Below are positions 1 through 64,000 of a DNA stretch of 64,000 bases, in pieces; within the stretch, counting starts at the first letter, position 1, and the number at the start of each line of letters is the position of its first letter. Below the pieces are notes generated by a model. The model made no database searches. It saw nothing but the letters and a program-made list of their open reading frames with translations, and was not told the origin of the DNA. A program made the translations under genes and the position numbers. Origin of the DNA: Domibacillus indicus (lineage in GTDB: Bacteria; Bacillota; Bacilli; Bacillales; Domibacillaceae); assembly GCF_023715895.1 (NCBI RefSeq), contig NZ_JAMBOO010000009.1:62001-126000 (forward strand), read 5' to 3'.

Positions 1-1
1 A

Positions 2-892
2 AACGCATGGACACTGCTTTTCATTCGTTTTGTTCATGGCCTGGCTGCCGGGTTCATTACGCCAGCCGCTTTTACTTATTTGGCCAATCATACGGCAAAT
101 GAAAAAAAAGGCCAGGGCGCTGCTGTTTCCGGTGCTTTTATCGGCATAGCAGCCATTGCCGGTCCTGCTTTCAGCGGCATTTTAGCCAGCCGCACAAGTG
201 AAATATATGTGTTGGCCGTCATAGGGATGGTAATGGCGGTACTTGGGAGCACGGCCATGGTGATGCTGAAGAAAAAGCGGCCCGCTGTTCCTCATTCATC
301 CCAAACAGCGAGCGTTCCGCTTCTTGTCCTTTTCAGAAGCCCCCTCGTACGCAAGGCATTTATCGGCGCTTTTCTGCTTATGTTTTCCCAGGGGGTGCTT
401 GCTTATATGCTGCCGCTTAAAGTGGAACGGCTTGGCTATGGAGCGCAGACAAGCGGCCTGCTCCTCAGCACGTTTGGATTAACAGCCATTGTCGTTTTTC
501 TTTCTCCGGTTAATCGGCTGTTTGACCGGCTAAGGCCGGAAAAAACGTTTCCGTTCGGAGCGGCCATGATGGGCGTGAGCCTTCTGCTTATCAGCCAGGC
601 GGAAGTGCCTGTCCTTCTTCATAGCGTAATGGCCATATATGGAGTTGGCTTCGCTTTTTTATTTCCTTCGATTAATTCCCTGCTTGTGGACGCTGTCACA
701 GTGGAAAGCAGAGGCAGGGCGTATGGCTGCTTTTATGCTTTTTTCTCACTTGGCGTGGTGGCAGGTTCTTCCGTAACCGGCGCTCTTGCTCTCTCCCCGC
801 TGCAAGGCTTCATAGGGACCGGCTTTCTTCTTGTAGCAGCAGGCGTGTTCGTGTTTAGCCAATCACTCAAAAAACCGTCCAGCAGCTCTTAA
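2..892 (+). CDS. MFS transporter, 5' end outside window
   Basis: Major facilitator superfamily permease in the cytoplasmic membrane, probably a drug or metabolite exporter; the substrate cannot be told. The reading frame is open from base 2, and its first residues (an FIRFVHGLAAG stretch) are typical of the loop and helix 4 of MFS proteins, so the gene continues upstream. A TTG at 80 is inside the protein and is not its start. Hydrophobic segments run to the end, with a basic KKKR loop near residue 80 (central loop) and a C-terminal KKPSSSS tail. The stop lies within the following hairpin terminator. Confidence 0.85.
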   Translation, partial: NAWTLLFIRFVHGLAAGFITPAAFTYLANHTANEKKGQGAAVSGAFIGIAAIAGPAFSGILASRTSEIYVLAVIGMVMAVLGSTAMVMLKKKRPAVPHSSQTASVPLLVLFRSPLVRKAFIGAFLLMFSQGVLAYMLPLKVERLGYGAQTSGLLLSTFGLTAIVVFLSPVNRLFDRLRPEKTFPFGAAMMGVSLLLISQAEVPVLLHSVMAIYGVGFAFLFPSINSLLVDAVTVESRGRAYGCFYAFFSLGVVAGSSVTGALALSPLQGFIGTGFLLVAAGVFVFSQSLKKPSSSS

Positions 893-910
893 GCCGGACG
901 GTTTTTCTTT
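871..910 (+). terminator. Rho-independent terminator, probably bidirectional
   Basis: Arms AAAACCGTCC (871-880) and GGACGGTTTT (896-905) followed by a T-rich run. It overlaps the stop of the MFS gene and sits directly before the 3' end of the converging EAL gene, so it can serve both. Confidence 0.85.
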
Positions 911-1873
911 TAACCCGCTGCAGGTTCTGCAGAGGGCTTTCCAAAGTAATATCCTTGCACAAGCGGGATGCCTGCCGCAAGACAATACTCATATTCTTCT
1001 TTGCGCTCAATGCCTTCTGCGAGTGTTTTAATTCCCAGATTTGACGCCGTTTTCAGCGCTCTTTCAATAAATAATTGTTTATCCCCGTCCTGATCCACAA
1101 AACGAGACGTACGAACGGTCAATTTTAATGTAGTCCGGCCTTAGCTTCTCAAGCATTTCAATCGTAGAAAAACCGGCCCCGACGTCGTCAAGCGCTACTT
1201 TAATGCCTTCTTGCTTATAAACATTCAGCACTTTTCTTAGGTGCTCAATATCTTCTATCTTCTCCGTTTCAACCACTTCAAACACAAGATCGCCAGGATT
1301 TACATTGTATTTTTCGATAATCCGAAACGTATGCTGCAGGCAGAATTCCGGATTGTAAATGGTGGAAGGCAAAAAGTTAATAAAGCTTTTCTGTCCATTT
1401 CGGATGTATTTTTTACGGGCAATGATGGCACTTTCTCTTGCCTGCTTATCCAAGTAGGAGTGCATGCCCAGCTTTTGAGCGGCAGCAAACAGACGGCCCG
1501 GCGGGATTGCAGCTTCTTTGTTCGTCCGCAGAAGCGATTCATATCCGTATATGCTGCCGGTGCCTGCGTCAACAATCGGCTGGAGAAAGCTGACAAATTG
1601 GCTCTTTTCAATGACACGGATCACTTCCTGGTGAGAAAACCATTCTGCCACTTCTCTAATGGGTGCGGTGCGAAGCGGCGCCTCGTCATCCGGGCGCCCG
1701 ATCCCGCCTATTAACGTCCCTTCCTGCTTCTCCTGAACAGTTTGAAGCTTTTTCTCCGCCTCTTTCATCGTTTGAAAATCGATAAATGACCAATCTTTCT
1801 CATTTGAAATAAACAGGCGGCCCGGTTCATAAAATCGAATGGGAACCCGGCATTCAATACAGCTTTCCGGCAT
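910..1873 (-). pseudogene. EAL-domain (c-di-GMP phosphodiesterase-like) protein, single-base frameshift
   Basis: EAL-family protein of about 320 residues, presumed to hydrolyse cyclic di-GMP in the cytoplasm. The start chosen is ATG 1873, which has AAAAAGGAG nine bases upstream. The N-terminus has a CIEC pair and about 70 residues of unknown fold; the EAL domain follows, with ESLLR in place of the canonical EAL signature, then EVVETE, DDVGAG and DYIKIDRS. Just after IDRSYVS the frame breaks at an A4 run (1099-1102); removing one base joins it to FVDQDGDKQLF, then LAEGIE and QGYYFGKP, which complete the domain. The lesion is a single indel, so it may be a sequencing error or a real inactivation. 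Confidence 0.8.
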
Positions 1874-2091
1874 GTGTATATACTCCTTTTTATCAAAAAT
1901 AAACACTAAAAATAGCGAATATTACTTAAGTCCCCTTTTTGGGCGCCTCGTAAACTTTATCGGAAAAATAATGAGTATTTTTTAATTAAACTTTTGTCCT
2001 AAATCGCCTCCATTTTGGTCTATAGTTTGAAGAGGGGAAAAATCGGTTAGACTAATAAGAGCAGACTGCTTAAATGAGGAGGAATTTAATC

Positions 2092-2484
2092 ATGACAGCA
2101 ATCGTTTTATTCGACGGGGATTGTAATTTTTGCGATGCCAGCGTTCAATTTATTATACAGCGTGATTCGAAAGGCTATTTTAATTACGCATCGCTTCAAA
2201 GCGATGTCGGCCAAAAGCTGCTAAAAGAGCACAATATACCGGAAGACCTTGATAGTTTTGTGCTTGTAGAGGATGGACAGGCTTATATTAAATCAACTGC
2301 TGCTTTAAGGGTAGCACGCCGCCTGGATGGAGCATGGAAATTGCTTTATGCGCTGGTAGCCGTTCCAGCACCGCTTCGTAATCTCGTATATGATTATGTG
2401 GCGGCAAACCGGTACAAATGGTTTGGCAAAAAGAGCGACCACTGTATGCTTCCATCACCGGAAGTGCGCCAGCGATTTTTATAA
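2092..2484 (+). CDS. yuxK: DCC-family thiol-disulfide oxidoreductase-like protein (YuxK)
   Basis: Small soluble protein of the DUF393/DCC family, 130 residues; family members carry a DxxCxxC motif near the N-terminus and are thought to be thioredoxin-like, but no substrate is established. Here the motif reads DGDCNFCD. The start is ATG 2092, because AGGAGG at 2077-2082 is correctly spaced for it; an ATG at 2074 overlaps that ribosome site and is rejected. It is transcribed alone and ends at a strong terminator. Confidence 0.85.
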   Translation: MTAIVLFDGDCNFCDASVQFIIQRDSKGYFNYASLQSDVGQKLLKEHNIPEDLDSFVLVEDGQAYIKSTAALRVARRLDGAWKLLYALVAVPAPLRNLVYDYVAANRYKWFGKKSDHCMLPSPEVRQRFL

Positions 2485-2488
2485 AAAA

Positions 2489-2519
2489 AGAACCTGCTCA
2501 GGCAGGTTCTTCTTTTTTA
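2489..2519 (+). terminator. Rho-independent terminator after yuxK
   Basis: AAGAACCTGC / GCAGGTTCTT stem with a TTTTTT tail. Confidence 0.85.
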
Positions 2520-2605
2520 TGGACAGAAAACCTGCCAAACGGGTGTATTCTTTTTTCTTGTTCCACTATGATAGAAGCTGGCGGTCGGTCTTTTTCTGCT
2601 TAAAA

Positions 2606-2621
2606 GTTTATACACATAAAC
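2606..2621. promoter_or_regulatory. Inverted repeat upstream of the Lrp-type regulator, possible operator
   Basis: GTTTAT-ACAC-ATAAAC, a perfect 6-bp inverted repeat about 50 bp before the Lrp-family start. Placement suits an autoregulatory site; binding is inferred only. Confidence 0.35.
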
Positions 2622-2672
2622 AGATCGTGATACACTAAACGCGCACTACTTTTATAATGGAGCTGACACAGT

Positions 2673-3149
2673 ATGTTATCAAAATACAGCATTCCCGACT
2701 TGAATATTGACGAAATAGACAAACATATTTTGTCTATTCTGCATGAAAACAGCCGCATTTCCTACACGGACATCGCAAAGCAAGTGGACCTCTCCCGTGT
2801 TGCTGTTCAAGCCAGAATTAATAACTTAATGGAGCAGGGTGTCATTGAAAAATTCACAACCGTCATTAATCCGGCAAAGATCGGTATGCACGTATCTGCT
2901 TTTTTCAATGTAGAAGTAGAGCCTCAGTTTTTAGAAAAAGTGGCTGACCACCTTCAAAATGAGCCGGCTGTGACAAGCTTGTATCATATGACCGGTCCCA
3001 GCAAGCTTCATATGCACGGGATTTTTACAGACAATCAGGAGATGGAGCGCTTTTTAGCAGAAAAGCTGTATCCGCTTCAGGGCGTCGTAAGTGTTGACTG
3101 CCAGATTTTAATTAAACGGTACAAAAGCCGAATGGGCATGAAACTGTAA
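2673..3149 (+). CDS. Lrp/AsnC-family transcriptional regulator (ChrS-like candidate)
   Basis: 158-residue feast/famine regulator. The N-terminal winged HTH (about residues 8-60: [33 protein letters not shown]) is followed by an RAM/AsnC ligand and oligomer domain ending in [15 protein letters not shown] at 2659 supports the ATG start. In B. subtilis an Lrp-type regulator of this kind (ChrS, formerly YwrC) controls the chr3N/chr3C chromate pair. The same pair lies 1.5 kb downstream here, separated by an MFS gene on the other strand, so ChrS is a reasonable but unproven identity; it could instead regulate the adjacent MFS gene. Confidence 0.85.
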
Positions 3150-3175
3150 TCAATAGCAAACGATTTTCACATATG

Positions 3176-3207
3176 AAAAAGAGGCTGCTGGGCAGCCTCT
3201 TTTTTTG
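3176..3207. terminator. Bidirectional terminator between convergent genes
   Basis: AAAAAGAGGCTGC / GCAGCCTCTTTTTTT hairpin, lying between the converging Lrp-family and MFS genes. Confidence 0.85.
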
Positions 3208-3220
3208 TTGTCTCCCTTCT

Positions 3221-4450
3221 TTACACCACTTTCTCACTTTCTGTAAATTCTTGATCTTCTTGTTCCTGGCTGCCTTTATGATCGGTAAACAGGAACATAA
3301 TCGCTCCGAAAATAAGCAGTGCCCCTGATAAATAAAAACCAAACTCCAATTTCCCGGTCACATCTGCAAAAAAGCCGGTAATGTAGGGAGCAAAAATTGA
3401 AGACAGCATGCCGCTGAAGTTAAAAAAACCGTACACTCTTGAATACATAGAAGGCGGTGTAATATCAGCCATATACGAGATCAGCACCGGATCTAGTGCC
3501 AGTTTTCCAAGCAGTCCGTACAGGGCAAGACCTACAAGCAAAAGCGAGTAGTTTTCCGTATATGGAATGGCGAATTGACAGATAGCCCCGGCCAGTGCCA
3601 GTGAAATAATCAACGGCTTTCTGTTTTTAATTTTATCGGACAAAAAGCCAAATAAGATAGCGCCTGGAATGGAAGCCCATGGCACCAATGAAGCAATGAT
3701 GCCTGTCTGGGAAGCTTCTACGCCTCTGACCGTCTGCAAATAGTAAGGCAGCCATGTGAGCATGCCGAAAAATCCATAAAGCGAGCAGAAAATAAGCACA
3801 TAGACAAGAATGTGATTTTTCGTAAACAGTTTTTTCATATCCAGCTTTTCTGCTTTTTCCGCTGATGCTTCTTTTTTCTTATGTGTGTCATCCCGTACAA
3901 AAACCGCAATTAAAATGGCAACGATAATAGTCGGTACCGCAAACACGTAAAACGGATACTGCCACCCTTTATTTAAAGTGTAAGTAAAATAACTGGATGC
4001 CATAAAACCAAGTGAAATACCGAAGGCCATCCCGCTGTTGATCAGGGCCGATACAAGGCCCCGGTATTTTTTAGGTGTAATCGTAGAAGAAATGCCGTAC
4101 TGGGAGCCGTAATACGTTCCTTCCCCAAGCCCCGTCAGCGCGCGCATCATTAAAAATACAAGAAAGGTTGTCGCCATCCCGCTTAAATAAGTTGCCACGC
4201 CGAATATTAAATAGCCAATGACTAGCACTTTTACACGGCCAAACCTGTCTGCCAAAAAGCCGGTTGGAATCTGCATCGCAGCATAAGCAGCGAAAAACAC
4301 CGTTGACATTAAGCCAAGCTGCGATTTATCAAGGCTCCACTCTTCGCCGATACTTCCCATAACAGGTGAAAGAATATTCCGGTCTGCATACATAAAGACC
4401 CAGCCAAGGAAAAAAAGAAAAATAACAACTGCAGGATGTGTTTTTTTCAT
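3221..4450 (-). CDS. MFS transporter, anion:cation symporter-like
   Basis: 409-residue permease with about 12 hydrophobic segments. The N-terminal MYADRNILSPVMGSI pattern and the GLMSTVFFAAYAAMQIPTG..DRFGRVKV helix 2-3 region are typical of the anion:cation symporter branch, which carries organic acids such as sugar acids or aromatic acids. The actual substrate is not evident. AAAAGGGGC upstream supports the ATG. It is monocistronic and transcribed away from the chromate operon, sharing the 4451-4681 control region with it. Confidence 0.8.
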   Translation of the reverse strand: MKKTHPAVVIFLFFLGWVFMYADRNILSPVMGSIGEEWSLDKSQLGLMSTVFFAAYAAMQIPTGFLADRFGRVKVLVIGYLIFGVATYLSGMATTFLVFLMMRALTGLGEGTYYGSQYGISSTITPKKYRGLVSALINSGMAFGISLGFMASSYFTYTLNKGWQYPFYVFAVPTIIVAILIAVFVRDDTHKKKEASAEKAEKLDMKKLFTKNHILVYVLIFCSLYGFFGMLTWLPYYLQTVRGVEASQTGIIASLVPWASIPGAILFGFLSDKIKNRKPLIISLALAGAICQFAIPYTENYSLLLVGLALYGLLGKLALDPVLISYMADITPPSMYSRVYGFFNFSGMLSSIFAPYITGFFADVTGKLEFGFYLSGALLIFGAIMFLFTDHKGSQEQEDQEFTESEKVV

Positions 4451-4543
4451 GTACGGTGCCCCTTTTCATAAATTGATAGGAACAGCATAAAGAAAAAAAA
4501 CAGCCTCTTGTTCATTTTCGGCAGAAAATCTCCCATAGATTTT

Positions 4544-4587
4544 ATTCGAAACGTAATCATTTTATCTTTTTTTATTACAATTCGAAT
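4544..4587. promoter_or_regulatory. Imperfect inverted repeat in the divergent MFS / chromate control region
   Basis: ATTCGAAACGTAAT (4544-4557) and ATTACAATTCGAAT (4574-4587) form a 14-bp repeat with two mismatches and a 16-base spacer. It lies between the divergent MFS and chromate genes, where a shared repressor could bind. No regulator is demonstrated. Confidence 0.4.
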
Positions 4588-4594
4588 GTTAAGA

Positions 4595-4610
4595 TGTATT
4601 AAACAATACA
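4595..4610. promoter_or_regulatory. Short perfect palindrome upstream of chromate operon
   Basis: TGTATT-AAAC-AATACA; a half copy (CAATACAAA) recurs about 12 bp further on. It lies about 70 bp before the chromate start. A candidate operator for the Lrp-type regulator. Confidence 0.35.
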
Positions 4611-4681
4611 ATTGGTTTGGCAATACAAAATCTCTCCTGAACGTGTTTCACTTTCACCACGATGATAGAAAGGATGTTTTT

Positions 4682-5251
4682 ATGAAGCAGCTCGATATTT
4701 TTATCGCTTTTTTCCGCAGCAGCATGCTCGGCTACGGCGGCGGCCCGACGACTATCCCACTTGTTCAAAAAGAAGTGGTCGAGCGGTTTAAATGGATGGA
4801 TAATGAAGAATTTGGAGACATTTTAGCGATTGGCAACACGCTTCCAGGCCCCATTAATACAAAGATGGCCGGCTATATTGGATACCGGGTCGGCGGGATA
4901 CTCGGCACGATCAATGCGATTTTAGCGACCATTCTGCCGACCATTTTATTAATGATTTTTCTGCTGACGACCTTAACGGCTTTTAAAGATTTGGCCTGGG
5001 TGCAGGGAATGACACGGGGGGTTTTGCCCGTCGTCGGCATCATGCTGGCCGTGTTGACAAAAGATTTTCTTCAAAGCTCGATGAAAGGCTTGAAGTGGGG
5101 AACGGTCGCTGTTCATGTTGTAATTGGACTTCTATTGATTGAGTTTCTTCATATTCATCCTGCTATTTTAATTGCCACTTTGCTGCTGTTTGCTTTCTTT
5201 AAGCCGGTTAAAGATAAAGCAGCTGACAAAAAGAAAGGACGGCCCGCATGA
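4682..5251 (+). CDS. Chromate transporter, N-half subunit (Chr3N type)
   Basis: 189-residue membrane protein of the CHR family, half-size form. The signature GYGGGPTTIPLVQKEVV near residue 15-31 and GNTLPGPINTKMAGYIGY around 50-67 are the CHR motifs; several hydrophobic helices follow. Half-size CHR proteins act in pairs in chromate efflux. The start is ATG 4682 with GAAAGGATG just upstream; a longer frame from 4508 runs through promoter sequence and is rejected. It overlaps the next gene by four bases (ATGA), so the two are translationally coupled. Confidence 0.85.
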   Translation: MKQLDIFIAFFRSSMLGYGGGPTTIPLVQKEVVERFKWMDNEEFGDILAIGNTLPGPINTKMAGYIGYRVGGILGTINAILATILPTILLMIFLLTTLTAFKDLAWVQGMTRGVLPVVGIMLAVLTKDFLQSSMKGLKWGTVAVHVVIGLLLIEFLHIHPAILIATLLLFAFFKPVKDKAADKKKGRPA

Positions 5252-5778
5252 TTTATTTGCATATTTTCTGGGTATTTTTCATGACGAATCTGCTTGGCTA
5301 CGGCGGCGGCCCAGCTACAATCCCGCTTATTCAAAAAGAAGTCGTGGAACGCTATGGGTGGATGACCGTACAGGAATTTAACGAAGCTTTCGCGATGGGC
5401 AATGCACTGCCCGGCCCCATCGCCACGAAGATGGGCGGTTATATCGGCTTCCAGGAAGGAGGCTGGCTGGGTGCCGTGCTGGCGGTGCTGGCCACTGTAC
5501 TGCCTTCTCTCCTATTAATGATCTCTTTAATGGGCATTTTGTATAAAAACCGGACCTCCCCGCGTGTAAAACGAATGACCGCTTATGTAAAGCCGACTAT
5601 TGCTATTTTACTTGGCGTGATGGCATTTCAAGCTTTTTTCGACTCATACGTTCAAATCAGCCCTTTGCATATTTTCATTCTGGCGGCAGGCAGCTACTGG
5701 CTGATGGAAAAAAGAAAAATCCATCCCGGCCTGGTCGTCCTCTCTTCGCTCATTTATGGAGCTGTTTTTCTTTCCTAA
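5248..5778 (+). CDS. Chromate transporter, C-half subunit (Chr3C type)
   Basis: 176-residue second half-size CHR protein, homologous to its neighbour: GYGGGPATIPLIQKEVVERYGW and GNALPGPIATKMGGYIGF repeat the same motifs. The pair resembles the B. subtilis ywrB/ywrA (chr3N/chr3C) operon, in which both genes are needed for chromate resistance. It ends before a strong terminator, giving a two-gene operon. Confidence 0.85.
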   Translation: MIYLHIFWVFFMTNLLGYGGGPATIPLIQKEVVERYGWMTVQEFNEAFAMGNALPGPIATKMGGYIGFQEGGWLGAVLAVLATVLPSLLLMISLMGILYKNRTSPRVKRMTAYVKPTIAILLGVMAFQAFFDSYVQISPLHIFILAAGSYWLMEKRKIHPGLVVLSSLIYGAVFLS

Positions 5779-5781
5779 CCG

Positions 5782-5834
5782 AAAAGCGTGAATGAAGGTC
5801 CGCTGTCTGGCGGCCATCATTCACGCTTTTTTTT
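5782..5834 (+). terminator. Terminator of the chromate operon
   Basis: AAAAGCGTGAATGA / TCATTCACGCTTTTTTTT with an internal GC-rich loop. Confidence 0.85.
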
Positions 5835-5923
5835 GAGCCTCTGCTTGAATATACATCATTTTTTCCCGGCACAACTTAGCTAGAAAAAACCCTTGGCTTC
5901 CTCCAAGCTTTCTCATTTATATT

Positions 5924-6766
5924 TCAGCCGAGCTTTTTCTTTAAAAAGCGATACAGCCCATCTTCTTTATAAGAAAACTCCGTTACTTCATCTGCCTGCT
6001 TCTTCACAAAATCCGTGGCGTTTTTCATGGCCACACAATAACCGGCCAGCTCGAAAAGCGGCAGATCATTTTCTCCGTCGCCTACTGCTAATATCTCTTC
6101 TCTCTTCAAATGAAAGCGATCAAGCAGTTTTTTCACACCCGTTGCTTTTGAAACTCCTTCTACTGTCACCTCCACATTATGGTGTGTAGACGAAGCAGTC
6201 GTAAAAGCGACATCTGTTTTTACTTGTTCCAACTCTGCCTTCCATCCATCCATTACCGCTTTGTCCCGGCTGAAAAAGTAAATCTTCGCTGCATTCTCGG
6301 CATGCAGCCCACTCGTCCACTGGATCTTAGACTGAACCGCTTCCTGACGGGACAGCCATTCATTCTCGTGAACGGCCTCAGGCTTCGGCTCTGTTGCGAT
6401 CTCTGTCATAAACGCCCGGTCTTTCTCAAGTGCCGTCCGCGGTCCCTCGTTCGGATGAATTTCATAATAAATGCCCCATTCTCCTGCCTTCAAGGCCAGT
6501 TTCTGCACCAGTTCCGGCGGCAGTGCGTGCTGTGAAATTTGTTTCTCGCCTAAAAAAGCGGACATGCCGTTGGCTGTCACGATGCCGTCTACTTTAAAAC
6601 GCGGCGGCAGCACATCCCTCGCTTCTTTTAATGTCCTGCCCGTAGCAATAAACACGAGCATGCCGCTTTGCCGAAGTTCTGCCACATAATCGGTCAGTGT
6701 ATCGTTCACCGTGTTAAATTCCGTTAATGTTGTTCCATCCAAATCTAAAACAATTGCTTTATACAT
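5924..6766 (-). CDS. Cof-type HAD-IIB phosphatase
   Basis: 280-residue cytoplasmic haloacid dehalogenase-fold phosphatase. Motif I is DLDGT with catalytic Asp8 and Asp10, motif II is FIATGRT, and the C-terminal motif GDGENDLPLFELAG binds magnesium; the Cof/IIB cap lies between. Family members dephosphorylate sugar phosphates, FMN or pyridoxal phosphate with overlapping specificity, so no single substrate is assigned. It is transcribed alone. Confidence 0.85.
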   Translation of the reverse strand: MYKAIVLDLDGTTLTEFNTVNDTLTDYVAELRQSGMLVFIATGRTLKEARDVLPPRFKVDGIVTANGMSAFLGEKQISQHALPPELVQKLALKAGEWGIYYEIHPNEGPRTALEKDRAFMTEIATEPKPEAVHENEWLSRQEAVQSKIQWTSGLHAENAAKIYFFSRDKAVMDGWKAELEQVKTDVAFTTASSTHHNVEVTVEGVSKATGVKKLLDRFHLKREEILAVGDGENDLPLFELAGYCVAMKNATDFVKKQADEVTEFSYKEDGLYRFLKKKLG

Positions 6767-6955
6767 GATCCCGTCACCTCAATATCATCTCGATCTCTTT
6801 CTCATTATGTACGTATTCCTCCAAAGAATGTCCACTATTTTAATTGTACGAGAAAAAGCTCATTTTTCGGGAAACAGACCTTCTCTCCAGCCCTTTTATG
6901 AAAAAGCCCGCTTTTCTAGTTATAAAACTAGTTTAAAGCCTTCATCTCCACCTAT

Positions 6956-6968
6956 GGTATCGTTCCCA
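6956..6968. promoter_or_regulatory. Operator-like box 1 (TGGGAACGATACC on minus strand)
   Basis: Semi-palindromic box with a central CG, as seen in LacI-family operators; an identical 13-base copy lies about 97 bp away. Candidate site for the adjacent LacI-type regulator. Confidence 0.45.
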
Positions 6969-7056
6969 GAGGCGGTTTTTCGGCTCTTTTACTCCCTTTT
7001 TCAATAAATTGGAATAAACTATTTTTAAAAATATAACCCCTATAAAATCAGTTTTG

Positions 7057-7069
7057 GTATCGTTCCCAT
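7057..7069. promoter_or_regulatory. Operator-like box 2
   Basis: Second copy of GGTATCGTTCCCA, next to the terminator of the LacI-type gene. The spacing (about nine helical turns) would suit looping by a dimer-of-dimers or two independent dimers. Inference only. Confidence 0.45.
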
Positions 7070-7084
7070 ACTGTTTTTTAAAAA

Positions 7085-7107
7085 ATTGCGGGGAAAAATC
7101 CCGCAAT
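7085..7107 (-). terminator. Terminator of the LacI-type gene
   Basis: On the minus strand ATTGCGGG / CCCGCAAT hairpin followed by a T6 run; it abuts the stop codon. Confidence 0.75.
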
Positions 7108-8099
7108 TAAGTAGATTTTCGAACAATAATGTCACTCGGCAGCTCATATTGCTCCATCTCTGCCTGGTTATTGTGAAGAAGCTCTAATATGACCTGGGTC
7201 GCTTTTTGACCCATACCGTCAGCAGGCTGTTGGATTGTTGTTAATGTCGGAGTGATCCACTGAGCTATCGGCTGGTTGCCAAAACCCATAATCGCCAGAT
7301 CTTCTGGAACGCGGACCCCCTGCTCGTTTGCTTGTGTGATCATGCCGGCGGCAATGTCATCGCTTCCCGTAAAAACAGCAGTAGGCCGATCTTCCATATT
7401 CATCACATGAGTAAGCAGCTGCTTTCCATCTTCGGTTGTATGCCGATCGACGAAGATCCATGCAGGATTAATAGAGAGTCCTGCTTCTGCCATTGCTTTT
7501 TGGTAGCCCTGGTTGCGGTCCTTGTCTCTTCCTTTTTCAGCAAAAAGAGCGCCGGTGCAATAACCAATTCTTTGATGCCCTTGTTGAATCAAATGTTTAA
7601 TGCCTGCATACGTTCCACTTAATTGATCAAACTTAATAACTGGAACAGACGGTTCGGGAATATCTTCGTTGCACAGTACAATCGGGCCGTGCTTCGTAAA
7701 CGGCTGAACGTCCTTCCAATCGTTTTCTAAAGCGCCTATGATCATACCGTCTGCCTGCTTTGTTTTCAGCAGATTAAAAAAAAGCCGTTCTTTTTCTTTG
7801 TCTCCGCTGCTCTGGCATATCATCGTTTTATAGCCCTTTTCATACGCCGTTTGCTCAACAGCTGCGGTTAGGGAAGCGAAAAAGGGGTCGGTAACAGCTG
7901 GAACCACAACCCCAATCGTCATCGTCAGCTGTCCTCTTAATCTTCTGGCAGCCGGATTTGGATGATAATCGAGTTCTTTCATCGCCTGCAGCACAAGGGC
8001 ACGGTTTTCTTCGGATACATAATCTTGATTGTTGATTACACGGGATACGGTTGTTTTCGATAAACCGGCTCTCTTCGCTACATCTAAAATGGTTGCCAT
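7107..8099 (-). CDS. LacI/GalR-family transcriptional repressor
   Basis: 330-residue regulator: an N-terminal lambda-like HTH (TILDVAKRAGLSKTTVSRVINN) and hinge HPNPAARRLRG, then a periplasmic-binding-like effector domain from about residue 60 (TIGVVVPAVTDPFF...GFGNQPIAQWITPTLTTIQQP). Family members usually sense sugars or phosphorylated sugars. No sugar operon is adjacent, so the effector is unknown; two operator-like boxes lie just downstream of its terminator. Confidence 0.85.
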   Translation of the reverse strand: MATILDVAKRAGLSKTTVSRVINNQDYVSEENRALVLQAMKELDYHPNPAARRLRGQLTMTIGVVVPAVTDPFFASLTAAVEQTAYEKGYKTMICQSSGDKEKERLFFNLLKTKQADGMIIGALENDWKDVQPFTKHGPIVLCNEDIPEPSVPVIKFDQLSGTYAGIKHLIQQGHQRIGYCTGALFAEKGRDKDRNQGYQKAMAEAGLSINPAWIFVDRHTTEDGKQLLTHVMNMEDRPTAVFTGSDDIAAGMITQANEQGVRVPEDLAIMGFGNQPIAQWITPTLTTIQQPADGMGQKATQVILELLHNNQAEMEQYELPSDIIVRKST

Positions 8100-8134
8100 C
8101 CTGCTTCCTTCTTTCTTTGATTCTAATTTCGTAC

Positions 8135-8164
8135 ATTGTAGCGCTTATTTAAATCTCCATGCAA
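8135..8164 (-). promoter_or_regulatory. SigA-type promoter of the LacI-type gene
   Basis: On the minus strand TTGCAT, 18 bases, TACAAT, ending about 36 bp before the start codon. Confidence 0.5.
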
Positions 8165-8169
8165 GGACA

Positions 8170-8206
8170 CAAAAAAACAGCTGGGCTTTACCCAGCTGCT
8201 TTTTTA
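8170..8206 (-). terminator. Terminator after the esterase operon
   Basis: CAGCTGGG / CCCAGCTG stem with A and T runs on both sides; overlaps the stop codon of the preceding minus-strand gene. Confidence 0.8.
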
Positions 8207-8578
8207 GGATTCCGGCTCTGCTTCTGTCCGGAGCGCGTTGAAAAATTCAAGAATGTACCGATAGCTGTTTCCAAAGTCGCCAAGCATTCCTTCTTTTGAG
8301 CAGTAGACATCAATGGCAGATTGCATCGGTGTAATTTTATAAATGGTGATAACCATGCCATATGCTCCTTTTTCAAGCATGATTTCTCCCCTCGCTACGT
8401 CTTCATTCAACAGCGCCCATCCGGCGAGCTTACCGTTTTGAACAACCTTCTTTATGTCGTTAAAAAGCGACTCGCGGCTTTTCCGGTAATAGCGGGTTTT
8501 AAGCGAGGATTCTTTCGGATTTTCTTTTGTTTCTTCATGCTTTCTCCAAATTCCCGTTATAACGCGTGCTGTTGACAT
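8204..8578 (-). CDS. Hypothetical protein, DUF1499-like C-terminus
   Basis: 124-residue soluble protein with a strong GGGGGGAAAG ribosome site. It has no signal peptide or membrane helix. The C-terminal pattern AIDVYCSKEGMLGDFGNSYRYILEFFNAL recalls the DVRS...GDLG.N..RI..FL..L ending of DUF1499 proteins, and the earlier RYYRKSRESLFNDI fits the start of that domain; the match is by eye. It follows the esterase gene by 18 bp, so the two probably form an operon. Function unknown. Confidence 0.65.
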   Translation of the reverse strand: MSTARVITGIWRKHEETKENPKESSLKTRYYRKSRESLFNDIKKVVQNGKLAGWALLNEDVARGEIMLEKGAYGMVITIYKITPMQSAIDVYCSKEGMLGDFGNSYRYILEFFNALRTEAEPES

Positions 8579-8596
8579 AGCTTTCCCCCCATGCAG

Positions 8597-9367
8597 TTAG
8601 TTTTTCAGTGGCAGCCAGCGGAGCACATCTTGAATTTTCCGGTCCCAATAGCCCCACTCATGCGATCCCGAATCAAATTGTACCGTTACATCAAAAGATG
8701 TCTTGTCACATGCTTCTTTAAAACGGAGGTTGTCTTCATACAAGAAGTCTTCTGTGCCGCAGCATTGATACAGGGCCGGTTTTTCGGGGGCGTGCTGCGC
8801 TGTTTCCAGCAGTGTGAACAAATCGTGCTTCGTGCCGGCTACCTGCCCGTCTCCAAAAACAAGCTCAAACAAACGGTCACGGCTTCCCTCTTCCACTCGG
8901 CTTACAATATCGACTGCCCCGGACAAACTGGCTGCTGCGCTAAACCGCTCCGGCTGTGACAGCGCCCATTTCAACGCCCCGTAGCCTCCCATTGAAAGCC
9001 CCGCGACAAAATTATCCTCCCGGGCATCGGATAACGGAAAAAAAGATTGTGCTATGGCCGGCAGTTCCTCTGTTAAAAACGTCCAGTACCGGCTTCCGTA
9101 CGCCATGTCAGTATAAAAGCTATGGTGCACCTGCGGCATCACAACAGCAAGTCCGAGCGGTGCTGCATACCGTTCGATAGAAGTCCGGCGTGTCCAGATC
9201 GTATCATCATCACTCAGTCCATGAAGCAAATAAAGTGTCTGATGTTTACTGCTGTTTTTTTGGCTTTGCATACCGATCTGTGAGTGGGTTTGCTGGGGAA
9301 GAATAACCGTCATGGATGTACTTAATTGTAAAACGTCGGAGTAGAATTGACAGTGAAGAAGCGCCAT
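8597..9367 (-). CDS. Tributyrin-esterase-like alpha/beta hydrolase
   Basis: 256-residue esterase of the EstA / S-formylglutathione hydrolase-like family. The nucleophile elbow GLSMGG gives Ser125, with Asp207 (CGTEDFLYE) and His236 (SGSHEWGYW) completing a plausible triad. The oxyanion region is [16 protein letters not shown]. It lacks a signal peptide, so it should act inside the cell on short-chain acyl esters. It heads a two-gene operon with the DUF1499-like gene. Confidence 0.85.
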
Positions 9368-9544
9368 TTTTTCACCCTTTTAATTTCGGAATATTTTTAT
9401 TATATCATTCTCTTTTATTCTTCTGATAGACATATGGTTCATTTTAGGAGAAATAATTTACCGTATAAAAGAATGAACCTTCCAGTGTATGGGTACAACA
9501 AAAACAGATAGACTGATTACACGAACGGCAGAAAGGAGTTTTCT

Positions 9545-10024
9545 ATGGCTGTCCAATCCAAGGAAGTCCGCAGCTCTTCCCATCTTTCCAGGCGTAATCT
9601 CTGGTCCGGCTTTTTATTTGGCATTGGCTTTGTTGCTTTTTTTGATGAAGCTGTTTTTCACCAGCTGCTTCACTGGCATCACTTTTATGACAAATCCACC
9701 ACAAGCGCCGGGCTCGTTTCTGACGGCTTTTTTCATGCGTTCAGCTGGTTCGCTACTGTAGGCGGGCTGTTTCTGTTTGCAGATCTGCGCCGTCGTAATA
9801 GGCTTCTCTTAAAAAAGTGGATCGGTGGAATGCTGCTGGGTGCCGGTATATTCCAGCTTTACGACGGTACCGTTCAGCACAAGCTTATGCGCCTTCACCA
9901 AATTCGTTACGTAGAGAATGTATGGATGTATGACCTTGTGTGGAACACGACCGCCGTTTTGATAATGGTAATTGGAGCGGCTCTTGCTGTCCGCACGAAA
10001 AAAGGTAAACGGAATGCACAATGA
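9545..10024 (+). CDS. DUF2243 membrane protein
   Basis: 159-residue protein with about four hydrophobic helices and conserved histidines (FFDEAVFHQLLHWHHFYD, DGTVQHKLMRLHQIR), as in DUF2243. Such genes are commonly next to CtaG-like genes, suggesting a role around respiratory metal centres, but biochemical function is unknown. The start is ATG 9545 behind AAAGGAG. It overlaps the next gene by 11 bases. Confidence 0.8.
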   Translation: MAVQSKEVRSSSHLSRRNLWSGFLFGIGFVAFFDEAVFHQLLHWHHFYDKSTTSAGLVSDGFFHAFSWFATVGGLFLFADLRRRNRLLLKKWIGGMLLGAGIFQLYDGTVQHKLMRLHQIRYVENVWMYDLVWNTTAVLIMVIGAALAVRTKKGKRNAQ

Positions 10025-10808
10025 TCATCATGTGCAGGCTGCTCTGTCTGCCTCCCTTTGGCTCACTTTACCTTTTGCGGCCGCACTCCTCTTATACATC
10101 TGGGCCGCCTTTCATTCGAGCCGCCGCTATTCGTCCTGGCCGGTTTTCCGCACTGTTTTATGGACAGGCGGCATCCTTTGTTCCCTGGCAGTTGTTATGG
10201 GTCCTTTAGCGGAAAAAGCCCATACAAATTTTATCGCTCATATGGCCGGTCATCTGCTTCTTGGCATGCTGGCTCCTCTTTTTATGGTGCTGGCCGCGCC
10301 CATCACGCTTCTTTTGCGGACACTGCCTGTAGAGCAGGCGCGGCGCGTATCCCGGCTGCTTCAAAGCCGGCCGCTTCGTTTTGCCATAGATCCTATAACG
10401 GCGTTTGTGCTAAACATCGGCGGACTTTGGCTGCTTTATACAACCAGCTTGTATGCACACATGCAGGAAAACGTGCTGATTCATATGTTTATTCATTTCC
10501 ATGTGTTTTTGGCTGGTTACGTATTTACTGCTTCTATTCTTTGCATTGACCCGGCGCCTCATCGCAGGTCTTTTCACTTCCGAGCTGCTGTTCTTATGCT
10601 CGCACTGGCCGGGCACAGCATTTTATCCAAATTTCTTTATGCGCATCCTCCTGCCGGTGTTTCTTCCCCTCAGGCAGAAATGGGCAGCATGCTCATGTAT
10701 TACGGCGGTGATGCAGTTGATCTTATCCTGGTCATTCTGTTTTGTGCGCAATGGTTTCACGCTGCCCGGCCAAGAAAAGCCGCCAGCTCAAAAACCGTTC
10801 AGCTTTAA
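10014..10808 (+). CDS. Cytochrome c oxidase assembly factor, CtaG (caa3-type) family
   Basis: 264-residue polytopic membrane protein of the caa3_CtaG family; the family aids assembly of heme-copper oxidase and has also been linked to copper handling. Conserved elements include HMAGHLLLGMLAPLF, HMFIHFHVFLAGY and GGDAVDLIL. The ATG at 10014 overlaps the end of DUF2243, indicating co-transcription. The neighbouring copper genes make a copper-related role plausible. Confidence 0.8.
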   Translation: MHNDHHVQAALSASLWLTLPFAAALLLYIWAAFHSSRRYSSWPVFRTVLWTGGILCSLAVVMGPLAEKAHTNFIAHMAGHLLLGMLAPLFMVLAAPITLLLRTLPVEQARRVSRLLQSRPLRFAIDPITAFVLNIGGLWLLYTTSLYAHMQENVLIHMFIHFHVFLAGYVFTASILCIDPAPHRRSFHFRAAVLMLALAGHSILSKFLYAHPPAGVSSPQAEMGSMLMYYGGDAVDLILVILFCAQWFHAARPRKAASSKTVQL

Positions 10809-10812
10809 CGAT

Positions 10813-10845
10813 AAAAAAGCCGCCTCTTTTTACAGAGGCGGCTTT
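10813..10845 (+). terminator. Terminator of the DUF2243-CtaG operon
   Basis: AAAGCCGCCTCT / AGAGGCGGCTTT hairpin. Confidence 0.8.
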
Positions 10846-10895
10846 CGAACTTCATTTACACTTTTAAGGTTCTTCTCTAGCCGGAAAGTGTTACA

Positions 10896-10926
10896 GCATG
10901 GCCGGATTTTCTTTTTTCCGGCCATC
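10896..10926. repeat. Strong hairpin without U-run downstream of copA
   Basis: ATGGCCGGA / TCCGGCCAT 9-bp stem with a T-rich loop. It could stabilise or end the copA message; there is no clear U tract on the minus strand. Confidence 0.5.
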
Positions 10927-10969
10927 AAGGACTAGAATTCGGCCATAGACTCATCATTAAATTTTCTTT

Positions 10970-13384
10970 TTACAGTTTTACTTTTTGCAGACGCAAAGCG
11001 TTTACGACTACTGAAACCGAGCTAAAAGCCATAGCTGCGCCGGCAAGCCATGGAGCCAGAAAGCCAAGTGCTGCGATCGGAATCCCAAGCGTATTATAGC
11101 CGAATGCCCAAAATAGATTTTGCTTCACATTTCGAATTGTTTTTTTGCTCATCAGGATCGCATCCGCAATACTGTTCAGGTCGCCGCGGATCAAAGTAAT
11201 ATCGGCCGCTTCCATGGCCACATCGGTTCCGGTGCCGATCGCCATGCCGATATCGGCTGTGGCAAGCGCTGGTGCATCATTAATGCCGTCGCCAACCATG
11301 GCAACATGCCGTCCCTCCTGCTGCAGCTTCTTCACTTCGTTCGCTTTGCCTTCTGGCAGTACTTCCGCGATAACGTAGTCAATACCGACCTGACGGGCAA
11401 TCGCCTGCGCGGTCTGCTCGTTGTCTCCTGTCATCATCACAACATGAAGACCCATTTCTTTTAAGCGGCGTACCGCTTCTTTTGACGTTTCTTTTACGGT
11501 ATCTGCCACCGCAATAATACCCGCGTATCGTCCATCCACAGCCACAAGCATCGCGGTTTTTCCTTCCCCCTCAAGAGCTGCCATGCTTTCTCCGGCGCTT
11601 TGGATGTTGATGTTTTTCTCACTCATCAGCTTACGCGTTCCGACCAGCACGTCTCTTCCTTCCACTATGGCTCGAATGCCATAGCCCGGAATCGCTTCAA
11701 ACTGCTCGCTCATTTTCAATGCAATGCCTTTATCTGTAATACCCTTTACAATTGCCTGGGCAAGCGGGTGCTCCGACTGTTTCTCAGCCGCACCTGTCAG
11801 CGCAAGAAGAACCGTTTCTTCTATTTCATATGGGAGCACATCCGTTAAAACAGGTGTCCCGTTTGTAACGGTTCCCGTTTTATCGAGCACGATCGTATCG
11901 ATTTTGTGCGCCGTTTCTAAATGCTCGCCGCCTTTAAAGAGAATCCCGTATTCTGCTGCCCGTCCTGAACCCGCCATGATGGATGTTGGAGTAGCCAGAC
12001 CAAGGGCACACGGGCACGCGATCACAAGCACGGCAATCAGTTTCTCAAGTGCTTGGGCAAAATTACCTGGTTCAACAAGGAGGAACCAAATAAGAAATGT
12101 TAAAAGAGCCAGGCCGACGACAATAGGAACGAAAATACCGGAAATTTGATCCGCAAGCCGCTGAATCGGCGCTTTTGATCCCTGCGCCTGCTCGACCGTG
12201 CGGATAATTTGCGCAAGCGCGGTGTCCCGTCCGACTTTCGTAGCTTTTATTTTTAAAAAGCCATTTTTGTTGACCGTAGCGCCAATCACTTCATCGCCTT
12301 TGCGTTTATCGACCGGCAGGCTCTCACCCGTCAGCATCGATTCATCGACCGCCGACTGTCCCTCTGTAACGATGCCATCAACCGGCACTTTTTCACCAGG
12401 CCGAACATGAATCAAGTCGCCTGTCACCACTTGTTCGAGCGGTATTTCTATTTCGTTTCCGCCGCGTTCGACAATCGCTGTTTTTGCCTGCAGGCTCATC
12501 AGTTTTTTGATCGCCTCGGATGAACGCCCTTTCGCTTTTGCTTCAAATAATTTCCCAAGCAGAATTAGCGTAATTAAAATCGCACTTGTTTCATAATAAA
12601 GCTCTGGTGCATGGCCGCTGTGTCCGAAGGACGCGAACGACAAATATAAGCTGTAAAAGTACGCCGCCGAGGTACCAAGCGCCACAAGAACATCCATATT
12701 GGCACTTTTGTTTTTCAGAGCTTTGTATGCACCAACATAAAACTGGCTGCCAATAATAAATTGTACCGGCGTGGCGAGAACGAGCTGAAACCAAGGATTC
12801 ATGAAAAGTACTGGAACGTAAAGATTCGATGTGAAACCAAAATGCCCGGCCATCGCCCATAAAAGCGGCAGAGATAAAAGAGTGGAAACAACAAACTTTG
12901 TTGTCTGCTTTTGGATTTCTTTTTGCCGGTAATCAACAGATTCTTTGTCGCTTTCTTCTTTTAACACAGCACCGTAACCAAGTGAATCCACTTTTTTGAT
13001 AATGTCTGCCGATGATAAAACCGACGGGTTATATTGAACGGCTGCACGTTCAAGAGCGAGATTAACGGTCGCATTTTGAATGCCGTCCAGCTTGTTTAAT
13101 CCTTTTTCAATTCGAGTGGCGCAGGCGGCACAGGTCATCCCCGTAATCGAAAATTCATCTTTTTCTAAGACAACCTCATAACCGAGATCATGAACTTTCT
13201 TCTGCAGATCAGCTTCGGTTATTTTGGACGGATCATATCGAACGGTTGACTTTTCCAGCGCCAGATTCACCGTTGCCTGGTCAACACCGTCCAGTTTATT
13301 GAGCCCTTTTTCAATCCGGGTGGCACAGGCGGCACAGGTCATCCCTGTAATCTGCATGTTTGTTTCTTTTTGCGAGGCACTCAT
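10970..13384 (-). CDS. copA: Copper-exporting P1B-type ATPase
   Basis: 804-residue Cu(I) efflux pump in the cytoplasmic membrane. Two N-terminal heavy-metal-associated domains each carry GMTCAAC (Cys17/20 and Cys85/88). They are followed by the TGES actuator, the intramembrane CPC (IACPCALG), the phosphorylation site DKTGT, the HP motif (SEHPLAQA) and GDGIND. The start is ATG 13384, with GGGGGAAA in front; an upstream ATG at 13408 lies inside the CsoR-type operator and is rejected. It lies downstream of csoR and copZ, with its own operator. Confidence 0.93.
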
Positions 13385-13398
13385 TTTATTTCCCCCTA

Positions 13399-13415
13399 AT
13401 ACCCACATGGGGTAT
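13399..13415. promoter_or_regulatory. CsoR-type operator in front of copA
   Basis: ATACCC-ACATG-GGGTAT, a near-perfect palindrome of the CsoR class, 15 bp before the copA start. It suggests copA has a copper-inducible promoter separate from that of csoR-copZ. Confidence 0.7.
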
Positions 13416-13433
13416 ATTTTTTGCCGAAGAGAA

Positions 13434-13455
13434 CGTGCTGATGGAAGTCAGCACG
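13434..13455. repeat. Hairpin between copZ and copA
   Basis: CGTGCTGA-TGGAAG-TCAGCACG. The U-run is poor on the minus strand, so it may attenuate or process the copZ-copA transcript rather than fully stop it. Confidence 0.5.
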
Positions 13456-13462
13456 CACTTTT

Positions 13463-13669
13463 TTAAACGACGTCATATCCTTGGTCATCGATCGCTTCTT
13501 TAATTTGGTCAAGTGTCACTTTTGACTCGTCGTACTTTACTTCTACTTGGTTGTTTTCTAAAGAAACGGCAACAGACTCGACACCTTCTAATTTACCAAC
13601 GCTTCCTTCTACTGCTTTCACACAATGTCCGCATGACATGCCTTGTACATTTAATGTTGTTTGTTCCAT
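13463..13669 (-). CDS. copZ: Copper chaperone
   Basis: 68-residue single HMA domain with the copper site GMSCGHC (Cys13 and Cys16). It shuttles Cu(I) in the cytoplasm to CopA. It starts 18 bp after csoR, so the two are co-transcribed, and it precedes copA. Confidence 0.93.
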   Translation of the reverse strand: MEQTTLNVQGMSCGHCVKAVEGSVGKLEGVESVAVSLENNQVEVKYDESKVTLDQIKEAIDDQGYDVV

Positions 13670-13687
13670 GTTAATCGCTCCGTTTCG

Positions 13688-14008
13688 TTATTTTTTCATT
13701 AACCGCCCAATCGTCACAAGAAGCTCCTCTACAATTTCTTCATCGCCTTCTTGAATCCGTTCGACTACACAGCTTTTCAAATGGCCTTCAAGCAAGACTT
13801 TTGCTGCGCTGTTCAGCGCCGATTGCGTAGCAGAAATCTGGGTAATAATATCATCACAATACACATCTTTTTCAATAAGTCCTTTAATACCGCGGATTTG
13901 ACCTTCGATCCGGTTCAGCCTGGTAATTAAATTTTTCTTTACTGCTTCAGAATGATGGCTTTTTCGTTCAGATAATTCGCCACAGGTACGAGTCTTCATT
14001 TCTTCCAT
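13688..14008 (-). CDS. csoR: Copper-sensing repressor
   Basis: 106-residue all-helical CsoR/RcnR-family repressor. The Cu(I) ligand set Cys-His-Cys is present (Cys51, His76, Cys80), with the helix LITRLNRIEGQIRGIKGLIE. It should release its operators when it binds Cu(I), turning on csoR-copZ and copA. CsoR-like operators occur both upstream of csoR and before copA. Confidence 0.92.
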   Translation of the reverse strand: MEEMKTRTCGELSERKSHHSEAVKKNLITRLNRIEGQIRGIKGLIEKDVYCDDIITQISATQSALNSAAKVLLEGHLKSCVVERIQEGDEEIVEELLVTIGRLMKK

Positions 14009-14033
14009 ATACCCCGCCTCCTTGGTTTTAATT

Positions 14034-14057
14034 TACCATACCCCTCTACCGTATGTA
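14034..14057. promoter_or_regulatory. CsoR-type operator upstream of csoR
   Basis: On the minus strand ATACGGTAGAGGGGTATGGT, containing the GGGGTATGGT core known from Bacillus CsoR sites. It lies about 26 bp before csoR and just before the remnant copper-protein gene on the other strand. Confidence 0.65.
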
Positions 14058-14104
14058 AACTGTTTTGCTCGATTTATTTGTTTATTATTTTGCCCAATAG
14101 CCAT

Positions 14105-14362
14105 ATGCCCAGCAAGGGGATAAGCCAGTTTTTCATTTATTTCACCTGCATTCGACTGGACCGCGAATGTGCAGATCTTTGTGCATTGGCTGTGCAGTCG
14201 ATGCAGCGAAACAGCCCGTTTATGGCTTAAATTTGTGTGCTTTGCGCAGATGTTTGTGAAACATGCGGAAACAAATGCCAAAAGCACGATCACAACCATT
14301 GCCAGGCATGTGCACAGGCGTGCTTTAAATGTGCAGAAGCATGCCAGAAGATGGCAGCCTGA
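14105..14362 (+). pseudogene. Broken four-helix-bundle copper-binding protein (DUF326)
   Basis: In one frame the sequence reads CIRLDRECADLCALAVQSM...SPFMA, then an in-frame TAA at 14228-14230, then ICVLCADVCETCGNKC and HNHCQACAQACFKCAEACQKMAA to a stop at 14360. This cysteine ladder (CxxxC spacing on amphipathic helices) is that of the DUF326 copper-storage family, usually about 110 residues. The N-terminal helix with its first cysteines is absent, and the frame is interrupted, so the gene is inactive unless the stop is an error. Position beside csoR and its operator fits a former copper-induced gene. Confidence 0.75.
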
Positions 14363-14375
14363 TGATTATCTGTAC

Positions 14376-14412
14376 AAAAGCCGGAGAAGATATACCTCTC
14401 CAGCTTTTGTTT
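14376..14412. terminator. Bidirectional terminator
   Basis: AAAAGCCGGAGA / TCTCCAGCTTTT stem between the remnant gene and the converging ynfA. Confidence 0.7.
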
Positions 14413-14419
14413 CCTTATG

Positions 14420-14755
14420 CTACGAACGCGGTGCCCACAGCATAATGGCAACACCCGCAAGGCAGATAGCAGCACCGATCCAGTCATATACATCCGGCGT
14501 TTTTTTATCGACACCCCAGCCCCACAAAACGGATAACACGATAAATACGCCGCCATATGCCGCATACACGCGTCCGAATGATGGAAAGGTTTGAAAGGTG
14601 GCGATAATGCCGTACAGCACAAGGGCCACACCGCCAATGATTCCCCATGTGAACGGTTTTCCTTCTCTCAGCCAGAGCCAAATCAAGTAGCCCCCGCCAA
14701 TTTCAGCTGCTCCAGCTAATAAAAACATCATCCATGTATACAGCAGTTTTCTCAC
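14420..14755 (-). CDS. ynfA: UPF0060 / YnfA-family small membrane protein
   Basis: 111-residue protein with four hydrophobic helices. [19 protein letters not shown] and [27 protein letters not shown] are the family hallmarks; the family resembles small multidrug exporters but its substrate is unproven. The start chosen is GTG 14755, which gives the usual family length; a longer upstream frame crosses the CadC operator. It is divergent from cadC, with a perfect CadC-like operator between, hinting at metal-linked control. Confidence 0.8.
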
Positions 14756-14783
14756 ACTTTCTTTTGATTGGTTCCGTCTTTCG

Positions 14784-14813
14784 TTTACATTCAAACATTT
14801 ATTTGAATGTAAA
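14784..14813. promoter_or_regulatory. CadC/ArsR-type operator O1
   Basis: TTTACATTCAAA-N6-TTTGAATGTAAA, perfect 12-bp arms. It resembles the TCAAATAAATATTTGA core of CadC operators. It lies immediately upstream of the cadC -35 box and on the ynfA side. Confidence 0.7.
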
Positions 14814-14814
14814 A

Positions 14815-14843
14815 TTGACTTTTTTTCACCTCCAGCATACACT
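14815..14843 (+). promoter_or_regulatory. cadC-cadA promoter
   Basis: TTGACT, 17 bases, TACACT; flanked on both sides by CadC-like operators. Confidence 0.65.
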
Positions 14844-14853
14844 AAAAATATAC

Positions 14854-14873
14854 AATCAAACAACTATTTGAAT
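14854..14873. promoter_or_regulatory. CadC/ArsR-type operator O2
   Basis: AATCAAA-CAACTA-TTTGAAT, 12 bp before the cadC start, the same position as the operator in staphylococcal cad. Confidence 0.7.
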
Positions 14874-14884
14874 GAGGTGCTGAA

Positions 14885-15256
14885 ATGACCCAAAAAACAA
14901 CTGTAAAGTCCTTAAATGATGCCTGTGAAACAAATTGTTTCAATGGAAAAGTCGTCAGCCGGGTCCAGCCGAAAATAGATGAAGTAACCGGTGTAGAGCT
15001 GCTGTTTAAAGCTTTGTCTGATGCCACCCGCTTAAAAATCGTATACGCACTGACGCTCGAAGAAGAGCTGTGTGTCTGCGATGTGGCGCAAATTATTGGC
15101 TCTACTACCGCTACCGCCTCCCACCACTTACGCCTGCTTCGCAACATGGGACTCGCCAAGTATCGGAAAGAAGGAAAAATGGTGTATTACTCTGTTAAAG
15201 ACGACCATGTCCATCAGCTTGTCAGCATTGCCCTTGAGCATTCCAGAGAGGACTGA
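14885..15256 (+). CDS. cadC: Cadmium/lead/zinc-responsive ArsR-family repressor
   Basis: 123-residue ArsR/SmtB winged-helix repressor of the CadC type. The alpha-3 metal box ELCVCD (Cys63, Cys65) and two N-terminal cysteines (Cys14, Cys18) form the expected thiolate site; the recognition helix is in [16 protein letters not shown]. It is followed after five bases by cadA. Metal binding should release the two flanking operators and derepress the efflux pump. Confidence 0.9.
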
Positions 15257-15261
15257 GGAAA

Positions 15262-17376
15262 ATGAGTGAGGAAAGGAAACATGTTTACCGGCTTCAGGGA
15301 TTGTCCTGCACCAACTGCGCGGCCAAGTTTGAAAAAAACATCCGCGATATAGAAACAGTAGAAGATGTCCAGCTGAATTTTGGCGCATCGAAAGTGGCGA
15401 TTATCGGCGATGCGTCCGTTGAACAGCTTGAAGCTGCTGGTGCGTTTGATGGAATCAAAGTATATCCCGAGCGCGAAAAGGTCAAGGAAGAAAGAGTTCC
15501 ATTCTGGCAAAAGCATGAAAATAAAAATACGATCGTTTCGTTGTTCTTTTTGCTCTGCGGCTATATTTCCACTTTTTCCGCTGGTGAAAGTAGTATCGTA
15601 ACCATTACTCTTTTTGCGCTTTCCATCTTCATCGGCGGCTTCGATTTATTCAAAGTCGGCTTAAATAATTTAATCCGCTTTGAATTCGATATGAAAACGT
15701 TAATGACCGTTGCCATTATTGGGGCAGCAATTATTGGCGAGTGGGGAGAAGGCGCTGTTGTCGTGTTTCTTTTTGCCCTAAGCGAAGCGCTGGAAGGATA
15801 CTCAATGGACAAAGCCCGCCAGTCTATCCGCTCTCTTATGGATATTGCACCGGATACCGCGCTGATTAAACGGGGCGGCAGTGAATTTGAAGTGGCTGTT
15901 GAAGATATTCAAATCGGAGACATTATGATCGTGAAGCCCGGACAAAAGGTTGCCATGGATGGCGAGGTCATTCGCGGCCGTTCATCCATTAACCAGGCGG
16001 CGATTACCGGTGAATCCATTCCGGTGTCCAAGGAAGAAGGCGATGAAGTGTTTGCCGGCTCCCTCAATGAAGAAGGATTTTTAGAAGTACGCGTCACAAA
16101 GCTTGCCGAAGATACAACAATCGCTAAGATTATCCACTTAGTTGAAGAAGCCCAGGCTGAGCGTGCTCCTTCTCAGGCGTTCGTCGACCGTTTTGCCAAG
16201 TACTACACGCCGGCCATTATGGCCATTGCTTTCCTGGTCGCTGTCCTGCCTCCTTTGTTTATGGGGGGCGACTGGCAGGAATGGATTTACCGCGGTCTTG
16301 CGGTTCTTGTCGTGGGATGTCCGTGTGCACTGGTGATTTCCACACCGGTTGCCATTGTCACAGCAATTGGGAATGCAGCGAAAAACGGTGTGTTAATCAA
16401 AGGCGGCATTCACCTGGAAGAAACGGGACGTTTAAAAGTAGTCGCTTTTGATAAAACCGGGACGTTAACCGAAGGAAAGCCCGAGGTAACCGACATTGCT
16501 TCCGTTTCCGATATGAGCGTGCAGGAGCTTTTATCCGTCGCCGCTTCTCTTGAAACGTTTTCCCAGCACCCCCTCGCTTCCGCCATTTTACGCAAAGCGG
16601 CTGCTGAAAAAGCATTGCTGCTTGAAGCCCATGATTTTCAATCTCTTACGGGTAAAGGTGCGAAAGCTTCTTTAAACGGAACCATTTATTACATTGGCAG
16701 CCCGGCTCTTTTTGAGAATGGTCCTGCTGTAACGGAAAAAGTCCGGGAAGCGATCTCAGCAATGCAGGCAGAAGGAAAGACGGTGATGCTCGTTGGAACG
16801 GATGAAAAAGTAAAAGGCTATATTGCCGCAGCTGACCAGGTTCGGCAAAGCAGCCTGGCGGTTTTAGAAAAACTCACTAAGCTGGGCATTCAAAAAACGG
16901 TGATGCTGACAGGTGATAACCATGCAGCGGCGGCTTCCATCGGCAGAAAGCTTGGCTTAACCGATGTGCAGGCGGAATTAATGCCCGAGAACAAGCTGGA
17001 TGCCATTAAGTCTCTTCGTGCCCAGTACGGCCATGTGGCGATGGTTGGCGATGGCATTAACGATGCTCCTGCTCTTGCCAGTGCCTCAGTTGGCATTGCG
17101 ATGGGCGGTGCTGGAACGGACACAGCACTTGAAACAGCGGATGTAGCTTTGATGGCGGATGATTTAGAGAAGCTCCCTTATACGGTTGCGCTCAGCCGTA
17201 AAACGCTCCAGATTATTAAGCAAAACATCGCTTTTGCATTCGGTTTGAAACTGCTCGCTCTGCTGCTAATCGTTCCAGGCTGGCTTACACTTTGGATGGC
17301 TGTATTTGCGGATGTCGGCTCCACTTTAATCGTAGTGTTAAATTCTATGCGTCTTATGAAGACCAGATACAAGTAA
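15262..17376 (+). CDS. cadA: Cadmium/zinc/lead-exporting P1B-type ATPase
   Basis: 704-residue metal efflux ATPase. One N-terminal HMA domain carries GLSCTNC (Cys16, Cys19). The actuator TGES, intramembrane CPC ([12 protein letters not shown]), DKTGTLTEG phosphorylation loop, SQHPLA and [11 protein letters not shown] are all present, and [25 protein letters not shown] is characteristic of divalent-cation CadA/ZntA pumps. TGAGGAAA precedes the ATG. It forms a two-gene operon with cadC. Confidence 0.92.
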
Positions 17377-17393
17377 AGAACGGCTGTTACGTG

Positions 17394-17455
17394 AACACTG
17401 CCCTCCTCCTATTCATACCCTGTTAACAGGCAAATGAAGGAGGTAAGGCAGTGTT
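17394..17455 (+). promoter_or_regulatory. Long hairpin enclosing the sodF ribosome site and start codon
   Basis: Outer arms AACACTGCC (17394-17402) and GGCAGTGTT (17447-17455), a middle stem pairing CCTCCT-a-TTCAT with ATGAAGGAGG, and a central perfect palindrome CCTGTTAACAGG (17419-17430). The GAAGGAGG ribosome site and the GTG start (17451) are inside paired segments. A regulatory role is inferred; it could also act partly as a cadA 3' structure. Confidence 0.6.
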
Positions 17456-18362
17456 TTCACATGAAAAAGCGTATCGGGCAACTTTGCTAAATTGGTGCAA
17501 GCATGTAGAGCAGCAATGGAAATCTATTCGGGAAAAAGCGGTAGCAGCTGATAAAAAAGCACTGGATCAGTGGGAAGCAGCTTTTCTTTCCTTAAAAAAG
17601 AATGCAGAAGAAGAACATCCGGTTGACCCACTCTCTTTAAGCAGCCAGGCTGCTGCTTTATACAATCAGCTTCCCCACTTACTGCAGCCGCCGTCCCCTG
17701 CCAAACAGGAAAAACAGGAATTGAAGCCGAAGCAGCCTGTTCCGATCGGCGGGCACCGCCTGCCTCCACTTCCGTATGCTTACAATGCCCTGGAGCCGGT
17801 GATTTCTGAGGAAATTATGAAGCTGCACCACGATAAGCATCACCAAAGCTATGTAGACGGGCTGAACAAAGCCGAAAAAGAAATGCAAAAAGCACGCCGG
17901 AGCGGCGATTTCAGCTTGATTAAACATTGGGAGCGGGAAGCCGCCTTTCACGGTGCCGGTCACTATTTGCACACGATTTTTTGGGCAGTAATGACCCCGG
18001 GTGGCGGCGGCCTCCCGGCAGGAGAGCTGAATAGAGCTATAACAAACTCTTTTGGGAGTTTTGATGCATTTAAGAGGCACTTCTCAGAAGCCGCGAAAAA
18101 CGCGGAAGGTGTCGGCTGGGCCATTCTCGTCTGGTCCCCACGCTCCCACCGCCTCGAGATTTTAACGGCTGAAAAGCACCAAAACCTGAGCCAGTGGGAT
18201 GTAGTGCCGCTGCTTCCACTCGATGTGTGGGAGCATGCTTATTACCTGCAATACAAAAATGAACGCGCGAAATACGTAGATGCCTGGTGGAAAGTGGTTA
18301 ATTGGAAAGAAGTTGAACACCGGTTCGCCCAAGCGAAAAATCTAACGTGGGAGCCTTTTTAA
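17451..18362 (+). CDS. sodF: Fe/Mn-family superoxide dismutase with N-terminal extension
   Basis: 303 residues: an N-terminal extension of about 100 charged residues, then a full Fe/Mn SOD domain (LPYAYNALEPVISEEIM onward). Metal ligands are His126 (LHHDKHHQSY), His174 (GHYLHTIFW), Asp258 and His262 (LDVWEHAYY). The extension is the feature of B. subtilis SodF as opposed to SodA. The start is GTG 17451, behind GAAGGAGG; both lie in a long hairpin. Cytoplasmic superoxide removal is the expected role. Confidence 0.85.
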   Translation: MFSHEKAYRATLLNWCKHVEQQWKSIREKAVAADKKALDQWEAAFLSLKKNAEEEHPVDPLSLSSQAAALYNQLPHLLQPPSPAKQEKQELKPKQPVPIGGHRLPPLPYAYNALEPVISEEIMKLHHDKHHQSYVDGLNKAEKEMQKARRSGDFSLIKHWEREAAFHGAGHYLHTIFWAVMTPGGGGLPAGELNRAITNSFGSFDAFKRHFSEAAKNAEGVGWAILVWSPRSHRLEILTAEKHQNLSQWDVVPLLPLDVWEHAYYLQYKNERAKYVDAWWKVVNWKEVEHRFAQAKNLTWEPF

Positions 18363-18373
18363 GAGAAAAATAA

Positions 18374-18398
18374 AAAACCAGCTAAAAAAAGCTGGTTT
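18374..18398 (+). terminator. sodF terminator-like hairpin
   Basis: AAAACCAGCT / AGCTGGTTT; the T-run is short. It is nearly identical to the hairpin at 18549-18572. Confidence 0.6.
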
Positions 18399-18422
18399 GA
18401 GAGTGTAAAGAAAGTAAGAAAG

Positions 18423-18548
18423 CAGGCTGATTGAAAACGTCTGTCTTTCCAGTAACGCCGCTGGCTGGGAAGCGGAGTGACCTTTTTCGGGTCATGAGCA
18501 TTCGCAGACGGCAAGTGACGCCGAAAGCGGGCGTTTGTCAACAGCCTG
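18423..18548. repeat. 126-bp element with imperfect terminal inverted repeats
   Basis: Left end CAGGCTGATTGAAAACG and right end CGTTTGTCAACAGCCTG pair over about 17 bases with few mismatches. The inside is GC-rich with further self-complementary pieces (CGGGT, GACGGC, GACGCCG). It is non-coding, lies between two near-identical hairpins, and looks like a small dispersed intergenic repeat or MITE. Copy number elsewhere cannot be seen here. Confidence 0.5.
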
Positions 18549-18575
18549 AAACCAGCTAAAAGAAGCTGGTTTTTC
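18549..18575 (-). terminator. Hairpin at the 3' end of ycgT
   Basis: AAACCAGCT-AAAAGA-AGCTGGTTT; near-copy of the sodF hairpin. T-runs differ between the two copies; this one is T-rich on the plus side. Confidence 0.55.
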
Positions 18576-18578
18576 TAT

Positions 18579-19628
18579 TTATTGAATCATCGCCTGCACG
18601 ATTTGTTTATTTCTTTCTTTAAATACATCATTATGAGACGAAACCATAGCGCTGCTTCTTGAAGCTGGATCAATAAATTGCTTGGCTCTGTTTACCGCAT
18701 TGGCGGCATCCTGAAAAGCGCCGGCAATTAAATGCAGCTTGCCTTTATGCTTGAGTACATCACCTGCCGCGAAAAAGCCTGGTACAGAAGATTCACCTGA
18801 TGGCTGGCTCGCTACATAAAAATCATCTTCGAGCTCGACATTTAAGGTGCTGTTTTGCAAAAGCGAAGCATCCCGGTCAAAGCCATGATTAATGACCACT
18901 TCATCTGCCGCTAAAATGGTTTTCTCCATTGTGACACTGTTGGTCAGCTCCACTTCGCCAATTCGGCTTCCATCAGGTGCAGCTATTAACTTCGTAATCG
19001 ATTCATTCATCAAACAGATGGCTGAACTGTCGATTAGCTGCTGAACTTGTGCTTCGTGGCCTTTTAAGGAACTGCCCCGATATACAACATAGACTTTTTC
19101 CGCAACGGCAGCCAGCTCGTTCGCCCAGTCAACAGCTGAATTGCCTCCTCCTGATACCACTACTGTTTTTCCTTTAAACTTTTTCAATGACTGCACCACA
19201 TAATGCAGATTGGTGACTTCAAACCGCTCCGCTCCTTCGATCGGCAGCTTTTGCGGGTTTAATATACCGCTGCCAACAGCGGCAATCACCGTTTTGGAAA
19301 AGTGAACGGTTCCCGATGCAGCAGTAAGCTCAAAAAAGCCGTCATCCGTTTTGTGTATGCTCTCCACTTTTTCATTTAAGATCACTTTCGGATCAAATGT
19401 CATCGCCTGCTCCGTTAACTGCCCAATCAGCTGTTCACCGGTAATAGGGGTTAAGCCGCCAATATCCCAAATCAGTTTTTCAGGATACACATGAATTTTT
19501 CCGCCCAGCTTCGGCTGATATTCAATAATTTTCGTTTTCATTCCTCTTAAACCGCTGTAAAAAGCCGCGTATAACCCAGCCGGACCTCCGCCAATAATTG
19601 TCACGTCATACAGATCACGTTGAGGCAT
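18579..19628 (-). CDS. ycgT: Ferredoxin/flavodoxin-NADP+ reductase, thioredoxin-reductase-like (YcgT)
   Basis: 349-residue flavoprotein with FAD motif GGGPAGLYAAFYSG near residue 13 and NADPH motif GGGNSAVDWANEL; the C-terminal GFFAAGDVLKHKGKLHLIAGAFQDAANAVN binds FAD. It lacks the CxxC of thioredoxin reductase, as expected for this FNR class, in which B. subtilis YcgT is under Fur control. A Fur-like box within a large palindrome lies over its ribosome site. It likely supplies electrons under iron limitation. Confidence 0.85.
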   Translation of the reverse strand: MPQRDLYDVTIIGGGPAGLYAAFYSGLRGMKTKIIEYQPKLGGKIHVYPEKLIWDIGGLTPITGEQLIGQLTEQAMTFDPKVILNEKVESIHKTDDGFFELTAASGTVHFSKTVIAAVGSGILNPQKLPIEGAERFEVTNLHYVVQSLKKFKGKTVVVSGGGNSAVDWANELAAVAEKVYVVYRGSSLKGHEAQVQQLIDSSAICLMNESITKLIAAPDGSRIGEVELTNSVTMEKTILAADEVVINHGFDRDASLLQNSTLNVELEDDFYVASQPSGESSVPGFFAAGDVLKHKGKLHLIAGAFQDAANAVNRAKQFIDPASRSSAMVSSHNDVFKERNKQIVQAMIQ

Positions 19629-19636
19629 GATGACCC

Positions 19637-19677
19637 TCCTTTTAATTAATAATGATTCTCATTATTAATTAAAAGGA
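19637..19677. promoter_or_regulatory. Perfect 19-bp inverted repeat containing a Fur-like box and the ycgT ribosome site
   Basis: Arms 19637-19655 and 19659-19677 are exact complements around a TTC loop; the core AATAATGATTCTCATTATT matches the Fur consensus closely. The left end (AAAAGGAGG on the minus strand) is the ribosome site of ycgT, so the transcript could also fold and hide it. Confidence 0.75.
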
Positions 19678-19832
19678 TACACTATTTTTTCTTTTTCAAC
19701 AATCCCTGTCTTTTCCACTTCTATTTTTAGTGGAAAGACGACAATCTGATGAACATCTATAAAAAGAGATGAAATTTAAGGATGTATCCGTTATCTTTAA
19801 AGAAACGATCTTCTTCATATTAGGAGGCTTTT

Positions 19833-20135
19833 ATGTTAAAAACATCCGTTGGCAAACTGCGGCTCGCAGGCTATTTTGAAGGCATTTCGCTGCTCGTTCT
19901 CCTGTTTATTGCCATGCCGATGAAATATTGGCTTGGTATCCCGGAAGCCGTCCGTATCGTCGGCTCTATCCATGGCGCCCTGTTTATTACATACTGCGTC
20001 ATTATTGCTTATGTGACACTGAAAACACGCTGGAAGCTAATCTGGCCTATTCTTTCAGTCATTGTCGCGTTTATTCCATTTGGCAATTTTGTATTAGACA
20101 GAAAGCTTCATGATTTAGAGAAAGTATACAGATAA
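19833..20135 (+). CDS. DUF3817 membrane protein (YdzA-like)
   Basis: 100-residue protein with three hydrophobic segments and the DUF3817 patterns GKLRLAGYFEGISLLVLLFIAMPMKY and GSIHGALFITYC; length is right for the family. TAGGAGG precedes the start. It is monocistronic. Function is unknown. Confidence 0.8.
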   Translation: MLKTSVGKLRLAGYFEGISLLVLLFIAMPMKYWLGIPEAVRIVGSIHGALFITYCVIIAYVTLKTRWKLIWPILSVIVAFIPFGNFVLDRKLHDLEKVYR

Positions 20136-20175
20136 AAAAGAACCAGCCTGAGCACATTTCAGGCTGGTTCTTTTA
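20136..20175. terminator. Bidirectional terminator
   Basis: AAGAACCAGCCTGA / TCAGGCTGGTTCTT, between convergent ydzA-like and aldo/keto reductase genes. Confidence 0.85.
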
Positions 20176-20189
20176 AGTATAATGTTCAT

Positions 20190-21029
20190 TTAAAAATCGA
20201 AGTTATCAGGATCCGGCCCCACTCGGCGATGCTGGTCCATTTCGTTAATCGTCTTCACTTGCTCCTCATTCAGTTCAAAGTCATACAAGTCCGCATTTTC
20301 ATAAATACGATGCTTTTTAACAGACTTCGGAATGGCGGCCCATCCTGTTTGCAAATGCCATTTAAGGACAACTTGCGCCACCGTTTTCCCCAGGCTTTCG
20401 GCCGTTTCCACTAAAACGGGCTCATTGAAAATGCCTCCCTGTGCCAGCGGTGCCCATGCTACAGGGTGAATGTTTTTCTCTGTCAGGTACTTGTATAACT
20501 CCGTTTGTACAAGCCGGGGATGGCGTTCCACCTGGTTGATGGCCGGAACAACCTCCGCTGTTTGAAGCAATGTTTCTAAATGATGAATCTGGAAATTGCT
20601 GACCCCGATGGCGCCGACTTTTCCTTCTTTATATAAGTCTTCAAGCGCGCGCCAGCTCTCTGTAAATTTATTTTCAACCGGCCAATGAATCAAGTACAAA
20701 TCAAGCTGATCAAGCCCTAAGCGTGCTGTACTTTCCCGATAAGCCTCCAGCGCACGTTCATACCCCTGGTCAGCATTCCACAGTTTAGAGGTAATAAACA
20801 GCTCATCACGGATAATGCCGGCGCGTTCCATTCCACGCCGGATTCCCTCTCCAACTCCCTCTTCATTTTCATAAACAGCCGCCGTATCAATGTGGCGGTA
20901 CCCTTGTACAATGGCTTCCTCTACAGAAGCTGCAACGTTTTCTCCATCTTCGACTTGAAAAACACCCAGGCCCAGCCAGGGCATCGGTTTTTCTCCGTGG
21001 TTTAATTGAAAGGTACTTTGTTTATTCAC
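20190..21029 (-). CDS. ytbE: Aldo/keto reductase (YtbE-like)
   Basis: 279-residue NADPH-dependent reductase, TIM-barrel. Catalytic residues are visible: Asp48 in GYRHIDTAAVYENE with Tyr53, Lys in SKLW and His in LIHWP; the C-terminal IPKSVKKHRIYEN binds the NADPH phosphate. It likely reduces small aldehydes. It follows the ytbD gene by about 60 bp on the same strand, as in the B. subtilis ytbDE operon. Confidence 0.85.
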   Translation of the reverse strand: MNKQSTFQLNHGEKPMPWLGLGVFQVEDGENVAASVEEAIVQGYRHIDTAAVYENEEGVGEGIRRGMERAGIIRDELFITSKLWNADQGYERALEAYRESTARLGLDQLDLYLIHWPVENKFTESWRALEDLYKEGKVGAIGVSNFQIHHLETLLQTAEVVPAINQVERHPRLVQTELYKYLTEKNIHPVAWAPLAQGGIFNEPVLVETAESLGKTVAQVVLKWHLQTGWAAIPKSVKKHRIYENADLYDFELNEEQVKTINEMDQHRRVGPDPDNFDF

Positions 21030-21087
21030 TTATTTTCTCCTCCATCTTTTTACTTTTCTTCGTTGCTTTTCATCATCTTCATTCCCG

Positions 21088-22292
21088 TTACGATTTCTCA
21101 AGTTTTAATGAAACCGTAGTTAACAAAACGGCGAGCATCACCATTACACCGCCTATCCACGGGGTATGGACCAGTCCAATCGAATTCACGACAAAGCCGC
21201 CTATTGTCGCGCCAGCCGCAATACCAATATTAAAAGCGGCAATATTCAGGGCAGAAGCCACATCTACTGCGGATGGAACATATTTTTCCGCAAGCTGGAC
21301 GATAAACAGCTGCAGGCCTGGTACATTCATAAACGCAAGCAGCCCCATCAAAACAACGCCGATCAAGCCCGCCGCTTTAAATGGAATCATAAAGGATAGA
21401 GCCACAAGAATGGCGGCCTGCGCAAGGAACATCCAGAACAAAGCTTTAATAGGATGATGATTGGCCAAACGCCCGCCGGCTGCATTTCCACCGCTACAGC
21501 TGCTCCATATGCGAAAAGAATAATGCTGACCAGACCGGGCTTCAAACCCGTAACATCTTGTAAAATCGGTGTTAAATACGTAAAAGCTACAAATGTACCT
21601 CCGTATCCAAGAGCCGTAATCGCCAGGCCAAGCAGAATTCGTTTGTTGGTGATAAGCCGCATCATATCCACAAATTTTGCCGGCTGTGACTGCTTTAAAT
21701 TTTTCGGAATCAGCAGCGCACTTGCGGCAACGGCAATCACGCCAAGCAAAGCCACTCCCCAAAATGTGGCGCGCCAGCCAAACGACTGCCCAATAAATGT
21801 GCCAAGCGGTACGCCTGTTACAGTTGCAACGGTTAAACCGGTAAACATGAGGGCAATGGCACTCGCTTTTTTATGTGGCGGTACGAGCTGAACCGCAATC
21901 GTTGACCCAATCGAGAAAAAAACACCATGCGAAAAAGCTGTAATAAACCGTGCTGCAAGCAGCAATTCAAATGATTGGGACAAGGCAGCCACCACATTGC
22001 CTGTAATAAATAGCACCATTAAAGATATAAGCAGCGTTTTTCGGTTTAATCGATTTGTTAAAGCGGTCAGCACCGGGGCGCCAATCGCTACGCCGGCCGC
22101 ATAACCAGAAATGAGTAATCCTGCCAGCGTAATTCCGATGTTTAAATCTTCCGCAACAGATGCCAAAAGTCCGACCGGAACGAATTCAGTAGTTCCAATT
22201 CCAAAAGCACTAACAGCTAATGCCCATAAAGCAAATCGACTGTTTGTTGAAGCGGCTTCCTGTTTAACAGCCGCCTGCACAGTGTGACTCAT
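21088..22292 (-). pseudogene. ytbD: MFS efflux transporter (YtbD-like), single-base frameshift
   Basis: About 401 residues if repaired: a DHA1/AraJ-type exporter starting MSHTVQAAVKQ at ATG 22292 behind AAAGGAGG. Helices 1-7 are intact to AYGAAVAV; the frame then breaks at 21487-21490, where GGG expected for VGNAAGG reads GG. Inserting one G continues into GNAAGGRLANHHPIKALFWMF and the remaining helices, ending SLKLEKS. A one-base deletion, either a real lesion or a base-calling error. It is divergent from the HxlR-type regulator, which likely controls it. Confidence 0.8.
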
Positions 22293-22371
22293 CTTTTTTC
22301 CTCCTTTTATTAAAAACGGCGGGCCCAGCCGTTTTCCCTGTACGTCCATTTTGCATAGCAGCTATCAAAAT

Positions 22372-22389
22372 AAAAGGTACGTACCTTTT
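22372..22389. promoter_or_regulatory. Perfect 18-bp palindrome in the ytbD-ytcD control region
   Basis: AAAAGGTAC/GTACCTTTT. Related pieces (AAAGTACGCACTTT, GTAGGTACTTAAAAGTGCC) occur at 22483-22522 next to the HxlR start. Candidate operator for YtcD. Confidence 0.6.
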
Positions 22390-22481
22390 TATCCTGTAGG
22401 AACGTTTAAGTATCTACCATCTTTTAAGATCTTTTGTTTCGTTCCTGTGTATGTTATTATGGGTGCACTCAATCCAAAAGA

Positions 22482-22522
22482 AAAGTACGCACTTTAAAGT
22501 AATGTAGGTACTTAAAAGTGCC
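22482..22522. promoter_or_regulatory. GTAC-containing repeats near the ytcD start
   Basis: AAAGTACGCACTTT and AGGTACTTAAAAGTGCC share the half-site of the upstream palindrome, suggesting autoregulation of the HxlR-family gene. Confidence 0.45.
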
Positions 22523-22542
22523 TATATAAAGGAGGAAAGCAC

Positions 22543-22869
22543 ATGGCTTACAATATTCCAGTAGAAGCAACACTTGATGTAATCGGCGGAAAGTGGAAAG
22601 TGGTCATTATGTGCCATTTGATCAAAGGGGAAAAACGTACAAGCGAACTAAAAAAGTTAATGCCGAATATCACGCAAAAAATGCTCACGCAGCAGCTGCG
22701 TGAGCTTGAAACAGACGGGGTTGTAAACCGGACTGTTTTTGATCAGGTTCCGCCAAAAGTCGTTTATTCCTTAACAGACTATGGCTGGTCGCTCCGTCCT
22801 ATTTTAGATGCAATGTGTGCCTGGGGTGAAGGTCATATCGAATTAACCGGCAGTGAAGTTGTTCAATAA
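22543..22869 (+). CDS. ytcD: HxlR-family transcriptional regulator (YtcD-like)
   Basis: 108-residue winged-helix regulator: [50 protein letters not shown] is the HxlR signature, and the end is [11 protein letters not shown] strong AAAGGAGG site precedes it. It is divergent from the ytbD-ytbE genes, the same arrangement as in B. subtilis. It likely senses reactive electrophiles or a similar signal; no conserved N-terminal redox cysteine is seen, Cys residues being at the MCHL and MCAW positions. Confidence 0.85.
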
Positions 22870-22902
22870 AAAAACAACCAATGTTAATTGGCTGTTTTTT
22901 AT
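22870..22902 (+). terminator. ytcD terminator
   Basis: AAAACAACCAAT / ATTGGCTGTTTTTT stem with one mismatch. Confidence 0.75.
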
Positions 22903-23086
22903 TTTGGAAAAAGAACCGGTTTTAAACACCCCCCGCTCACAAACTATAATAATAAAAGCTGCCCGCTAATTTTTCTGCCATCATTGGACTTTCTGATTTT
23001 TTAATTCCCATGCACAAAGATAGATGGATGCTTTCATTTTCACCCACGCCATTCCTCTGTTACACTAAAGAAAAGGAGGCGTTTTG

Positions 23087-23608
23087 ATGCGGCTGGAAAA
23101 CAAAAAAGTCATCGCGCTTGTAGAAGAAGAATTTGAAGATTTAGAGCTTTGGTATCCGATTCTGCGGCTTCGGGAAGAAGGAGCGACTGTACACCTCGTC
23201 GGCAAGGAAGCCGGAAAAACATATACGGGCAAATACGGCGTGCCGGCGGAAGCCGATTATGCTTTTGGAGATATTCGTGCAGATGAGTACGACGCCATTT
23301 TAGTACCGGGCGGCTGGGCACCGGATAAACTGCGCCGGTATCCAGAAGTACTTGAATTTGTCCGTTCGATGGATGCAGCCCAAAAGCCGATCGGGCAAAT
23401 CTGCCATGCTGGCTGGGTATTGATTTCAGCTAACATCCTGCAGGGGAAACATGTGACAAGTACACCTGGCATTAAAGATGACATGACCAATGCGGGTGCC
23501 GTATGGCACGACGAACCGGTTACAATTGACGGCCATATTGTATCAAGCCGCCGTCCGCCGGATCTTCCGCCTTACGTAAAAGCTTTTGCGGACAAGCTTG
23601 CCGAATGA
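23087..23608 (+). CDS. DJ-1/PfpI-family protein, general stress protein 18-like
   Basis: 173-residue cytoplasmic protein of the PfpI branch. The nucleophile elbow QICHAGWV supplies the Cys-His pair, and Glu in EEEFEDLELWYP completes the site; DYDAILVPGGWAPD is the conserved core. Relatives (YraA, YfkM) are stress-induced and linked to glyoxal or protein repair. The start is ATG 23087 with AAAGGAGG; a TTG three bases upstream is less suited. Confidence 0.85.
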   Translation: MRLENKKVIALVEEEFEDLELWYPILRLREEGATVHLVGKEAGKTYTGKYGVPAEADYAFGDIRADEYDAILVPGGWAPDKLRRYPEVLEFVRSMDAAQKPIGQICHAGWVLISANILQGKHVTSTPGIKDDMTNAGAVWHDEPVTIDGHIVSSRRPPDLPPYVKAFADKLAE

Positions 23609-23641
23609 AAAAACTCCACCATCCTAAGATGGTGGAGTTTT

Positions 23642-23643
<2 letters not shown>
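23608..23643. terminator. Bidirectional terminator
   Basis: AAACTCCACCATC / GATGGTGGAGTTT, between the PfpI gene and the convergent gal operon. Confidence 0.85.
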
Positions 23644-24652
<1,009 letters not shown>

Positions 24653-26131
24653 TTAAAGTCGGTTCAAGAAACGGCTAAACCCGTCCTTCCCTTCTTTTGT
24701 CTGCTTAAATACCCCGCAGTCTTCCAGGCCTCGTAAAAATTTAGCCGCAACCGCCTGATGAACAAATTCTTCAGCGTCGACTCGGCTGTCGTACGTTGAC
24801 CGGAGCTCTTCCGCCCAATCACGGTGTTCACTTTTAACCTGTTCCGATCCGCCGGCCACGAACGTGGCGACTTGGGCTAAATCCTCTTTTAAGCGTGCCG
24901 GCAGCACAGCAAGTCCCATCACTTCAATGAGTCCGATGTTTTCACGCTTAATATGATGAATGTCGGCATGCGGATGAAACAAGCCCATCGGATGCTCTTC
25001 CGTCGTTCGGTTATTGCGCAACACGAGGTCGAGCTCGAAGAAGGCGCCGCGTTTTCGCGCGATTGGTGTAATCGTATTGTGAGGAGTGTCCCCCGTACAT
25101 GATCGAATGCCGCACGCTTCATCATCATATGCTTTCCATGTGGAGAGCACGTATTCAGCTGCCGCTGCCAGCTCGCTGCGGTCTCCGCTTTTCAGCCGGA
25201 TTACAGACATCGGCCAATATAGTGTCGCTCCTTGTACGGACGGAAACTGTTTCATTGAAAAAACGTGTTCCTCTTTTGCTTTTGCCATGGCGAATTCATA
25301 ACGTCCGCCCTGGTAATGGTCGTGTGTTAAAATCGAGCCGCCGACAATCGGCAGGTCAGCGTTAGACCCGGCAAAATAGTGCGGAAATTGATGGACAAAA
25401 TCGAGCAGGCGATCAAACCCGGCCCGATCAATCTTCATATCACGATGCTCGCCTGAAAGCAAAATACAGTGCTCATTGTAGTACACATATGGAGAGTATT
25501 GAAGGAACCATTCCTCGCTGCCAAGCGTTACCGGTACAATCCGGTGATTGGCGCGGGCTGGATGGTTTGCATGCCCTTCGTATCCCTCGTTTTCCACGCA
25601 CAAAAGACACTTTGGATAGTGCGTTTCCGGCTCCGGACGCAGTTTCGCCCGGGCAATTTCAGCCGGATCTTTTTCCGGCTTCGATAGATTAATCGTAATA
25701 TCCAGTTCACCGTAGTCCGTTGCCGCTTTATACGAAACATTTTTGGCAATCCGTTTTGTCTGGATGTAATTGGACGCCTCGCTCAAGCTATAGAAAAAGT
25801 CTGTTGCCTGCTGCGGGTCATCCGAATAGCGTTCCCAAAAAGAATGGGCGATTTGCGATGGCTTGGATACAAAAATATTCATAAGATCCGCTGCAAATAT
25901 CTCTTTATCTTCTAGGAACGGCGGCACGATCCCCTTCGCTTCGGCTTCTTCTGTCAGCCGTTCTACAAGCTCTGGAATGGTTAATGCCGATACGTTTTCC
26001 TCCGGCTTACTAAAATCGTTTTGCTTGAGCAGAGCGAGCAGCCGGTTTCTTGCATACACTTGGTCGCGCTTTTCAATCAGCCCGGCCTGCCAGGCTTTTC
26101 GGATAAGCTCCTCCACATAAGCAAAAATCAT
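24653..26131 (-). CDS. galT: UDP-glucose--hexose-1-phosphate uridylyltransferase, class II
   Basis: 492-residue GalT of the long Firmicute class II type. It exchanges UMP between UDP-glucose and galactose-1-phosphate in the Leloir pathway. Distinct marks are LCVENEGYEGHANHPARANHRIVPV, a GGSILTHDHYQGGRYEFAM histidine segment and MGLFHPHADIHHIKRENIGLIEVMG. The start overlaps galE by four bases (ATGA). Confidence 0.92.
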   Translation of the reverse strand: MIFAYVEELIRKAWQAGLIEKRDQVYARNRLLALLKQNDFSKPEENVSALTIPELVERLTEEAEAKGIVPPFLEDKEIFAADLMNIFVSKPSQIAHSFWERYSDDPQQATDFFYSLSEASNYIQTKRIAKNVSYKAATDYGELDITINLSKPEKDPAEIARAKLRPEPETHYPKCLLCVENEGYEGHANHPARANHRIVPVTLGSEEWFLQYSPYVYYNEHCILLSGEHRDMKIDRAGFDRLLDFVHQFPHYFAGSNADLPIVGGSILTHDHYQGGRYEFAMAKAKEEHVFSMKQFPSVQGATLYWPMSVIRLKSGDRSELAAAAEYVLSTWKAYDDEACGIRSCTGDTPHNTITPIARKRGAFFELDLVLRNNRTTEEHPMGLFHPHADIHHIKRENIGLIEVMGLAVLPARLKEDLAQVATFVAGGSEQVKSEHRDWAEELRSTYDSRVDAEEFVHQAVAAKFLRGLEDCGVFKQTKEGKDGFSRFLNRL

Positions 26132-27129
26132 AAACGAGCCGCTCCTTTGTAGCCATGTGGATGATGCTCATGCCAATTCCAGGCGTCACGGATAATTGTT
26201 GAAATATCTGTCCGGGACGGTGACCAGCCGAGTATCGTCCGCGCTTTTTCAGAAGAAGCGATTAAAACAGCCGGATCTCCCGCACGCTTTTCGCCGATGA
26301 CCACAGGGATAGGATGCCCAGTTACCGCACGTGCTGCTTCCACAATTTCTTTCACGGAAAATCCTTGATTGGAGCCTAGATTAAAAATGTTGCTCTCGCC
26401 GCCCGCTTTCAAGTAATCAAGCGCTAAAACGTGTGCGTCCACTAAATCTTCCACATGGATATAATCGCGAATGCACGTGCCGTCTTCTGTTGGGTAATCT
26501 TCTCCAAAAATCGTGATATGTTCCCGCTGCCCATTGGCTACCTGTAGGACGACTGGAATCAAATGTGTTTCCGGATTGTGGTCTTCCCCGATTACGCCCG
26601 ACTCGCTCGCGCCGGCCACGTTAAAGTACCGCAGTGAAACAAACTTGATGCCATGGGCTGCATCACACCACTTCATCATCCGTTCCATCGCCAGCTTTGT
26701 TTCCCCGTATGCGCTTGTTGGATCATTCGGCGCTTTTTCCGTGATGGGCATTTCTTTTTGTTCTCCATATGTAGCAGCGGAAGAAGAAAAAACAATATGC
26801 TTCACTCCGTGCTTTGTCATCGTTTCAAGCAGCACCTGCGTGCCAAATACATTATTATCATAATACTTGAGCGGATTTTCCATTGACTCCCCTACAAGTG
26901 AATTCGCAGCAAAATGAACGACCTGCTCAACCTGTTCTTTCTCGAATACATCATTTAAAAATTGACGATCCCGAATGTCTCCAATGTGAAAGGAAACACC
27001 GTCCGGCACGGAAGCCGCATGACCTGTTTCAAGACTATCAATTACCACAACGTCCCGCTTTTGCGCCAAGAGAGCCCGCACCGCATGGGATCCTACATAC
27101 CCTGCTCCACCTATTACAGCTATACTCAT
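26128..27129 (-). CDS. galE: UDP-glucose 4-epimerase
   Basis: 333-residue short-chain dehydrogenase-type epimerase. N-terminal GGAGYVGSHAVRAL binds NAD; SSSAATYGEQ and the YGETKLAME (YxxxK) pair give the catalytic residues. ATG 27129 is preceded by GGAGGAAATAGG, and the reading frame upstream of it belongs to galK. It overlaps galK's stop by two bases and galT by four, a tightly coupled operon. Confidence 0.93.
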   Translation of the reverse strand: MSIAVIGGAGYVGSHAVRALLAQKRDVVVIDSLETGHAASVPDGVSFHIGDIRDRQFLNDVFEKEQVEQVVHFAANSLVGESMENPLKYYDNNVFGTQVLLETMTKHGVKHIVFSSSAATYGEQKEMPITEKAPNDPTSAYGETKLAMERMMKWCDAAHGIKFVSLRYFNVAGASESGVIGEDHNPETHLIPVVLQVANGQREHITIFGEDYPTEDGTCIRDYIHVEDLVDAHVLALDYLKAGGESNIFNLGSNQGFSVKEIVEAARAVTGHPIPVVIGEKRAGDPAVLIASSEKARTILGWSPSRTDISTIIRDAWNWHEHHPHGYKGAARL

Positions 27130-28307
27130 CCTATTTCCTCCTTCACTAGTTCGCGCGCACCGCCGCCGATATGAGCCATGTAGAATTCGGCACGAATGCC
27201 GCATTCCTCCTCATACCGCTTTCCAACTTCACTGACAAATGATTCGATGTTTTCATTATTCACAATCGCAATGGCACAGCCGCCAAATCCGGCGCCTGTC
27301 ATGCGCGCACCGATTACGCCGTGCTGCTTCCACGCTGTGTGCACGAGCGTATCAAGCTCTTTTCCTGTTACCTCATAATCTTGTTCGAGCGAATGATGCG
27401 ATTGGTTCATAAGCCGGCCCACCGCTTCCACGTTTCCTTCTTTGAGTTTGTTCAGCGCCTCAATCGTCCGCGCATTTTCATAAACCGCATGACGGGCACG
27501 TTTTTCTAAAACAGCATCACCAATGACTGCTTTGTTTTGCTCAAATTGGTCCGGTGTCAGCTCGCCAAGCGACTTTATATCAATTCGTTTTTGAAGCCGG
27601 CTTAACGCTTCCTCACATTCACTGCGCCGCTCATTGTATTTAGACGAAGCAAGCTCACGGCGCTTGTTCGTATTCATTATAACAATGCTTGCATTCGGAA
27701 GCTCGATTGGCGCGTACTCATAATGAAGCGTTTCACAATCAAGCCAGATCGCTGCTCCTGTTTTCCCCATTCCAATCGCAAATTGATCCATAATCCCGCT
27801 GTTGACGCCAATGTAATGATTTTCAACCCTTTGGCCGATTTTCACCATTTCAATCCGATCTATACTCAAGTTAAATAATCCTTCTAACATCACACCCGTT
27901 GCCATTTCAATGGAGGCTGAAGAAGAAAGACCGGCTCCATTCGGAATATTGCCGTAAAAAAGAACATCATATCCGGTGTCGATTGCACAGCCAGCTTCCT
28001 GCATCAGTTTTGTCATGCCTTTTGGGTAATTGGTCCATCCGTCCTCTTCCTTGTAGTCAAGCGCATCAAGCGATCCTTCCACAATTCCCCGTTCACTAAA
28101 ATTAGCAGAATAAAAGCAAAGTCTGCGGTCTTCTCTTTTGGCTGCGAGCGCATACGTCCCGAATGTAATCGCAAGCGGAAATACATGCCCGCCATTATAA
28201 TCCGTATGTTCTCCAATCAAGTTAATACGCCCGGGTGCGAAAAAGACTCGTTCAGCTGGTTTGCTAAAAATGTCTGCAAATTGTTGTCCCATTTCTTCGA
28301 TCCTCAT
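27126..28307 (-). CDS. galK: Galactokinase
   Basis: 393-residue GHMP kinase that phosphorylates galactose. The galactokinase signature GRINLIGEHTDYNGGHVFP, the ATP loop NIPNGAGLSSSASIEMA and the C-terminal GARMTGAGFGGCAIAIV are intact. It is the first gene of the gal operon, with AAAAGGAGGCGC as its ribosome site. Confidence 0.94.
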   Translation of the reverse strand: MRIEEMGQQFADIFSKPAERVFFAPGRINLIGEHTDYNGGHVFPLAITFGTYALAAKREDRRLCFYSANFSERGIVEGSLDALDYKEEDGWTNYPKGMTKLMQEAGCAIDTGYDVLFYGNIPNGAGLSSSASIEMATGVMLEGLFNLSIDRIEMVKIGQRVENHYIGVNSGIMDQFAIGMGKTGAAIWLDCETLHYEYAPIELPNASIVIMNTNKRRELASSKYNERRSECEEALSRLQKRIDIKSLGELTPDQFEQNKAVIGDAVLEKRARHAVYENARTIEALNKLKEGNVEAVGRLMNQSHHSLEQDYEVTGKELDTLVHTAWKQHGVIGARMTGAGFGGCAIAIVNNENIESFVSEVGKRYEEECGIRAEFYMAHIGGGARELVKEEIG

Positions 28308-28329
28308 GAAAGCGCCTCCTTTTTCTTTT

Positions 28330-28357
28330 ATTTTAATTAATTTTTAGTAAAAGTCAA
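28330..28357 (-). promoter_or_regulatory. gal operon promoter
   Basis: Minus strand TTGACT, 16 bases, TAAAAT, ending about 22 bp before galK. The spacer contains one of the two TTTTACTAAAA boxes. Confidence 0.6.
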
Positions 28358-28374
28358 AATAATTTTTAGTAAAA
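28339..28374. promoter_or_regulatory. Two GalR-type operator boxes
   Basis: Direct copies of AATTTTTAGTAAAA at 28339-28352 and 28361-28374, 22 bp centre to centre (two helical turns). Each contains the near-palindrome TTTTAGTAAAA. One is inside the promoter spacer and the other just upstream of -35, ideal for repression. Confidence 0.65.
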
Positions 28375-28462
28375 TAAAAAGAGATTTAGTGCTTCTAAAC
28401 TTCAGCCTTCGCTTTTTAACCAAAAATCCAAATAACTTCACAAACGAGAACTTTTACAAATA

Positions 28463-28499
28463 AAAAAAGATCCGTCTTTTAAAAGACGGATCTTTTTTT
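28463..28499 (-). terminator. Terminator of the secreted TIM-barrel gene
   Basis: Perfect AAAAGATCCGTCTTTT / AAAAGACGGATCTTTT hairpin with T-runs on both strands. Confidence 0.85.
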
Positions 28500-28502
28500 A
28501 TT

Positions 28503-29378
28503 TCACGGATTCATCGTCATCCAGCTTCCCACATGGTGGACAGCTGTTCCATTGAACCCTGGTGTATTTGTATAGTAAGACTGTACTTTTGTCAGCTCCT
28601 GCTGCATAAAAGCTTCTCCTTCTTCAAAAAAGGAGATGCTGTCGCCTTCGCTTGTTTCTCCTGTTTCTACGCCGACTACAATTGCTTTTCCATATTTTCC
28701 AGCCATCGCAATCTCATTTTTTACAACGTCAATAATAAATGATGCATCATCGCGGTAAGCCATAATGGTTACACTGTTTGTATTTGCAATAACCCACTCT
28801 GCCAGCATACCGGCTCCATATGTGTTTTTGTAGCGAATTTCATCAAACCAAAACGGCATGTCCACTTCAAGTGGAAGCTTCAAGGATGCAGTGCTCGTTT
28901 TCGCACGCTGCAGTAGTGCCTGGTATGATTTAATCGTTCCAGCCTGATTGGATGTCCAGCCGCTGTAAAGATATGGTTCCACATCTAGATGAACGCCCGC
29001 AAATTTTTGATCAGCGGTTGATCCGCTTTGGTATTGCCCAAGCCAGTTCATCAGCTGATTTTGGCTCGTATATCCTTTCGGTGCTACCCAAGACGGCGCT
29101 CCATCCAAGGCATAAATGCGCATGCCTTTTGAAGCTGCTTTTTGAATAAAACTGCGGTACACGCCTGCAGGAATGTCACGGTCAATTTGTACGTATACTT
29201 TATTCAGCTGTTTGCTTTCTAAAAAAGCAAGTGTTCCTGCTTCATCATTGACAATCATCCACGGATTCCACAGCCACGTCGCCTGATCGCCTGCAGCGGC
29301 TGCCTCCGTTTTTGTTTGCTGGATTCCAGCGGCCAAAAGAACAAAAAGGGACAACAAGACGACTATTTTTTTCAACAC
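28503..29378 (-). CDS. Secreted TIM-barrel, glycosidase-like protein under c-di-GMP riboswitch
   Basis: 291 residues. A signal peptide (MLKKIVVLLSLFVLLAAG...TEAAAAG) is followed by a domain with alternating strands typical of a TIM barrel: VYVQIDRDIP, MRIYALDGAPSW, FAGVHLDVEPYL, PLEVDMPFWFDEI, VTIMAYRD, IVVGVETGE. The LDVEPYLYSGW acidic pair could be catalytic. No exact family is recognised. The start is GTG 29378, spaced behind GGAGGGC; the longer frame from 29465 runs inside the riboswitch. Export plus c-di-GMP control suggests a cell-surface or biofilm polysaccharide role. Confidence 0.75.
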   Translation of the reverse strand: MLKKIVVLLSLFVLLAAGIQQTKTEAAAAGDQATWLWNPWMIVNDEAGTLAFLESKQLNKVYVQIDRDIPAGVYRSFIQKAASKGMRIYALDGAPSWVAPKGYTSQNQLMNWLGQYQSGSTADQKFAGVHLDVEPYLYSGWTSNQAGTIKSYQALLQRAKTSTASLKLPLEVDMPFWFDEIRYKNTYGAGMLAEWVIANTNSVTIMAYRDDASFIIDVVKNEIAMAGKYGKAIVVGVETGETSEGDSISFFEEGEAFMQQELTKVQSYYTNTPGFNGTAVHHVGSWMTMNP

Positions 29379-29420
29379 AAAAAGCCCTCCAGTCTGTAAG
29401 CCTAGACTCACAGAATGAGA

Positions 29421-29505
29421 GCCTGGCAACCTGACGACCATATGCTTTTCAGCAGTTAGGCTCACGGCTTTGCGTCCTACCCTTTCGGAGTAGTTTGCCT
29501 TTTTC
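29421..29505 (-). ncRNA. Cyclic di-GMP-I (GEMM) riboswitch
   Basis: Read on the minus strand, the conserved pieces occur in order: AGGCAAAC, GAAAGGGTAGGACGCAAAGCC, GAGCCTAA, and ATGGTCGTCAGGTTGCCAGG, with a tetraloop-like CCGAAAGG in P2 and a P3 stem around CTGCTGAAAAGCA. These are the marks of the GEMM-I class. Between it and the start lie AGTCT / AGACT arms next to the GGAGGGC ribosome site, so control of translation is plausible; no obvious intrinsic terminator is seen. Confidence 0.88.
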
Positions 29506-29524
29506 AGATGTATTTTATAAATAT

Positions 29525-29530
29525 ATTATA
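29525..29530 (-). promoter_or_regulatory. -10 box of the riboswitch transcript
   Basis: TATAAT on the minus strand, about 20 bp before the aptamer; the -35 region is weak. Confidence 0.4.
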
Positions 29531-29567
29531 AAACCTTCATGCTCTTTTGACTAGTACTTTTGAAAGA

Positions 29568-30317
29568 TTACATTAATAATAGGACCGCAGCCATAGTTGG
29601 TGTTAAAATAACCGCAGATTTTAATAGAGGCTGAGGTAAAATATTGGTGAATTTCGCTCCGATGTAAGCGCCAAAAGCCGTACCGACAAGCACTTTCAGC
29701 AATAATGCGAAATCAATAAAGCCTTCTGAAAGATAGCCAATCCCCCCTCCAATAGCGAGCGGCAAAATTACAAGCATTGTCGTTCCAACCGACTGCCGGA
29801 TCGTTAAGTGAAGCAGGACCATTAAGCCAATTTGAATAAATGGAGCCGATCCAATGCCGAATGTACCAGACAAAGTACCCGCAAGCAATCCAAGGAAAAT
29901 ACTCTTCATCCAAATAACATGACTTTTCTCATCTAACCGTTTGGACGTGTCTTTTAAAAAGAACAGCTTTACAAAAAGCAAAAAAGCGGACAAAAACAGC
30001 ATGCCCGCTGTTAGCCAGTGAAGAGATGCTTCCGGGATAACAGCCGCAATTTTAGCACCGCCAAATGAGCCGGCTGCCGCAAAGGCGCCAACAATCAGGC
30101 CGACTTTCAACTGAATGTTTCCTTCACGATAATGGCTGTAGGCGCCAGATACACTTGTAAAGGCCATCGCCGCAAGAGAGGTCCCAAGCGCCATATGAAT
30201 CGGCACACTGAAGAAAAGAGTCAGCACAGCAATAACAAATCCCGCTCCGCCTGCTCCGATAAAGCCAAACAGCATGCCAAGCAATAACATTGTAAACATG
30301 ATTAACAATTTTTTCAT
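29568..30317 (-). CDS. TauE/SafE-family sulfite exporter-like permease
   Basis: 249-residue integral membrane protein with about eight helices. The N-terminal GMLFGFIGAGGAGFVIAVLTLFF and the internal repeat GLLAGTLSGTFGIGSAPFIQIGLM are the two DUF81/TauE motifs. The family moves sulfite, sulfonates or other anions; the substrate here is open. It is monocistronic. Confidence 0.83.
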   Translation of the reverse strand: MKKLLIMFTMLLLGMLFGFIGAGGAGFVIAVLTLFFSVPIHMALGTSLAAMAFTSVSGAYSHYREGNIQLKVGLIVGAFAAAGSFGGAKIAAVIPEASLHWLTAGMLFLSAFLLFVKLFFLKDTSKRLDEKSHVIWMKSIFLGLLAGTLSGTFGIGSAPFIQIGLMVLLHLTIRQSVGTTMLVILPLAIGGGIGYLSEGFIDFALLLKVLVGTAFGAYIGAKFTNILPQPLLKSAVILTPTMAAVLLLM

Positions 30318-30468
30318 CTCCAGCTTTTTTTGTCTTTAATCTCTTTGTTGTTCTCTTTATTTTAACATAGAGGCTTTTTTGGTTGATATTTGCCATTTAT
30401 AGTTCTTTTTTTAAAATTATGGTATAGTATTAGTATCTGGTTCTAATAAAGCTAAGGGAGGAGACAGC

Positions 30469-30735
30469 ATGCAGCGATACCGAAGAAGAAATACCCCTGC
30501 TTTTACGTTTTTGGCTTACTTTACTTTTATTGCGGGTGTTGCTTTGTTTTCGATCGGTCTTTTTAATGCGGATATGGAGCTGAATGAAAAAGGCTATTAT
30601 ATTGCCGTTATGATTCTCGTGGCTGTCGGTGCTATTTTGACGCAGAAAGTAACACGCGATAACGCAGAAGACAATGAGATTATTGCGGAAGAAGAAGAAC
30701 GCAGACGCAGCGGCATAAAGCCTCCTTCTGAATAA
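30469..30735 (+). CDS. YiaA/YiaB-family two-helix membrane protein
   Basis: 88 residues with two hydrophobic helices (FLAYFTFIAGVALFSIGLFN and GYYIAVMILVAVGAILTQKV) and a short acidic-basic tail; pattern and length match the YiaAB domain. AAGGGAGG precedes the ATG. Function is unknown. Confidence 0.8.
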   Translation: MQRYRRRNTPAFTFLAYFTFIAGVALFSIGLFNADMELNEKGYYIAVMILVAVGAILTQKVTRDNAEDNEIIAEEEERRRSGIKPPSE

Positions 30736-30868
30736 AGAAAGTTTAAAAGATGCCTGTATGGCGTCTTTTTTGTTTCACGTGAAACGATGCACAAAATGCA
30801 GATTGTTAGACGGACGTGCTCCAACGCTATATAATCAGCCCAAAGGGAGAAGAAAGGAGAAGGTCGCT

Positions 30869-31519
30869 TTGACGGTAAAAATCAGCGTATATTCTGATTA
30901 CGTCTGCCCGCTTTGCTTTTTGACAAAACAATCACTCTATGAAGCCCTTAAAGAAAAAGATGATATAGATATCCAATGGATCCCTTTCGAACAGTCTGCG
31001 CAAGCTGATACCCTTCAAAAGGAAGAACGCATTCTGTATTGGAAAGAAACTGTTTATCCGCTCGCAGAAAAAATGGGTGTTCCTATTACTCTGCCGGATG
31101 TAACGCCGTATCCCAATTCCCGCCTTGCGTCTGAAGGATATTATTTTGCAAAGGCGCACGGCAAAGCACGTGAATATACGGACCGGCTGATGGACGCTTT
31201 TTTCCAGGAGCAGCAAAACATCGGCCAAGTAGAAGTGCTGTCCCGGCTGGCTGCCGAAATTGGCCTGAATCAGCAGGCATATGAGGAAGCGCTCAAACAG
31301 CGCCTGTATGAAGAAACACATAAAAATGAGCTGGACCGTGCCCATAATGAAGCTAATGTGACAAGCGTACCTGCTCTTATCGCCGGTTGTACGAAATTAT
31401 CTGGTGTTCCCGTAAAAGAAGCACTTGAACAACTCATTAACCAAGAACAAAAACCGAAAAAGAAAAAAGTGACACTGCTTATGAACGGACCATCGTGTGG
31501 TATAAACGGGTGTCAATAA
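30869..31519 (+). CDS. DsbA/FrnE-family thiol oxidoreductase
   Basis: 216 residues, thioredoxin-fold with helical insert. VKISVYSDYVCPLCFLTKQSL gives a CPLC active site near the N-terminus; NEANVTSVPALIAG carries the cis-proline. FrnE/YwbO-like proteins act in the cytoplasm on disulfides. An extra cysteine pair sits in the tail (PSCGINGC). The start chosen is TTG 30869 because GAAAGGAG lies nine bases upstream; the longer frame includes promoter-like sequence. Confidence 0.8.
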   Translation: MTVKISVYSDYVCPLCFLTKQSLYEALKEKDDIDIQWIPFEQSAQADTLQKEERILYWKETVYPLAEKMGVPITLPDVTPYPNSRLASEGYYFAKAHGKAREYTDRLMDAFFQEQQNIGQVEVLSRLAAEIGLNQQAYEEALKQRLYEETHKNELDRAHNEANVTSVPALIAGCTKLSGVPVKEALEQLINQEQKPKKKKVTLLMNGPSCGINGCQ

Positions 31520-31551
31520 AAAAGCCGTCCAGTACGTGGACGGCTTTTTTA
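31517..31551. terminator. Bidirectional terminator
   Basis: AAAAAAGCCGTCCA / TGGACGGCTTTTTT between convergent genes. Confidence 0.85.
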
Positions 31552-31586
31552 TTCCTTTGCATGCTGTGCAAAGGCGTTTCATTTTT

Positions 31587-32651
31587 TCAGTGGGATATAG
31601 GCAGTCGAATAGAAAAAGTCGTTCCTTCACCAAGGCGGCTTTCAACCGAAATATGCCCGCCATGTTCATGAATTGTTGTATATACCTGTGTCAGGCCAAG
31701 CCCCGTTCCATCTGATTTGCTTGAAAAAAAAGGCGTTCCCAGCATAGAAAGCTTTTCCTCTGGCACTCCTACGCCTGTATCTGCCACTTTAATATACACC
31801 CATTGGTTGTCGCAGTAATGGCTGATTTTTATTTTTCCCTTTTCATGAATGGCTTCTAAAGCATTTTTGATTAAATTAAAAAACGCTTTTAAATACAGGT
31901 TTTTCTTCCCAAGAATCCGGCTTCCCGGATTACGCAGATCCATTTCCACTTCCACATTGTACAACTTGTCTTGAAATAACAGCATTAATGATTGCAGCTC
32001 TTTGCAAAAATCAATCGGTATAAGCGGTTCGTCCTGCAAGTCCGGCTTTGATACCTGCAGTAAGTTTTGCAATGTCATTAATGCTTTATCAAGCTCATTT
32101 TCCATTGTCTGTAGATACGGATGAGAATGAGATTCTTTCAACAGCTGCAAAAAGCCTTTTACAGCGGTCAGCGGGTTTTTTACTTCATGAACGATGCCGG
32201 CCGCAATCTGCCCGACTGAAGCAAGCTTTTCCCGGTTTTTAAGCATTTTTTCCGCTTCTTTGCGAACGGATATATCCCGAAAAACCGACTGCATTACTTT
32301 TCGGTTTCCATAGGTAACCGGCCGGCAGTAAAGCTCTGTTTCTACTACAGTGCCGTCTGCACGGATGATTTTTTCTTCAATAAGCGGAGACAATACACCT
32401 TCCGTCATGGCTTTTTGAATCCGTTTTTTGATCATGTCATGTGATGATGGCTGAAACACGGATAGAATATTACCGCCAATAATCGCTTCTTTTGGAGCCC
32501 GAAAAAAATCGGTCCCGGATTCATTAATATAAAGAATGTTATAATCAACATGAATCACAATTGTTTCAAGCGAATATTCAATAATATTCTGATACATTTC
32601 TTCTTGCTCACCAATGGTTTGATTGATTTGATCGGGCATGATACCTGTCAA
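31587..32651 (-). CDS. PAS-domain sensor histidine kinase, sporulation-kinase type
   Basis: About 354 residues and no membrane helix: one PAS domain (YQNIIEYSLETIVIHVDYNILYINESG...) near residues 20-135, then HisKA with the phospho-acceptor in AAGIVHEVKNPLTAVKGFLQLL, and HATPase with NLIKNALEA (N box), DTGVGVP (G1) and GTGLGL (G2). The short phospho-relay-like dimerisation region is that of KinA/KinE-type kinases feeding Spo0F. TTG 32651 follows GAGGAG; ATG 32639 is the alternative. No response regulator gene is adjacent. Confidence 0.83.
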   Translation of the reverse strand: MTGIMPDQINQTIGEQEEMYQNIIEYSLETIVIHVDYNILYINESGTDFFRAPKEAIIGGNILSVFQPSSHDMIKKRIQKAMTEGVLSPLIEEKIIRADGTVVETELYCRPVTYGNRKVMQSVFRDISVRKEAEKMLKNREKLASVGQIAAGIVHEVKNPLTAVKGFLQLLKESHSHPYLQTMENELDKALMTLQNLLQVSKPDLQDEPLIPIDFCKELQSLMLLFQDKLYNVEVEMDLRNPGSRILGKKNLYLKAFFNLIKNALEAIHEKGKIKISHYCDNQWVYIKVADTGVGVPEEKLSMLGTPFFSSKSDGTGLGLTQVYTTIHEHGGHISVESRLGEGTTFSIRLPISH

Positions 32652-32989
32652 TTGCCCCCACTCCTCTTTCCCATATTCCCCCTGTTTCTTTCTTAACAAT
32701 TCGATATCCGCAGGGCTTTTTCCTTTTCAAGCTCAAAAAAACACTTCTTATTTTTATGCGGGCACTGCCGCCATTATCACTGGCGAAGAAGAAAATATAA
32801 ACGGCAGACGCCACCTCAAAACATCTCTTTTCTTGCTTCTGATTCATCAGTCTTCAATCAGGACTTCCGTTTTGTGCATACCTGTTTATGACCAATCAGA
32901 CCCACGTCCAAAATAAATCAAAAAATAAGCCTATCCCTATGATTATATAACTTGCTGTACTCTAATCGCCATTTTTAAAGCGCTTTCTT
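32652..32989. other. Gene-free stretch, nothing identified
   Basis: Between the kinase start and the decayed ASCH gene. I see no coding frame with a ribosome site and no clear hairpin; a TATAAT-like box near 32943 on the minus strand is the only promoter-like feature. Confidence 0.4.
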
Positions 32990-33405
32990 TTATGTCCAAA
33001 GAACAAATCGCTTACATACGAGCAGCATATCGCCCTGAAATTCCCGGTCCAGCTCCTGAAAAGCAAGTGTGAAAAAGTTATTATGCGTTTCGTACCGTTA
33101 TGTGTATGAACGGTCCCCCTCTCCTTCTGCTTCCGCGAATTCGGCCGGCACTTCATTCATGAGCATGATTTGCACCTCTATTGTTTGGATAATAGCTGCC
33201 GGTTCCTCCCGGCTGTTTAACAGAATACTGGAATCTCCTTTTTCAGGAAGACGTTCCTGTTCAATTTCATAGAAAACAAGTCGCCGTTTTGATTCCAATG
33301 ACAAGCCGAGCCGGAATCGGCGCCAAACGACCAAGCCGATACAAATGCCGGTTCGCTTTCCCCTTTCCAGAATGAATTCCCATATGTTTTTGCTGCTTTA
33401 TTCAC
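32990..33405 (-). pseudogene. Decayed ASCH-domain protein
   Basis: Pieces of an ASCH protein (family length about 140-150) lie in order: NKAAKTYGNSFWKGESEPAFVSAWSFGAD in one frame, then after a shift and a loss of about 20 bases VFYEIEQERLPEKGDSSILLNSREEP and AIIQTIEVQIMLMNEVPAEFAEAEGEGDRSYT in another, then an in-frame TAA (33098-33100), then FFTLAFQELDREFQGDMLLVCKRFVLWT. ASCH proteins bind RNA or nucleosides. The multiple lesions show loss of function. The GTG start overlaps the MFS gene's stop, so it was part of that operon. Confidence 0.8.
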
Positions 33406-34573
33406 TTCCAGCCGCCTCTTCGTAGTTTCGAAGCCGATGCATAGCCGCTATGCCCAGCACAGGGCCAATCCCAAGAACAAAAAAGGCCCATTCCCAACCC
33501 GCATGCACTTGTATCCATGATACCAGATTAATGGATATAATTGTTAACAAAAATCCGATACTCATTTGAAATGTCAGTGCTGTGCCCAAATAATCTCCCT
33601 CTGCAAACTCAGAAACGGCTGCTGAAAACTGCGCAGAATCCGCAATAATAGAACATCCCCAAATAGAAGCCACTACCATCATAAGCAGCAGTGAATGTTC
33701 AAAGGTGAAGCCAATCATAAATGCACACACAGCACTCGTCCCCATAGCCCAAATGGTCAGCCGGGCACGGCCCACCTTATCTGCGAGCAAGCCGCCGAGC
33801 ACACACCCAGCTGCACCAGCGAGGCCAATTGTTACAAATGAAAGAAAAGAAGCGTGTGCCAAGCCGCCTTCTGCCATAAAAAGCGGCAGCCATGTCCACA
33901 TGGCATACAGCTCCCACATGTGGCCGAAATACCCGTAGTTTGCCAGCATAACCGGCTTGTTACGCAGTACTTTGCCAATCATATTGATCGAGAAAACAGA
34001 CGGTGTGCCCTGCTGGGGGGCGTCCTGCACAAAACGAATCATAATGACTGCCGACAACACCGATAAAATAGAGCTTAAGAGAATAACCCCTCTCCAATCT
34101 ACGTTCATCGTCAAGGCTGCCAGCAAATGCGGCAGGGCCGAGCCAAGAGTGAGTGCACCGATTACAATGCCAATCGCAAGGCCCCGGTGCTTCGGAAACC
34201 AGAGCGTTAATACCTTAACGGCTACCGGATAAACGCCTGCAAGGGCTGCTCCAGTCACAAAACGCAGCAAAATACCGATAAAAGGATGGTCTGCAAACAA
34301 AAGCAGGCTGTTGGCAAGCGCTCCTGCCAGCGCTGATACCATAAATAATTTTCTTGCTGGAAATCGGTCAGAAATCCCTAAAACAGCACTGACCAAAGCG
34401 CCGGCTGCAAAACCGGCCGGCACGGCAGCCGACACCCATGGTTTATCCGCTTCCGTCAATCCCCATCGGTCTGTTAGATCATTGATCACAGCGGAAGCAC
34501 TGAACCAAAGGCTGAGCGCAAAGAACACAGCGATAGAGCCCCATGCTAATGCCCCCCATTTTGACTGTTTCAT
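33398..34573 (-). CDS. MFS transporter
   Basis: 391-residue permease with 12 predicted helices. The start is ATG 34573 with GAAAGAGGGGGA upstream; an extension to 34759 is promoter sequence. LTLWFPKHRGLAIGIVIGALTLGSALPHLL and GGLLADKVGRARL are MFS loops; the protein resembles CynX/NNP-like nitrate or cyanate permease branches, but the substrate is open. It diverges from the guanidine locus and is followed by the ASCH remnant. Confidence 0.78.
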   Translation of the reverse strand: MKQSKWGALAWGSIAVFFALSLWFSASAVINDLTDRWGLTEADKPWVSAAVPAGFAAGALVSAVLGISDRFPARKLFMVSALAGALANSLLLFADHPFIGILLRFVTGAALAGVYPVAVKVLTLWFPKHRGLAIGIVIGALTLGSALPHLLAALTMNVDWRGVILLSSILSVLSAVIMIRFVQDAPQQGTPSVFSINMIGKVLRNKPVMLANYGYFGHMWELYAMWTWLPLFMAEGGLAHASFLSFVTIGLAGAAGCVLGGLLADKVGRARLTIWAMGTSAVCAFMIGFTFEHSLLLMMVVASIWGCSIIADSAQFSAAVSEFAEGDYLGTALTFQMSIGFLLTIISINLVSWIQVHAGWEWAFFVLGIGPVLGIAAMHRLRNYEEAAGSE

Positions 34574-34682
34574 TTCTTGTCCCCCTCTTTCTGTGTCCAG
34601 ACCATTGTACAAAGAAAAGAAGAAAAAAGGGAACGCAAAAAAGAGTTTTCGAAATATTTTGTTATAAAATCTAACATGTTCG

Positions 34683-34711
34683 TTGCACACACTCTTTTTT
34701 CTCCTTATACT
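34683..34711 (+). promoter_or_regulatory. SigA promoter of the first guanidine-I riboswitch
   Basis: TTGCAC, 17 bases, TATACT; about 40 bp before the aptamer. Confidence 0.7.
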
Positions 34712-34759
34712 CCGTATTATCAAACAAATAGGGGTTCTTATTATCGCAATCAAGAACAA

Positions 34760-34884
34760 AGATGCTGCCTAGGGTTCCGGTTGAAAAACGTCTGGTCCGA
34801 GAGGGAGCGTACAGCATGTACTGTATACACGGAGGGATAAAAGCCCGGGAGAATTTTACATAAAATTCTCCCGGGCTTTTTTAT
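34760..34884 (+). ncRNA. Guanidine-I (ykkC subtype 1) riboswitch with terminator, copy 1
   Basis: Conserved segments in order: GCCTAGGGTTCCGG (34765 on), CTGGTCCGAGAGGGAGCG, TACACGGAGGGATAAAAGCCCGGGAG. The last segment runs straight into a very strong terminator, AAAAGCCCGGGAGAATTTTA / complementary arm (34839-34880) with a T-run. Guanidine binding should hold GGGATAAAAGCCCGGGAG in the aptamer, preventing termination and turning on the downstream permease. Confidence 0.93.
34839..34884 (+). terminator. Riboswitch-controlled terminator 1
   Basis: Perfect 20-bp stem with a CA-type loop and TTTTTTATTTTT tail. It shares its left arm with the aptamer's 3' conserved segment. Confidence 0.9.
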
Positions 34885-34919
34885 TTTTCCGCTACATTCG
34901 GAAAAGAGGGTGAATGAAG

Positions 34920-36281
34920 ATGACTGAAAAAACGACACTTGCGAAATCACTGAAGCTGCATCAAGTTGTATTTATGGGGCTTGCCTGGATGACACCGATG
35001 ATTTTCTTTACCGTTTACGGCGTTGCATTTGAAGCGGCAGGCGGGATGATGGCCGCTGCTTATATCGTTGCTTTTCTGGCTATTTTCTTTACTGCTTACA
35101 GCTACAGCCGCATGGTCAAAGCGTATCCGATTTCAGGTTCTGCTTACACCTATACGAAAAAAGCAATCCATCCTACAGCCGGATTTTTAGTCGGCTGGGC
35201 TCTATTAATGGATTATATTTTCTCACCCATCATTGCGGTCTTAACATTTGGCATTTTTATGAATACCGAGTTTCCAGCCATTCCGGTTTTCGTCTGGATT
35301 ATTGTAATGAATGTGGTGCTTGCGGTCGTTAATATTGTCGGCATCAAGTCCGCCGCACGCGTCAGTGGTATTTCGGTTCTCGTACAAATTGGATTTATCC
35401 TGTTGTTCTGCTTATTCATCGTAAAAGATATTGTGACTGGCGACACTGGGTCAAGCTCCCTGTTTTCGCTCGCTCCGTTTTTCGGTGAACATGCTGGACT
35501 GGGTGCTGTTTTTTCCGGTGCCGCACTGATCTGCTTCTGCTTTCTCGGATTTGACGCCGTAACCACTATGTCAGAAGAAACGATCGAAGCGGATAAAACG
35601 ATCCCGAAAGCCATTTTCCTCATTGTGTTTATTGCTGCGGCGATGTACATTGCGATTTCGTATTTAACGCAGGTTGCTTATCCTGAGTTTACATTTACCA
35701 ATCCCGACAATGCCGCTTATAGCCTTGTACAGCTTGTTGGCGGAAACCTCTTAAGCTCGTTATTTATTATGGTATTGATCATCGCTACGTTTACGCAAGG
35801 AGTTTCCTCTGTCACTAGTGTCAGTCGGTTTATGTACGCTTTAGGACGTGAATCGATTCTGCCGGAGAAGCTGTTTACCTCTCTTCATCCGAAATATCAA
35901 ACACCGGTCGCAAACATCTTGTTTGTCGCTGCCGTATCTTTATCCGCTGTTTTTATTAATTTGGATACAGCCGTTATGTTTGTCAGCTTTGGCGCTTTAA
36001 CTGCTTTTACATTCGTGAATGTATCGGTTATTGCCCATTACTATATAAAGTTAAAGAAGCGTTCACCGAAAGAAACGTTTTTGTATCTTGTTTTCCCACT
36101 GGTCGGTGCCGGGTTTATCGGCTGGCTTCTGACGCTGTTAGATAAGCATACGCTGACGTACGGAGTTATCTGGGTCATTGCCGGCTTCATTTACTGGCAG
36201 GCTAGAAAAGTCTGGCTGTCAGCTCAAAGCAAACAGCGGGATGTTCAAACAAAACCGATTGTCCAGCAAAAAACGATGTAA
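34920..36281 (+). CDS. APC-family permease in the guanidine regulon
   Basis: 453-residue amino acid-polyamine-organocation transporter with about 12 helices; FKAYPISGSAYTYTKKAIHPTAGFLVGWALLMDY-like segment (helix 3) and FCFLGFDAVTTMSEETIEADKTIPKAI (helix 6 region) are diagnostic. Its guanidine-I riboswitch argues that it imports guanidine or a guanidino compound; that is inferred from context. ATG 34920 is nine bases after GAGGG; ATG 34914 is too close. Confidence 0.85.
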   Translation: MTEKTTLAKSLKLHQVVFMGLAWMTPMIFFTVYGVAFEAAGGMMAAAYIVAFLAIFFTAYSYSRMVKAYPISGSAYTYTKKAIHPTAGFLVGWALLMDYIFSPIIAVLTFGIFMNTEFPAIPVFVWIIVMNVVLAVVNIVGIKSAARVSGISVLVQIGFILLFCLFIVKDIVTGDTGSSSLFSLAPFFGEHAGLGAVFSGAALICFCFLGFDAVTTMSEETIEADKTIPKAIFLIVFIAAAMYIAISYLTQVAYPEFTFTNPDNAAYSLVQLVGGNLLSSLFIMVLIIATFTQGVSSVTSVSRFMYALGRESILPEKLFTSLHPKYQTPVANILFVAAVSLSAVFINLDTAVMFVSFGALTAFTFVNVSVIAHYYIKLKKRSPKETFLYLVFPLVGAGFIGWLLTLLDKHTLTYGVIWVIAGFIYWQARKVWLSAQSKQRDVQTKPIVQQKTM

Positions 36282-36299
36282 GATAATCTAACATAAAAG

Positions 36300-36329
36300 T
36301 TGTTTTCAGTTTTTTCAGATTGTTATACT
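36300..36329 (+). promoter_or_regulatory. Promoter of the guanidine degradation operon
   Basis: TTGTTT, 18 bases, TATACT, about 40 bp before the second aptamer. It lets the degradation genes be transcribed separately from the permease. Confidence 0.6.
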
Positions 36330-36371
36330 TGTTGCATAAACCAATAAAGGTTTTCACATCGCGTTGAAAAC

Positions 36372-36507
36372 AAAAAGCTGTCTAGGGTTCCGTTTAAAGA
36401 GTTCTTCTTTAAAGCCTGGTCCGAGAGAGAGCGTACAGCTGCTGCTGTATACACGGAAGGATAAAAGCCTGGGAGACGACCATCTCCTGGGCTTTTATCC
36501 TTTTTTC
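36372..36507 (+). ncRNA. Guanidine-I (ykkC subtype 1) riboswitch with terminator, copy 2
   Basis: GTCTAGGGTTCCG (36380 on), a variable arm, CTGGTCCGAGAGAGAGCG, TACACGGAAGGATAAAAGCCTGGGAG, then the terminator. The aptamer arm AAAGAGTTCTTCTTTAAAG is longer than in copy 1, and two bases of the conserved 3' segment differ (GGAAGGATAAAAGCCTGGG). The second arm changes accordingly, keeping the terminator paired. Same switching logic as copy 1. Confidence 0.93.
36459..36507 (+). terminator. Riboswitch-controlled terminator 2
   Basis: GGATAAAAGCC...GGGAGA / TCTCC..GGGCTTTTATCC stem with TTTTTT tail. Confidence 0.88.
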
Positions 36508-36561
36508 ATGATTCCATATGAGCGCCCTGCGCTTTGTTCATTCAAAAGGAGGCTGTTTTAC

Positions 36562-37290
36562 ATGACTGATATGTTAACAAAGTATATTCCTGCCGGCGGC
36601 AAATGGTCCGGACGGATCAGCCGCGGCAAGTCCATTACATTTACGGCGATGGAGGATGGCGCTAACGTCTCTCTTCTTCTTTATTCCGCCGTGGATACGG
36701 CAGAGCGCTACAATATGCCGGATACATTAAAAGCTCAGCACACTGCCCACTTAACGACAGGAAACGTGCTGATGAGTGATAACGGGCGCGTGCTGGCCAG
36801 CCTCACAGATGACTCACTCGGCTGGCATGATACGATTTCCGGTTACATCTCACGCCGTGTCGTCGACGAGCGCTACGGACGAACAACCTATCAGGAAAAA
36901 CGAAACGACTGGTATCGAAGCGGTGAAGAAAACTTTGCCGTTGAACTATTCCGAAACGGCCTCACCACACGCGATCTCGTCCCTGTTGTGAATTTGTTTT
37001 CCAAAGTGTACTGCACGGAAGACGGCCGCATGCATTTTGTTTCCGGCCATGCCAAAAAAGGCGACTCTGTGACACTGCGGACGGAATTAGATGTTCTGCT
37101 CGTTTTATCTAATACGCCAAATCCGCTTGACCCAAGCCCCGTCTACCCTTCTGTACCGGTGAAAACCGAAATTACGGATGCAGCTCCGGTGCAGGAAGAC
37201 GACCTTTGCTTGAATCACCGCCCGGAAAACCGGCGCGCGTTTGAAAATACATGGGACCACACAATGCTTACTCAAGGAGGCGTTCGATAA
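36562..37290 (+). CDS. Urea amidolyase-associated protein 1 / carboxyguanidine deiminase subunit (DUF1989)
   Basis: 242-residue DUF1989 protein, first of a UAAP1-UAAP2 pair. Conserved pieces: [64 protein letters not shown], and [12 protein letters not shown]. Such pairs (CgdA/CgdB) remove ammonia from carboxyguanidine after guanidine is carboxylated, yielding allophanate. ATG 36562 follows AAAGGAGG; the frame extended to 36364 lies in the riboswitch. It overlaps the next gene as TAATG. Confidence 0.87.
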
Positions 37291-37943
37291 TGGCGGTATT
37301 ACATCATGTTATGAGCGATCGAAAAACAGAGGATGCTTTTTACAATAAAACCATCCCAGCGGGAGATGGCTGGACGTATACGCTAGAGCCGGGACAGGTG
37401 CTTCGTATTGTCGACTTGGAGGGAAATCAAGCAGCGGACACATTGTTTTATGATGCTGATAATCTGTCGGATCATTACAGTGCGGTCAACACGATTACGC
37501 GCCAGGGCAATGTGTATTTAACAACCGGCTCTGTTCTTTTATCTGAATCAGGCAAAGAACTGGTCAAAATTGTGGCTGATACGTGCGGCAGTCACGATAC
37601 GCTCGGCGGCGCCTGCTCAGCACAAAGCAACACAGTGCGCTACTCACACGATACGCTGCCGATGCATAACTGCCGTGACACGTTTATGCTGCAGCTTTCC
37701 AAAAACGACCCACGCTTTACAAAGCGGGATTTAGCTCCTAACGTCAACTTTTTCATGAATGTACCGGTCACACCAGAAGGCGGGTTAACCTTTGCTGACG
37801 GTGTTTCGGCTCCCGGCTACTACGTGGAAATGCAGGCAGTGAGCCGGACACTTGTCCTAATCAGCAACTGCCCGCAATTAAACAATCCTTGCAACGCCTT
37901 CAATCCGACACCGATTCAGCTGCTGATCTGGAATCAAAACTAA
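37290..37943 (+). CDS. Urea amidolyase-associated protein 2 / carboxyguanidine deiminase subunit (DUF1989)
   Basis: 217-residue partner of the previous gene and homologous to it: [96 protein letters not shown]. The CGSHDT..CSAQSN..RYSH..HNC segment has the Cys and His that would bind metal. The ATG shares one base with the previous stop, behind AAGGAGG. Expected to form the heteromeric deiminase. Confidence 0.87.
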
Positions 37944-37956
37944 AGGAGCGATGACC

Positions 37957-40900
37957 ATGTTTACAAAAGTATTAATTGCCAACCGCGGAGCCATTGCCGT
38001 CCGCATTGAACGAACCCTTCGTCAAATGGGCATCGCCTCTGTTGCCGTCTACACAAAAGCAGACCAGGACAGCCTGCATGTTGATTTAGCAGATGAAGCG
38101 ATTTTAATTGGGGAAGGCGCAGCAAAAGACAGCTATTTAAATGCCGAGCTTATTTTAAACACCGCTATCCAAACAGGCGCTCAGGCCATTCACCCCGGAT
38201 ACGGATTTCTAAGCGAAAATGCTGATTTTGCCCGTGCCTGCCGCGAAATTGGCATTGCATTTATCGGCCCGACACCAGAACAAATGGAGCTGTTCGGCTT
38301 AAAGCATTCTGCCCGTGAAATGGCGGAAAAAGCGGGCGTCCCGCTTCTTCCCGGTACAGCACTCATTACAGATCTTCAAACAGCTTTGTCAGAAGCAGCA
38401 CAAATCGGCTATCCGGTTATGCTGAAAAGCACAGCGGGCGGCGGCGGCATCGGCATGCGTGTCTGCGGAGATGAAGCCGCGCTTGGTGACGCCTTCGATT
38501 CAGTCTGCCGTCTGGCCGAGACCAACTTTAACAATGGCGGTGTGTTTTTAGAAAAATACATTCAAAAAGCGCGCCATGTAGAAGTGCAAATTTTCGGCAA
38601 TGAATTCGGTGAGGTAGCCGCGCTTGGCGAGCGGGACTGCTCGATTCAGCGGCGCAATCAAAAAGTCGTTGAGGAAAGCCCAGCTCCCTGCCTCTCTTCT
38701 GCGGTCCGTAAACAAATGCTCGACTCTGCCAAGCGTCTTGCAGAAGAAGTGGGCTACCGGAGTGCGGGAACCGTAGAATTTTTGTATGACCCAGAAGCAG
38801 AACAGTTTTATTTTCTTGAAGTAAATACCCGGCTTCAAGTCGAGCATGGCGTGACGGAGGAAGTGCTTGGCATTGATTTAGTGGAATGGATGGTGCGCGA
38901 GGCAGCAGGCGAATTACACGGGCTCAGCCACTTGTACGAAGCGCCAAAAGGCCACAGCATTCAAGCACGCATTTATGCAGAAGACTGCTTGAACGACTTC
39001 CGGCCAAGCGGCGGCCAGCTCGACCAGGTCCGCTTTCCTGAACAAGCCCGCATTGAAACATGGGTGCGGGACGGGCTGAACGTGACGTCTCTTTACGACC
39101 CTATGCTTGCGAAAGTGATTGTTCATGCCGATACGCGCGAAGATGCGATCGACAAGCTGCACGCAGCACTTCGTGAAACGCGTCTTTACGGTGTGACAAC
39201 GAACCTTCAATTCATTCAAGCGCTCCTGCAGGAAAACGACTGCCGAAGCGGTCTCGTTCATACCCGTATGCTCGACAGTTTTACACCGGCGGAACAGGCG
39301 ATTGAAGTGCTTGACGGCGGCATTCAAACGACCGTGCAGGACTGGCCGGGGCGTGTCGGCCACTGGGATGTAGGCGTTCCTCCGTGCGGACCGATGGATC
39401 CTTTTTCGTTCCGAATCGGCAATAAGCTTTTGGGGAATGAAGACCGGGCTGCTGGTCTTGAACTGACTCTTCGCGGCGGGTCTTACCGTTTCCGCGGCGA
39501 CACTGCTTTTTGCCTGACAGGAGCGGACATGAAGGCTGTACTGGATAAAGAAGCGGTGCCTATGTATACGGTTGTGCAGGCAAAGCGCGGACAGGTGCTG
39601 ACGTTCGGAGAAGCCGAAACAGGCATGCGTACTTACTTCCTCGTCGCAGGCGGGTTAGATATGCCGCTTCACCTCGGCAGTGCAGCAACGTTTACCCTTG
39701 GCGGATTCGGCGGACATGGCGGACGGGCGCTGCGGACAGGAGATGTTTTGCAGGTTCATCCTGTTGCCCTTCCTTCTCCTGCGGCGCTTGCGGCAGACAA
39801 ACAGCCGGTTTTAACAAAAGAATGGACCATTGGTGTGATCCCAGGCCCTCATTGTACAACCGAATTTTTATTGCCGGAATACTTGGAGCAGCTCACTGAA
39901 ACAAGCTGGGAAGTTCACTTTAACAGCTCGCGCACTGGTGTCCGCTTAATTGGGCCTGCCCCGCTCTGGACACGTGAAGACGGCGGTGAAGCCGGTCTTC
40001 ATCCGTCTAATATTCATGATAATGCGTATGCCATCGGAACACTTGATTTAACAGGTGACATGCCGATTTTACTTGGTCCGGACGGGCCGAGCCTGGGCGG
40101 ATTTGTCTGCCCGGTCACAACGGCTTCCGCAGAATTTTGGAAGATCGGCCAGCTGCATGCCGGCGACCGCATCCGTTTTCAGCTGTTGACGCTCCAGGAA
40201 GCCGAAGTTCTTCGCCAGGCACAGGAGGAGCACTTGAATGCCATTGGGTTACAGGAAGCGTCTTCTCCGCTTCCATCACTTCCGGAAAAAGCGGCCCGCT
40301 TTACGCCGGATTATCCGATTCTCGTTGAGCAGTCAACGGGCAGCTTCCCGATGACGATCCGGGCAGCAGGCGACGAGCACGTACTAGTTGAATATGGGGA
40401 GATGGAGCTTGACCTTCTGCTTCGTTTTCAAGTTCACGCTTTAATGGAAGCCGTTCAATCACGCTCTGACATTCCGGTTCTTGATTTGACGCCGGGTATC
40501 CGTTCTTTGCAGGTTCATATCGATGCTTCCAAAATGTCGATCACGGAGCTTTGCGAAGTTCTCGCAGCCATCGATGAAAAGCTTCCACCGCTTGAAGAAA
40601 TTGAAGTGCCATCGCGTATCGTCCGACTTCCCCTTTCCTGGGATGATCCAGCGACGCAGCTGGCCATCGAGCGCTATCAGAAAAACGTCCGCCCTGACGC
40701 TCCGTGGTGCCCGAGCAACCTCGAATTTATCCGCCGGGTCAACGGGTTAAACGACATCGAAGATGTAAAACGTATCGTATTTGACGCCAACTATCTTGTT
40801 CTCGGCCTAGGGGATGTGTACCTCGGTGCCCCTGTCGCAACGCCGGTCGACCCGCGCCACCGGCTTGTGACCACTAAATACAACCCAGCTCGTACATGGA

Positions 40901-41613
40901 CGCCGGAAAACGCAGTAGGGATCGGCGGTGCCTACATGTGTGTATACGGCATGGAAGGACCAGGAGGCTATCAGTTTGTCGGCCGTACCGTACAGGTTTG
41001 GAACCGGCTTCGTGAAACCGAAAGCTTCCAGGCTGGCAAGCCGTGGCTGCTCCGTTTCTTCGACCAAATTCAATTTTATCCGGTTAGTGCGGACGAACTG
41101 CTTGAAATGCGTGAAGACTTTCTGCGCGGACGTTTTGAAATTGACATTACGGAAACCACCTTTAAACTCGGCGACTATTTAGCTTTTCTCGAATCCATTG
41201 AAGAAAGCGCCCAGGAATTCCGCCAAACACAGCAGGCTGCTTTCCATGCCGAGCGGGAAAGCTGGCGTGAGCTTGGCCTTACGGAATATGTGTCCGAACA
41301 CGAAGCAGCAGAGCCAGCGGAAGAAACCATTCCGGAAGGAGCGGAAGCGGTCCGCTGCTCAATGCCTGGAAGTGTGTGGAAGGTTCTTGTTTCTCCAGGA
41401 GACGAAGTGAAGAAAGGCGATACGCTTATCATTGAAGAAAGCATGAAAATGGAGTTTCCCCAGCCGGCTCCATGTGATGGCTTTGTCGAGTCTGTTTATG
41501 TAGCGCCAGGAGATGAAGTTCATGCGGGACAGTTGATTGTTTCTATTACAAAAGAAAAGCGAGGTGCTTTTGATGCAGACGATAAACCTGCCGAAAACGT
41601 TATCCATTCGTGA
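37957..41613 (+). CDS. Biotin-dependent guanidine (urea-type) carboxylase
   Basis: 1218-residue single-chain carboxylase. Order: biotin carboxylase (KVLIANRGAIAVRIERTLR, KSTAGGGGIGMR ATP loop, EKYIQKARHVEVQIFG, FLEVNTRLQVEHGVTE), then AHS2/KipA and AHS1/KipI-like carboxyltransferase lobes (VLDGGIQTTVQDWPG... and FPMTIRAAGDEHVLVEYGEMELDL), ending in a biotinyl domain with Lys in EESMKMEFPQP. It carboxylates guanidine (or urea) using ATP and bicarbonate. Riboswitch plus UAAP genes favour guanidine. ATG 37957 is better spaced from AAAGGAG than 37951. Confidence 0.92.
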   Translation: MFTKVLIANRGAIAVRIERTLRQMGIASVAVYTKADQDSLHVDLADEAILIGEGAAKDSYLNAELILNTAIQTGAQAIHPGYGFLSENADFARACREIGIAFIGPTPEQMELFGLKHSAREMAEKAGVPLLPGTALITDLQTALSEAAQIGYPVMLKSTAGGGGIGMRVCGDEAALGDAFDSVCRLAETNFNNGGVFLEKYIQKARHVEVQIFGNEFGEVAALGERDCSIQRRNQKVVEESPAPCLSSAVRKQMLDSAKRLAEEVGYRSAGTVEFLYDPEAEQFYFLEVNTRLQVEHGVTEEVLGIDLVEWMVREAAGELHGLSHLYEAPKGHSIQARIYAEDCLNDFRPSGGQLDQVRFPEQARIETWVRDGLNVTSLYDPMLAKVIVHADTREDAIDKLHAALRETRLYGVTTNLQFIQALLQENDCRSGLVHTRMLDSFTPAEQAIEVLDGGIQTTVQDWPGRVGHWDVGVPPCGPMDPFSFRIGNKLLGNEDRAAGLELTLRGGSYRFRGDTAFCLTGADMKAVLDKEAVPMYTVVQAKRGQVLTFGEAETGMRTYFLVAGGLDMPLHLGSAATFTLGGFGGHGGRALRTGDVLQVHPVALPSPAALAADKQPVLTKEWTIGVIPGPHCTTEFLLPEYLEQLTETSWEVHFNSSRTGVRLIGPAPLWTREDGGEAGLHPSNIHDNAYAIGTLDLTGDMPILLGPDGPSLGGFVCPVTTASAEFWKIGQLHAGDRIRFQLLTLQEAEVLRQAQEEHLNAIGLQEASSPLPSLPEKAARFTPDYPILVEQSTGSFPMTIRAAGDEHVLVEYGEMELDLLLRFQVHALMEAVQSRSDIPVLDLTPGIRSLQVHIDASKMSITELCEVLAAIDEKLPPLEEIEVPSRIVRLPLSWDDPATQLAIERYQKNVRPDAPWCPSNLEFIRRVNGLNDIEDVKRIVFDANYLVLGLGDVYLGAPVATPVDPRHRLVTTKYNPARTWTPENAVGIGGAYMCVYGMEGPGGYQFVGRTVQVWNRLRETESFQAGKPWLLRFFDQIQFYPVSADELLEMREDFLRGRFEIDITETTFKLGDYLAFLESIEESAQEFRQTQQAAFHAERESWRELGLTEYVSEHEAAEPAEETIPEGAEAVRCSMPGSVWKVLVSPGDEVKKGDTLIIEESMKMEFPQPAPCDGFVESVYVAPGDEVHAGQLIVSITKEKRGAFDADDKPAENVIHS

Positions 41614-43318
41614 GTTAAAGAAGGGCTACCAATCTGGCAGCTTAAAGCCGGAGATGGTCGTTGAACAAATTATCGAACGGTCTGAGACTGACCGGGACAT
41701 GAATATTTGGATTACACCGCCGTCCTGGAGCTTCATCCGCCCTTACGTAGAGCGGTTAAAGACTATCGATCCATCCCAGGCACCGCTTTGGGGCATTCCG
41801 TTTGCCATTAAAGACAACATCGACCTTGCCGGTGTGGCGACAACAGCGGGGTGTGCAGAATTTGCTTACACACCCGATGAACATGCAACCGTCGTTGGGC
41901 GCTTGATTGACGCCGGTGCTATTCCAGTCGGAAAAACAAACCTAGACCAATTTGCGACTGGCCTCGTTGGAACAAGAAGCCCGTATGGCGAAACGAAAAA
42001 TGCGCTGAACCCCGATTTAATCAGCGGCGGTTCAAGCGCGGGCTCCGCCGTATCCGTCGCCCGCGGCCAGGCGGCTTTTTCACTCGGCACAGACACAGCA
42101 GGATCTGGACGCGTACCGGCCGGGCTTAACCGATTGATCGGCTACAAGCCGAGCCTGGGTGCATGGCCGGTCAAAGGCGTCGTTCCGGCGTGTGCGAGCC
42201 TTGATTGTGTAACGGTTTTTGCCAACAGCTTAGATGATGCAGATCTTGTCGATCAAGCTGCCCGCGGCTTTGATGCCCGGGACCCATGGTCGAAACAGAT
42301 TACACGCCAGGCATCAGCGCTTCCCCAAAAAATATTAGTACCAAGCGAATCGCCGGTTTTTTACGGACCATTCGCAGATCAATACAAACAAGCCTGGCAG
42401 CATACGTTAGAAAAGCTGCATGCGCTCGGTCTGCCTGTTGAATCGATCGATGTCACCTACCTTTCCGAAGCAGCTGCTGTTTTATACGACGGCCCGTGGG
42501 TAGCAGAGCGCTGGGCTGATTTGGGCTCGTTCATTAACGAACATCAAAGCGCCGTATTCCCGGTAACAGAAACCGTATTACGATCCGGAGCTAAGCCGGA
42601 ATATGATGCAGCCTCTGTTTTCAAGGCAATGCATACGCTTCAGGCGTTTAAACAAAAAGCTCATCAGCAGCTTCAAGATGCCGTTTTGATTATGCCGACA
42701 GCCGGCGGTACGTGGACACGCGAAGAGGTCCGCAACAACCCTGTTCAAACAAACAGTCAAATGGGGCTTTATACAAATCACTGCAATTTGCTCGATTTGT
42801 CCGCTGTGAACATTCCGGCCGAAGATGCAGCCCAAAATGTGCCGTTTGGCATTACACTATTTTCAGGACCAAGAGATGAGCATTTGATTACGGGCTTCGC
42901 CGGCTTGTTTTTACACGGCCGCCGCGCGCCTGAAAAACCATCCACGACGCTCGTTGCTGTCTGCGGCCTTCATATGAAAGGATTTCCGCTTGAAAAGCAA
43001 ATGCTCGAGCACGAAGCCATTTTTGTCCGGGAAGCAAAAACGGCTCCCGACTATAAGCTTGTAGAGCTCGATACCATGCCGAAAAAACCGGGGCTCATTC
43101 GAACAACAGAGGATGGCTTCTCTATTGAACTGGAATTGTGGGAAATGCCTATTTCCCAATTAGGGTCATTTGTTTCCCTTATTCCGTCGCCGCTTGGTTT
43201 TGGTACTATTGAACTCGAAGATGGTACACATGTGCAGGGATTCTTGTGTGAAGCAAGCGCAGCAGCGGCCGGAAAAGATATCTCTTCCCTCGGCGGATGG
43301 CGATATCGCCAAAACTAA
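41573..43318 (+). CDS. atzF: Allophanate hydrolase
   Basis: 581-residue amidase-signature enzyme that splits allophanate to ammonia and CO2. The Lys-Ser-Ser core is visible: AIKDNIDLAG, GGSSAGSAVSVARG, and FSLGTDTAGSGRVPA. The C-terminal domain from about residue 450 (LVAVCGLHMKGFPLEKQMLE..., IPSPLGFGTIELEDGTHVQGFLCE) is the usual AtzF C-domain. ATG 41573 (GAGGTG upstream) lies 41 bases inside the carboxylase gene, in another frame, so they are tightly coupled. Confidence 0.92.
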   Translation: MQTINLPKTLSIRELKKGYQSGSLKPEMVVEQIIERSETDRDMNIWITPPSWSFIRPYVERLKTIDPSQAPLWGIPFAIKDNIDLAGVATTAGCAEFAYTPDEHATVVGRLIDAGAIPVGKTNLDQFATGLVGTRSPYGETKNALNPDLISGGSSAGSAVSVARGQAAFSLGTDTAGSGRVPAGLNRLIGYKPSLGAWPVKGVVPACASLDCVTVFANSLDDADLVDQAARGFDARDPWSKQITRQASALPQKILVPSESPVFYGPFADQYKQAWQHTLEKLHALGLPVESIDVTYLSEAAAVLYDGPWVAERWADLGSFINEHQSAVFPVTETVLRSGAKPEYDAASVFKAMHTLQAFKQKAHQQLQDAVLIMPTAGGTWTREEVRNNPVQTNSQMGLYTNHCNLLDLSAVNIPAEDAAQNVPFGITLFSGPRDEHLITGFAGLFLHGRRAPEKPSTTLVAVCGLHMKGFPLEKQMLEHEAIFVREAKTAPDYKLVELDTMPKKPGLIRTTEDGFSIELELWEMPISQLGSFVSLIPSPLGFGTIELEDGTHVQGFLCEASAAAAGKDISSLGGWRYRQN

Positions 43319-43354
43319 AAAGCTTCAGCGGCATCGAGCCGCTGAAGCTTTTTT
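43316..43354. terminator. Guanidine operon terminator, bidirectional
   Basis: AAAAAGCTTCAGCGGC / GCCGCTGAAGCTTTTTT. Confidence 0.88.
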
Positions 43355-43787
43355 ATGAGCGCGTAAACAGCTCCCGAATATAAGCGCCAAGCTGTTCATC
43401 TGTTAAATTACTGGCAGCCGCCCCACGGATCATATCCACTGTGAGGACGGTTTTTTTCTTCGAGTGAAGAATATCCGTCATCCAAAGCGTTTTATATTTT
43501 GTATGTTCTTTTTGAACGAGATTCATTGCTTCTTCTGCGGTTTCCACCTTTAATCTGCTCCAATGCATCGCAATTTTAAAAAGCGACGGGTGGCTGAGAG
43601 ACAAGGAAGCCAAAAGTATGTATTGAATAAGGACATTAATTACCTCATCTCGCAGGTGGTACCGTTTATTTAAATCGGCAATAACAGTAAGATCCATATT
43701 AGAGACGGAATCTTTTCCAGTGGTATGCATGATCATCTGCCGTGGACTAATGCTTTTAAAGTATGCGGCAGCGTTATGGCTCGTCAT
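43353..43787 (-). CDS. Small DnaB_2 (DnaD/DnaB-like) domain protein
   Basis: 144 residues. The C-terminal half (RDEVINVLIQYILLA, AMHWSRLKVETAEEAMNLVQKEHTKYKTLW) matches the helical DnaB_2/DnaD domain of Gram-positive replication initiation proteins, but the protein is far shorter than DnaB (about 470) or DnaD (about 230). AAAGGAGG supports ATG 43787; the upstream extension is rejected. A DNA-binding role is plausible; the function is unknown. Confidence 0.72.
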   Translation of the reverse strand: MTSHNAAAYFKSISPRQMIMHTTGKDSVSNMDLTVIADLNKRYHLRDEVINVLIQYILLASLSLSHPSLFKIAMHWSRLKVETAEEAMNLVQKEHTKYKTLWMTDILHSKKKTVLTVDMIRGAAASNLTDEQLGAYIRELFTRS

Positions 43788-43947
43788 TGAGAGTGTCCTC
43801 CTTTTTAAAGAATGCTTATTCCTTTTCTTTCCCCGCCTGCCCCTTTCTAAAGCCTTCTTTTTTCTAGAAAATGTTTGAAGTTCCGTATTCCCGGCTATTC
43901 TACTACACAAAAGCTCTTTTAAGCCAAAAAAAGAAAGGACTTTTCCG

Positions 43948-44244
43948 ATGAGCACAATAAAAGATCTTCACCACACAGATGAACCCGTTCAAGAAACCGG
44001 CACCTACATTTGTGCCGCTGGCAAAAGAGAAGAATTAAAGGAAGGCGAACAATTTCCGGTCTGCCCGAATACAAATGCACCGACCACCTGGCGCCATGAA
44101 GATCATATACACAATACCGGCGACCGCGTGACAGAAGCCGGTACGTATGGAGATGAAGACAAAGACGAAGTGGAGCTTGCACAAGGCGATACTTTCCCAT
44201 CCTGCCCTAAATCCGGACAATCTACAACATGGAAACACGCTTAA
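43948..44244 (+). CDS. YjzC-family protein, two tandem repeats
   Basis: 98 residues. Two copies of one module: ETGTYICAAGKREELKEGEQFPVCPNT..TTWRH and EAGTYGDEDKDEVELAQGDTFPSCPKS..TTWKH. Each has a CP..TTWxH end, so paired Cys and His could bind zinc. Many bacterial YjzC proteins have a single module. GAAAGGA precedes the ATG. Function is unknown. Confidence 0.75.
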   Translation: MSTIKDLHHTDEPVQETGTYICAAGKREELKEGEQFPVCPNTNAPTTWRHEDHIHNTGDRVTEAGTYGDEDKDEVELAQGDTFPSCPKSGQSTTWKHA

Positions 44245-44280
44245 TAAAAAACAGCCTCTCCTGCCAGAGGCTGTTTTTTA
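44244..44280. terminator. Bidirectional terminator
   Basis: AAAAAACAGCCTCT / AGAGGCTGTTTTTT between convergent genes. Confidence 0.85.
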
Positions 44281-44907
44281 ACGCCCTTGAAGTGCTATTT
44301 TAACGCCAAGGCCGATATAAATCGCCCCGATCACTTTATTACCGCCGCCCCGGTTCAGCCAGGAAATGCGCTTTATCCGCTCGCTGATCGGTTCGATGGT
44401 CAGCGCAATCAGCGCTGTATACATCACGCCGAGCAGCACGAAAATGAGACCGAGTGTCATAAATTGAAAAATGGACACACCGCGCGCCGGATCCACAAAC
44501 TGCGGTAAAAAAGCCAGAAAAAACAGCGCCGTTTTCGGATTCAATACTTCTGCCAGAATCGCTTGTCTATAAATGCGCCCGGCTGAAGCTGCCGATGCCT
44601 TTGCCATTTCCGTTTGAGAGGCCTTAGCAAAAACAGCCCGGATGCCCATATAAAATAAATAAAAGGCACCAGCCCATTTCACCATATTAAATGCGGAAGC
44701 AGATGTCATTAAAATAGCCGACAGGCCGACCGCCGCAAAAATAGTATGAATTAAATCACCCGTTGCAAGACCCAGGCCGGTAATAACGCCGGCTTTCCGC
44801 CCGTTTTGAACCGTTCGTGCTGCCGTTAGTAAAACAGCCGGACCGGGAACCAAAAACAAGCCGATCACAACCGCCGTAAACGTCAGCAATGTTGAAAAAT
44901 CAAACAT
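44278..44907 (-). CDS. LysE/RhtB-family amino acid exporter
   Basis: 209-residue exporter with about six helices; LFLVPGPAVLLTAARTVQNGRKAGVITGLGLATGDLIH and AILAEVLNPKTALFFLAFLPQFVD are diagnostic of the family. Likely substrate is a neutral or basic amino acid such as threonine or a homoserine lactone. It is transcribed alone. Confidence 0.85.
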   Translation of the reverse strand: MFDFSTLLTFTAVVIGLFLVPGPAVLLTAARTVQNGRKAGVITGLGLATGDLIHTIFAAVGLSAILMTSASAFNMVKWAGAFYLFYMGIRAVFAKASQTEMAKASAASAGRIYRQAILAEVLNPKTALFFLAFLPQFVDPARGVSIFQFMTLGLIFVLLGVMYTALIALTIEPISERIKRISWLNRGGGNKVIGAIYIGLGVKIALQGR

Positions 44908-45002
44908 GATGCACCCTCACTTTTGCTTCTTATTCTTCTTTTATGATAGCAGGCACACCCTAAAATGATCCAGTTTATCTTGCTAAAGCGTTTTGGACAA
45001 AA

Positions 45003-45039
45003 GAAAAAGCAGCTGCTTCCTTGGAGCGCTGCTTTTTTC
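45003..45039 (-). terminator. yeeI terminator
   Basis: AAAAAGCAGC / GCTGCTTTTT hairpin. Confidence 0.75.
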
Positions 45040-45042
45040 TTC

Positions 45043-45759
45043 TTATCCTAAATCAACGTTGTGGTATACCTGCTGTACATCCTCTAAATCTTCGATAGCA
45101 TCAATCATTTTCTCGAATTGTGCCAGATCTTCTTCTGACAATGTCACGTCGTTTTGTGCAAGCATCGTCAGCTCCGCAACTGTAAATTCTGTTACGCCCG
45201 CTGCTTTCAGCGCCTCCTGCACGGCATGGAATTGATCCGGCTCCGCATACACAATCACGGAATCTTCTTCTTCAAGCACATCCCGTACATCGATATCGGC
45301 TTCCATTAACAGCTCCAGCACTTCGTCTGCTGTTTTTCCTTCCAAGCCAAACACGGCTGTTGCATCAAACATGTAAGCGACCGAACCGCTCACACCCATG
45401 TTTCCGCCGTTTTTCCCAAATGCAGCCCGCACATCAGAAGCGGTCCGGTTCACGTTATTTGTTAAAGCATCTACAATCACCATAGAGCCGCTTGGCCCAA
45501 ATCCTTCGTAGCGAAGCTCATCGTAGTTTTCTTCCGCTCCGCCTTTTGCTTTTTCGATCGCCCGGTCTATAATCGTTTTAGGCACGCTGTATGTTTTCGC
45601 GCGCTCGAGCACCATCCGAAGCGCCTGATTGCTTTCTGGATTCGGCTCGCCCTGCTTGGCTGCTACGTAGATTTCACGGCCGAATTTGGCGTAAATACGG
45701 CTTGTGTTGGCATCTTTTGATGCTTTCTTTTCTTTAATGTTATTCCATTTACGTCCCAC
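45043..45759 (-). CDS. yeeI: YebC/PmpR-family regulator (YeeI)
   Basis: 238-residue YebC-family protein; the N-terminus [47 protein letters not shown] is the family hallmark, and the C-terminus ends QVYHNVDLG. YebC proteins act as transcription regulators or as translation factors that help ribosomes through proline runs. GTG 45759 matches the homologue's start; a GTG at 45768 is an alternative. Confidence 0.9.
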
Positions 45760-45832
45760 ACTGAACACTCGCTTTCCATTTTACAATCTATGTTTATTAT
45801 ACAATAAACATAGAGCTCCATACAAAGAGGGT

Positions 45833-46618
45833 TTATTGATCCCGAAATACAGCCGGGCGCTTTTGGATAAAAGCCGTTACGCCCTCCTGCACATCTTGTG
45901 AAGCAAACAGCGCACCGAATTGTTCTACTTCAAGCGCCAATCCGTTCTCAAGCGGCAGCTCTGCACCCGCGAATACAGCCTGCATCGCTGCTTTTACAGA
46001 CAAGCGGCTTTTCTGTGAAATGAGCTCCGCCATTCCGGCCGCTTCTTGCAAAAGCTGATCTGCCTCGACAGAACGGTTCACCAAACCAATCCGTTCTGCT
46101 TCCCGTCCATCTATAAACCGGCCGGTTAAAATGAGTTCAAGCGCCGTTGCCGTATTCGTTAACCGGGTGAGGCGCTGCGTCCCCCCGTAGCCTGGAATCA
46201 AGCCAAGCTTTGTTTCGGGAAGCCCGAGTTTTGCTTCATGTACCGCAATCCGCAGATGACAGCTCATCGCCAGTTCCAGCCCCCCGCCCAGGCAGGCACC
46301 ATTAATCGCGGCAATGATCGGTTTTTCGGACTGCTCTATTTTTGTACATAATGCCTGGCCTTTCTGTGCGGCTTTCTTTGCTTCTTCTACCTGTCCAAAC
46401 AAAGATGTGAATTCTTTAATATCTGCCCCGGCCACAAAGAAAGAGCCATCCCCTGTTAAAATACCAGCTCTGACAGACGGATTGTTATTCAGCTCATCGA
46501 TACACTGCTCCAGCTCTTCCAGCAATCTTTCATTCAGCGCATTCACAGGCGGATTTTTCAGCATCATGTAAGCGATCTTGTTTTCCACTTTTGTTTGAAT
46601 CAAAGAAAAAGGCTTCAT
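45833..46618 (-). CDS. Enoyl-CoA hydratase/isomerase
   Basis: 261-residue crotonase-fold enzyme. GDGSFFVAGADIKEF forms the first oxyanion-hole strand and AINGACLGGGLELAMSCHLRIA the second; catalytic Glu in LGLPETKLGLIPGYGGTQRL is present. It should hydrate enoyl-CoA in fatty acid or amino acid degradation. No beta-oxidation partners are adjacent. Confidence 0.88.
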   Translation of the reverse strand: MKPFSLIQTKVENKIAYMMLKNPPVNALNERLLEELEQCIDELNNNPSVRAGILTGDGSFFVAGADIKEFTSLFGQVEEAKKAAQKGQALCTKIEQSEKPIIAAINGACLGGGLELAMSCHLRIAVHEAKLGLPETKLGLIPGYGGTQRLTRLTNTATALELILTGRFIDGREAERIGLVNRSVEADQLLQEAAGMAELISQKSRLSVKAAMQAVFAGAELPLENGLALEVEQFGALFASQDVQEGVTAFIQKRPAVFRDQ

Positions 46619-46704
46619 TTCTATTCACTCTCCTTGTTAACATCCTGTTTTCATTTTATTGTACAAAAACCGAAATGAGTCTTCATTCATTATTTACCCA
46701 CAAA

Positions 46705-46736
46705 AAAGCGTCTGAACAAACTTGTTCAAACGCTCC
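46705..46736 (-). terminator. namA terminator
   Basis: AGCGTCTGAACAA / TTGTTCAAACGCT with T-run on the minus strand. Confidence 0.8.
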
Positions 46737-46746
46737 TGCTTCTATT

Positions 46747-47778
46747 TTATTTTCTTGGGAAGCCCATTTGGTACTGTTTAGGAACACCTGCTTCTTTTCC
46801 TAATTGAACACCTGCTTCAAGCGTCCAGTTTGGATTTCTCAGCATGCCTCGTCCAACCGCCACAAGATCAGCTTCTTCGTTGCCGATCACCGCATTGGCC
46901 AAAACGGGCTCATCCAGGCGCCCGACTGCGATAACGGGTACGTCGACCGCTTCTTTAATCGCCCGCGCCAGCGGTACTTGATAAGCGGCATGCGTGCCCG
47001 GCCGTCCAGCTGCGGCAATTGGACCTTCGCCGCCTGCGCTAATGTGGAACATGTCAACACCTGCTGCTTTATACTCTTTTGAAAAGGCAATGCTTTCCTC
47101 AATGCCATAGCCGCCTTCGACATATTCTCTTGCAGAAATACGCATAATAAGCGGCATGTCTTCTGGCATTTCGCTCTTAGCTGCAGCAATCACTTCTTTT
47201 CCGAACTTTGTTAACTCTTGTCCGTATTCATCGGTCCGTTTATTTGTCAGTGGAGACTGAAATTGGTGAATCAAGTAGCCATGCGCTCCGTGAAGCTCAA
47301 TGGCGTCCACTCCTGCTTCCACTGCCCGGCGGACAGCAGACCGGAATTTTTCGACCATCTCTTTTACTTCTTCCGTCGATAATGCTCTTGGTGTTTTAGA
47401 ATTCTCGTCAAAAGCGATGGCAGATGGTGCCACCGGCTGCTCCGCATCCTCTGCTTTGCGTCCGGCATGAGCGATTTGAATCGCCACTTTTGCCCCGTGC
47501 TGGTGAACAGCATCAATAATTCGTTTTAAAGCTGGGATTTGCTCGTCTGACCATAAACCTAAGTCAAAGTCTGTAATACGGCCATCCGGCTCTACGTCGG
47601 TCATTTCAATAATAATAAAGCCTGTTCCGCCAACTGCCCGGCTGACATAGTGAACAAAGTGCCAGTCATTTGCGATTCCGTCTTTTGCTTCTACCGAGTA
47701 TTGGCACATTGGCGGCATCACGACACGATTTTTTAATTCAAGCCCTTTTATTTTATAAGGTGTAAACAAATGCTCCAT
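46747..47778 (-). CDS. namA: NADPH dehydrogenase, old yellow enzyme family
   Basis: 343-residue FMN enzyme of the YqjM/NamA class: VVMPPMCQYSV places the tuning Cys26 and Tyr28, with the His pair in VELHGAHGYLIHQFQSPLTNKRTDEYG (ELHGAHGYL). It reduces the C=C of enals, enones, nitro compounds and quinones. A MarR gene lies upstream on the same strand, and palindromes in the gap suggest it is electrophile-inducible. Confidence 0.93.
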   Translation of the reverse strand: MEHLFTPYKIKGLELKNRVVMPPMCQYSVEAKDGIANDWHFVHYVSRAVGGTGFIIIEMTDVEPDGRITDFDLGLWSDEQIPALKRIIDAVHQHGAKVAIQIAHAGRKAEDAEQPVAPSAIAFDENSKTPRALSTEEVKEMVEKFRSAVRRAVEAGVDAIELHGAHGYLIHQFQSPLTNKRTDEYGQELTKFGKEVIAAAKSEMPEDMPLIMRISAREYVEGGYGIEESIAFSKEYKAAGVDMFHISAGGEGPIAAAGRPGTHAAYQVPLARAIKEAVDVPVIAVGRLDEPVLANAVIGNEEADLVAVGRGMLRNPNWTLEAGVQLGKEAGVPKQYQMGFPRK

Positions 47779-47805
47779 GCTATTCGTCTCCTTTTCTCCA
47801 CATTT

Positions 47806-47828
47806 TATATGTATGCGCGTGCATATAA
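47806..47828. promoter_or_regulatory. Candidate MarR operator 1 upstream of namA
   Basis: TATATGTATGCGCGTGCATATA, an imperfect inverted repeat 28 bp before namA. Confidence 0.45.
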
Positions 47829-47858
47829 ATTATCCCTTACCGAAACTTTTCTGTCAAA

Positions 47859-47870
47859 CAATGCGCATTG
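47859..47870. promoter_or_regulatory. Candidate MarR operator 2 upstream of namA
   Basis: CAATGCGCATTG, a perfect 12-bp palindrome between the MarR gene and namA. Confidence 0.45.
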
Positions 47871-47875
47871 CATAC

Positions 47876-47905
47876 AAAAAAGCTTTCCCCAAATGGAAAG
47901 CTTCC
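47876..47905 (-). terminator. MarR gene terminator
   Basis: AAGCTTTCC / GGAAAGCTT with a T-run on the minus strand. Confidence 0.75.
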
Positions 47906-47914
47906 TAAACACAC

Positions 47915-48361
47915 TTATCTTTTCAGCTGACGAAATGCAGACTGAAGACTTTCTTGAACAGCCGAGCTTGAAAAAGCGCACTCAAGCGTTTTGCAAAAAG
48001 TATTTAATACCTTTTCCAGCTTTTCTTCTCCTTCTTTTGTAAGCGAAGCGTAAATGGCACGGCGGTCATCCTCGCAGCTATGACGCCTGAGAACCTGGCA
48101 GTTTTTTTCTTCAAGCCGGTTTACCAGGCGGGACAGCGCACTTTGACTTAAGCCGACCATTTCCTGCAGCTGATACAATTTTAGTTTTTTCTCAGGGGCT
48201 TCTGATAAAAACAGCAGCACGTAGCATTCATTTAGCGAAAGGCCGTGCTCCTGCTCCAATGCCCCCTCCAGATCCTGTGCAACAGCCGCCTGCATCCTGG
48301 TCAAGGCGAGCCACCCGTTAAACAGCGGCGCCTTTTGATCGTTTTCCATCTTCACGTTCAC
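47915..48361 (-). CDS. MarR-family transcriptional regulator
   Basis: 148-residue winged-helix regulator. LSLNECYVLLFLSEAPEKKLKLYQLQEMVGLSQSALSRLVNRLEEKNCQVLRRHSCEDDRRAIYASLTKEGEE holds the HTH and the DDRR wing. A cysteine in NCQVL and one in LNTFCKTLECAF could give redox sensing. It ends at a terminator before namA and probably represses namA through the palindromes there. Confidence 0.83.
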   Translation of the reverse strand: MNVKMENDQKAPLFNGWLALTRMQAAVAQDLEGALEQEHGLSLNECYVLLFLSEAPEKKLKLYQLQEMVGLSQSALSRLVNRLEEKNCQVLRRHSCEDDRRAIYASLTKEGEEKLEKVLNTFCKTLECAFSSSAVQESLQSAFRQLKR

Positions 48362-48478
48362 CTATTTCTGCAAAATAATCATCCTATGCATGAAGCAGTA
48401 TACTTCATTATACTATGTCCGCTTCTTCCTTCAACAGCAGGCGGGCCGCTTCGTTTTTACCACCTGGCTGCGCCCATG

Positions 48479-48508
48479 AAAAAACCACTGCTCAAATCGA
48501 GCAGCGGC
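48479..48508 (-). terminator. Terminator of the thioredoxin-like gene
   Basis: CCACTGCTC / GAGCAGCGG hairpin with T6 on the minus strand. Confidence 0.7.
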
Positions 48509-48517
48509 ATAAGACAA

Positions 48518-48838
48518 TCAAGCGGATAAGCTGTTAAGGAACGCTTCGATTTCTTCCTGTGTTTTCCGGTCTTTGCTGACAAACCGGCCCGCTTCTTCTC
48601 CGCTATGGTAAGCGACGAAGCTCGGAATACCAAATACATTCAGCTCACCGCACAAGTCAATAAACTCATCTCGGTCTACATAAATAAACTGATATTCCGG
48701 ATAATCCGCTTCAATACCCGGCAAGATCGGCTCAATGACCCGGCAGTCCGGGCACCAGTCCGCTGAAAACATAAAAACAACGCGCTCTTCTTTTTTCAAC
48801 TGCTCAAATTGATCCATTGATTGCAATTTTCCCATCAT
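48518..48838 (-). CDS. Thioredoxin-like protein (CPDC active site)
   Basis: 106 residues, single thioredoxin fold. FMFSADWCPDCRVIEPILPGIE has the CxxC and FGIPSFVAY the cis-Pro; no signal peptide, so cytoplasmic. The CPDC pair and RFVSKDRKTQEEIEAFL end resemble YtpP/YdbP-type proteins of Bacillus. ATG 48838 and 48835 are both possible behind GGAGGGA. Confidence 0.83.
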   Translation of the reverse strand: MMGKLQSMDQFEQLKKEERVVFMFSADWCPDCRVIEPILPGIEADYPEYQFIYVDRDEFIDLCGELNVFGIPSFVAYHSGEEAGRFVSKDRKTQEEIEAFLNSLSA

Positions 48839-48895
48839 GATTCCCTCCAGCTTTTTTCATGTACAACCCATTATACGACTTTTTAAGCGAAAGAA

Positions 48896-48935
48896 AAAAG
48901 AAGAGGTTTCAACGGCCGTTGAAACCTCTTCTTTT
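48896..48935. repeat. Perfect 40-bp palindrome
   Basis: Two 20-base arms, exactly complementary and with no spacer, centred on CGGCCG. It carries A and T runs at each end, so it is probably a very strong bidirectional terminator, although neither flanking gene ends there. Confidence 0.65.
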
Positions 48936-48971
48936 ATCGTGCCTCGTCCGGATTTTTTATAGTGAGCCGAG

Positions 48972-49023
48972 TGATTCTGCTGCCGGGCCGGTAAAAACTT
49001 TTTCCGGCTATGCAGCAGAATCA
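48972..49023. repeat. Nested inverted repeat
   Basis: TGATTCTGCTGC / GCAGCAGAATCA outer arms (12 bp, perfect) and GCCGG / CCGGC inner arms around a T-run. It is likely the terminator of ypfJ or a structured RNA; it sits about 35 bp beyond the ypfJ stop. Confidence 0.55.
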
Positions 49024-49058
49024 TCCGGCCCTGTTATTCATAAACCCGCCTAAGCCCT

Positions 49059-49898
49059 TTATAAATCCTTTGCGTTAAAGGTGTCTCCGTTTTCTAAATT
49101 ACCGGATTGAAAACCGCGGTAAAACCATTTTTTCCGCTGCTCGGATGTACCGTGCGTGAAGCTGTCCGGTACAGCATATCCTTGCGAGCGCTTTTGAATC
49201 GTATCATCTCCGACGGCGCTTGCCGCAGTCAATGCTTCTTCTACGTCACCTTCTTCAAGCAAATCCATTCCCTGTGCATGATGAGCCCAGACGCCCGCAT
49301 AGTAGTCGGCCTGTAATTCCAGCTTAACCGAATATTTGTTGTACTCTTCTTCGCTCAGCTGATCCCGCAAAGCATGTACTTTTTGAGAGGTGCCCAGCAG
49401 TGTTTGAACGTGGTGCCCGACTTCGTGGGCGATCACATACGCCATTGCAAAGTCTCCAGGTGCTTGAAACTTGCTTTGCAGTTCTTGATAAAAGCTTAAA
49501 TCGATGTAGAGCTTCTGGTCACCCGGACAATAAAAGGGACCGACCGCTGAGGTGGCGGTTCCACAGGCGGAATCTACACTGCCGGAATACAAGACTAAAA
49601 CCGGTTTTTCGTATACCATGCCTTCTTCCTGAAATACTTTGGTCCATACATCTTCTGTATCAGCCAGCACAACAGACACAAACTCGGCAAGCTCCTGATC
49701 TTGTTCGGTTTCTTCGTAAGGAACCGTATTGGTTCCCGACATACCGCCAAGTAATTGAGACGGGTCTCCGCCAAGCAGCGTAAAAATAAGTACTATAATT
49801 AAGCCAACTCCGCCAAGCCCGCCGCCAAGCACCGCTTTTCCGCCCATGCCCCGCCGGTCTTCTACATTTGAGCTGCCTCTTCTTCCCTGCCATTTCAT
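49059..49898 (-). CDS. YpfJ-family neutral zinc metallopeptidase
   Basis: 279 residues: basic N-terminus, a single membrane helix (about residues 22-45, GLIIVLIFTLLGG), then an extracytoplasmic zinc peptidase domain with YVIAHEVGHHVQTLLG and downstream ELQADYYAG (HExxH...E). SVDSACGTATSAVGPFYCPGDQKLYIDLSFY is the family motif. ATG 49898 follows GGAGGAGGG. The physiological substrate is unknown. Confidence 0.85.
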   Translation of the reverse strand: MKWQGRRGSSNVEDRRGMGGKAVLGGGLGGVGLIIVLIFTLLGGDPSQLLGGMSGTNTVPYEETEQDQELAEFVSVVLADTEDVWTKVFQEEGMVYEKPVLVLYSGSVDSACGTATSAVGPFYCPGDQKLYIDLSFYQELQSKFQAPGDFAMAYVIAHEVGHHVQTLLGTSQKVHALRDQLSEEEYNKYSVKLELQADYYAGVWAHHAQGMDLLEEGDVEEALTAASAVGDDTIQKRSQGYAVPDSFTHGTSEQRKKWFYRGFQSGNLENGDTFNAKDL

Positions 49899-50023
49899 TG
49901 TATTCCCTCCTCCAGACAAACCTTGATCGTACTAGTGTTATACCCAGCGGAGAGAAGCATTAGACTGTGAAAAAAGACATTTTCGCCTGCGGGCTGACAG
50001 AAAAATGTGGAAATACCCTATAA

Positions 50024-50070
50024 AAAAAGGGACCAATCGTCTTTTTATTAAAAAACGAATCGTCCCTTAT
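50024..50070 (-). terminator. Terminator of the SRPBCC gene
   Basis: AAGGGAC...CGT / ACG...GTCCCTT nested stem followed by T7 on the minus strand. Confidence 0.65.
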
Positions 50071-50080
50071 AAAAGTTTCT

Positions 50081-50569
50081 TTATGATCGGATGTTTTCTA
50101 TATAGGCTTCAAGCTGTGCAAATGTTCCGGAAAATCCTTTTTTAATGGCTTCTTCGGCGGATTGAAACACCGCTCTTTCTTCTTCTGTCGCGTTAAACGG
50201 CAGTCCTTCTATCTCGATCGTCGTCTCGCCGTTTTCTTCTGAAAAGCTGAGTGTATTTAAAATTTCAAGCGGCCAGCTTTCATTGAATGGCGCCCGTATC
50301 GTCTCTCCTTGTTCGTCCGCAAATGAACTGGTAAAAGCAAGCTTGTTCGGCGATTCTACTTTATGATATGTAAATTTTCCGTACACCACTTGTCCATCCG
50401 GCAGCGTCTGCTTGTAGTGAAACAGCCCGCCCGGCTTCACGTCAATCGATACAACATCAAGCTTCACACCCGGCGATCCCCACCAGTGCAGCAAATGGTT
50501 TCCGTCTGTCCACATGCTGAACACAAGGTCCTGCGGTGCATGTACTTGTTTTGTAATAACTACGTTCAT
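50081..50569 (-). CDS. SRPBCC / AHSA1-domain protein
   Basis: 162-residue START-like hydrophobic-pocket protein. NVVITKQVHAPQDLVFSMWTDGNHLLHWWG is the family start, followed by DVKPGGLFHYKQTLPDG and KLAFTSSF; the C-terminus is a long helix. Such proteins bind small hydrophobic ligands; function is not known. ATG 50569 follows GGGAG. Confidence 0.82.
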   Translation of the reverse strand: MNVVITKQVHAPQDLVFSMWTDGNHLLHWWGSPGVKLDVVSIDVKPGGLFHYKQTLPDGQVVYGKFTYHKVESPNKLAFTSSFADEQGETIRAPFNESWPLEILNTLSFSEENGETTIEIEGLPFNATEEERAVFQSAEEAIKKGFSGTFAQLEAYIENIRS

Positions 50570-50734
50570 CTCCCAATCCCCTTTCATAATACGTCCTTCT
50601 ATTGACTATACGTCACATAAAGAGGATTGTACATGCCCGATGTAAATCTCCTGTAAAGATCGGGACTCTACTGTTCTGTTTTCCTAACAAACAAAGTATA
50701 CTTGAAGAAAAAGAAAAGAAACGGGGCTAAGTGG

Positions 50735-51319
50735 ATGAAGAGAATAGCAGTTTTTTGCGGTTCGGCAAGCGGCGCATCAATAAGCTATACAGACAGCGCT
50801 GTTTCACTAGGAAAAGAACTGGCCAAGCGGGGCATCAGCCTTGTTTATGGCGGATCGAGCGCGGGGCTCATGGGGACAGTAGCCGACACGGTTTTGCAGG
50901 AAGGCGGCGAAGTAATCGGCGTGATTCCAACACTGCTGAAGGAGCGGGAAATTGCCCATACCCAGCTTACCGAACTGCATGTTGTGGAGTCGATGCATGA
51001 AAGAAAAGCGAAAATGGCCGAGCTTGCTGATGCGTTTATTGTACTGCCGGGCGGCGCCGGCACGATGGAAGAGTTTTTTGAGGTGTTTACGTGGGCACAA
51101 ATCGGCCTTCATCAAAAGCCGATCGGCCTGTTGAATCCTGCGCATTATTTTGATCCGCTTGTTTCCTTCTTTGACCATATGACCACTGAACAATTTTTGC
51201 AGGAGCAGTACCGTTCCATGCTCTTAGTCCATGATTCGGCAGCACAGCTGATCCGCTCGTTTCATACGTACGAACCGCCAGCTGTAAAAACATATAAAAA
51301 AGAAAAAACCATGTATTAA
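50735..51319 (+). CDS. yvdD: LOG-family cytokinin riboside 5'-monophosphate phosphoribohydrolase (YvdD)
   Basis: 193 residues. KRIAVFCGSASGA, YGGSSAGLMG, MHERKAKMAELADAFIVLPGGAGTMEEFFEVFTWAQIGLHQKPI give the LOG Rossmann fold and PGGxGTxxE catalytic motif. It cleaves nucleoside 5'-monophosphates; in bacteria a nucleotide-scavenging or toxic-nucleotide role is proposed. ATG 50735 is chosen because it gives the canonical start. Confidence 0.88.
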   Translation: MKRIAVFCGSASGASISYTDSAVSLGKELAKRGISLVYGGSSAGLMGTVADTVLQEGGEVIGVIPTLLKEREIAHTQLTELHVVESMHERKAKMAELADAFIVLPGGAGTMEEFFEVFTWAQIGLHQKPIGLLNPAHYFDPLVSFFDHMTTEQFLQEQYRSMLLVHDSAAQLIRSFHTYEPPAVKTYKKEKTMY

Positions 51320-51356
51320 AAAAGCATGCTTCCTTTTCTATGGAAGCATGCTTTTC
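51319..51356. terminator. Bidirectional terminator
   Basis: AAAAGCATGCTTCC / GGAAGCATGCTTTT. Confidence 0.85.
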
Positions 51357-51386
51357 GGGCGGTTTCTTCTTTTTTCCGGGCGAATG

Positions 51387-53189
51387 TCAGGCGCCTGCGC
51401 TTTTCTCTTCCTTCTCACCCGCTTTAATCGGAAGCCAAACGGTTACCTTTGTTCCTTCTCCTTCATGGCTTTGGAATGTCATATCGCCGCCGTGCTCCTT
51501 TATAATTCTCATGCTGACCATCAGTCCAAGTCCCGTGCCTTTTTCCTTACTCGTATAAAAAGGTTCCCCGAGCTTTTCCAGCCGCTCTTTTGGCATGCCC
51601 ATTCCCCGGTCTGTTATAGAAACGGCCAGCCTGTTATGGATTTGCTCGTGGTCAATGGCAATGATACTATTTTTCGGCGAGGCTTCCACCGCATTTTTCA
51701 ATACATTAATAAATACCTGCTTAAGCTGATTTGCATTTCCTTCAAGCTCGACCTCTTCTTTAAACGGCTCCATTTGAATATTGATGCTTTGGGTGATAGC
51801 CTGCATATTTAAAAGGTCAACGACGTCTCTCATTAAATGGCTCAAGGTGATGCTTTGTTTCACGATGACTTCAGGCTTAGCGAGAACGAGCATCTCGCTC
51901 GAAACGAACTCAATACGCTCAAGCTCATCAAGCATAATCTTCGTATATTTCGGATCAATGGAATATTCCTGATCAATCAGCTGAATAAATCCCTTTAAGG
52001 AAGTGAGCGGATTGCGAATCTCATGGGCGACGCCGGCGGCCAGCTGGCCGACAATATTCAACTTTTCTGTTTTTCGTATATATTCTTCCTTTTGCTCCAT
52101 TTCGGTAATATCTGTCGCTACACAAAGCAGTTCCTTATGCCCTGCTGAAAAAAAGAGCGGTTTTTTCGTTATTTGTACTGTGTACATACGATTATCCGGC
52201 GTTTGCAAGTACTGTTTTTCCTGTATCTTTGCTTCATCTTTCTGCAGCAGGTACATATCTTCCTTTGCCATCTCCTCTGCCTGCTTTGGATCTGCATAAA
52301 AATCGCTTTCCCGTTTTCCAAGCATTTGTTCAGAAGAAACGCCATATAAAGCAGCAATGGCGGCGTTCGCCATCGTAAAGCGCCCGTACTGGTCTTTTGC
52401 ATAAATAAAATTCGGATTCGCATCAATGACTCTTCGGAGAAAAAGCTGCTGAATCAACAGCTGTCCGTTTACTTCCTCCATCTTGTTGTAAATCAATTTC
52501 ACGTATGCTGTGAAAATGCCCATTACTAAAATAATAAGAGCCAAAATCGCTTGAAACAAAGGGCTGTCCGATGATAAATTGATTACCCCGAATGAGTACG
52601 CTAATAAAAGAGAAACGAAAAAGACTCTTAAGAACGTGCGGCGATGCTTGTCGACGATTTTAAATGTTAAATAAATAGCGAGCAAATCCATCACAATGAT
52701 CAATAAAATATGAATCGAGAACGTCCAGCCGAGCGGACCCGCCATCGGATAGTAAAACTCTTCATTAAACGGCGGGATAGAATGGCGATCAAAACCAGCA
52801 ATCCCAAGCGGTGTCCAGCTGATCATATAAATGACAATAGTCCAAATGAGCATCCCGATATAGGAAAAGCGATTGATCATCTTTTGGAGTATTTTCTTTT
52901 TCCGGACATCAAACTGCAGTTCCTCAAAAAAAAGCAGCTGATACACCATATAAAATAAAAGCGGAGCGAAAACAACTGTTCCCATTCTAAAAAAGCGGAA
53001 CAAGCTCTCAATCGTTCTCTGATCCAGCCATTCCTCACCGTAGAGAACAGCAATGCTCATCTGCCACATTGAAACCGCTAAATAAAAAACAGCAAGCGGA
53101 TAGGTGACACGCTGATACTTAAGGCGAAACAAAATGACAAACGTTGTAAGCGGAATAAGCGAAAAAAAGACCATTAATAAAAAAGCCAT
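51387..53189 (-). CDS. 7TM-type PAS sensor histidine kinase
   Basis: 600 residues: seven hydrophobic helices over the first 230 residues (the His-kinase N-terminal 7TM form), a PAS domain (about 250-370: RVIDANPNFIYAKDQYGRF), then HisKA with VAHEIRNPLTSLKGFIQLI and an HATPase (NVLKNAVEA, DRGMGMP, GTGLGL). It is similar in layout to KinB/KinD-type kinases, suggesting input to the sporulation phosphorelay. No cognate regulator is adjacent. AGGTGATGAC precedes the ATG. Confidence 0.85.
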   Translation of the reverse strand: MAFLLMVFFSLIPLTTFVILFRLKYQRVTYPLAVFYLAVSMWQMSIAVLYGEEWLDQRTIESLFRFFRMGTVVFAPLLFYMVYQLLFFEELQFDVRKKKILQKMINRFSYIGMLIWTIVIYMISWTPLGIAGFDRHSIPPFNEEFYYPMAGPLGWTFSIHILLIIVMDLLAIYLTFKIVDKHRRTFLRVFFVSLLLAYSFGVINLSSDSPLFQAILALIILVMGIFTAYVKLIYNKMEEVNGQLLIQQLFLRRVIDANPNFIYAKDQYGRFTMANAAIAALYGVSSEQMLGKRESDFYADPKQAEEMAKEDMYLLQKDEAKIQEKQYLQTPDNRMYTVQITKKPLFFSAGHKELLCVATDITEMEQKEEYIRKTEKLNIVGQLAAGVAHEIRNPLTSLKGFIQLIDQEYSIDPKYTKIMLDELERIEFVSSEMLVLAKPEVIVKQSITLSHLMRDVVDLLNMQAITQSINIQMEPFKEEVELEGNANQLKQVFINVLKNAVEASPKNSIIAIDHEQIHNRLAVSITDRGMGMPKERLEKLGEPFYTSKEKGTGLGLMVSMRIIKEHGGDMTFQSHEGEGTKVTVWLPIKAGEKEEKSAGA

Positions 53190-53286
53190 GTCATCACCTG
53201 TAAAATGTACTTGTTTCTTCTATCCTACAGGAAACCGGCTCATGTTTCGAACATTTTTTCGCCAGCCCTTTAGAAAAGTCAAAGAA

Positions 53287-53316
53287 AAAACAGGGAAAGC
53301 TCTCCCCTGTTTTTTC
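53287..53316. terminator. Terminator-like hairpin
   Basis: AAAACAGGG.. / ..CCCCTGTTTTTT stem in the gap between the 7TM kinase start and the LysR 3' end. Confidence 0.6.
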
Positions 53317-53373
53317 ATCCCCCAACGATCTAAAAGTGTTTTTATTTGTGCTGTCGTTTGTATTGATTCCCTT

Positions 53374-53411
53374 CGTTCGTTAAGTTGTATGTATCATCAT
53401 AGAACGAAGGT
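53374..53411. repeat. Inverted repeat CCTTCGTTC / GAACGAAGG
   Basis: 9-bp arms about 22 bases apart in the non-coding gap 3' of the LysR gene. No U-run; purpose not known. Confidence 0.4.
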
Positions 53412-53458
53412 ATAGCGTAACGGTTAAAATAGATTTTCCGCTATAGATAAAAGTTATA

Positions 53459-54373
53459 TCACGGAGCCAAATGAGCCTCGATGATATTTCGAAGCTCCTG
53501 TAGATACACGTGTGCCATCCGGCCAAGCCGTGTTTTTTCATGTGCGATCCAGCCGACCGTAATCGTTTCATCTGCCTCAAGCGGTACTGGCACAATATTC
53601 GAGCCGTTTAAATCCTCGCTTAAAATACCGGTAGAAATCGTGTAGCCATTCAATCCAATCAATAAATTAAACAGCGTAGCCCGGTCGCTCACCTGAATGC
53701 TTTTAGAGCGCGGAAGCGTGCTGAACAGCTCTTCTGCATAATAAAAGGAATTGAATTCCCCCTGCTCGAACGACAAGCGCGGGTATTCTTCCAGGTCTTC
53801 AAGCGTAACGGATGCTTGGCCGGCCAGTGGATTTTGAGCGCTGACAAAAATGTGCGGTTTCGCTTGGAACAGCGGATGAAACAAAAGCCCTTCTTCCTTC
53901 AGCAGCTGTCCCATCACTTTTTCATTAAAAGAGCTGATATAAAGAATTCCAATCTCGCTGCGCAGGTTTTTCACGTCCTCGATAATTTCATAGGTTCTCG
54001 TTTCACGCAGTGTAAACTGGTACTCATCTGCCCCATGCTTTTTAATCATGTCTACAAATGCATTGACGGCAAATGCATAATGCTGTGTAGAAACAGAGAA
54101 AAGCTGGCGTGCCGGCGGGGATCCTAAATAGCGCCGTTCAAGCAGTTCTGCCTGCTCGACTACCTGACGTGCATAGCCTAAAAATTCCGCTCCATCTGTA
54201 GACAGTGTAATGCCTTTTGGTGTCCGGATAAAAATAGTAATACCAAGTTCAGCCTCCAGCTCTTTCACGGCTTTCGACAAGCTCGGCTGTGACAAAAAAA
54301 GCCGGCGTGCCGCTTCATTAATCGAGCCGCAGTGCACAATTTCAATCACATACTTTAACTGCTGCAGAGTCAT
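53459..54373 (-). CDS. LysR-family transcriptional regulator
   Basis: 304 residues: HTH in the first 60 (LKYVIEIVHCGSINEAARRLFLSQPSLSKAVKELEAELGITIFIRTPKGITLS), then a substrate-binding domain ending ISTGILSEDLNGSNIVPVPLEADETITVGWI. LysR proteins usually regulate a divergent gene, but here none is adjacent. Target and effector are unknown. CAGCAGTTAAAG-rich context upstream. Confidence 0.85.
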   Translation of the reverse strand: MTLQQLKYVIEIVHCGSINEAARRLFLSQPSLSKAVKELEAELGITIFIRTPKGITLSTDGAEFLGYARQVVEQAELLERRYLGSPPARQLFSVSTQHYAFAVNAFVDMIKKHGADEYQFTLRETRTYEIIEDVKNLRSEIGILYISSFNEKVMGQLLKEEGLLFHPLFQAKPHIFVSAQNPLAGQASVTLEDLEEYPRLSFEQGEFNSFYYAEELFSTLPRSKSIQVSDRATLFNLLIGLNGYTISTGILSEDLNGSNIVPVPLEADETITVGWIAHEKTRLGRMAHVYLQELRNIIEAHLAP

Positions 54374-54467
54374 CTTTCTACCTCTTTACTTTACATATTG
54401 ATCTGTTTTTCTAAACCCCTATTATGCCAAACAAAGACCGCTTTGTGAAACAAGGGATAGTACGCAC

Positions 54468-54494
54468 AAAAAAACCGCTGAGCTTGCTCAGCGG
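54468..54494 (-). terminator. Macrodomain gene terminator
   Basis: CCGCTGAGC-TT-GCTCAGCGG followed by T7 on the minus strand; the stop codon is in the stem. Confidence 0.8.
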
Positions 54495-55051
54495 CCTTCT
54501 TCCTGCATAACGCGGTTCATAGCTGCTTCATAAATCCGGTAGTCGTGATCTGAAAACAATGTAAAAGCTACATAGCCAAATGCCTGCTTCTCCAGAAAAT
54601 CGATGACCGTGCGGAGAGCGACAACCGCTGCCTGCTCGATCGGAAAACCGTATACACCGGTCGAGATGGATGGGAACGCGATGCTTTTAATCCCGTTATC
54701 TGCTGCCAGCATTAAGGTATTCTGGTAACAGGAAGCAAGCTTTTCTTCTTCTCCTTCTGACCCGCCGCCCCACACAGGGCCTACTGTGTGAATCACATAT
54801 TGAGCCGGCAGCTCGTACCCTTTTGTCAGGACGGCTTCACCTGTTGCCAGCTCTTCCCCGTTCAGCTGTTCAGTACGGATTTTTTTGCACTCATCCATCA
54901 GCGCATGCCCTGCTGCCTGGTGAATGGCTCCGTCTACCCCGCCGCCTCCAAGCAGTGACCCATTAGCGGCATTGACGACCGCTTCTGTTGTCTGCTCAGT
55001 AATGTCTCCGACCATGAGTTCAAGAACATTATCATTGATTTGTGTTTTCAT
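54488..55051 (-). CDS. Macrodomain protein (O-acetyl-ADP-ribose deacetylase-like)
   Basis: 187-residue macrodomain: VGDITEQTTEAVVNAANGSLLGGGGVDGAIHQAAG, VIHTVGPVWGGG, and IAFPSISTGVYGFP line the ADP-ribose pocket, with the catalytic Asn/Asp/Gly loop intact. It would hydrolyse O-acetyl-ADP-ribose or ADP-ribosyl esters. ATG 55051 follows AAAGGAG; it begins 5 bp after the stop of the P450 gene, so the two are co-transcribed. Confidence 0.88.
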   Translation of the reverse strand: MKTQINDNVLELMVGDITEQTTEAVVNAANGSLLGGGGVDGAIHQAAGHALMDECKKIRTEQLNGEELATGEAVLTKGYELPAQYVIHTVGPVWGGGSEGEEEKLASCYQNTLMLAADNGIKSIAFPSISTGVYGFPIEQAAVVALRTVIDFLEKQAFGYVAFTLFSDHDYRIYEAAMNRVMQEEGR

Positions 55052-55056
55052 TGTCT

Positions 55057-56316
55057 TCACTCCTTTAATTGGATGTTACGCATGATAAAGCCGCTTTTCG
55101 GCATGCTTGGCATGCTGGTCATACTGAAGCTGGCATCCTGCTCCGGTACTTCGTAAGACAAACGGTTAACGAGAAAATCAACGCTTACTTTCATCAGCTC
55201 GATCGTAATCCACTCTCCTGCGCAGCGATGCCCATTATGATAGTCGCCGCCCCCCTGCGGAATAAAATCGAACGGGCTTTTGTCCCACTCTTCAAACCGT
55301 TCCGGCTGAAACAAATCCGGATTTTCCCACAGATGCGGGTCATGGTTGGTGCCGTATAAATCGAGAAGCGCTAACGTTCCTTCCTTAAAGTGCATGCCCC
55401 GCCATTCAAAATCTTTTTTCACTTTAGCGCCCGTGAAAGGAAAAAACGGATAAAAGCGGCGGACTTCCTGCACAAAATATGTTGTATAGGAATCATTGGC
55501 AGACGTTAATTTTGGTTTTTGCTCTGGAAACTGATGCAGCGCAAGTGCCGTAAAAGCAAGGTAAATGGACACCGCTGTAATCGGCCTTAAAATGTTCACC
55601 ACTTCTACAGCGGCTGTTTTTGTATCCAATACTTCACCATCGGGCTCCCGATGATGAGAAAACACATACAGCGTTGATTCTTCCGGCGGATGAAGCTTTC
55701 CAGCCCGTACCTCTTCAATCAGGCCGCCCACCCACTTTTCAGCTTTTCGTCTGGATCGGCGTGTTTTCCAGTATTCCGGTCCGGCTGAGACAGCGGATTC
55801 AAACAAAGCACTCAATTCCTCTGTCCGCTGCTGTACTTCTTCTTCCTTAAGCGGCACACCGGCCCATTGGCAGGCAATCCGGCACAGCAGTTCTTTGGCT
55901 TCTTTGTATAAAACGATCTCGTTTTGCTGTGTCCACTTCCTTGCTGCCTCTTTCCACTGTTCTTCGGCGATGCTATTCAGCCGGGCAATGTGTTTTGGAG
56001 CCATTAAAGACATAAAAGCCGCTTTGCGCTGCCGATGTGCTTCCCCGTCAAGTGTTTGAACGCCGCCTTCTCCAAACAGCGTTTTAACGACTCTCTTCGG
56101 CACCGCTCCTTCCCGCTGAAACTTTGCCGGATCGTAAAACAAAGCGGCCGCTTCCTTGCCGCCCATACAAATCGCCGGCTTCCCCATTAAACGTGTTTCA
56201 AACAAATCGGATTGAAAAGACCTGCGCCGGCTTGGTATGTACGTGTATCCTTCTCTAAGCAGGCTTAAGCTTTGATCCAGCCCTTCTTCATGCGGCATTT
56301 CGTTTTGTCCGGACAT
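55057..56316 (-). CDS. cypC: Fatty-acid peroxygenase, cytochrome P450 CYP152 (P450-BSbeta type)
   Basis: 419 residues. The heme ligand is Cys365 in GGGDYHNGHRCAGEW, and Arg244 in NILRPITAVS is the conserved arginine that binds the fatty acid carboxylate, replacing the usual Glu/Asp-Thr pair. Such enzymes use hydrogen peroxide directly to hydroxylate fatty acids at the alpha or beta carbon, and some decarboxylate them to alkenes. AAAGGAG upstream supports the ATG. It leads an operon with a macrodomain gene. Confidence 0.93.
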   Translation of the reverse strand: MSGQNEMPHEEGLDQSLSLLREGYTYIPSRRRSFQSDLFETRLMGKPAICMGGKEAAALFYDPAKFQREGAVPKRVVKTLFGEGGVQTLDGEAHRQRKAAFMSLMAPKHIARLNSIAEEQWKEAARKWTQQNEIVLYKEAKELLCRIACQWAGVPLKEEEVQQRTEELSALFESAVSAGPEYWKTRRSRRKAEKWVGGLIEEVRAGKLHPPEESTLYVFSHHREPDGEVLDTKTAAVEVVNILRPITAVSIYLAFTALALHQFPEQKPKLTSANDSYTTYFVQEVRRFYPFFPFTGAKVKKDFEWRGMHFKEGTLALLDLYGTNHDPHLWENPDLFQPERFEEWDKSPFDFIPQGGGDYHNGHRCAGEWITIELMKVSVDFLVNRLSYEVPEQDASFSMTSMPSMPKSGFIMRNIQLKE

Positions 56317-56480
56317 CTACATCTCTCCTTTATATTTTATGCTCCTCTTTGTTTTCCCCCTTTTATCGGAAATATAGCTTTTTTTTCGCAAAAAGGTTTC
56401 TATTCCCTGTAAAGCTTTGGCCATGCTGTTTTTTCCTTAAGAGAGTATACTGAAGGAAAAACGAGTATAGATAGGAGTTT

Positions 56481-58220
56481 ATGCCGGTGGAAAACCGACC
56501 AAACAGCTTAAAGCCTTTTGTTTCTCTTCTTTTGTCGTCCGAGTTTCCACGGCGGCTGCTTGTTGCCGGGCTGGCAGCAAGCGTACTGACGACAGCTGCC
56601 GGGCTGGTCGTTCCTTTACTGACCAAAAACCTGGTCGATGGCTTTTCGCTTTCTTCCTTGAGTGTACCCCTCATGTCTGCCATCGCCCTTGCCTTTATCG
56701 CCCAGGCTGTCATTAACGGCCTCTCGATTTACTGGCTCAGCGTTGTCGGTTATAAAATTGTCTCAAGCCTGCGCGACCGGATGTGGATGAAGCTGATCCG
56801 GCTGCCTGTTTCCTATTTCGATCGGCAGTCAAGCGGAGAAACCGTCAGTCGGGTCGTAAATGATACAAGTGTCGTACAGGACTTGATTTCTAACCGATTT
56901 CCTCAATTTATTTCTGGCATCATTTCGATTATCGGTGCTGTGGTCATTTTGCTTTTGATGGATTGGAAAATGACGATGCTGATGCTCATCTCTGTGCCGC
57001 TGACGATCGCCATTATGTTTCCGCTTGGGCGGAAGATGGCGCAAATCTCGCGCGGGCTGCAGGATGAAACAGCCGCTTTTACCGGACACGTGCAGCAGAC
57101 GCTCGGTGAAATTCGCTTAATGAAAGCTTCAACGGCTGAACAAAGCGAAGAAAGAAAAGGATTAGCGGGAATTGAAAGACTCTTTCAGTTTGGAGTAAAG
57201 GAAGCACGGATTTTCGCCCTGATCGCGCCGATTATGTACCTTGTCGTCATGATCGTCGTTGTGATGATTATCGGCTACGGTGGCATACGTGTGTCAAACG
57301 GAACTATGTCAACCGGTTCCCTTGTCGCCTTTTTGCTTTATTTGTTTCAAATTATTATGCCCATTACCTCATTCGCGATGTTTTTCACCCAGCTTCAAAA
57401 AGCAAAAGGAGCCACTGAACGAATTATCGCAATTCTGGATTTACCGCCGGAGCCTGGACAAGATGGAATAGCCATGGATATTAAGAACGAACCTATCCAC
57501 GTAGACAATGTATCGTTCGCCTACAGCAGAGAAGAGCCCGTTTTAAAAGGGATATCTTTTACTGCACAGCCAGGTGATATGATTGCCTTCGCCGGACCGA
57601 GCGGCGGCGGCAAAACGACGATGTTCGGTCTGCTTGAGCGATTTTATGAGCCGTCTTCCGGTGAAATTCGAATTGGCTCAACACCCATTGCGGACTTATC
57701 GATGGCTTCGTGGCGCAGTCAAATCGGCTATGTACCCCAGGAAAGTGCCATGATGGCTGGCACAATTCGGGAAAACTTGGTTTATGGGCTGGCAGGCGGC
57801 AAAACAATTCCGGATGAACAACTGTGGGAGGTAGCGAGAATGGCTTATGCCGACCAGTTTATTAGAAGCTTTCCGAACGGTTTGGATACAGAAGTAGGCG
57901 AACGCGGCGTGAAGCTGTCCGGCGGCCAGAGACAGCGTATTGCGATTGCCCGCGCTTTTTTGCGGGACCCGAAAATTTTAATGATGGATGAAGCAACAGC
58001 CAGCCTCGACAGTCAATCAGAAGGGATTGTCCAAGAAGCGCTGCTGCAATTAATGAAAGGCCGAACGACCTTTGTGATCGCTCACAGGCTTTCTACCATT
58101 GTCGACGCCGATCAAATTATTTTCATTGAAAAAGGGCAGGTTACCGGAATGGGAACGCACGAGGAGCTGCTCGAATCTCATAAGTTGTACCGTGACTTTG
58201 CCGAACAGCAGCTGGCATAA
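56481..58220 (+). CDS. bmrA: Multidrug ABC exporter, BmrA-like half transporter
   Basis: 579 residues: six helices in the first 310, including FDRQSSGETVSRVVNDTSVVQDLISNRFP, then an ATPase domain with Walker A GPSGGGKTT, Q-loop YVPQESAMM, signature LSGGQRQRIA, Walker B ILMMDEATASLD and H-loop IAHRLS. The protein should act as a homodimer to export hydrophobic drugs. The length and sequence match B. subtilis BmrA (YvcC). TAGGAG precedes the start. Confidence 0.88.
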   Translation: MPVENRPNSLKPFVSLLLSSEFPRRLLVAGLAASVLTTAAGLVVPLLTKNLVDGFSLSSLSVPLMSAIALAFIAQAVINGLSIYWLSVVGYKIVSSLRDRMWMKLIRLPVSYFDRQSSGETVSRVVNDTSVVQDLISNRFPQFISGIISIIGAVVILLLMDWKMTMLMLISVPLTIAIMFPLGRKMAQISRGLQDETAAFTGHVQQTLGEIRLMKASTAEQSEERKGLAGIERLFQFGVKEARIFALIAPIMYLVVMIVVVMIIGYGGIRVSNGTMSTGSLVAFLLYLFQIIMPITSFAMFFTQLQKAKGATERIIAILDLPPEPGQDGIAMDIKNEPIHVDNVSFAYSREEPVLKGISFTAQPGDMIAFAGPSGGGKTTMFGLLERFYEPSSGEIRIGSTPIADLSMASWRSQIGYVPQESAMMAGTIRENLVYGLAGGKTIPDEQLWEVARMAYADQFIRSFPNGLDTEVGERGVKLSGGQRQRIAIARAFLRDPKILMMDEATASLDSQSEGIVQEALLQLMKGRTTFVIAHRLSTIVDADQIIFIEKGQVTGMGTHEELLESHKLYRDFAEQQLA

Positions 58221-58287
58221 CATGGGTGTACTGCAAGGTTTTCATAAAGAGCGGGGAACAAAAGAACATATGAAGAGGCTTTTTCCC

Positions 58288-58308
58288 GCGCTTGAAAGCG
58301 CCTTTTTA
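58288..58308 (+). terminator. Weak bmrA terminator
   Basis: GCGCTT-G-AAAGCGC followed by TTTTT. The stem is short. Confidence 0.5.
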
Positions 58309-58336
58309 GTTCTTTCGATCTTTTTTTGCAAATTCA

Positions 58337-58361
58337 GTTTGATTGATTGAGAGCCGGGTAA
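58337..58361 (+). promoter_or_regulatory. SigB promoter of gsiB
   Basis: GTTTGA, 13 bases, GGGTAA, closely matching the general-stress sigma-B consensus GTTTAA-N13-15-GGGTAT. 46 bp before the gsiB start. Confidence 0.78.
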
Positions 58362-58407
58362 CATACAACCGTAAGCAAAATCCAAATTTACTGAGGAGGA
58401 ATTTTCG

Positions 58408-58851
58408 ATGGCTAATAATAACAACAATAAAATGAGTCGAGAAGAAGCAGGACGTAAAGGCGGAGAAGCAACAGCAAAAAATCACGATAAAGAATTCTAC
58501 CAGGAGATTGGACAAAAAGGCGGAGAAGCTACCGCTGAAAGCCATGACAAAGAATTCTACCAGGAAATCGGACAAAAAGGCGGAGAAGCTACCGCTGAAA
58601 GTCATGACAAAGAATTCTATCAGGAGATCGGACAAAAAGGCGGAGAAGCTACTGCTGAAAATCATGGTGAAGAATTCTACCAGGAAATCGGCAAAAAAGG
58701 CGGAGAAGCTACCGCTGAAAGCCATGACAAAGAGTTCTATCAGGAAATCGGACAAAAAGGCGGAGAAGCCAGAGGCCGTAATGATGACAACGATGGCAAA
58801 ATGAGCCGTGAAGAAGCAGGTCGCAAAGGCGGACAAAGAAGCCGCCGTTAA
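58408..58851 (+). CDS. gsiB: General stress protein GsiB, LEA-like
   Basis: 147-residue hydrophilic, glycine- and charge-rich protein. Five tandem 20-residue modules of the KGGEATAESHDKEFYQEIGQ type lie between flanking KMSREEAGRKGG copies. It is a hydrophilin similar to plant group-1 LEA proteins, made under SigB control in heat, salt or starvation and thought to protect proteins from water loss. GAGGAGGAA precedes the ATG. The repeat number may vary between strains. Confidence 0.92.
   Translation: MANNNNNKMSREEAGRKGGEATAKNHDKEFYQEIGQKGGEATAESHDKEFYQEIGQKGGEATAESHDKEFYQEIGQKGGEATAENHGEEFYQEIGKKGGEATAESHDKEFYQEIGQKGGEARGRNDDNDGKMSREEAGRKGGQRSRR
58468..58767 (+). repeat. Five tandem 60-bp coding repeats in gsiB
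   Basis: Each unit is 60 bp, phased with the GsiB module, the middle units differing at only a few bases (GCTACCGCTGAAAG, GAATTCTACCAGGA). Prone to slippage. Confidence 0.85.
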
Positions 58852-58883
58852 AACGGATGCTTGAGGCTCCCTCAATAACGGTA

Positions 58884-58936
58884 AAAAAGCCCGTGAACAA
58901 TATCTTCTTTGAAGATATTGCCCGCGGGCTTTTCGT
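58884..58936 (+). terminator. gsiB terminator
   Basis: Long stem with CAATATCTTC / GAAGATATTG inner arms and AAAAGCCCG / CGGGCTTTT outer arms. Confidence 0.8.
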
Positions 58937-58947
58937 GTATAAATACT

Positions 58948-59409
58948 TTAAGCCGCACCATCGTGATACGGTTCTAGCGACATATGCATCAAGAAATGTA
59001 AAAATTCACTGTTGTCTTCCTGTAAAAGGCGGCTTGCGTAACTCCATGCGTTTGTTTCAATCCGCAGAGCGATCCGTTTTTTCTCCAGCAGATCATCCGT
59101 GCAGTCAAGCTGGTCGGCCAGCTCTTCCAGCTCCCGGTCTTCCGCATGGCCAAGTTCATGGGCAAACACAGCGGCTAAATGCTGTTCAAACGGCTTCAAT
59201 GAGCCGTAGAGTGTCCGGCACTGTTCTTGAATACCATCCCAATAAAGCGTAATTTTATGCTGAGCCAGGCTGTATTTGCCGCCGGCGATCGTATGGCGGC
59301 CTTCTGAATCATGAATTTCAACAGAAACACTGCTGCCGGATCGGTCAAGAAGATGTTGAACGACTGCTGGAAGCCCGTCTTCTCTCTTATAAAGTTCCAT
59401 TTCTCTCAT
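58948..59409 (-). CDS. Small putative zinc metalloprotease (HELGH)
   Basis: 153 residues, no signal peptide. FAHELGHAEDRELEELADQLD carries HExxH and downstream acidic residues, and the upstream YLAQHKITLYWDGIQEQC strand precedes the active helix as in small metallopeptidases. C-terminal NAWSYASRLL would follow a zinc-binding Glu. No family is recognised. AGGAG lies 12 bases before ATG 59409; ATG 59400 is possible. Confidence 0.6.
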   Translation of the reverse strand: MREMELYKREDGLPAVVQHLLDRSGSSVSVEIHDSEGRHTIAGGKYSLAQHKITLYWDGIQEQCRTLYGSLKPFEQHLAAVFAHELGHAEDRELEELADQLDCTDDLLEKKRIALRIETNAWSYASRLLQEDNSEFLHFLMHMSLEPYHDGAA

Positions 59410-59460
59410 TTTTTCTCTTTACTCCTGATCCTTAAATTTTTCTCTATAGGCGGAGGAAAC

Positions 59461-59526
59461 ATGTTAAAAATTGAACAATCAAGTTATTTTACTATTATAC
59501 GATATTCGGGCTTCTTTCGTATATGA
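59461..59526 (+). CDS. Possible 21-residue peptide with strong ribosome site
   Basis: GGCGGAGGAAAC directly precedes an ATG; the frame MLKIEQSSYFTIIRYSGFFRI ends at TGA. A TATACG / CGTATA pair lies inside it. Very short, with no homologue recognised, so it may be chance; no promoter is clear. Confidence 0.3.
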   Translation: MLKIEQSSYFTIIRYSGFFRI

Positions 59527-59649
59527 GAACAACTTAAAGAAATAAATCACTTGCTGCCTGTGTATTCCTCCTCATAAAAGACCGAATTATTTCCCGGGAA
59601 AACACGGTGCTTTTCATTTTTCTCTTTATCCTGCGAATGTATGGGCTCC

Positions 59650-60354
59650 CTATACCGGCTCCTTTTCTTTCACAAGGATCTGCAGCAACTCTGCCAGCGC
59701 CTGAATCCGATAAGTCGGCTCAACCCCTGCTTTGTTCGGCTTCATGCCCGGGTTAAACCAGCACGTATCAATCCCTGCCTGCTGTCCCCCTTTGATATCC
59801 GCGTTTAATGAATCTCCAATGATCAGTGCTTTTTCTGCATTGAAATGAGGAATGCGTGCAAACACATAATCAAAAAATTCCTTCATCGGCTTTTGAAAAC
59901 CTGTATCTTCAGAAACAAAAATACCTTTAAAAAGCAGATGAAGCTTTGAATCCAGCAGGCGTTTATATTGTGTTTTGGACACTCCATTTGTCACAATGTA
60001 CAAGTCATAGTGCGGCTGCAAACCCGTCACCAGTTCCAGTGCCCCCTCTATAAGCTGATGGCCTTCCTCCAGATAGCCCCGGTATTTTGCTTCCAGCACA
60101 GTTCCATCCACTGAGTACCCGTATTCTTGAAACAGAAGAGAAAAACGGCTGTTTACAACTTCTTCACGCGTGATGCGGCCTTCTTCAAACTCACTCCACA
60201 GCCGTTGATTGATTTGTTTATATCTTTCTTTTATTTCATCCGTGAGCTGCATGTTTTGCTCAGCAAAAAGCAGAGCCAGTGCCGCCTGCTCTGCTGCGCG
60301 AAAATCTAAAAGCGTATCATCAATATCAAATAACAATGTTCGGTAGTGTTTCAT
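59650..60354 (-). CDS. yfnB: HAD-superfamily hydrolase, YjjG/YfnB type
   Basis: 234 residues. Motif I LFDIDDTLLDF (Asp10, Asp12), motif II VTNGVSKTQYKRL, motif III KPMKEFFDYVFARI and motif IV IIGDSLNADIKGG are intact, with an alpha-helical cap. The family (YjjG) removes phosphate from pyrimidine nucleotides, protecting against non-canonical bases. The start overlaps the previous gene by four bases. Confidence 0.88.
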   Translation of the reverse strand: MKHYRTLLFDIDDTLLDFRAAEQAALALLFAEQNMQLTDEIKERYKQINQRLWSEFEEGRITREEVVNSRFSLLFQEYGYSVDGTVLEAKYRGYLEEGHQLIEGALELVTGLQPHYDLYIVTNGVSKTQYKRLLDSKLHLLFKGIFVSEDTGFQKPMKEFFDYVFARIPHFNAEKALIIGDSLNADIKGGQQAGIDTCWFNPGMKPNKAGVEPTYRIQALAELLQILVKEKEPV

Positions 60355-60821
60355 TCAAATCGCTCCACTTTCTTTTCTGCACTGCGTTCTCCGCCCACCT
60401 TAAATACCACAATTCCTCCAACAATGACTAATACCCCAATAAACTGCTGAAGCGTAAATGGCACCCGGTCAAGGCCAAGCCAGCCAAATGAGTCCCATAA
60501 AAGCGCAAAGCCCAGCTGCGCAGTAAGCACAACCGCCACTGCATATGTCGGGCCCAAAAGCTTAATCCCCTGTACAAGGCACGTTACCACTCCTACACCG
60601 ATTAAGCCGCTGAACCAAAACCATGGCTCCATTGGCTTAGGCTCTAGAAGCTTTCCGCCTTCAAACAGCAGACCCATCAAAAAAGACGCCGCAAAGCCCA
60701 TCCCGAGAACAAGCGTAGTCGTTGCCCATCGGCCTGCCCATTCATTCACCTTACTGTTAAAGACATTTTGCACGCTGACCAGTGTACCGGCCACAAGTGC
60801 AAACAATAAACCCATTGCCAT
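60351..60821 (-). CDS. DMT-type (DUF606/YdcZ) membrane protein, copy 2
   Basis: 156 residues with about five helices, half-size DMT/EamA family. MGLLFALVAGTLVSVQNVFNSKVNEWAG and TAQLGFALLWDSFGWLGLDRVPFTLQQFIGVLVIVGGI. It is homologous to the gene at 61567 and likely pairs with it as a dimeric transporter. ATG 60821 follows GGGAGAAGAAAGG. Confidence 0.83.
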   Translation of the reverse strand: MAMGLLFALVAGTLVSVQNVFNSKVNEWAGRWATTTLVLGMGFAASFLMGLLFEGGKLLEPKPMEPWFWFSGLIGVGVVTCLVQGIKLLGPTYAVAVVLTAQLGFALLWDSFGWLGLDRVPFTLQQFIGVLVIVGGIVVFKVGGERSAEKKVERFE

Positions 60822-60837
60822 CCTTTCTTCTCCCTTC

Positions 60838-61548
60838 CTATCTGCCTGGCGGCTCGTAAATGCTTTGTCCTGCAAGTGCTTGAAGCCCCTGCCGGTCCTT
60901 GACCATAATACATCCTTTTTTTCTCTCCACAAGCCCTTGAGCGCAAAATGACTGAATCACCCGGTTCATATGCCGATAGCTTGTGCCAATTAAGTTAGCC
61001 GCATCTCTTAAACTGGCTGTACTCAGTTTTCCTTCAAAAAGTGCATGAGACTCATCGAAGGAAACCGATAATAAATAACTCGCCAGCCGTACGTCTACCG
61101 GATACATAAAATGAAAGTTTAACGATGTGGACTTCATGTAAAACTTTTCTGTAATGATATGCAGCAAAAATTGCAAAAGCGGCGGGTGATCGGCCGCCCA
61201 TCGCTTCAGCAGATGGTGATGCACCCCAACCATCACTGCCGGCGAAACAGCTTCCACCGTGTTAATAATATCTATTTCCTGTACATACTCGATATCGCCA
61301 ATAACGGCAAGCGGCTTTTGAAACGAAAGAATGAGCGTTTTTCCTTCAGCAGAAGTGGTATAAACCTTCAGCTTCCCTTTGACCAGCACATAGACATTTT
61401 CAAGTGCTTCGCCTTGAGAACACACCCATTCTCCTGGCTCAAAATGGTACAAAGATAAATAAGGCTGCACTTCATCCGGAAAAACAGACTCAATGCGATG
61501 CATACGCAAATACTCTTTCAGCTGTTTGCTGTCAGTCTGCTCTTTCAC
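60838..61548 (-). CDS. Crp/Fnr-family regulator, YeiL-like
   Basis: 236 residues: cyclic-nucleotide-like beta domain (FEPGEWVCSQGEALENVYVLVKGKLKVYTTSAEGKTLILSF), a long dimer helix, then HTH (TASLRDAANLIGTSYRHMNRVIQSFCAQGLVERKKGCI). It lies between the two DUF606 genes on the same strand, in a layout seen in other bacteria, and probably regulates them. Its ligand is unknown; the residues that bind cAMP in Crp are absent. Confidence 0.83.
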   Translation of the reverse strand: MKEQTDSKQLKEYLRMHRIESVFPDEVQPYLSLYHFEPGEWVCSQGEALENVYVLVKGKLKVYTTSAEGKTLILSFQKPLAVIGDIEYVQEIDIINTVEAVSPAVMVGVHHHLLKRWAADHPPLLQFLLHIITEKFYMKSTSLNFHFMYPVDVRLASYLLSVSFDESHALFEGKLSTASLRDAANLIGTSYRHMNRVIQSFCAQGLVERKKGCIMVKDRQGLQALAGQSIYEPPGR

Positions 61549-61566
61549 CTTTTTCCCCCCATTCGG

Positions 61567-61992
61567 TTAAAGCTTTAAAATCACCACGCCAGCGACCATC
61601 ATCATAATGCCGATCACCTGCGGCAGCCTGACTTTCTGTTTTACGACGCCAAACCATCCGTTCAAATCAATAATAAAGGTAAACAGAAGCTGCGCGATAA
61701 GCAGTACCGCGATCGTTAACGTTACGCCCACATGCTGAATAGCCGTCACGTTGCCAAAAATAATGATGGCAGCCAGGGTACCGCCCGCCAAATAAAGCGG
61801 CTTTACCCGCTTAAACTGTCCCCAGGTCCCATCCCGGACAATCAGAAAAACGAGCAGCGCTGCCAGAAAGCCGGTCAGCTGCGTTAATGAAGCGGCCTGC
61901 CATGTACCGATGGCATCACTAATACGTGTATTGGCTACACCCTGCAATGTAATAAATGCTCCGCCCAAAAAAGCGAAAAAAATCCCTTTCAT
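61567..61992 (-). CDS. DMT-type (DUF606/YdcZ) membrane protein, copy 1
   Basis: 141 residues, five helices. MKGIFFAFLGGAFITLQGVANTRISDAIGTWQAASLTQLTGFLAALLVFL and IAQLLFTFIIDLNGWFGVVKQ are DUF606 marks. It is first in a four-gene minus-strand set DUF606-Crp-DUF606-yfnB. ATG 61992 follows GAGGAGAAGC; the upstream frame is rejected. Confidence 0.83.
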   Translation of the reverse strand: MKGIFFAFLGGAFITLQGVANTRISDAIGTWQAASLTQLTGFLAALLVFLIVRDGTWGQFKRVKPLYLAGGTLAAIIIFGNVTAIQHVGVTLTIAVLLIAQLLFTFIIDLNGWFGVVKQKVRLPQVIGIMMMVAGVVILKL

Positions 61993-62124
61993 CCTGCTTC
62001 TCCTCATTCTTTGTTTTTTCTTATTAAAAAACAAAGAGGCAGACGCTGAAAAGGACATATGTCCTCAATCATTAAAAAAGAAAAGAACTCATTTTGAAAA
62101 GCGCTTCAAAATGAATTCTTCTCC

Positions 62125-62463
62125 TTAAATCTTTTTCACGAATTCCGACTTCAGCTTCATCGCGCCAAACCCGTCAATTTTGCAGTCGATGTCATGATCT
62201 CCATCCACCAATCGAATGCTTTTTACTTTTGTGCCAATTTTAATGACTGATGATGTGCCTTTTACTTTTAAATCTTTAATTACTGAAACAGAATCTCCAT
62301 CTTGCAGGATGTTTCCATTCGCATCTTTCACTACCTTACGATCGCTGCTCTCGGCCGCTGTGCCAGGCGTCCATTCATGTGCGCATTCCGGACAGACAAG
62401 CACATTTCCATCTTCATATGTATACGCCGAGCCGCATTCCGGGCAATTTGGCAGTTCTGTCAT
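62125..62463 (-). CDS. phnA: PhnA/YjdM-family zinc-ribbon protein
   Basis: 112 residues. An N-terminal zinc ribbon ([28 protein letters not shown], four Cys) is followed by an SH3-like domain ([60 protein letters not shown]). It is widespread and often named after the phosphonate operon, but is not known to act on phosphonates. ATG 62463 follows GGAGGAAATAC. Confidence 0.88.
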
Positions 62464-62715
62464 TTGTATTTCCTCCAACTTCACTGTTTCTTCCCAGTAT
62501 ACAATGAATCCAGGAAAATCGTAAGCTCGTGACTTACAGTCTTCCTCCGAAAGCAATCTACCCTAAAAAGTGGTTTTCCTTGAAGACAGCTTTTCTCTTG
62601 CCTTGGAAGAAAGGCTTTATTTTTCTTCTCTATGCTGTCTCGTTAAGAATTGCTTCCCATTTTCACAACCACCCGTTTTTTCGTCGTATTGGCCGTCCAA
62701 TTACTCCTTTTCAAC

Positions 62716-63554
62716 TTATACGTGTGTTACTGTATAGGAAAACTGTTCACTAATTTCTTTTGATCTTTTTGTGGCGCCTTTGACCGCCTCGTATATGGCT
62801 TCCCCTCCGCCAAACGATTCGAGCGCTGCCAGCCCTGCATATGTTGTGCCATTCGGCGATGTAATGTTCTCTCGCAGCTCGGCTGGCGTGTTTTCCTGCC
62901 GCATAATCATTTTGGTCGCGCCAAGCAGCGTCTGCGCACTGATCTCCCGAACCATTTGAATGTCCATGCCGCTTTCCCGGCCCGCTCTTTCCATTTGTTC
63001 GAGTAAAAAATAAAAGTATGCCGGACCACTTCCCGCAATGCCCGTAAATAGATCCATCTTTTCTTCTTCAATGGGGTACACTTTTCCGATGCTGCTCAAA
63101 AGGGCAGTTGCCATGTTCATGTTTTCTTCCTTCACCCAGCGCCCTGCGCAAATCGCTGTTGCAGATTCGCCGGCAATGTCTGAAGTGTTTGGCATAGCCC
63201 GGATCACCTGCTGGCCTTCTAGAAAAAATGCCTCGATAAAGGCGGTTGTGAGGCCGGCCATCACCGAAACAATCACCTGATGCGGACGGAGCTTTTTAAT
63301 GACTGCAGCGCTGTATCTGCGTCTTTCGGCTTCATAGCTAAAATAAAGAAATCGATTTGATCAAACGGCAAATCACTGCTTTGCATCGCCCGGATTCCGT
63401 ATTTTGCTTGAAGCGCCGCCCGTTTTTCATGATTGCTGTGGTTCGTGACGATCACATGCTCCGGAGCCCATTGCCCATTTTGAACAATCCCCGCGATCAT
63501 GGCCTCCGCCATTGAACCTGCACCTAAAAACGCGACTGTTGTTTGTTTGCCCAT
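62716..63554 (-). pseudogene. proC: Pyrroline-5-carboxylate reductase, single-base frameshift
   Basis: About 279 residues if repaired. N-terminal VAFLGAGSMAEAMIAGIVQNG binds NADPH; the C-terminal GIAGSGPAYFYFLLEQME and TLLGATKMIMRQENTPAELRENITSPNGTTYAGLAAL are the ProC signature. The frame breaks at a T5 run (63293-63297, A5 in the coding strand): one more A gives LKKLRPHQVIVSVMAG. Since other ProC-type enzymes can replace it, loss is possible, but a homopolymer error is as likely. GAAGGAG supports ATG 63554. Confidence 0.85.
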
Positions 63555-63787
63555 CTGTCTCTCCTTCGTGTTCGTATTTTCTGTTCGTATTTTCATAACG
63601 GTTTTCATACTAACATGCTCAGGTTGTATGTCAAGGGAGAACCCTAGAATAAAAAAGCATGCCGAACATATAAGCGCTATTATTTCCCTTTCCAATAACA
63701 GCGCTTAATGATGCAAAGGAATAGCGTTCAGGAAAAAAGGAAAAAGCGGTTTCTTCAGCTCATTTTTTATTAAAAAAAGATAACCAC

Positions 63788-63818
63788 TTGACCTTTACGC
63801 AGCGTCAGCGTGTAGGAT
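63788..63818 (+). promoter_or_regulatory. MerR-type promoter/operator
   Basis: TTGACC, a 19-base spacer, TAGGAT; the spacer holds the inverted repeat CCTTTACGCAG / CAGCGTGTAGG. Over-long 19-bp spacing with a central palindrome is the mark of a MerR-controlled promoter; it is probably autoregulated. Confidence 0.7.
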
Positions 63819-63841
63819 AAAAACAATCAGGAGGGCTGCTT

Positions 63842-64000
63842 ATGGAATATACCATCAACAAAATGGCGCAAATGTCCGGTGTAACAACACGCACACTCCG
63901 CTACTATGACCAAATTGGGCTTTTAAAACCAGCGCGCATCAATTCATCCGGTTACCGCCTTTACGGCCAAAAAGAAATTGATCTGCTGCAGCATATCCTT
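63842..64000 (+). CDS. MerR-family regulator, 3' end outside window
   Basis: The first 53 residues are visible: YTINKMAQMSGVTTRTLRYYDQIGLLKPARINSSGYRLYGQKEIDLLQHIL, a MerR HTH plus wing of the TipA/Mta class, which senses drugs or peptides and activates efflux genes. CAGGAGGGC precedes the ATG. The sensor domain is missing, so the ligand is unknown. Confidence 0.88.
   Translation, partial: MEYTINKMAQMSGVTTRTLRYYDQIGLLKPARINSSGYRLYGQKEIDLLQHIL

Follow-up and report, generated by a model that had tools for sequence, protein, structure and literature searches.

Does guanidine alone determine when Domibacillus indicus expresses a locus predicted to import and degrade this toxic cation, or does nitrogen supply also have a say? 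We addressed this question by purely computational analysis of the window, the whole 64,000-nucleotide stretch of DNA examined here. Published work is cited by PMC number. The window contains an APC permease unit followed by a cgdA-cgdB-carboxylase-allophanate hydrolase operon, each behind its own Guanidine-I aptamer. Our reading, to which we assign a probability of roughly 0.78, is that these are two adjacent units for using guanidine as a nitrogen source, each double-locked by a TnrA/GlnR box and a Guanidine-I riboswitch in series. Functionally, the locus spans the box at 34660 through the terminator hairpin at 43317-43353:

34660-34676, no strand: TnrA/GlnR box 1, TGTTATAAAATCTAACA, 5′ of the permease promoter; exact TGTNAN7TNACA and stricter TnrA form
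34683-34711, + strand: predicted sigma-A promoter 1, TTGCAC-17-TATACT
34758-34853, + strand: Guanidine-I aptamer 1, permease unit (RF00442, 83.8 bits)
34839-34880, + strand: intrinsic terminator 1, sharing the 3′ strand of helix P3 with the aptamer
34914-36281, + strand: APC-family permease, putative guanidine importer (PF00324, PF13520); alternative start ATG at 34920
36277-36293, no strand: TnrA/GlnR box 2, TGTAAGATAATCTAACA, exact and stricter TnrA form; overlaps the permease stop codon
36300-36329, + strand: predicted sigma-A promoter 2, TTGTTT-18-TATACT
36371-36477, + strand: Guanidine-I aptamer 2, degradation operon (RF00442, 86.4 bits)
36457-36502, + strand: intrinsic terminator 2, sharing helix P3 with aptamer 2
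36562-37290, + strand: cgdA (UAAP1), carboxyguanidine deiminase subunit (TIGR03425, 298.5 bits, cut-off 205.95; PF09347)
37290-37943, + strand: cgdB (UAAP2), carboxyguanidine deiminase subunit (TIGR03424, 306.5 bits, cut-off 284.7; PF09347)
37951-41613, + strand: predicted biotin-dependent guanidine carboxylase (TIGR02712, 1774 bits; model name urea carboxylase)
41573-43318, + strand: allophanate hydrolase (TIGR02713, 617.8 bits, cut-off 511.05), overlapping the end of the carboxylase gene
43317-43353, + strand: probable operon terminator, hairpin then T-run (fold of 43316-43360, -27.0 kcal/mol)

The operon encodes a predicted guanidine carboxylase pathway

Profile models bear out the gene order and families of the original prediction (UAAP1, UAAP2, carboxylase and allophanate hydrolase, plus an APC permease). 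For the allophanate hydrolase, the start is most likely the ATG at 41573 rather than the TTG further upstream at which the longest ORF begins. Asp at the positions equivalent to K. lactis 1330 and 1584 is the published criterion separating guanidine from urea carboxylases (PMC11410670). In an alignment to 5i8i, D699 of the Domibacillus enzyme falls at position 1330 (N1330 in K. lactis) and D955 at D1584, so that both diagnostic residues support a guanidine carboxylase. CgdA and CgdB score above the cut-offs of the UAAP1 and UAAP2 models and their genes are adjacent; the hydrolase exceeds its cut-off and has amidase and AH_C domains. The guanidine carboxylase pathway proposed earlier is thus supported by D699 and D955 and by the CgdA and CgdB matches. 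If these activities are as predicted, unit 2 would convert guanidine to ammonia and CO2 through guanidine carboxylase, carboxyguanidine deiminase (CgdAB), and allophanate hydrolase.

This pathway has already been described under Guanidine-I control (PMC12186494, PMC11410670). As here, the pathway operons reported for Pseudomonas syringae, enterobacteria, and ammonia oxidisers combine a riboswitch with guanidine carboxylase, CgdAB, and allophanate hydrolase (PMC12186494, PMC11410670). However, the importer is of the ABC type in the model organisms, while in Domibacillus an APC permease is controlled by a separate switch of its own, and both promoters have a TnrA/GlnR box.

TnrA/GlnR boxes lie upstream of both predicted promoters

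Overlooked in the original prediction, the TnrA/GlnR boxes are the most informative feature of the locus. Both have the strict TnrA form, for which shuffling gives 0.02 expected matches per window. In all six genus genomes that have the locus, box 1 lies at -98 and box 2 at -94 from its aptamer; the aptamers are absent from 7 of the 13 genus genomes. The distance from box center to the end of the -10 element is 43 bp for promoter 1 and 44 bp for promoter 2, placing the centers at approximately -50 and -51 relative to the predicted transcription starts. We dropped promoter scanning by itself as evidence, since it did no better than chance (11 promoter-like sites in the region versus 10.6 expected). 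Our promoter calls rest instead on conserved spacing.

Among the proteins encoded by the genome are close homologues of GlnR and TnrA, as well as a second TnrA-like protein. The genome contains 23 strict boxes, compared to 2 matches for a reversed control pattern, and some of them adjoin tnrA itself and genes for a NirB-like nitrite reductase, OHCU decarboxylase, a gamma-glutamyltransferase-like protein, and alanine dehydrogenase. With a consensus box upstream of each predicted promoter and the regulators encoded in the same genome, both units are candidate members of the TnrA/GlnR regulon. They resemble the known regulon of Bacilli in box sequence, in position 5′ of -35, and in having nitrogen-scavenging targets (PMC4475385, PMC3412718). 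In the main text of the 2012 TnrA/GlnR regulon survey, the words "guanidine" and "allophanate" occur 0 times.

Which regulator would act at the boxes? GlnR rather than TnrA could do so, as a repressor under nitrogen excess, giving the same logic by repression. We consider this unlikely, though a serious alternative. The box centers are of the stricter TnrA type, and a spacing near -50 is typical of TnrA-activated promoters. Yet GlnR and TnrA have a common consensus, and glnRA promoters have a box, placed 3-6 nt before the -35 element, that is used for regulation by GlnR alone (PMC3412718). Since both Domibacillus boxes lie 6 nt upstream of -35, like that GlnR-only box, TnrA activation is not established. 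Boxed loci also include those of Paenibacillus, and in P. polymyxa nif is subject to both activation and repression by GlnR (PMC6191146).

The permease belongs to a riboswitch-linked clade

The Pfam AA_permease models and the APC fold of an AlphaFold2 model (pLDDT 87.3) place the permease in the APC superfamily. Its best PDB match is 6f34, GkApcT (TM 0.78). It scored 160.1 bits against the BcaP branched-chain amino acid transporter model NF053761 (cut-off 690) and 51.4 bits against TIGR03428 (cut-off 740.45), and thus belongs to neither modeled family; the latter model is named for a permease linked to urea carboxylase. The structure input comprised the window and the loci of 38 of the 80 permease relatives, using the first 420 codons of each.

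These relatives are the best 80 of 199 from a scan of contigs, and all are Bacilli by their titles. An aptamer lies directly upstream of 68 of the permeases and is absent from that position in 12, one of which is at a contig edge. At least one aptamer is present in 78 of the loci, with none in the stretch examined for the other two, and 70 loci encode CgdA. In a tree of 60 sequences (about every third permease relative, 29 class-level relatives, two aptamer-less permeases, and two of the genome's own paralogues), the riboswitch-linked permeases form one supported clade. The permease alignment used 19 of 24 sequences, excluding four near-duplicates and the frame-broken L076. Among the matches listed, with one locus per genome, 26 of the 29 class-level relatives (39-51% identity) have no aptamer in the stretch examined. 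Only W25, Q295, and six other positions separate the aptamer-linked permeases from these 26. Two residues mark the riboswitch-linked clade and are absent from the 26: W25, located where the first helix is unwound, and Q295, in helix 8. W25, however, belonged to the search pattern that recruited the relatives, so its conservation among them is partly built in. The first helix reads GIGAIIGTGIF in GkApcT versus GLAW.. in all 80 relatives. We rejected loss of this glycine motif as a guanidine-specific mark, because the 26 aptamer-less relatives lack the motif too.

The clade and its two residues support guanidine import by the permease, short of proof. It is improbable, in our view, that the permease instead imports another guanidino compound or an amine that is converted to guanidine in the cell, or that it serves export or exchange. 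Riboswitch linkage does show a relation to guanidine rather than a substrate, the nearest match among solved folds is a cationic amino acid transporter with arginine bound, and most of the class-level relatives examined have no aptamer nearby. However, profile models reveal no operon enzyme for converting a precursor to guanidine, permease and CgdA genes occur together in 70 of 80 loci, and the APC permeases encoded in guanidine loci of ammonia oxidisers are predicted to be importers (PMC11410670). The permease had been put forward as a little-described APC guanidine importer. Its link to guanidine held up, but published work on comammox and ammonia oxidisers already predicts an APC-type importer (PMC11410670, PMC12186494). 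In comammox Nitrospira the predicted importer is directly under Guanidine-I, as here, a likeness of gene context; that locus encodes a guanidinase, whereas Domibacillus has a carboxylase (PMC11410670). A single clade with two marker residues is a clear target for transport assays.

Boxes accompany predicted assimilation and import units but not exporter-type aptamers

Using a covariance model, we counted 137 aptamers at the loci of the 80 permease relatives. We discarded the count from our own regular expression (81), since it missed many Paenibacillus aptamers. An exact box lies within 250 nt upstream of 135 of the 137 (shuffle mean 1.37, maximum 5), and boxes are present in 77 of the 78 aptamer-bearing loci, across all 19 genus labels. 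In contrast, exact boxes precede 0 of 68 Guanidine-I aptamers of the same order located away from CgdA, and the first ORF is SMR-like after 63 of these controls. The controls were drawn from a larger number, as 236 of 397 genomes have a Guanidine-I match among the matches listed. They comprise 10 of 16 non-genus loci (six below the gathering score were excluded); 18 of 30 loci, leaving out 11 of CgdA type and L104, whose upstream sequence was short; the next 38 matches on the list, taken in score order and passing over those of CgdA type; and two chosen because their genomes also hold CgdA.

Selecting loci by CgdA rather than by permease likeness (28 from a CgdA search and two genus genomes) yielded exact boxes within 250 nt upstream of 23 of 30 operon aptamers; four of the remaining seven have a site with one mismatch. 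Outside Paenibacillus and Cohnella, 51 of 64 box-promoter pairs show a distance of 43 or 44 bp between box center and -10 end, compared to 3.5 pairs on average and at most 10 in 200 shuffles. Spacing in these two genera is scattered.

Since boxes accompany 135 of 137 aptamers in one set and 0 of 68 in the other, the assimilation and import units appear to be gated by nitrogen and guanidine, and the exporters by guanidine only. We consider it probable that Guanidine-I riboswitches of Bacilli are of two functional kinds, told apart by their upstream DNA: boxed AND gates for assimilation and import, and box-less exporters. On this same estimate, the boxed permeases would be a dedicated APC subfamily of guanidine importers marked by W25 and Q295.

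The ykkCD genes of B. subtilis are exporter genes under the same riboswitch class. ChIP showed TnrA binding in the ykkC promoter region, which has a called box, but no measurable effect of deleting tnrA was reported (PMC4475385). Thus, a box need not act. Guanidine-I control of the gene families studied here is also described (PMC12186494, PMC11410670), and the riboswitches might be the sole relevant control, with the boxes idle. Both the partition of boxes, far above the shuffled mean, and their fixed 43-44 bp spacing outside Paenibacillus and Cohnella argue against this, and we hold it very improbable.

Under the two-lock reading, the box just 5′ of each promoter would confine efficient transcription initiation to nitrogen limitation, whether because TnrA activates, because GlnR repression is relieved, or both; protein binding and the direction of regulation are predicted here from the DNA. 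The second lock would be the riboswitch, which must bind guanidine for RNA polymerase to pass the leader terminator. With both keys required, unit 1 would supply an APC-type importer and unit 2 the degradative enzymes, and the toxic cation would be taken up and digested only when nitrogen is wanted and guanidine is present. Exporter genes of related bacteria would keep the riboswitch lock and lack the nitrogen lock. This conserved arrangement is directly testable, and it would offer a way of sorting riboswitch-linked genes into assimilation and detoxification.

Each aptamer overlaps a terminator

Both aptamers match Rfam Guanidine-I at full length, well above the gathering score of 63, and no others were found in the whole genome. 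A terminator hairpin overlaps the 3′ end of each, with 19 pairs in unit 1 and 20 in unit 2 (-29.7 kcal/mol in the permease leader and -31.0 kcal/mol in the operon leader). By fold, each leader builds its terminator stem partly from the 3′ strand of P3, making terminator and aptamer mutually exclusive, as in an ON switch that guanidine would be expected to operate. These matches and overlaps agree with the earlier proposal that each of two ykkC-type aptamers has its own promoter and terminator, the promoters being predicted through conserved spacing.

The aptamers had also been said to differ in a variable arm and two 3′ bases. This is literally so, but the 3′ bases form a P3 pair in which the change is compensatory: among the 137 aptamers of the relatives, the pair is A-U in 69, G-C in 65, and G-U in 3, with no unpaired case. 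The accompanying suggestion, that each aptamer is set to its own guanidine level, which would stagger the induction of importer and enzymes, draws on their differences in helix 3 length and flanking bases; we set it aside as highly doubtful because the 3′ change is a pair swap occurring family-wide, and the variable arm, helix 3, likewise shows compensatory changes in six of six pairs across the same 137 aptamers.

Guanidine import and breakdown locus

Rfam identified two full-length Guanidine-I aptamers, and a search of the organism's own genome found no further ones. The features of the locus are:

34660-34676, box 1, a 17-bp TnrA/GlnR site of the permease unit; centre 43 bp from the -10 end, near -50
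34758-34853, Guanidine-I aptamer 1, full length
34914-36281, APC permease gene
36277-36293, box 2, the corresponding site of the degradation operon; centre 44 bp from the -10 end, near -50; overlaps the permease stop codon
36371-36477, Guanidine-I aptamer 2, full length
36562-37290, UAAP1/CgdA gene
37290-37943, UAAP2/CgdB gene
37951-41613, biotin carboxylase gene, scored as urea carboxylase
41573-43318, allophanate hydrolase gene

Each aptamer leads into an intrinsic terminator, whose stem is formed in part by the 3′ strand of the final aptamer helix. Since the terminator uses this strand, ligand binding should prevent termination in both leaders. Both aptamers and their terminators are placed to govern the permease and the four-gene operon, as in the original prediction, and the order UAAP1-UAAP2-carboxylase-allophanate hydrolase held. 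In an alignment to K. lactis urea amidolyase, carboxylase Asp 699 takes the place of Asn 1330, and Asp 955 aligns with position 1584; the guanidine carboxylase call in a comammox paper needs Asp at both positions (PMC11410670). The presence of both diagnostic residues, together with the CgdAB and allophanate hydrolase genes, supports the proposed guanidine breakdown path, and these enzymes would make up the published, already known, guanidine carboxylase pathway. The predicted locus is thus confirmed, and most of it is of a known kind. A 3′ base difference between the aptamers had also been read as a sign of responses to different guanidine levels. This reading is not supported, as the difference lies in a P3 pair (A-U in 69, G-C in 65, G-U in 3 and broken in 0 of 137 aptamers) and is ordinary covariation.

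A c-di-GMP-I riboswitch lies at 29422-29509 (minus strand, 78.4 bits), and five related loci have similar copies nearby. Directly 3′ of the operon, 43353-43955 (minus strand) encodes a small DnaB_2-domain (replication initiation) protein. In Terrilactibacillus tamarindi (L064, 5310-7340), group II intron matches occur between a Guanidine-I aptamer and the permease gene, and in three genomes of one genus (L063, L065, L068) an opposite-strand purine riboswitch adjoins the guanidine locus.

Nitrogen-regulator boxes upstream of both promoters

A 17-bp palindrome fitting the TnrA/GlnR box TGTNAN7TNACA, missed in the original prediction, lies upstream of each of the two promoters. The window contains three matches, boxes 1 and 2 and another elsewhere at 30291, with 0.71 expected. 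Boxes 1 and 2 also fit a stricter version of the TnrA site, expected only 0.02 times per window. The version searched had M at position 12, where PMC4475385 gives N; both boxes fit with either letter. Within the genus, aptamers are present in 6 of 13 genomes, and an exact box lies upstream of all 12, at -98 for the permease and -94 for the operon. An MFS transporter gene (33398-34573, minus strand) is divergent from the permease, and box 1, in their common intergenic stretch, could affect it too.

A box at -50 is typical of TnrA activation. Placement just upstream of -35 could reflect activation by TnrA or a GlnR effect like that at glnRA (PMC3412718). Either would result in expression under nitrogen limitation. 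Paenibacillus polymyxa GlnR both activates and represses (PMC6191146).

The best PDB matches of predicted regulators encoded in the genome are TnrA (4r24) and GlnR (7tec, 4r4e); a second, more distant copy again matches TnrA best. The genome contains 23 strict boxes versus 2 for a reversed control pattern. Among the 15 inspected, two are beside tnrA and one is beside the second tnrA-like gene. Other neighbours are alanine dehydrogenase, OHCU decarboxylase, and nitrite-reductase-like and gamma-glutamyltransferase-like genes (the NirB and gamma-glutamyltransferase calls used 300-residue query pieces, with scores under cut-offs). Others adjoin genes with no evident nitrogen-scavenging link. Known TnrA targets include tnrA, nas and puc genes (PMC4475385). 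Together, the regulators, box excess and nitrogen-gene neighbours make it very likely that this organism uses the TnrA/GlnR box code. In this genome, the second TnrA-like gene (C102, L127 and L278) is itself preceded by a strict TnrA-type box.

Boxes are conserved among relatives and absent from the exporter-type units compared

Searching contigs with an alignment of 19 permeases (A1), we kept the best 80 of 199 relatives as named loci. A covariance model detected 137 aptamers, each counted once, in 78 of these 80 loci. Within this best 80 of 199, an exact box lies at most 250 nt upstream of 135/137 aptamers (mean 1.37, maximum 5 in 100 dinucleotide shuffles), counts that are not independent because divergent units share boxes. 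Counts by locus and genus are safer: 77/78 loci have a box, the exception being Bacillus taeanensis L206, which has one-mismatch sites instead, and at least one box occurs in each of 19 genus labels from record titles, with Bacillus species pooled as one label. Box-to-promoter spacing is 43 or 44 bp in 51/64 pairs outside Paenibacillus and Cohnella, where it is scattered; when the DNA following the box was shuffled 200 times, on average 3.5 and at most 10 pairs were spaced in this way.

In a set chosen by CgdA, 28 of 397 genomes of the order (19 of 135 genera) had CgdA at E 1e-30 or better; two more genomes of the genus brought this set, which overlaps the named one, to 30 loci. All 30 have a Guanidine-I aptamer upstream of CgdA, preceded within 250 nt by an exact box in 23. 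Four of the seven that lack it (L067, L069, L080, L082-L085) have a one-mismatch site.

As controls, we used 68 Guanidine-I aptamers from the same order or family, not beside CgdA, among the matches listed. The first downstream ORF is SMR-like in 63/68, as judged by a profile whose 20 input proteins came from this very set. None of the 68 has an exact box within 250 nt upstream; in five, a site with no more than one mismatch lies between -130 and -40. Five controls come from genomes also holding a CgdA locus (L108, L141, L158, L172, L173). Fisher's test of 135/137 versus 0/68 gives 1e-52, which overstates independence, with controls not genus-matched. The window's own genome has six SMR genes, and a genome search found no Guanidine-I aptamer at any of them.

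Term searches, covering few subscription papers, found no published link of TnrA or GlnR to guanidine import or breakdown genes. TnrA and guanidine riboswitches are named together for branched-chain amino acid operons (PMC12452182), and in vivo binding of TnrA to the ykkC promoter region of B. subtilis is reported to have no effect on expression (PMC4475385). In PMC8066629, the terms occur in unrelated places. What appears to be new is the predicted boxes, carried by nearly every assimilation and import unit examined and missing from the exporter-type units in the comparison.

The permease belongs to a distinct clade

Among the best 80 of 199 permease relatives, 68 are preceded by an aptamer of their own, and CgdA is present in 70 of the loci; 38 of the 80 loci have two aptamers in tandem, as in the window, and 21 have them divergent. 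As CgdA-linked permeases made up the query, linkage among the closest kin is partly expected; its persistence to about 50% identity is less expected. In a class-level search, 44/299 genomes contain a relative with an E-value of 1e-90 or better, some in multiple copies; an aptamer is present at 3 of the 29 such loci examined and absent from the other 26.

W25 and Q295 occur in 84/84 permeases of the aptamer-linked clade (window, 80 named, 3 class-level) versus 0/26 others. For W25 the count among the named loci is partly built in, since it belongs to one of two peptide patterns that found them; Q295 is in neither. Sets not found by pattern agree: W25 and Q295 are fully conserved across the 19 A1 permeases and, at class level, present in 3/3 aptamer-linked versus 0/26 unlinked rows. 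In a 60-row tree, the 32 linked permeases fall into a single group with 100/100 support. The permease model (pLDDT 87.3) has an APC fold, with arginine-bound 6f34 the best match (TM 0.78, 24% identity). W25 falls within the first helix and Q295 within the helix counted as eighth, the region in which APC transporters bind their substrates. The next APC protein in the genome is 32% identical.

The 84 include L249 and L259, Paenibacillus members of the clade with no aptamer or CgdA in the stretch examined. The APC permeases nearest the clade (L287-L313 except L288; up to five copies per genome) have S at position 295 and either Y or F at position 25, with no aptamer in the stretch examined. At L076 (7123-8428), a divergent permease gene is split into two frames.
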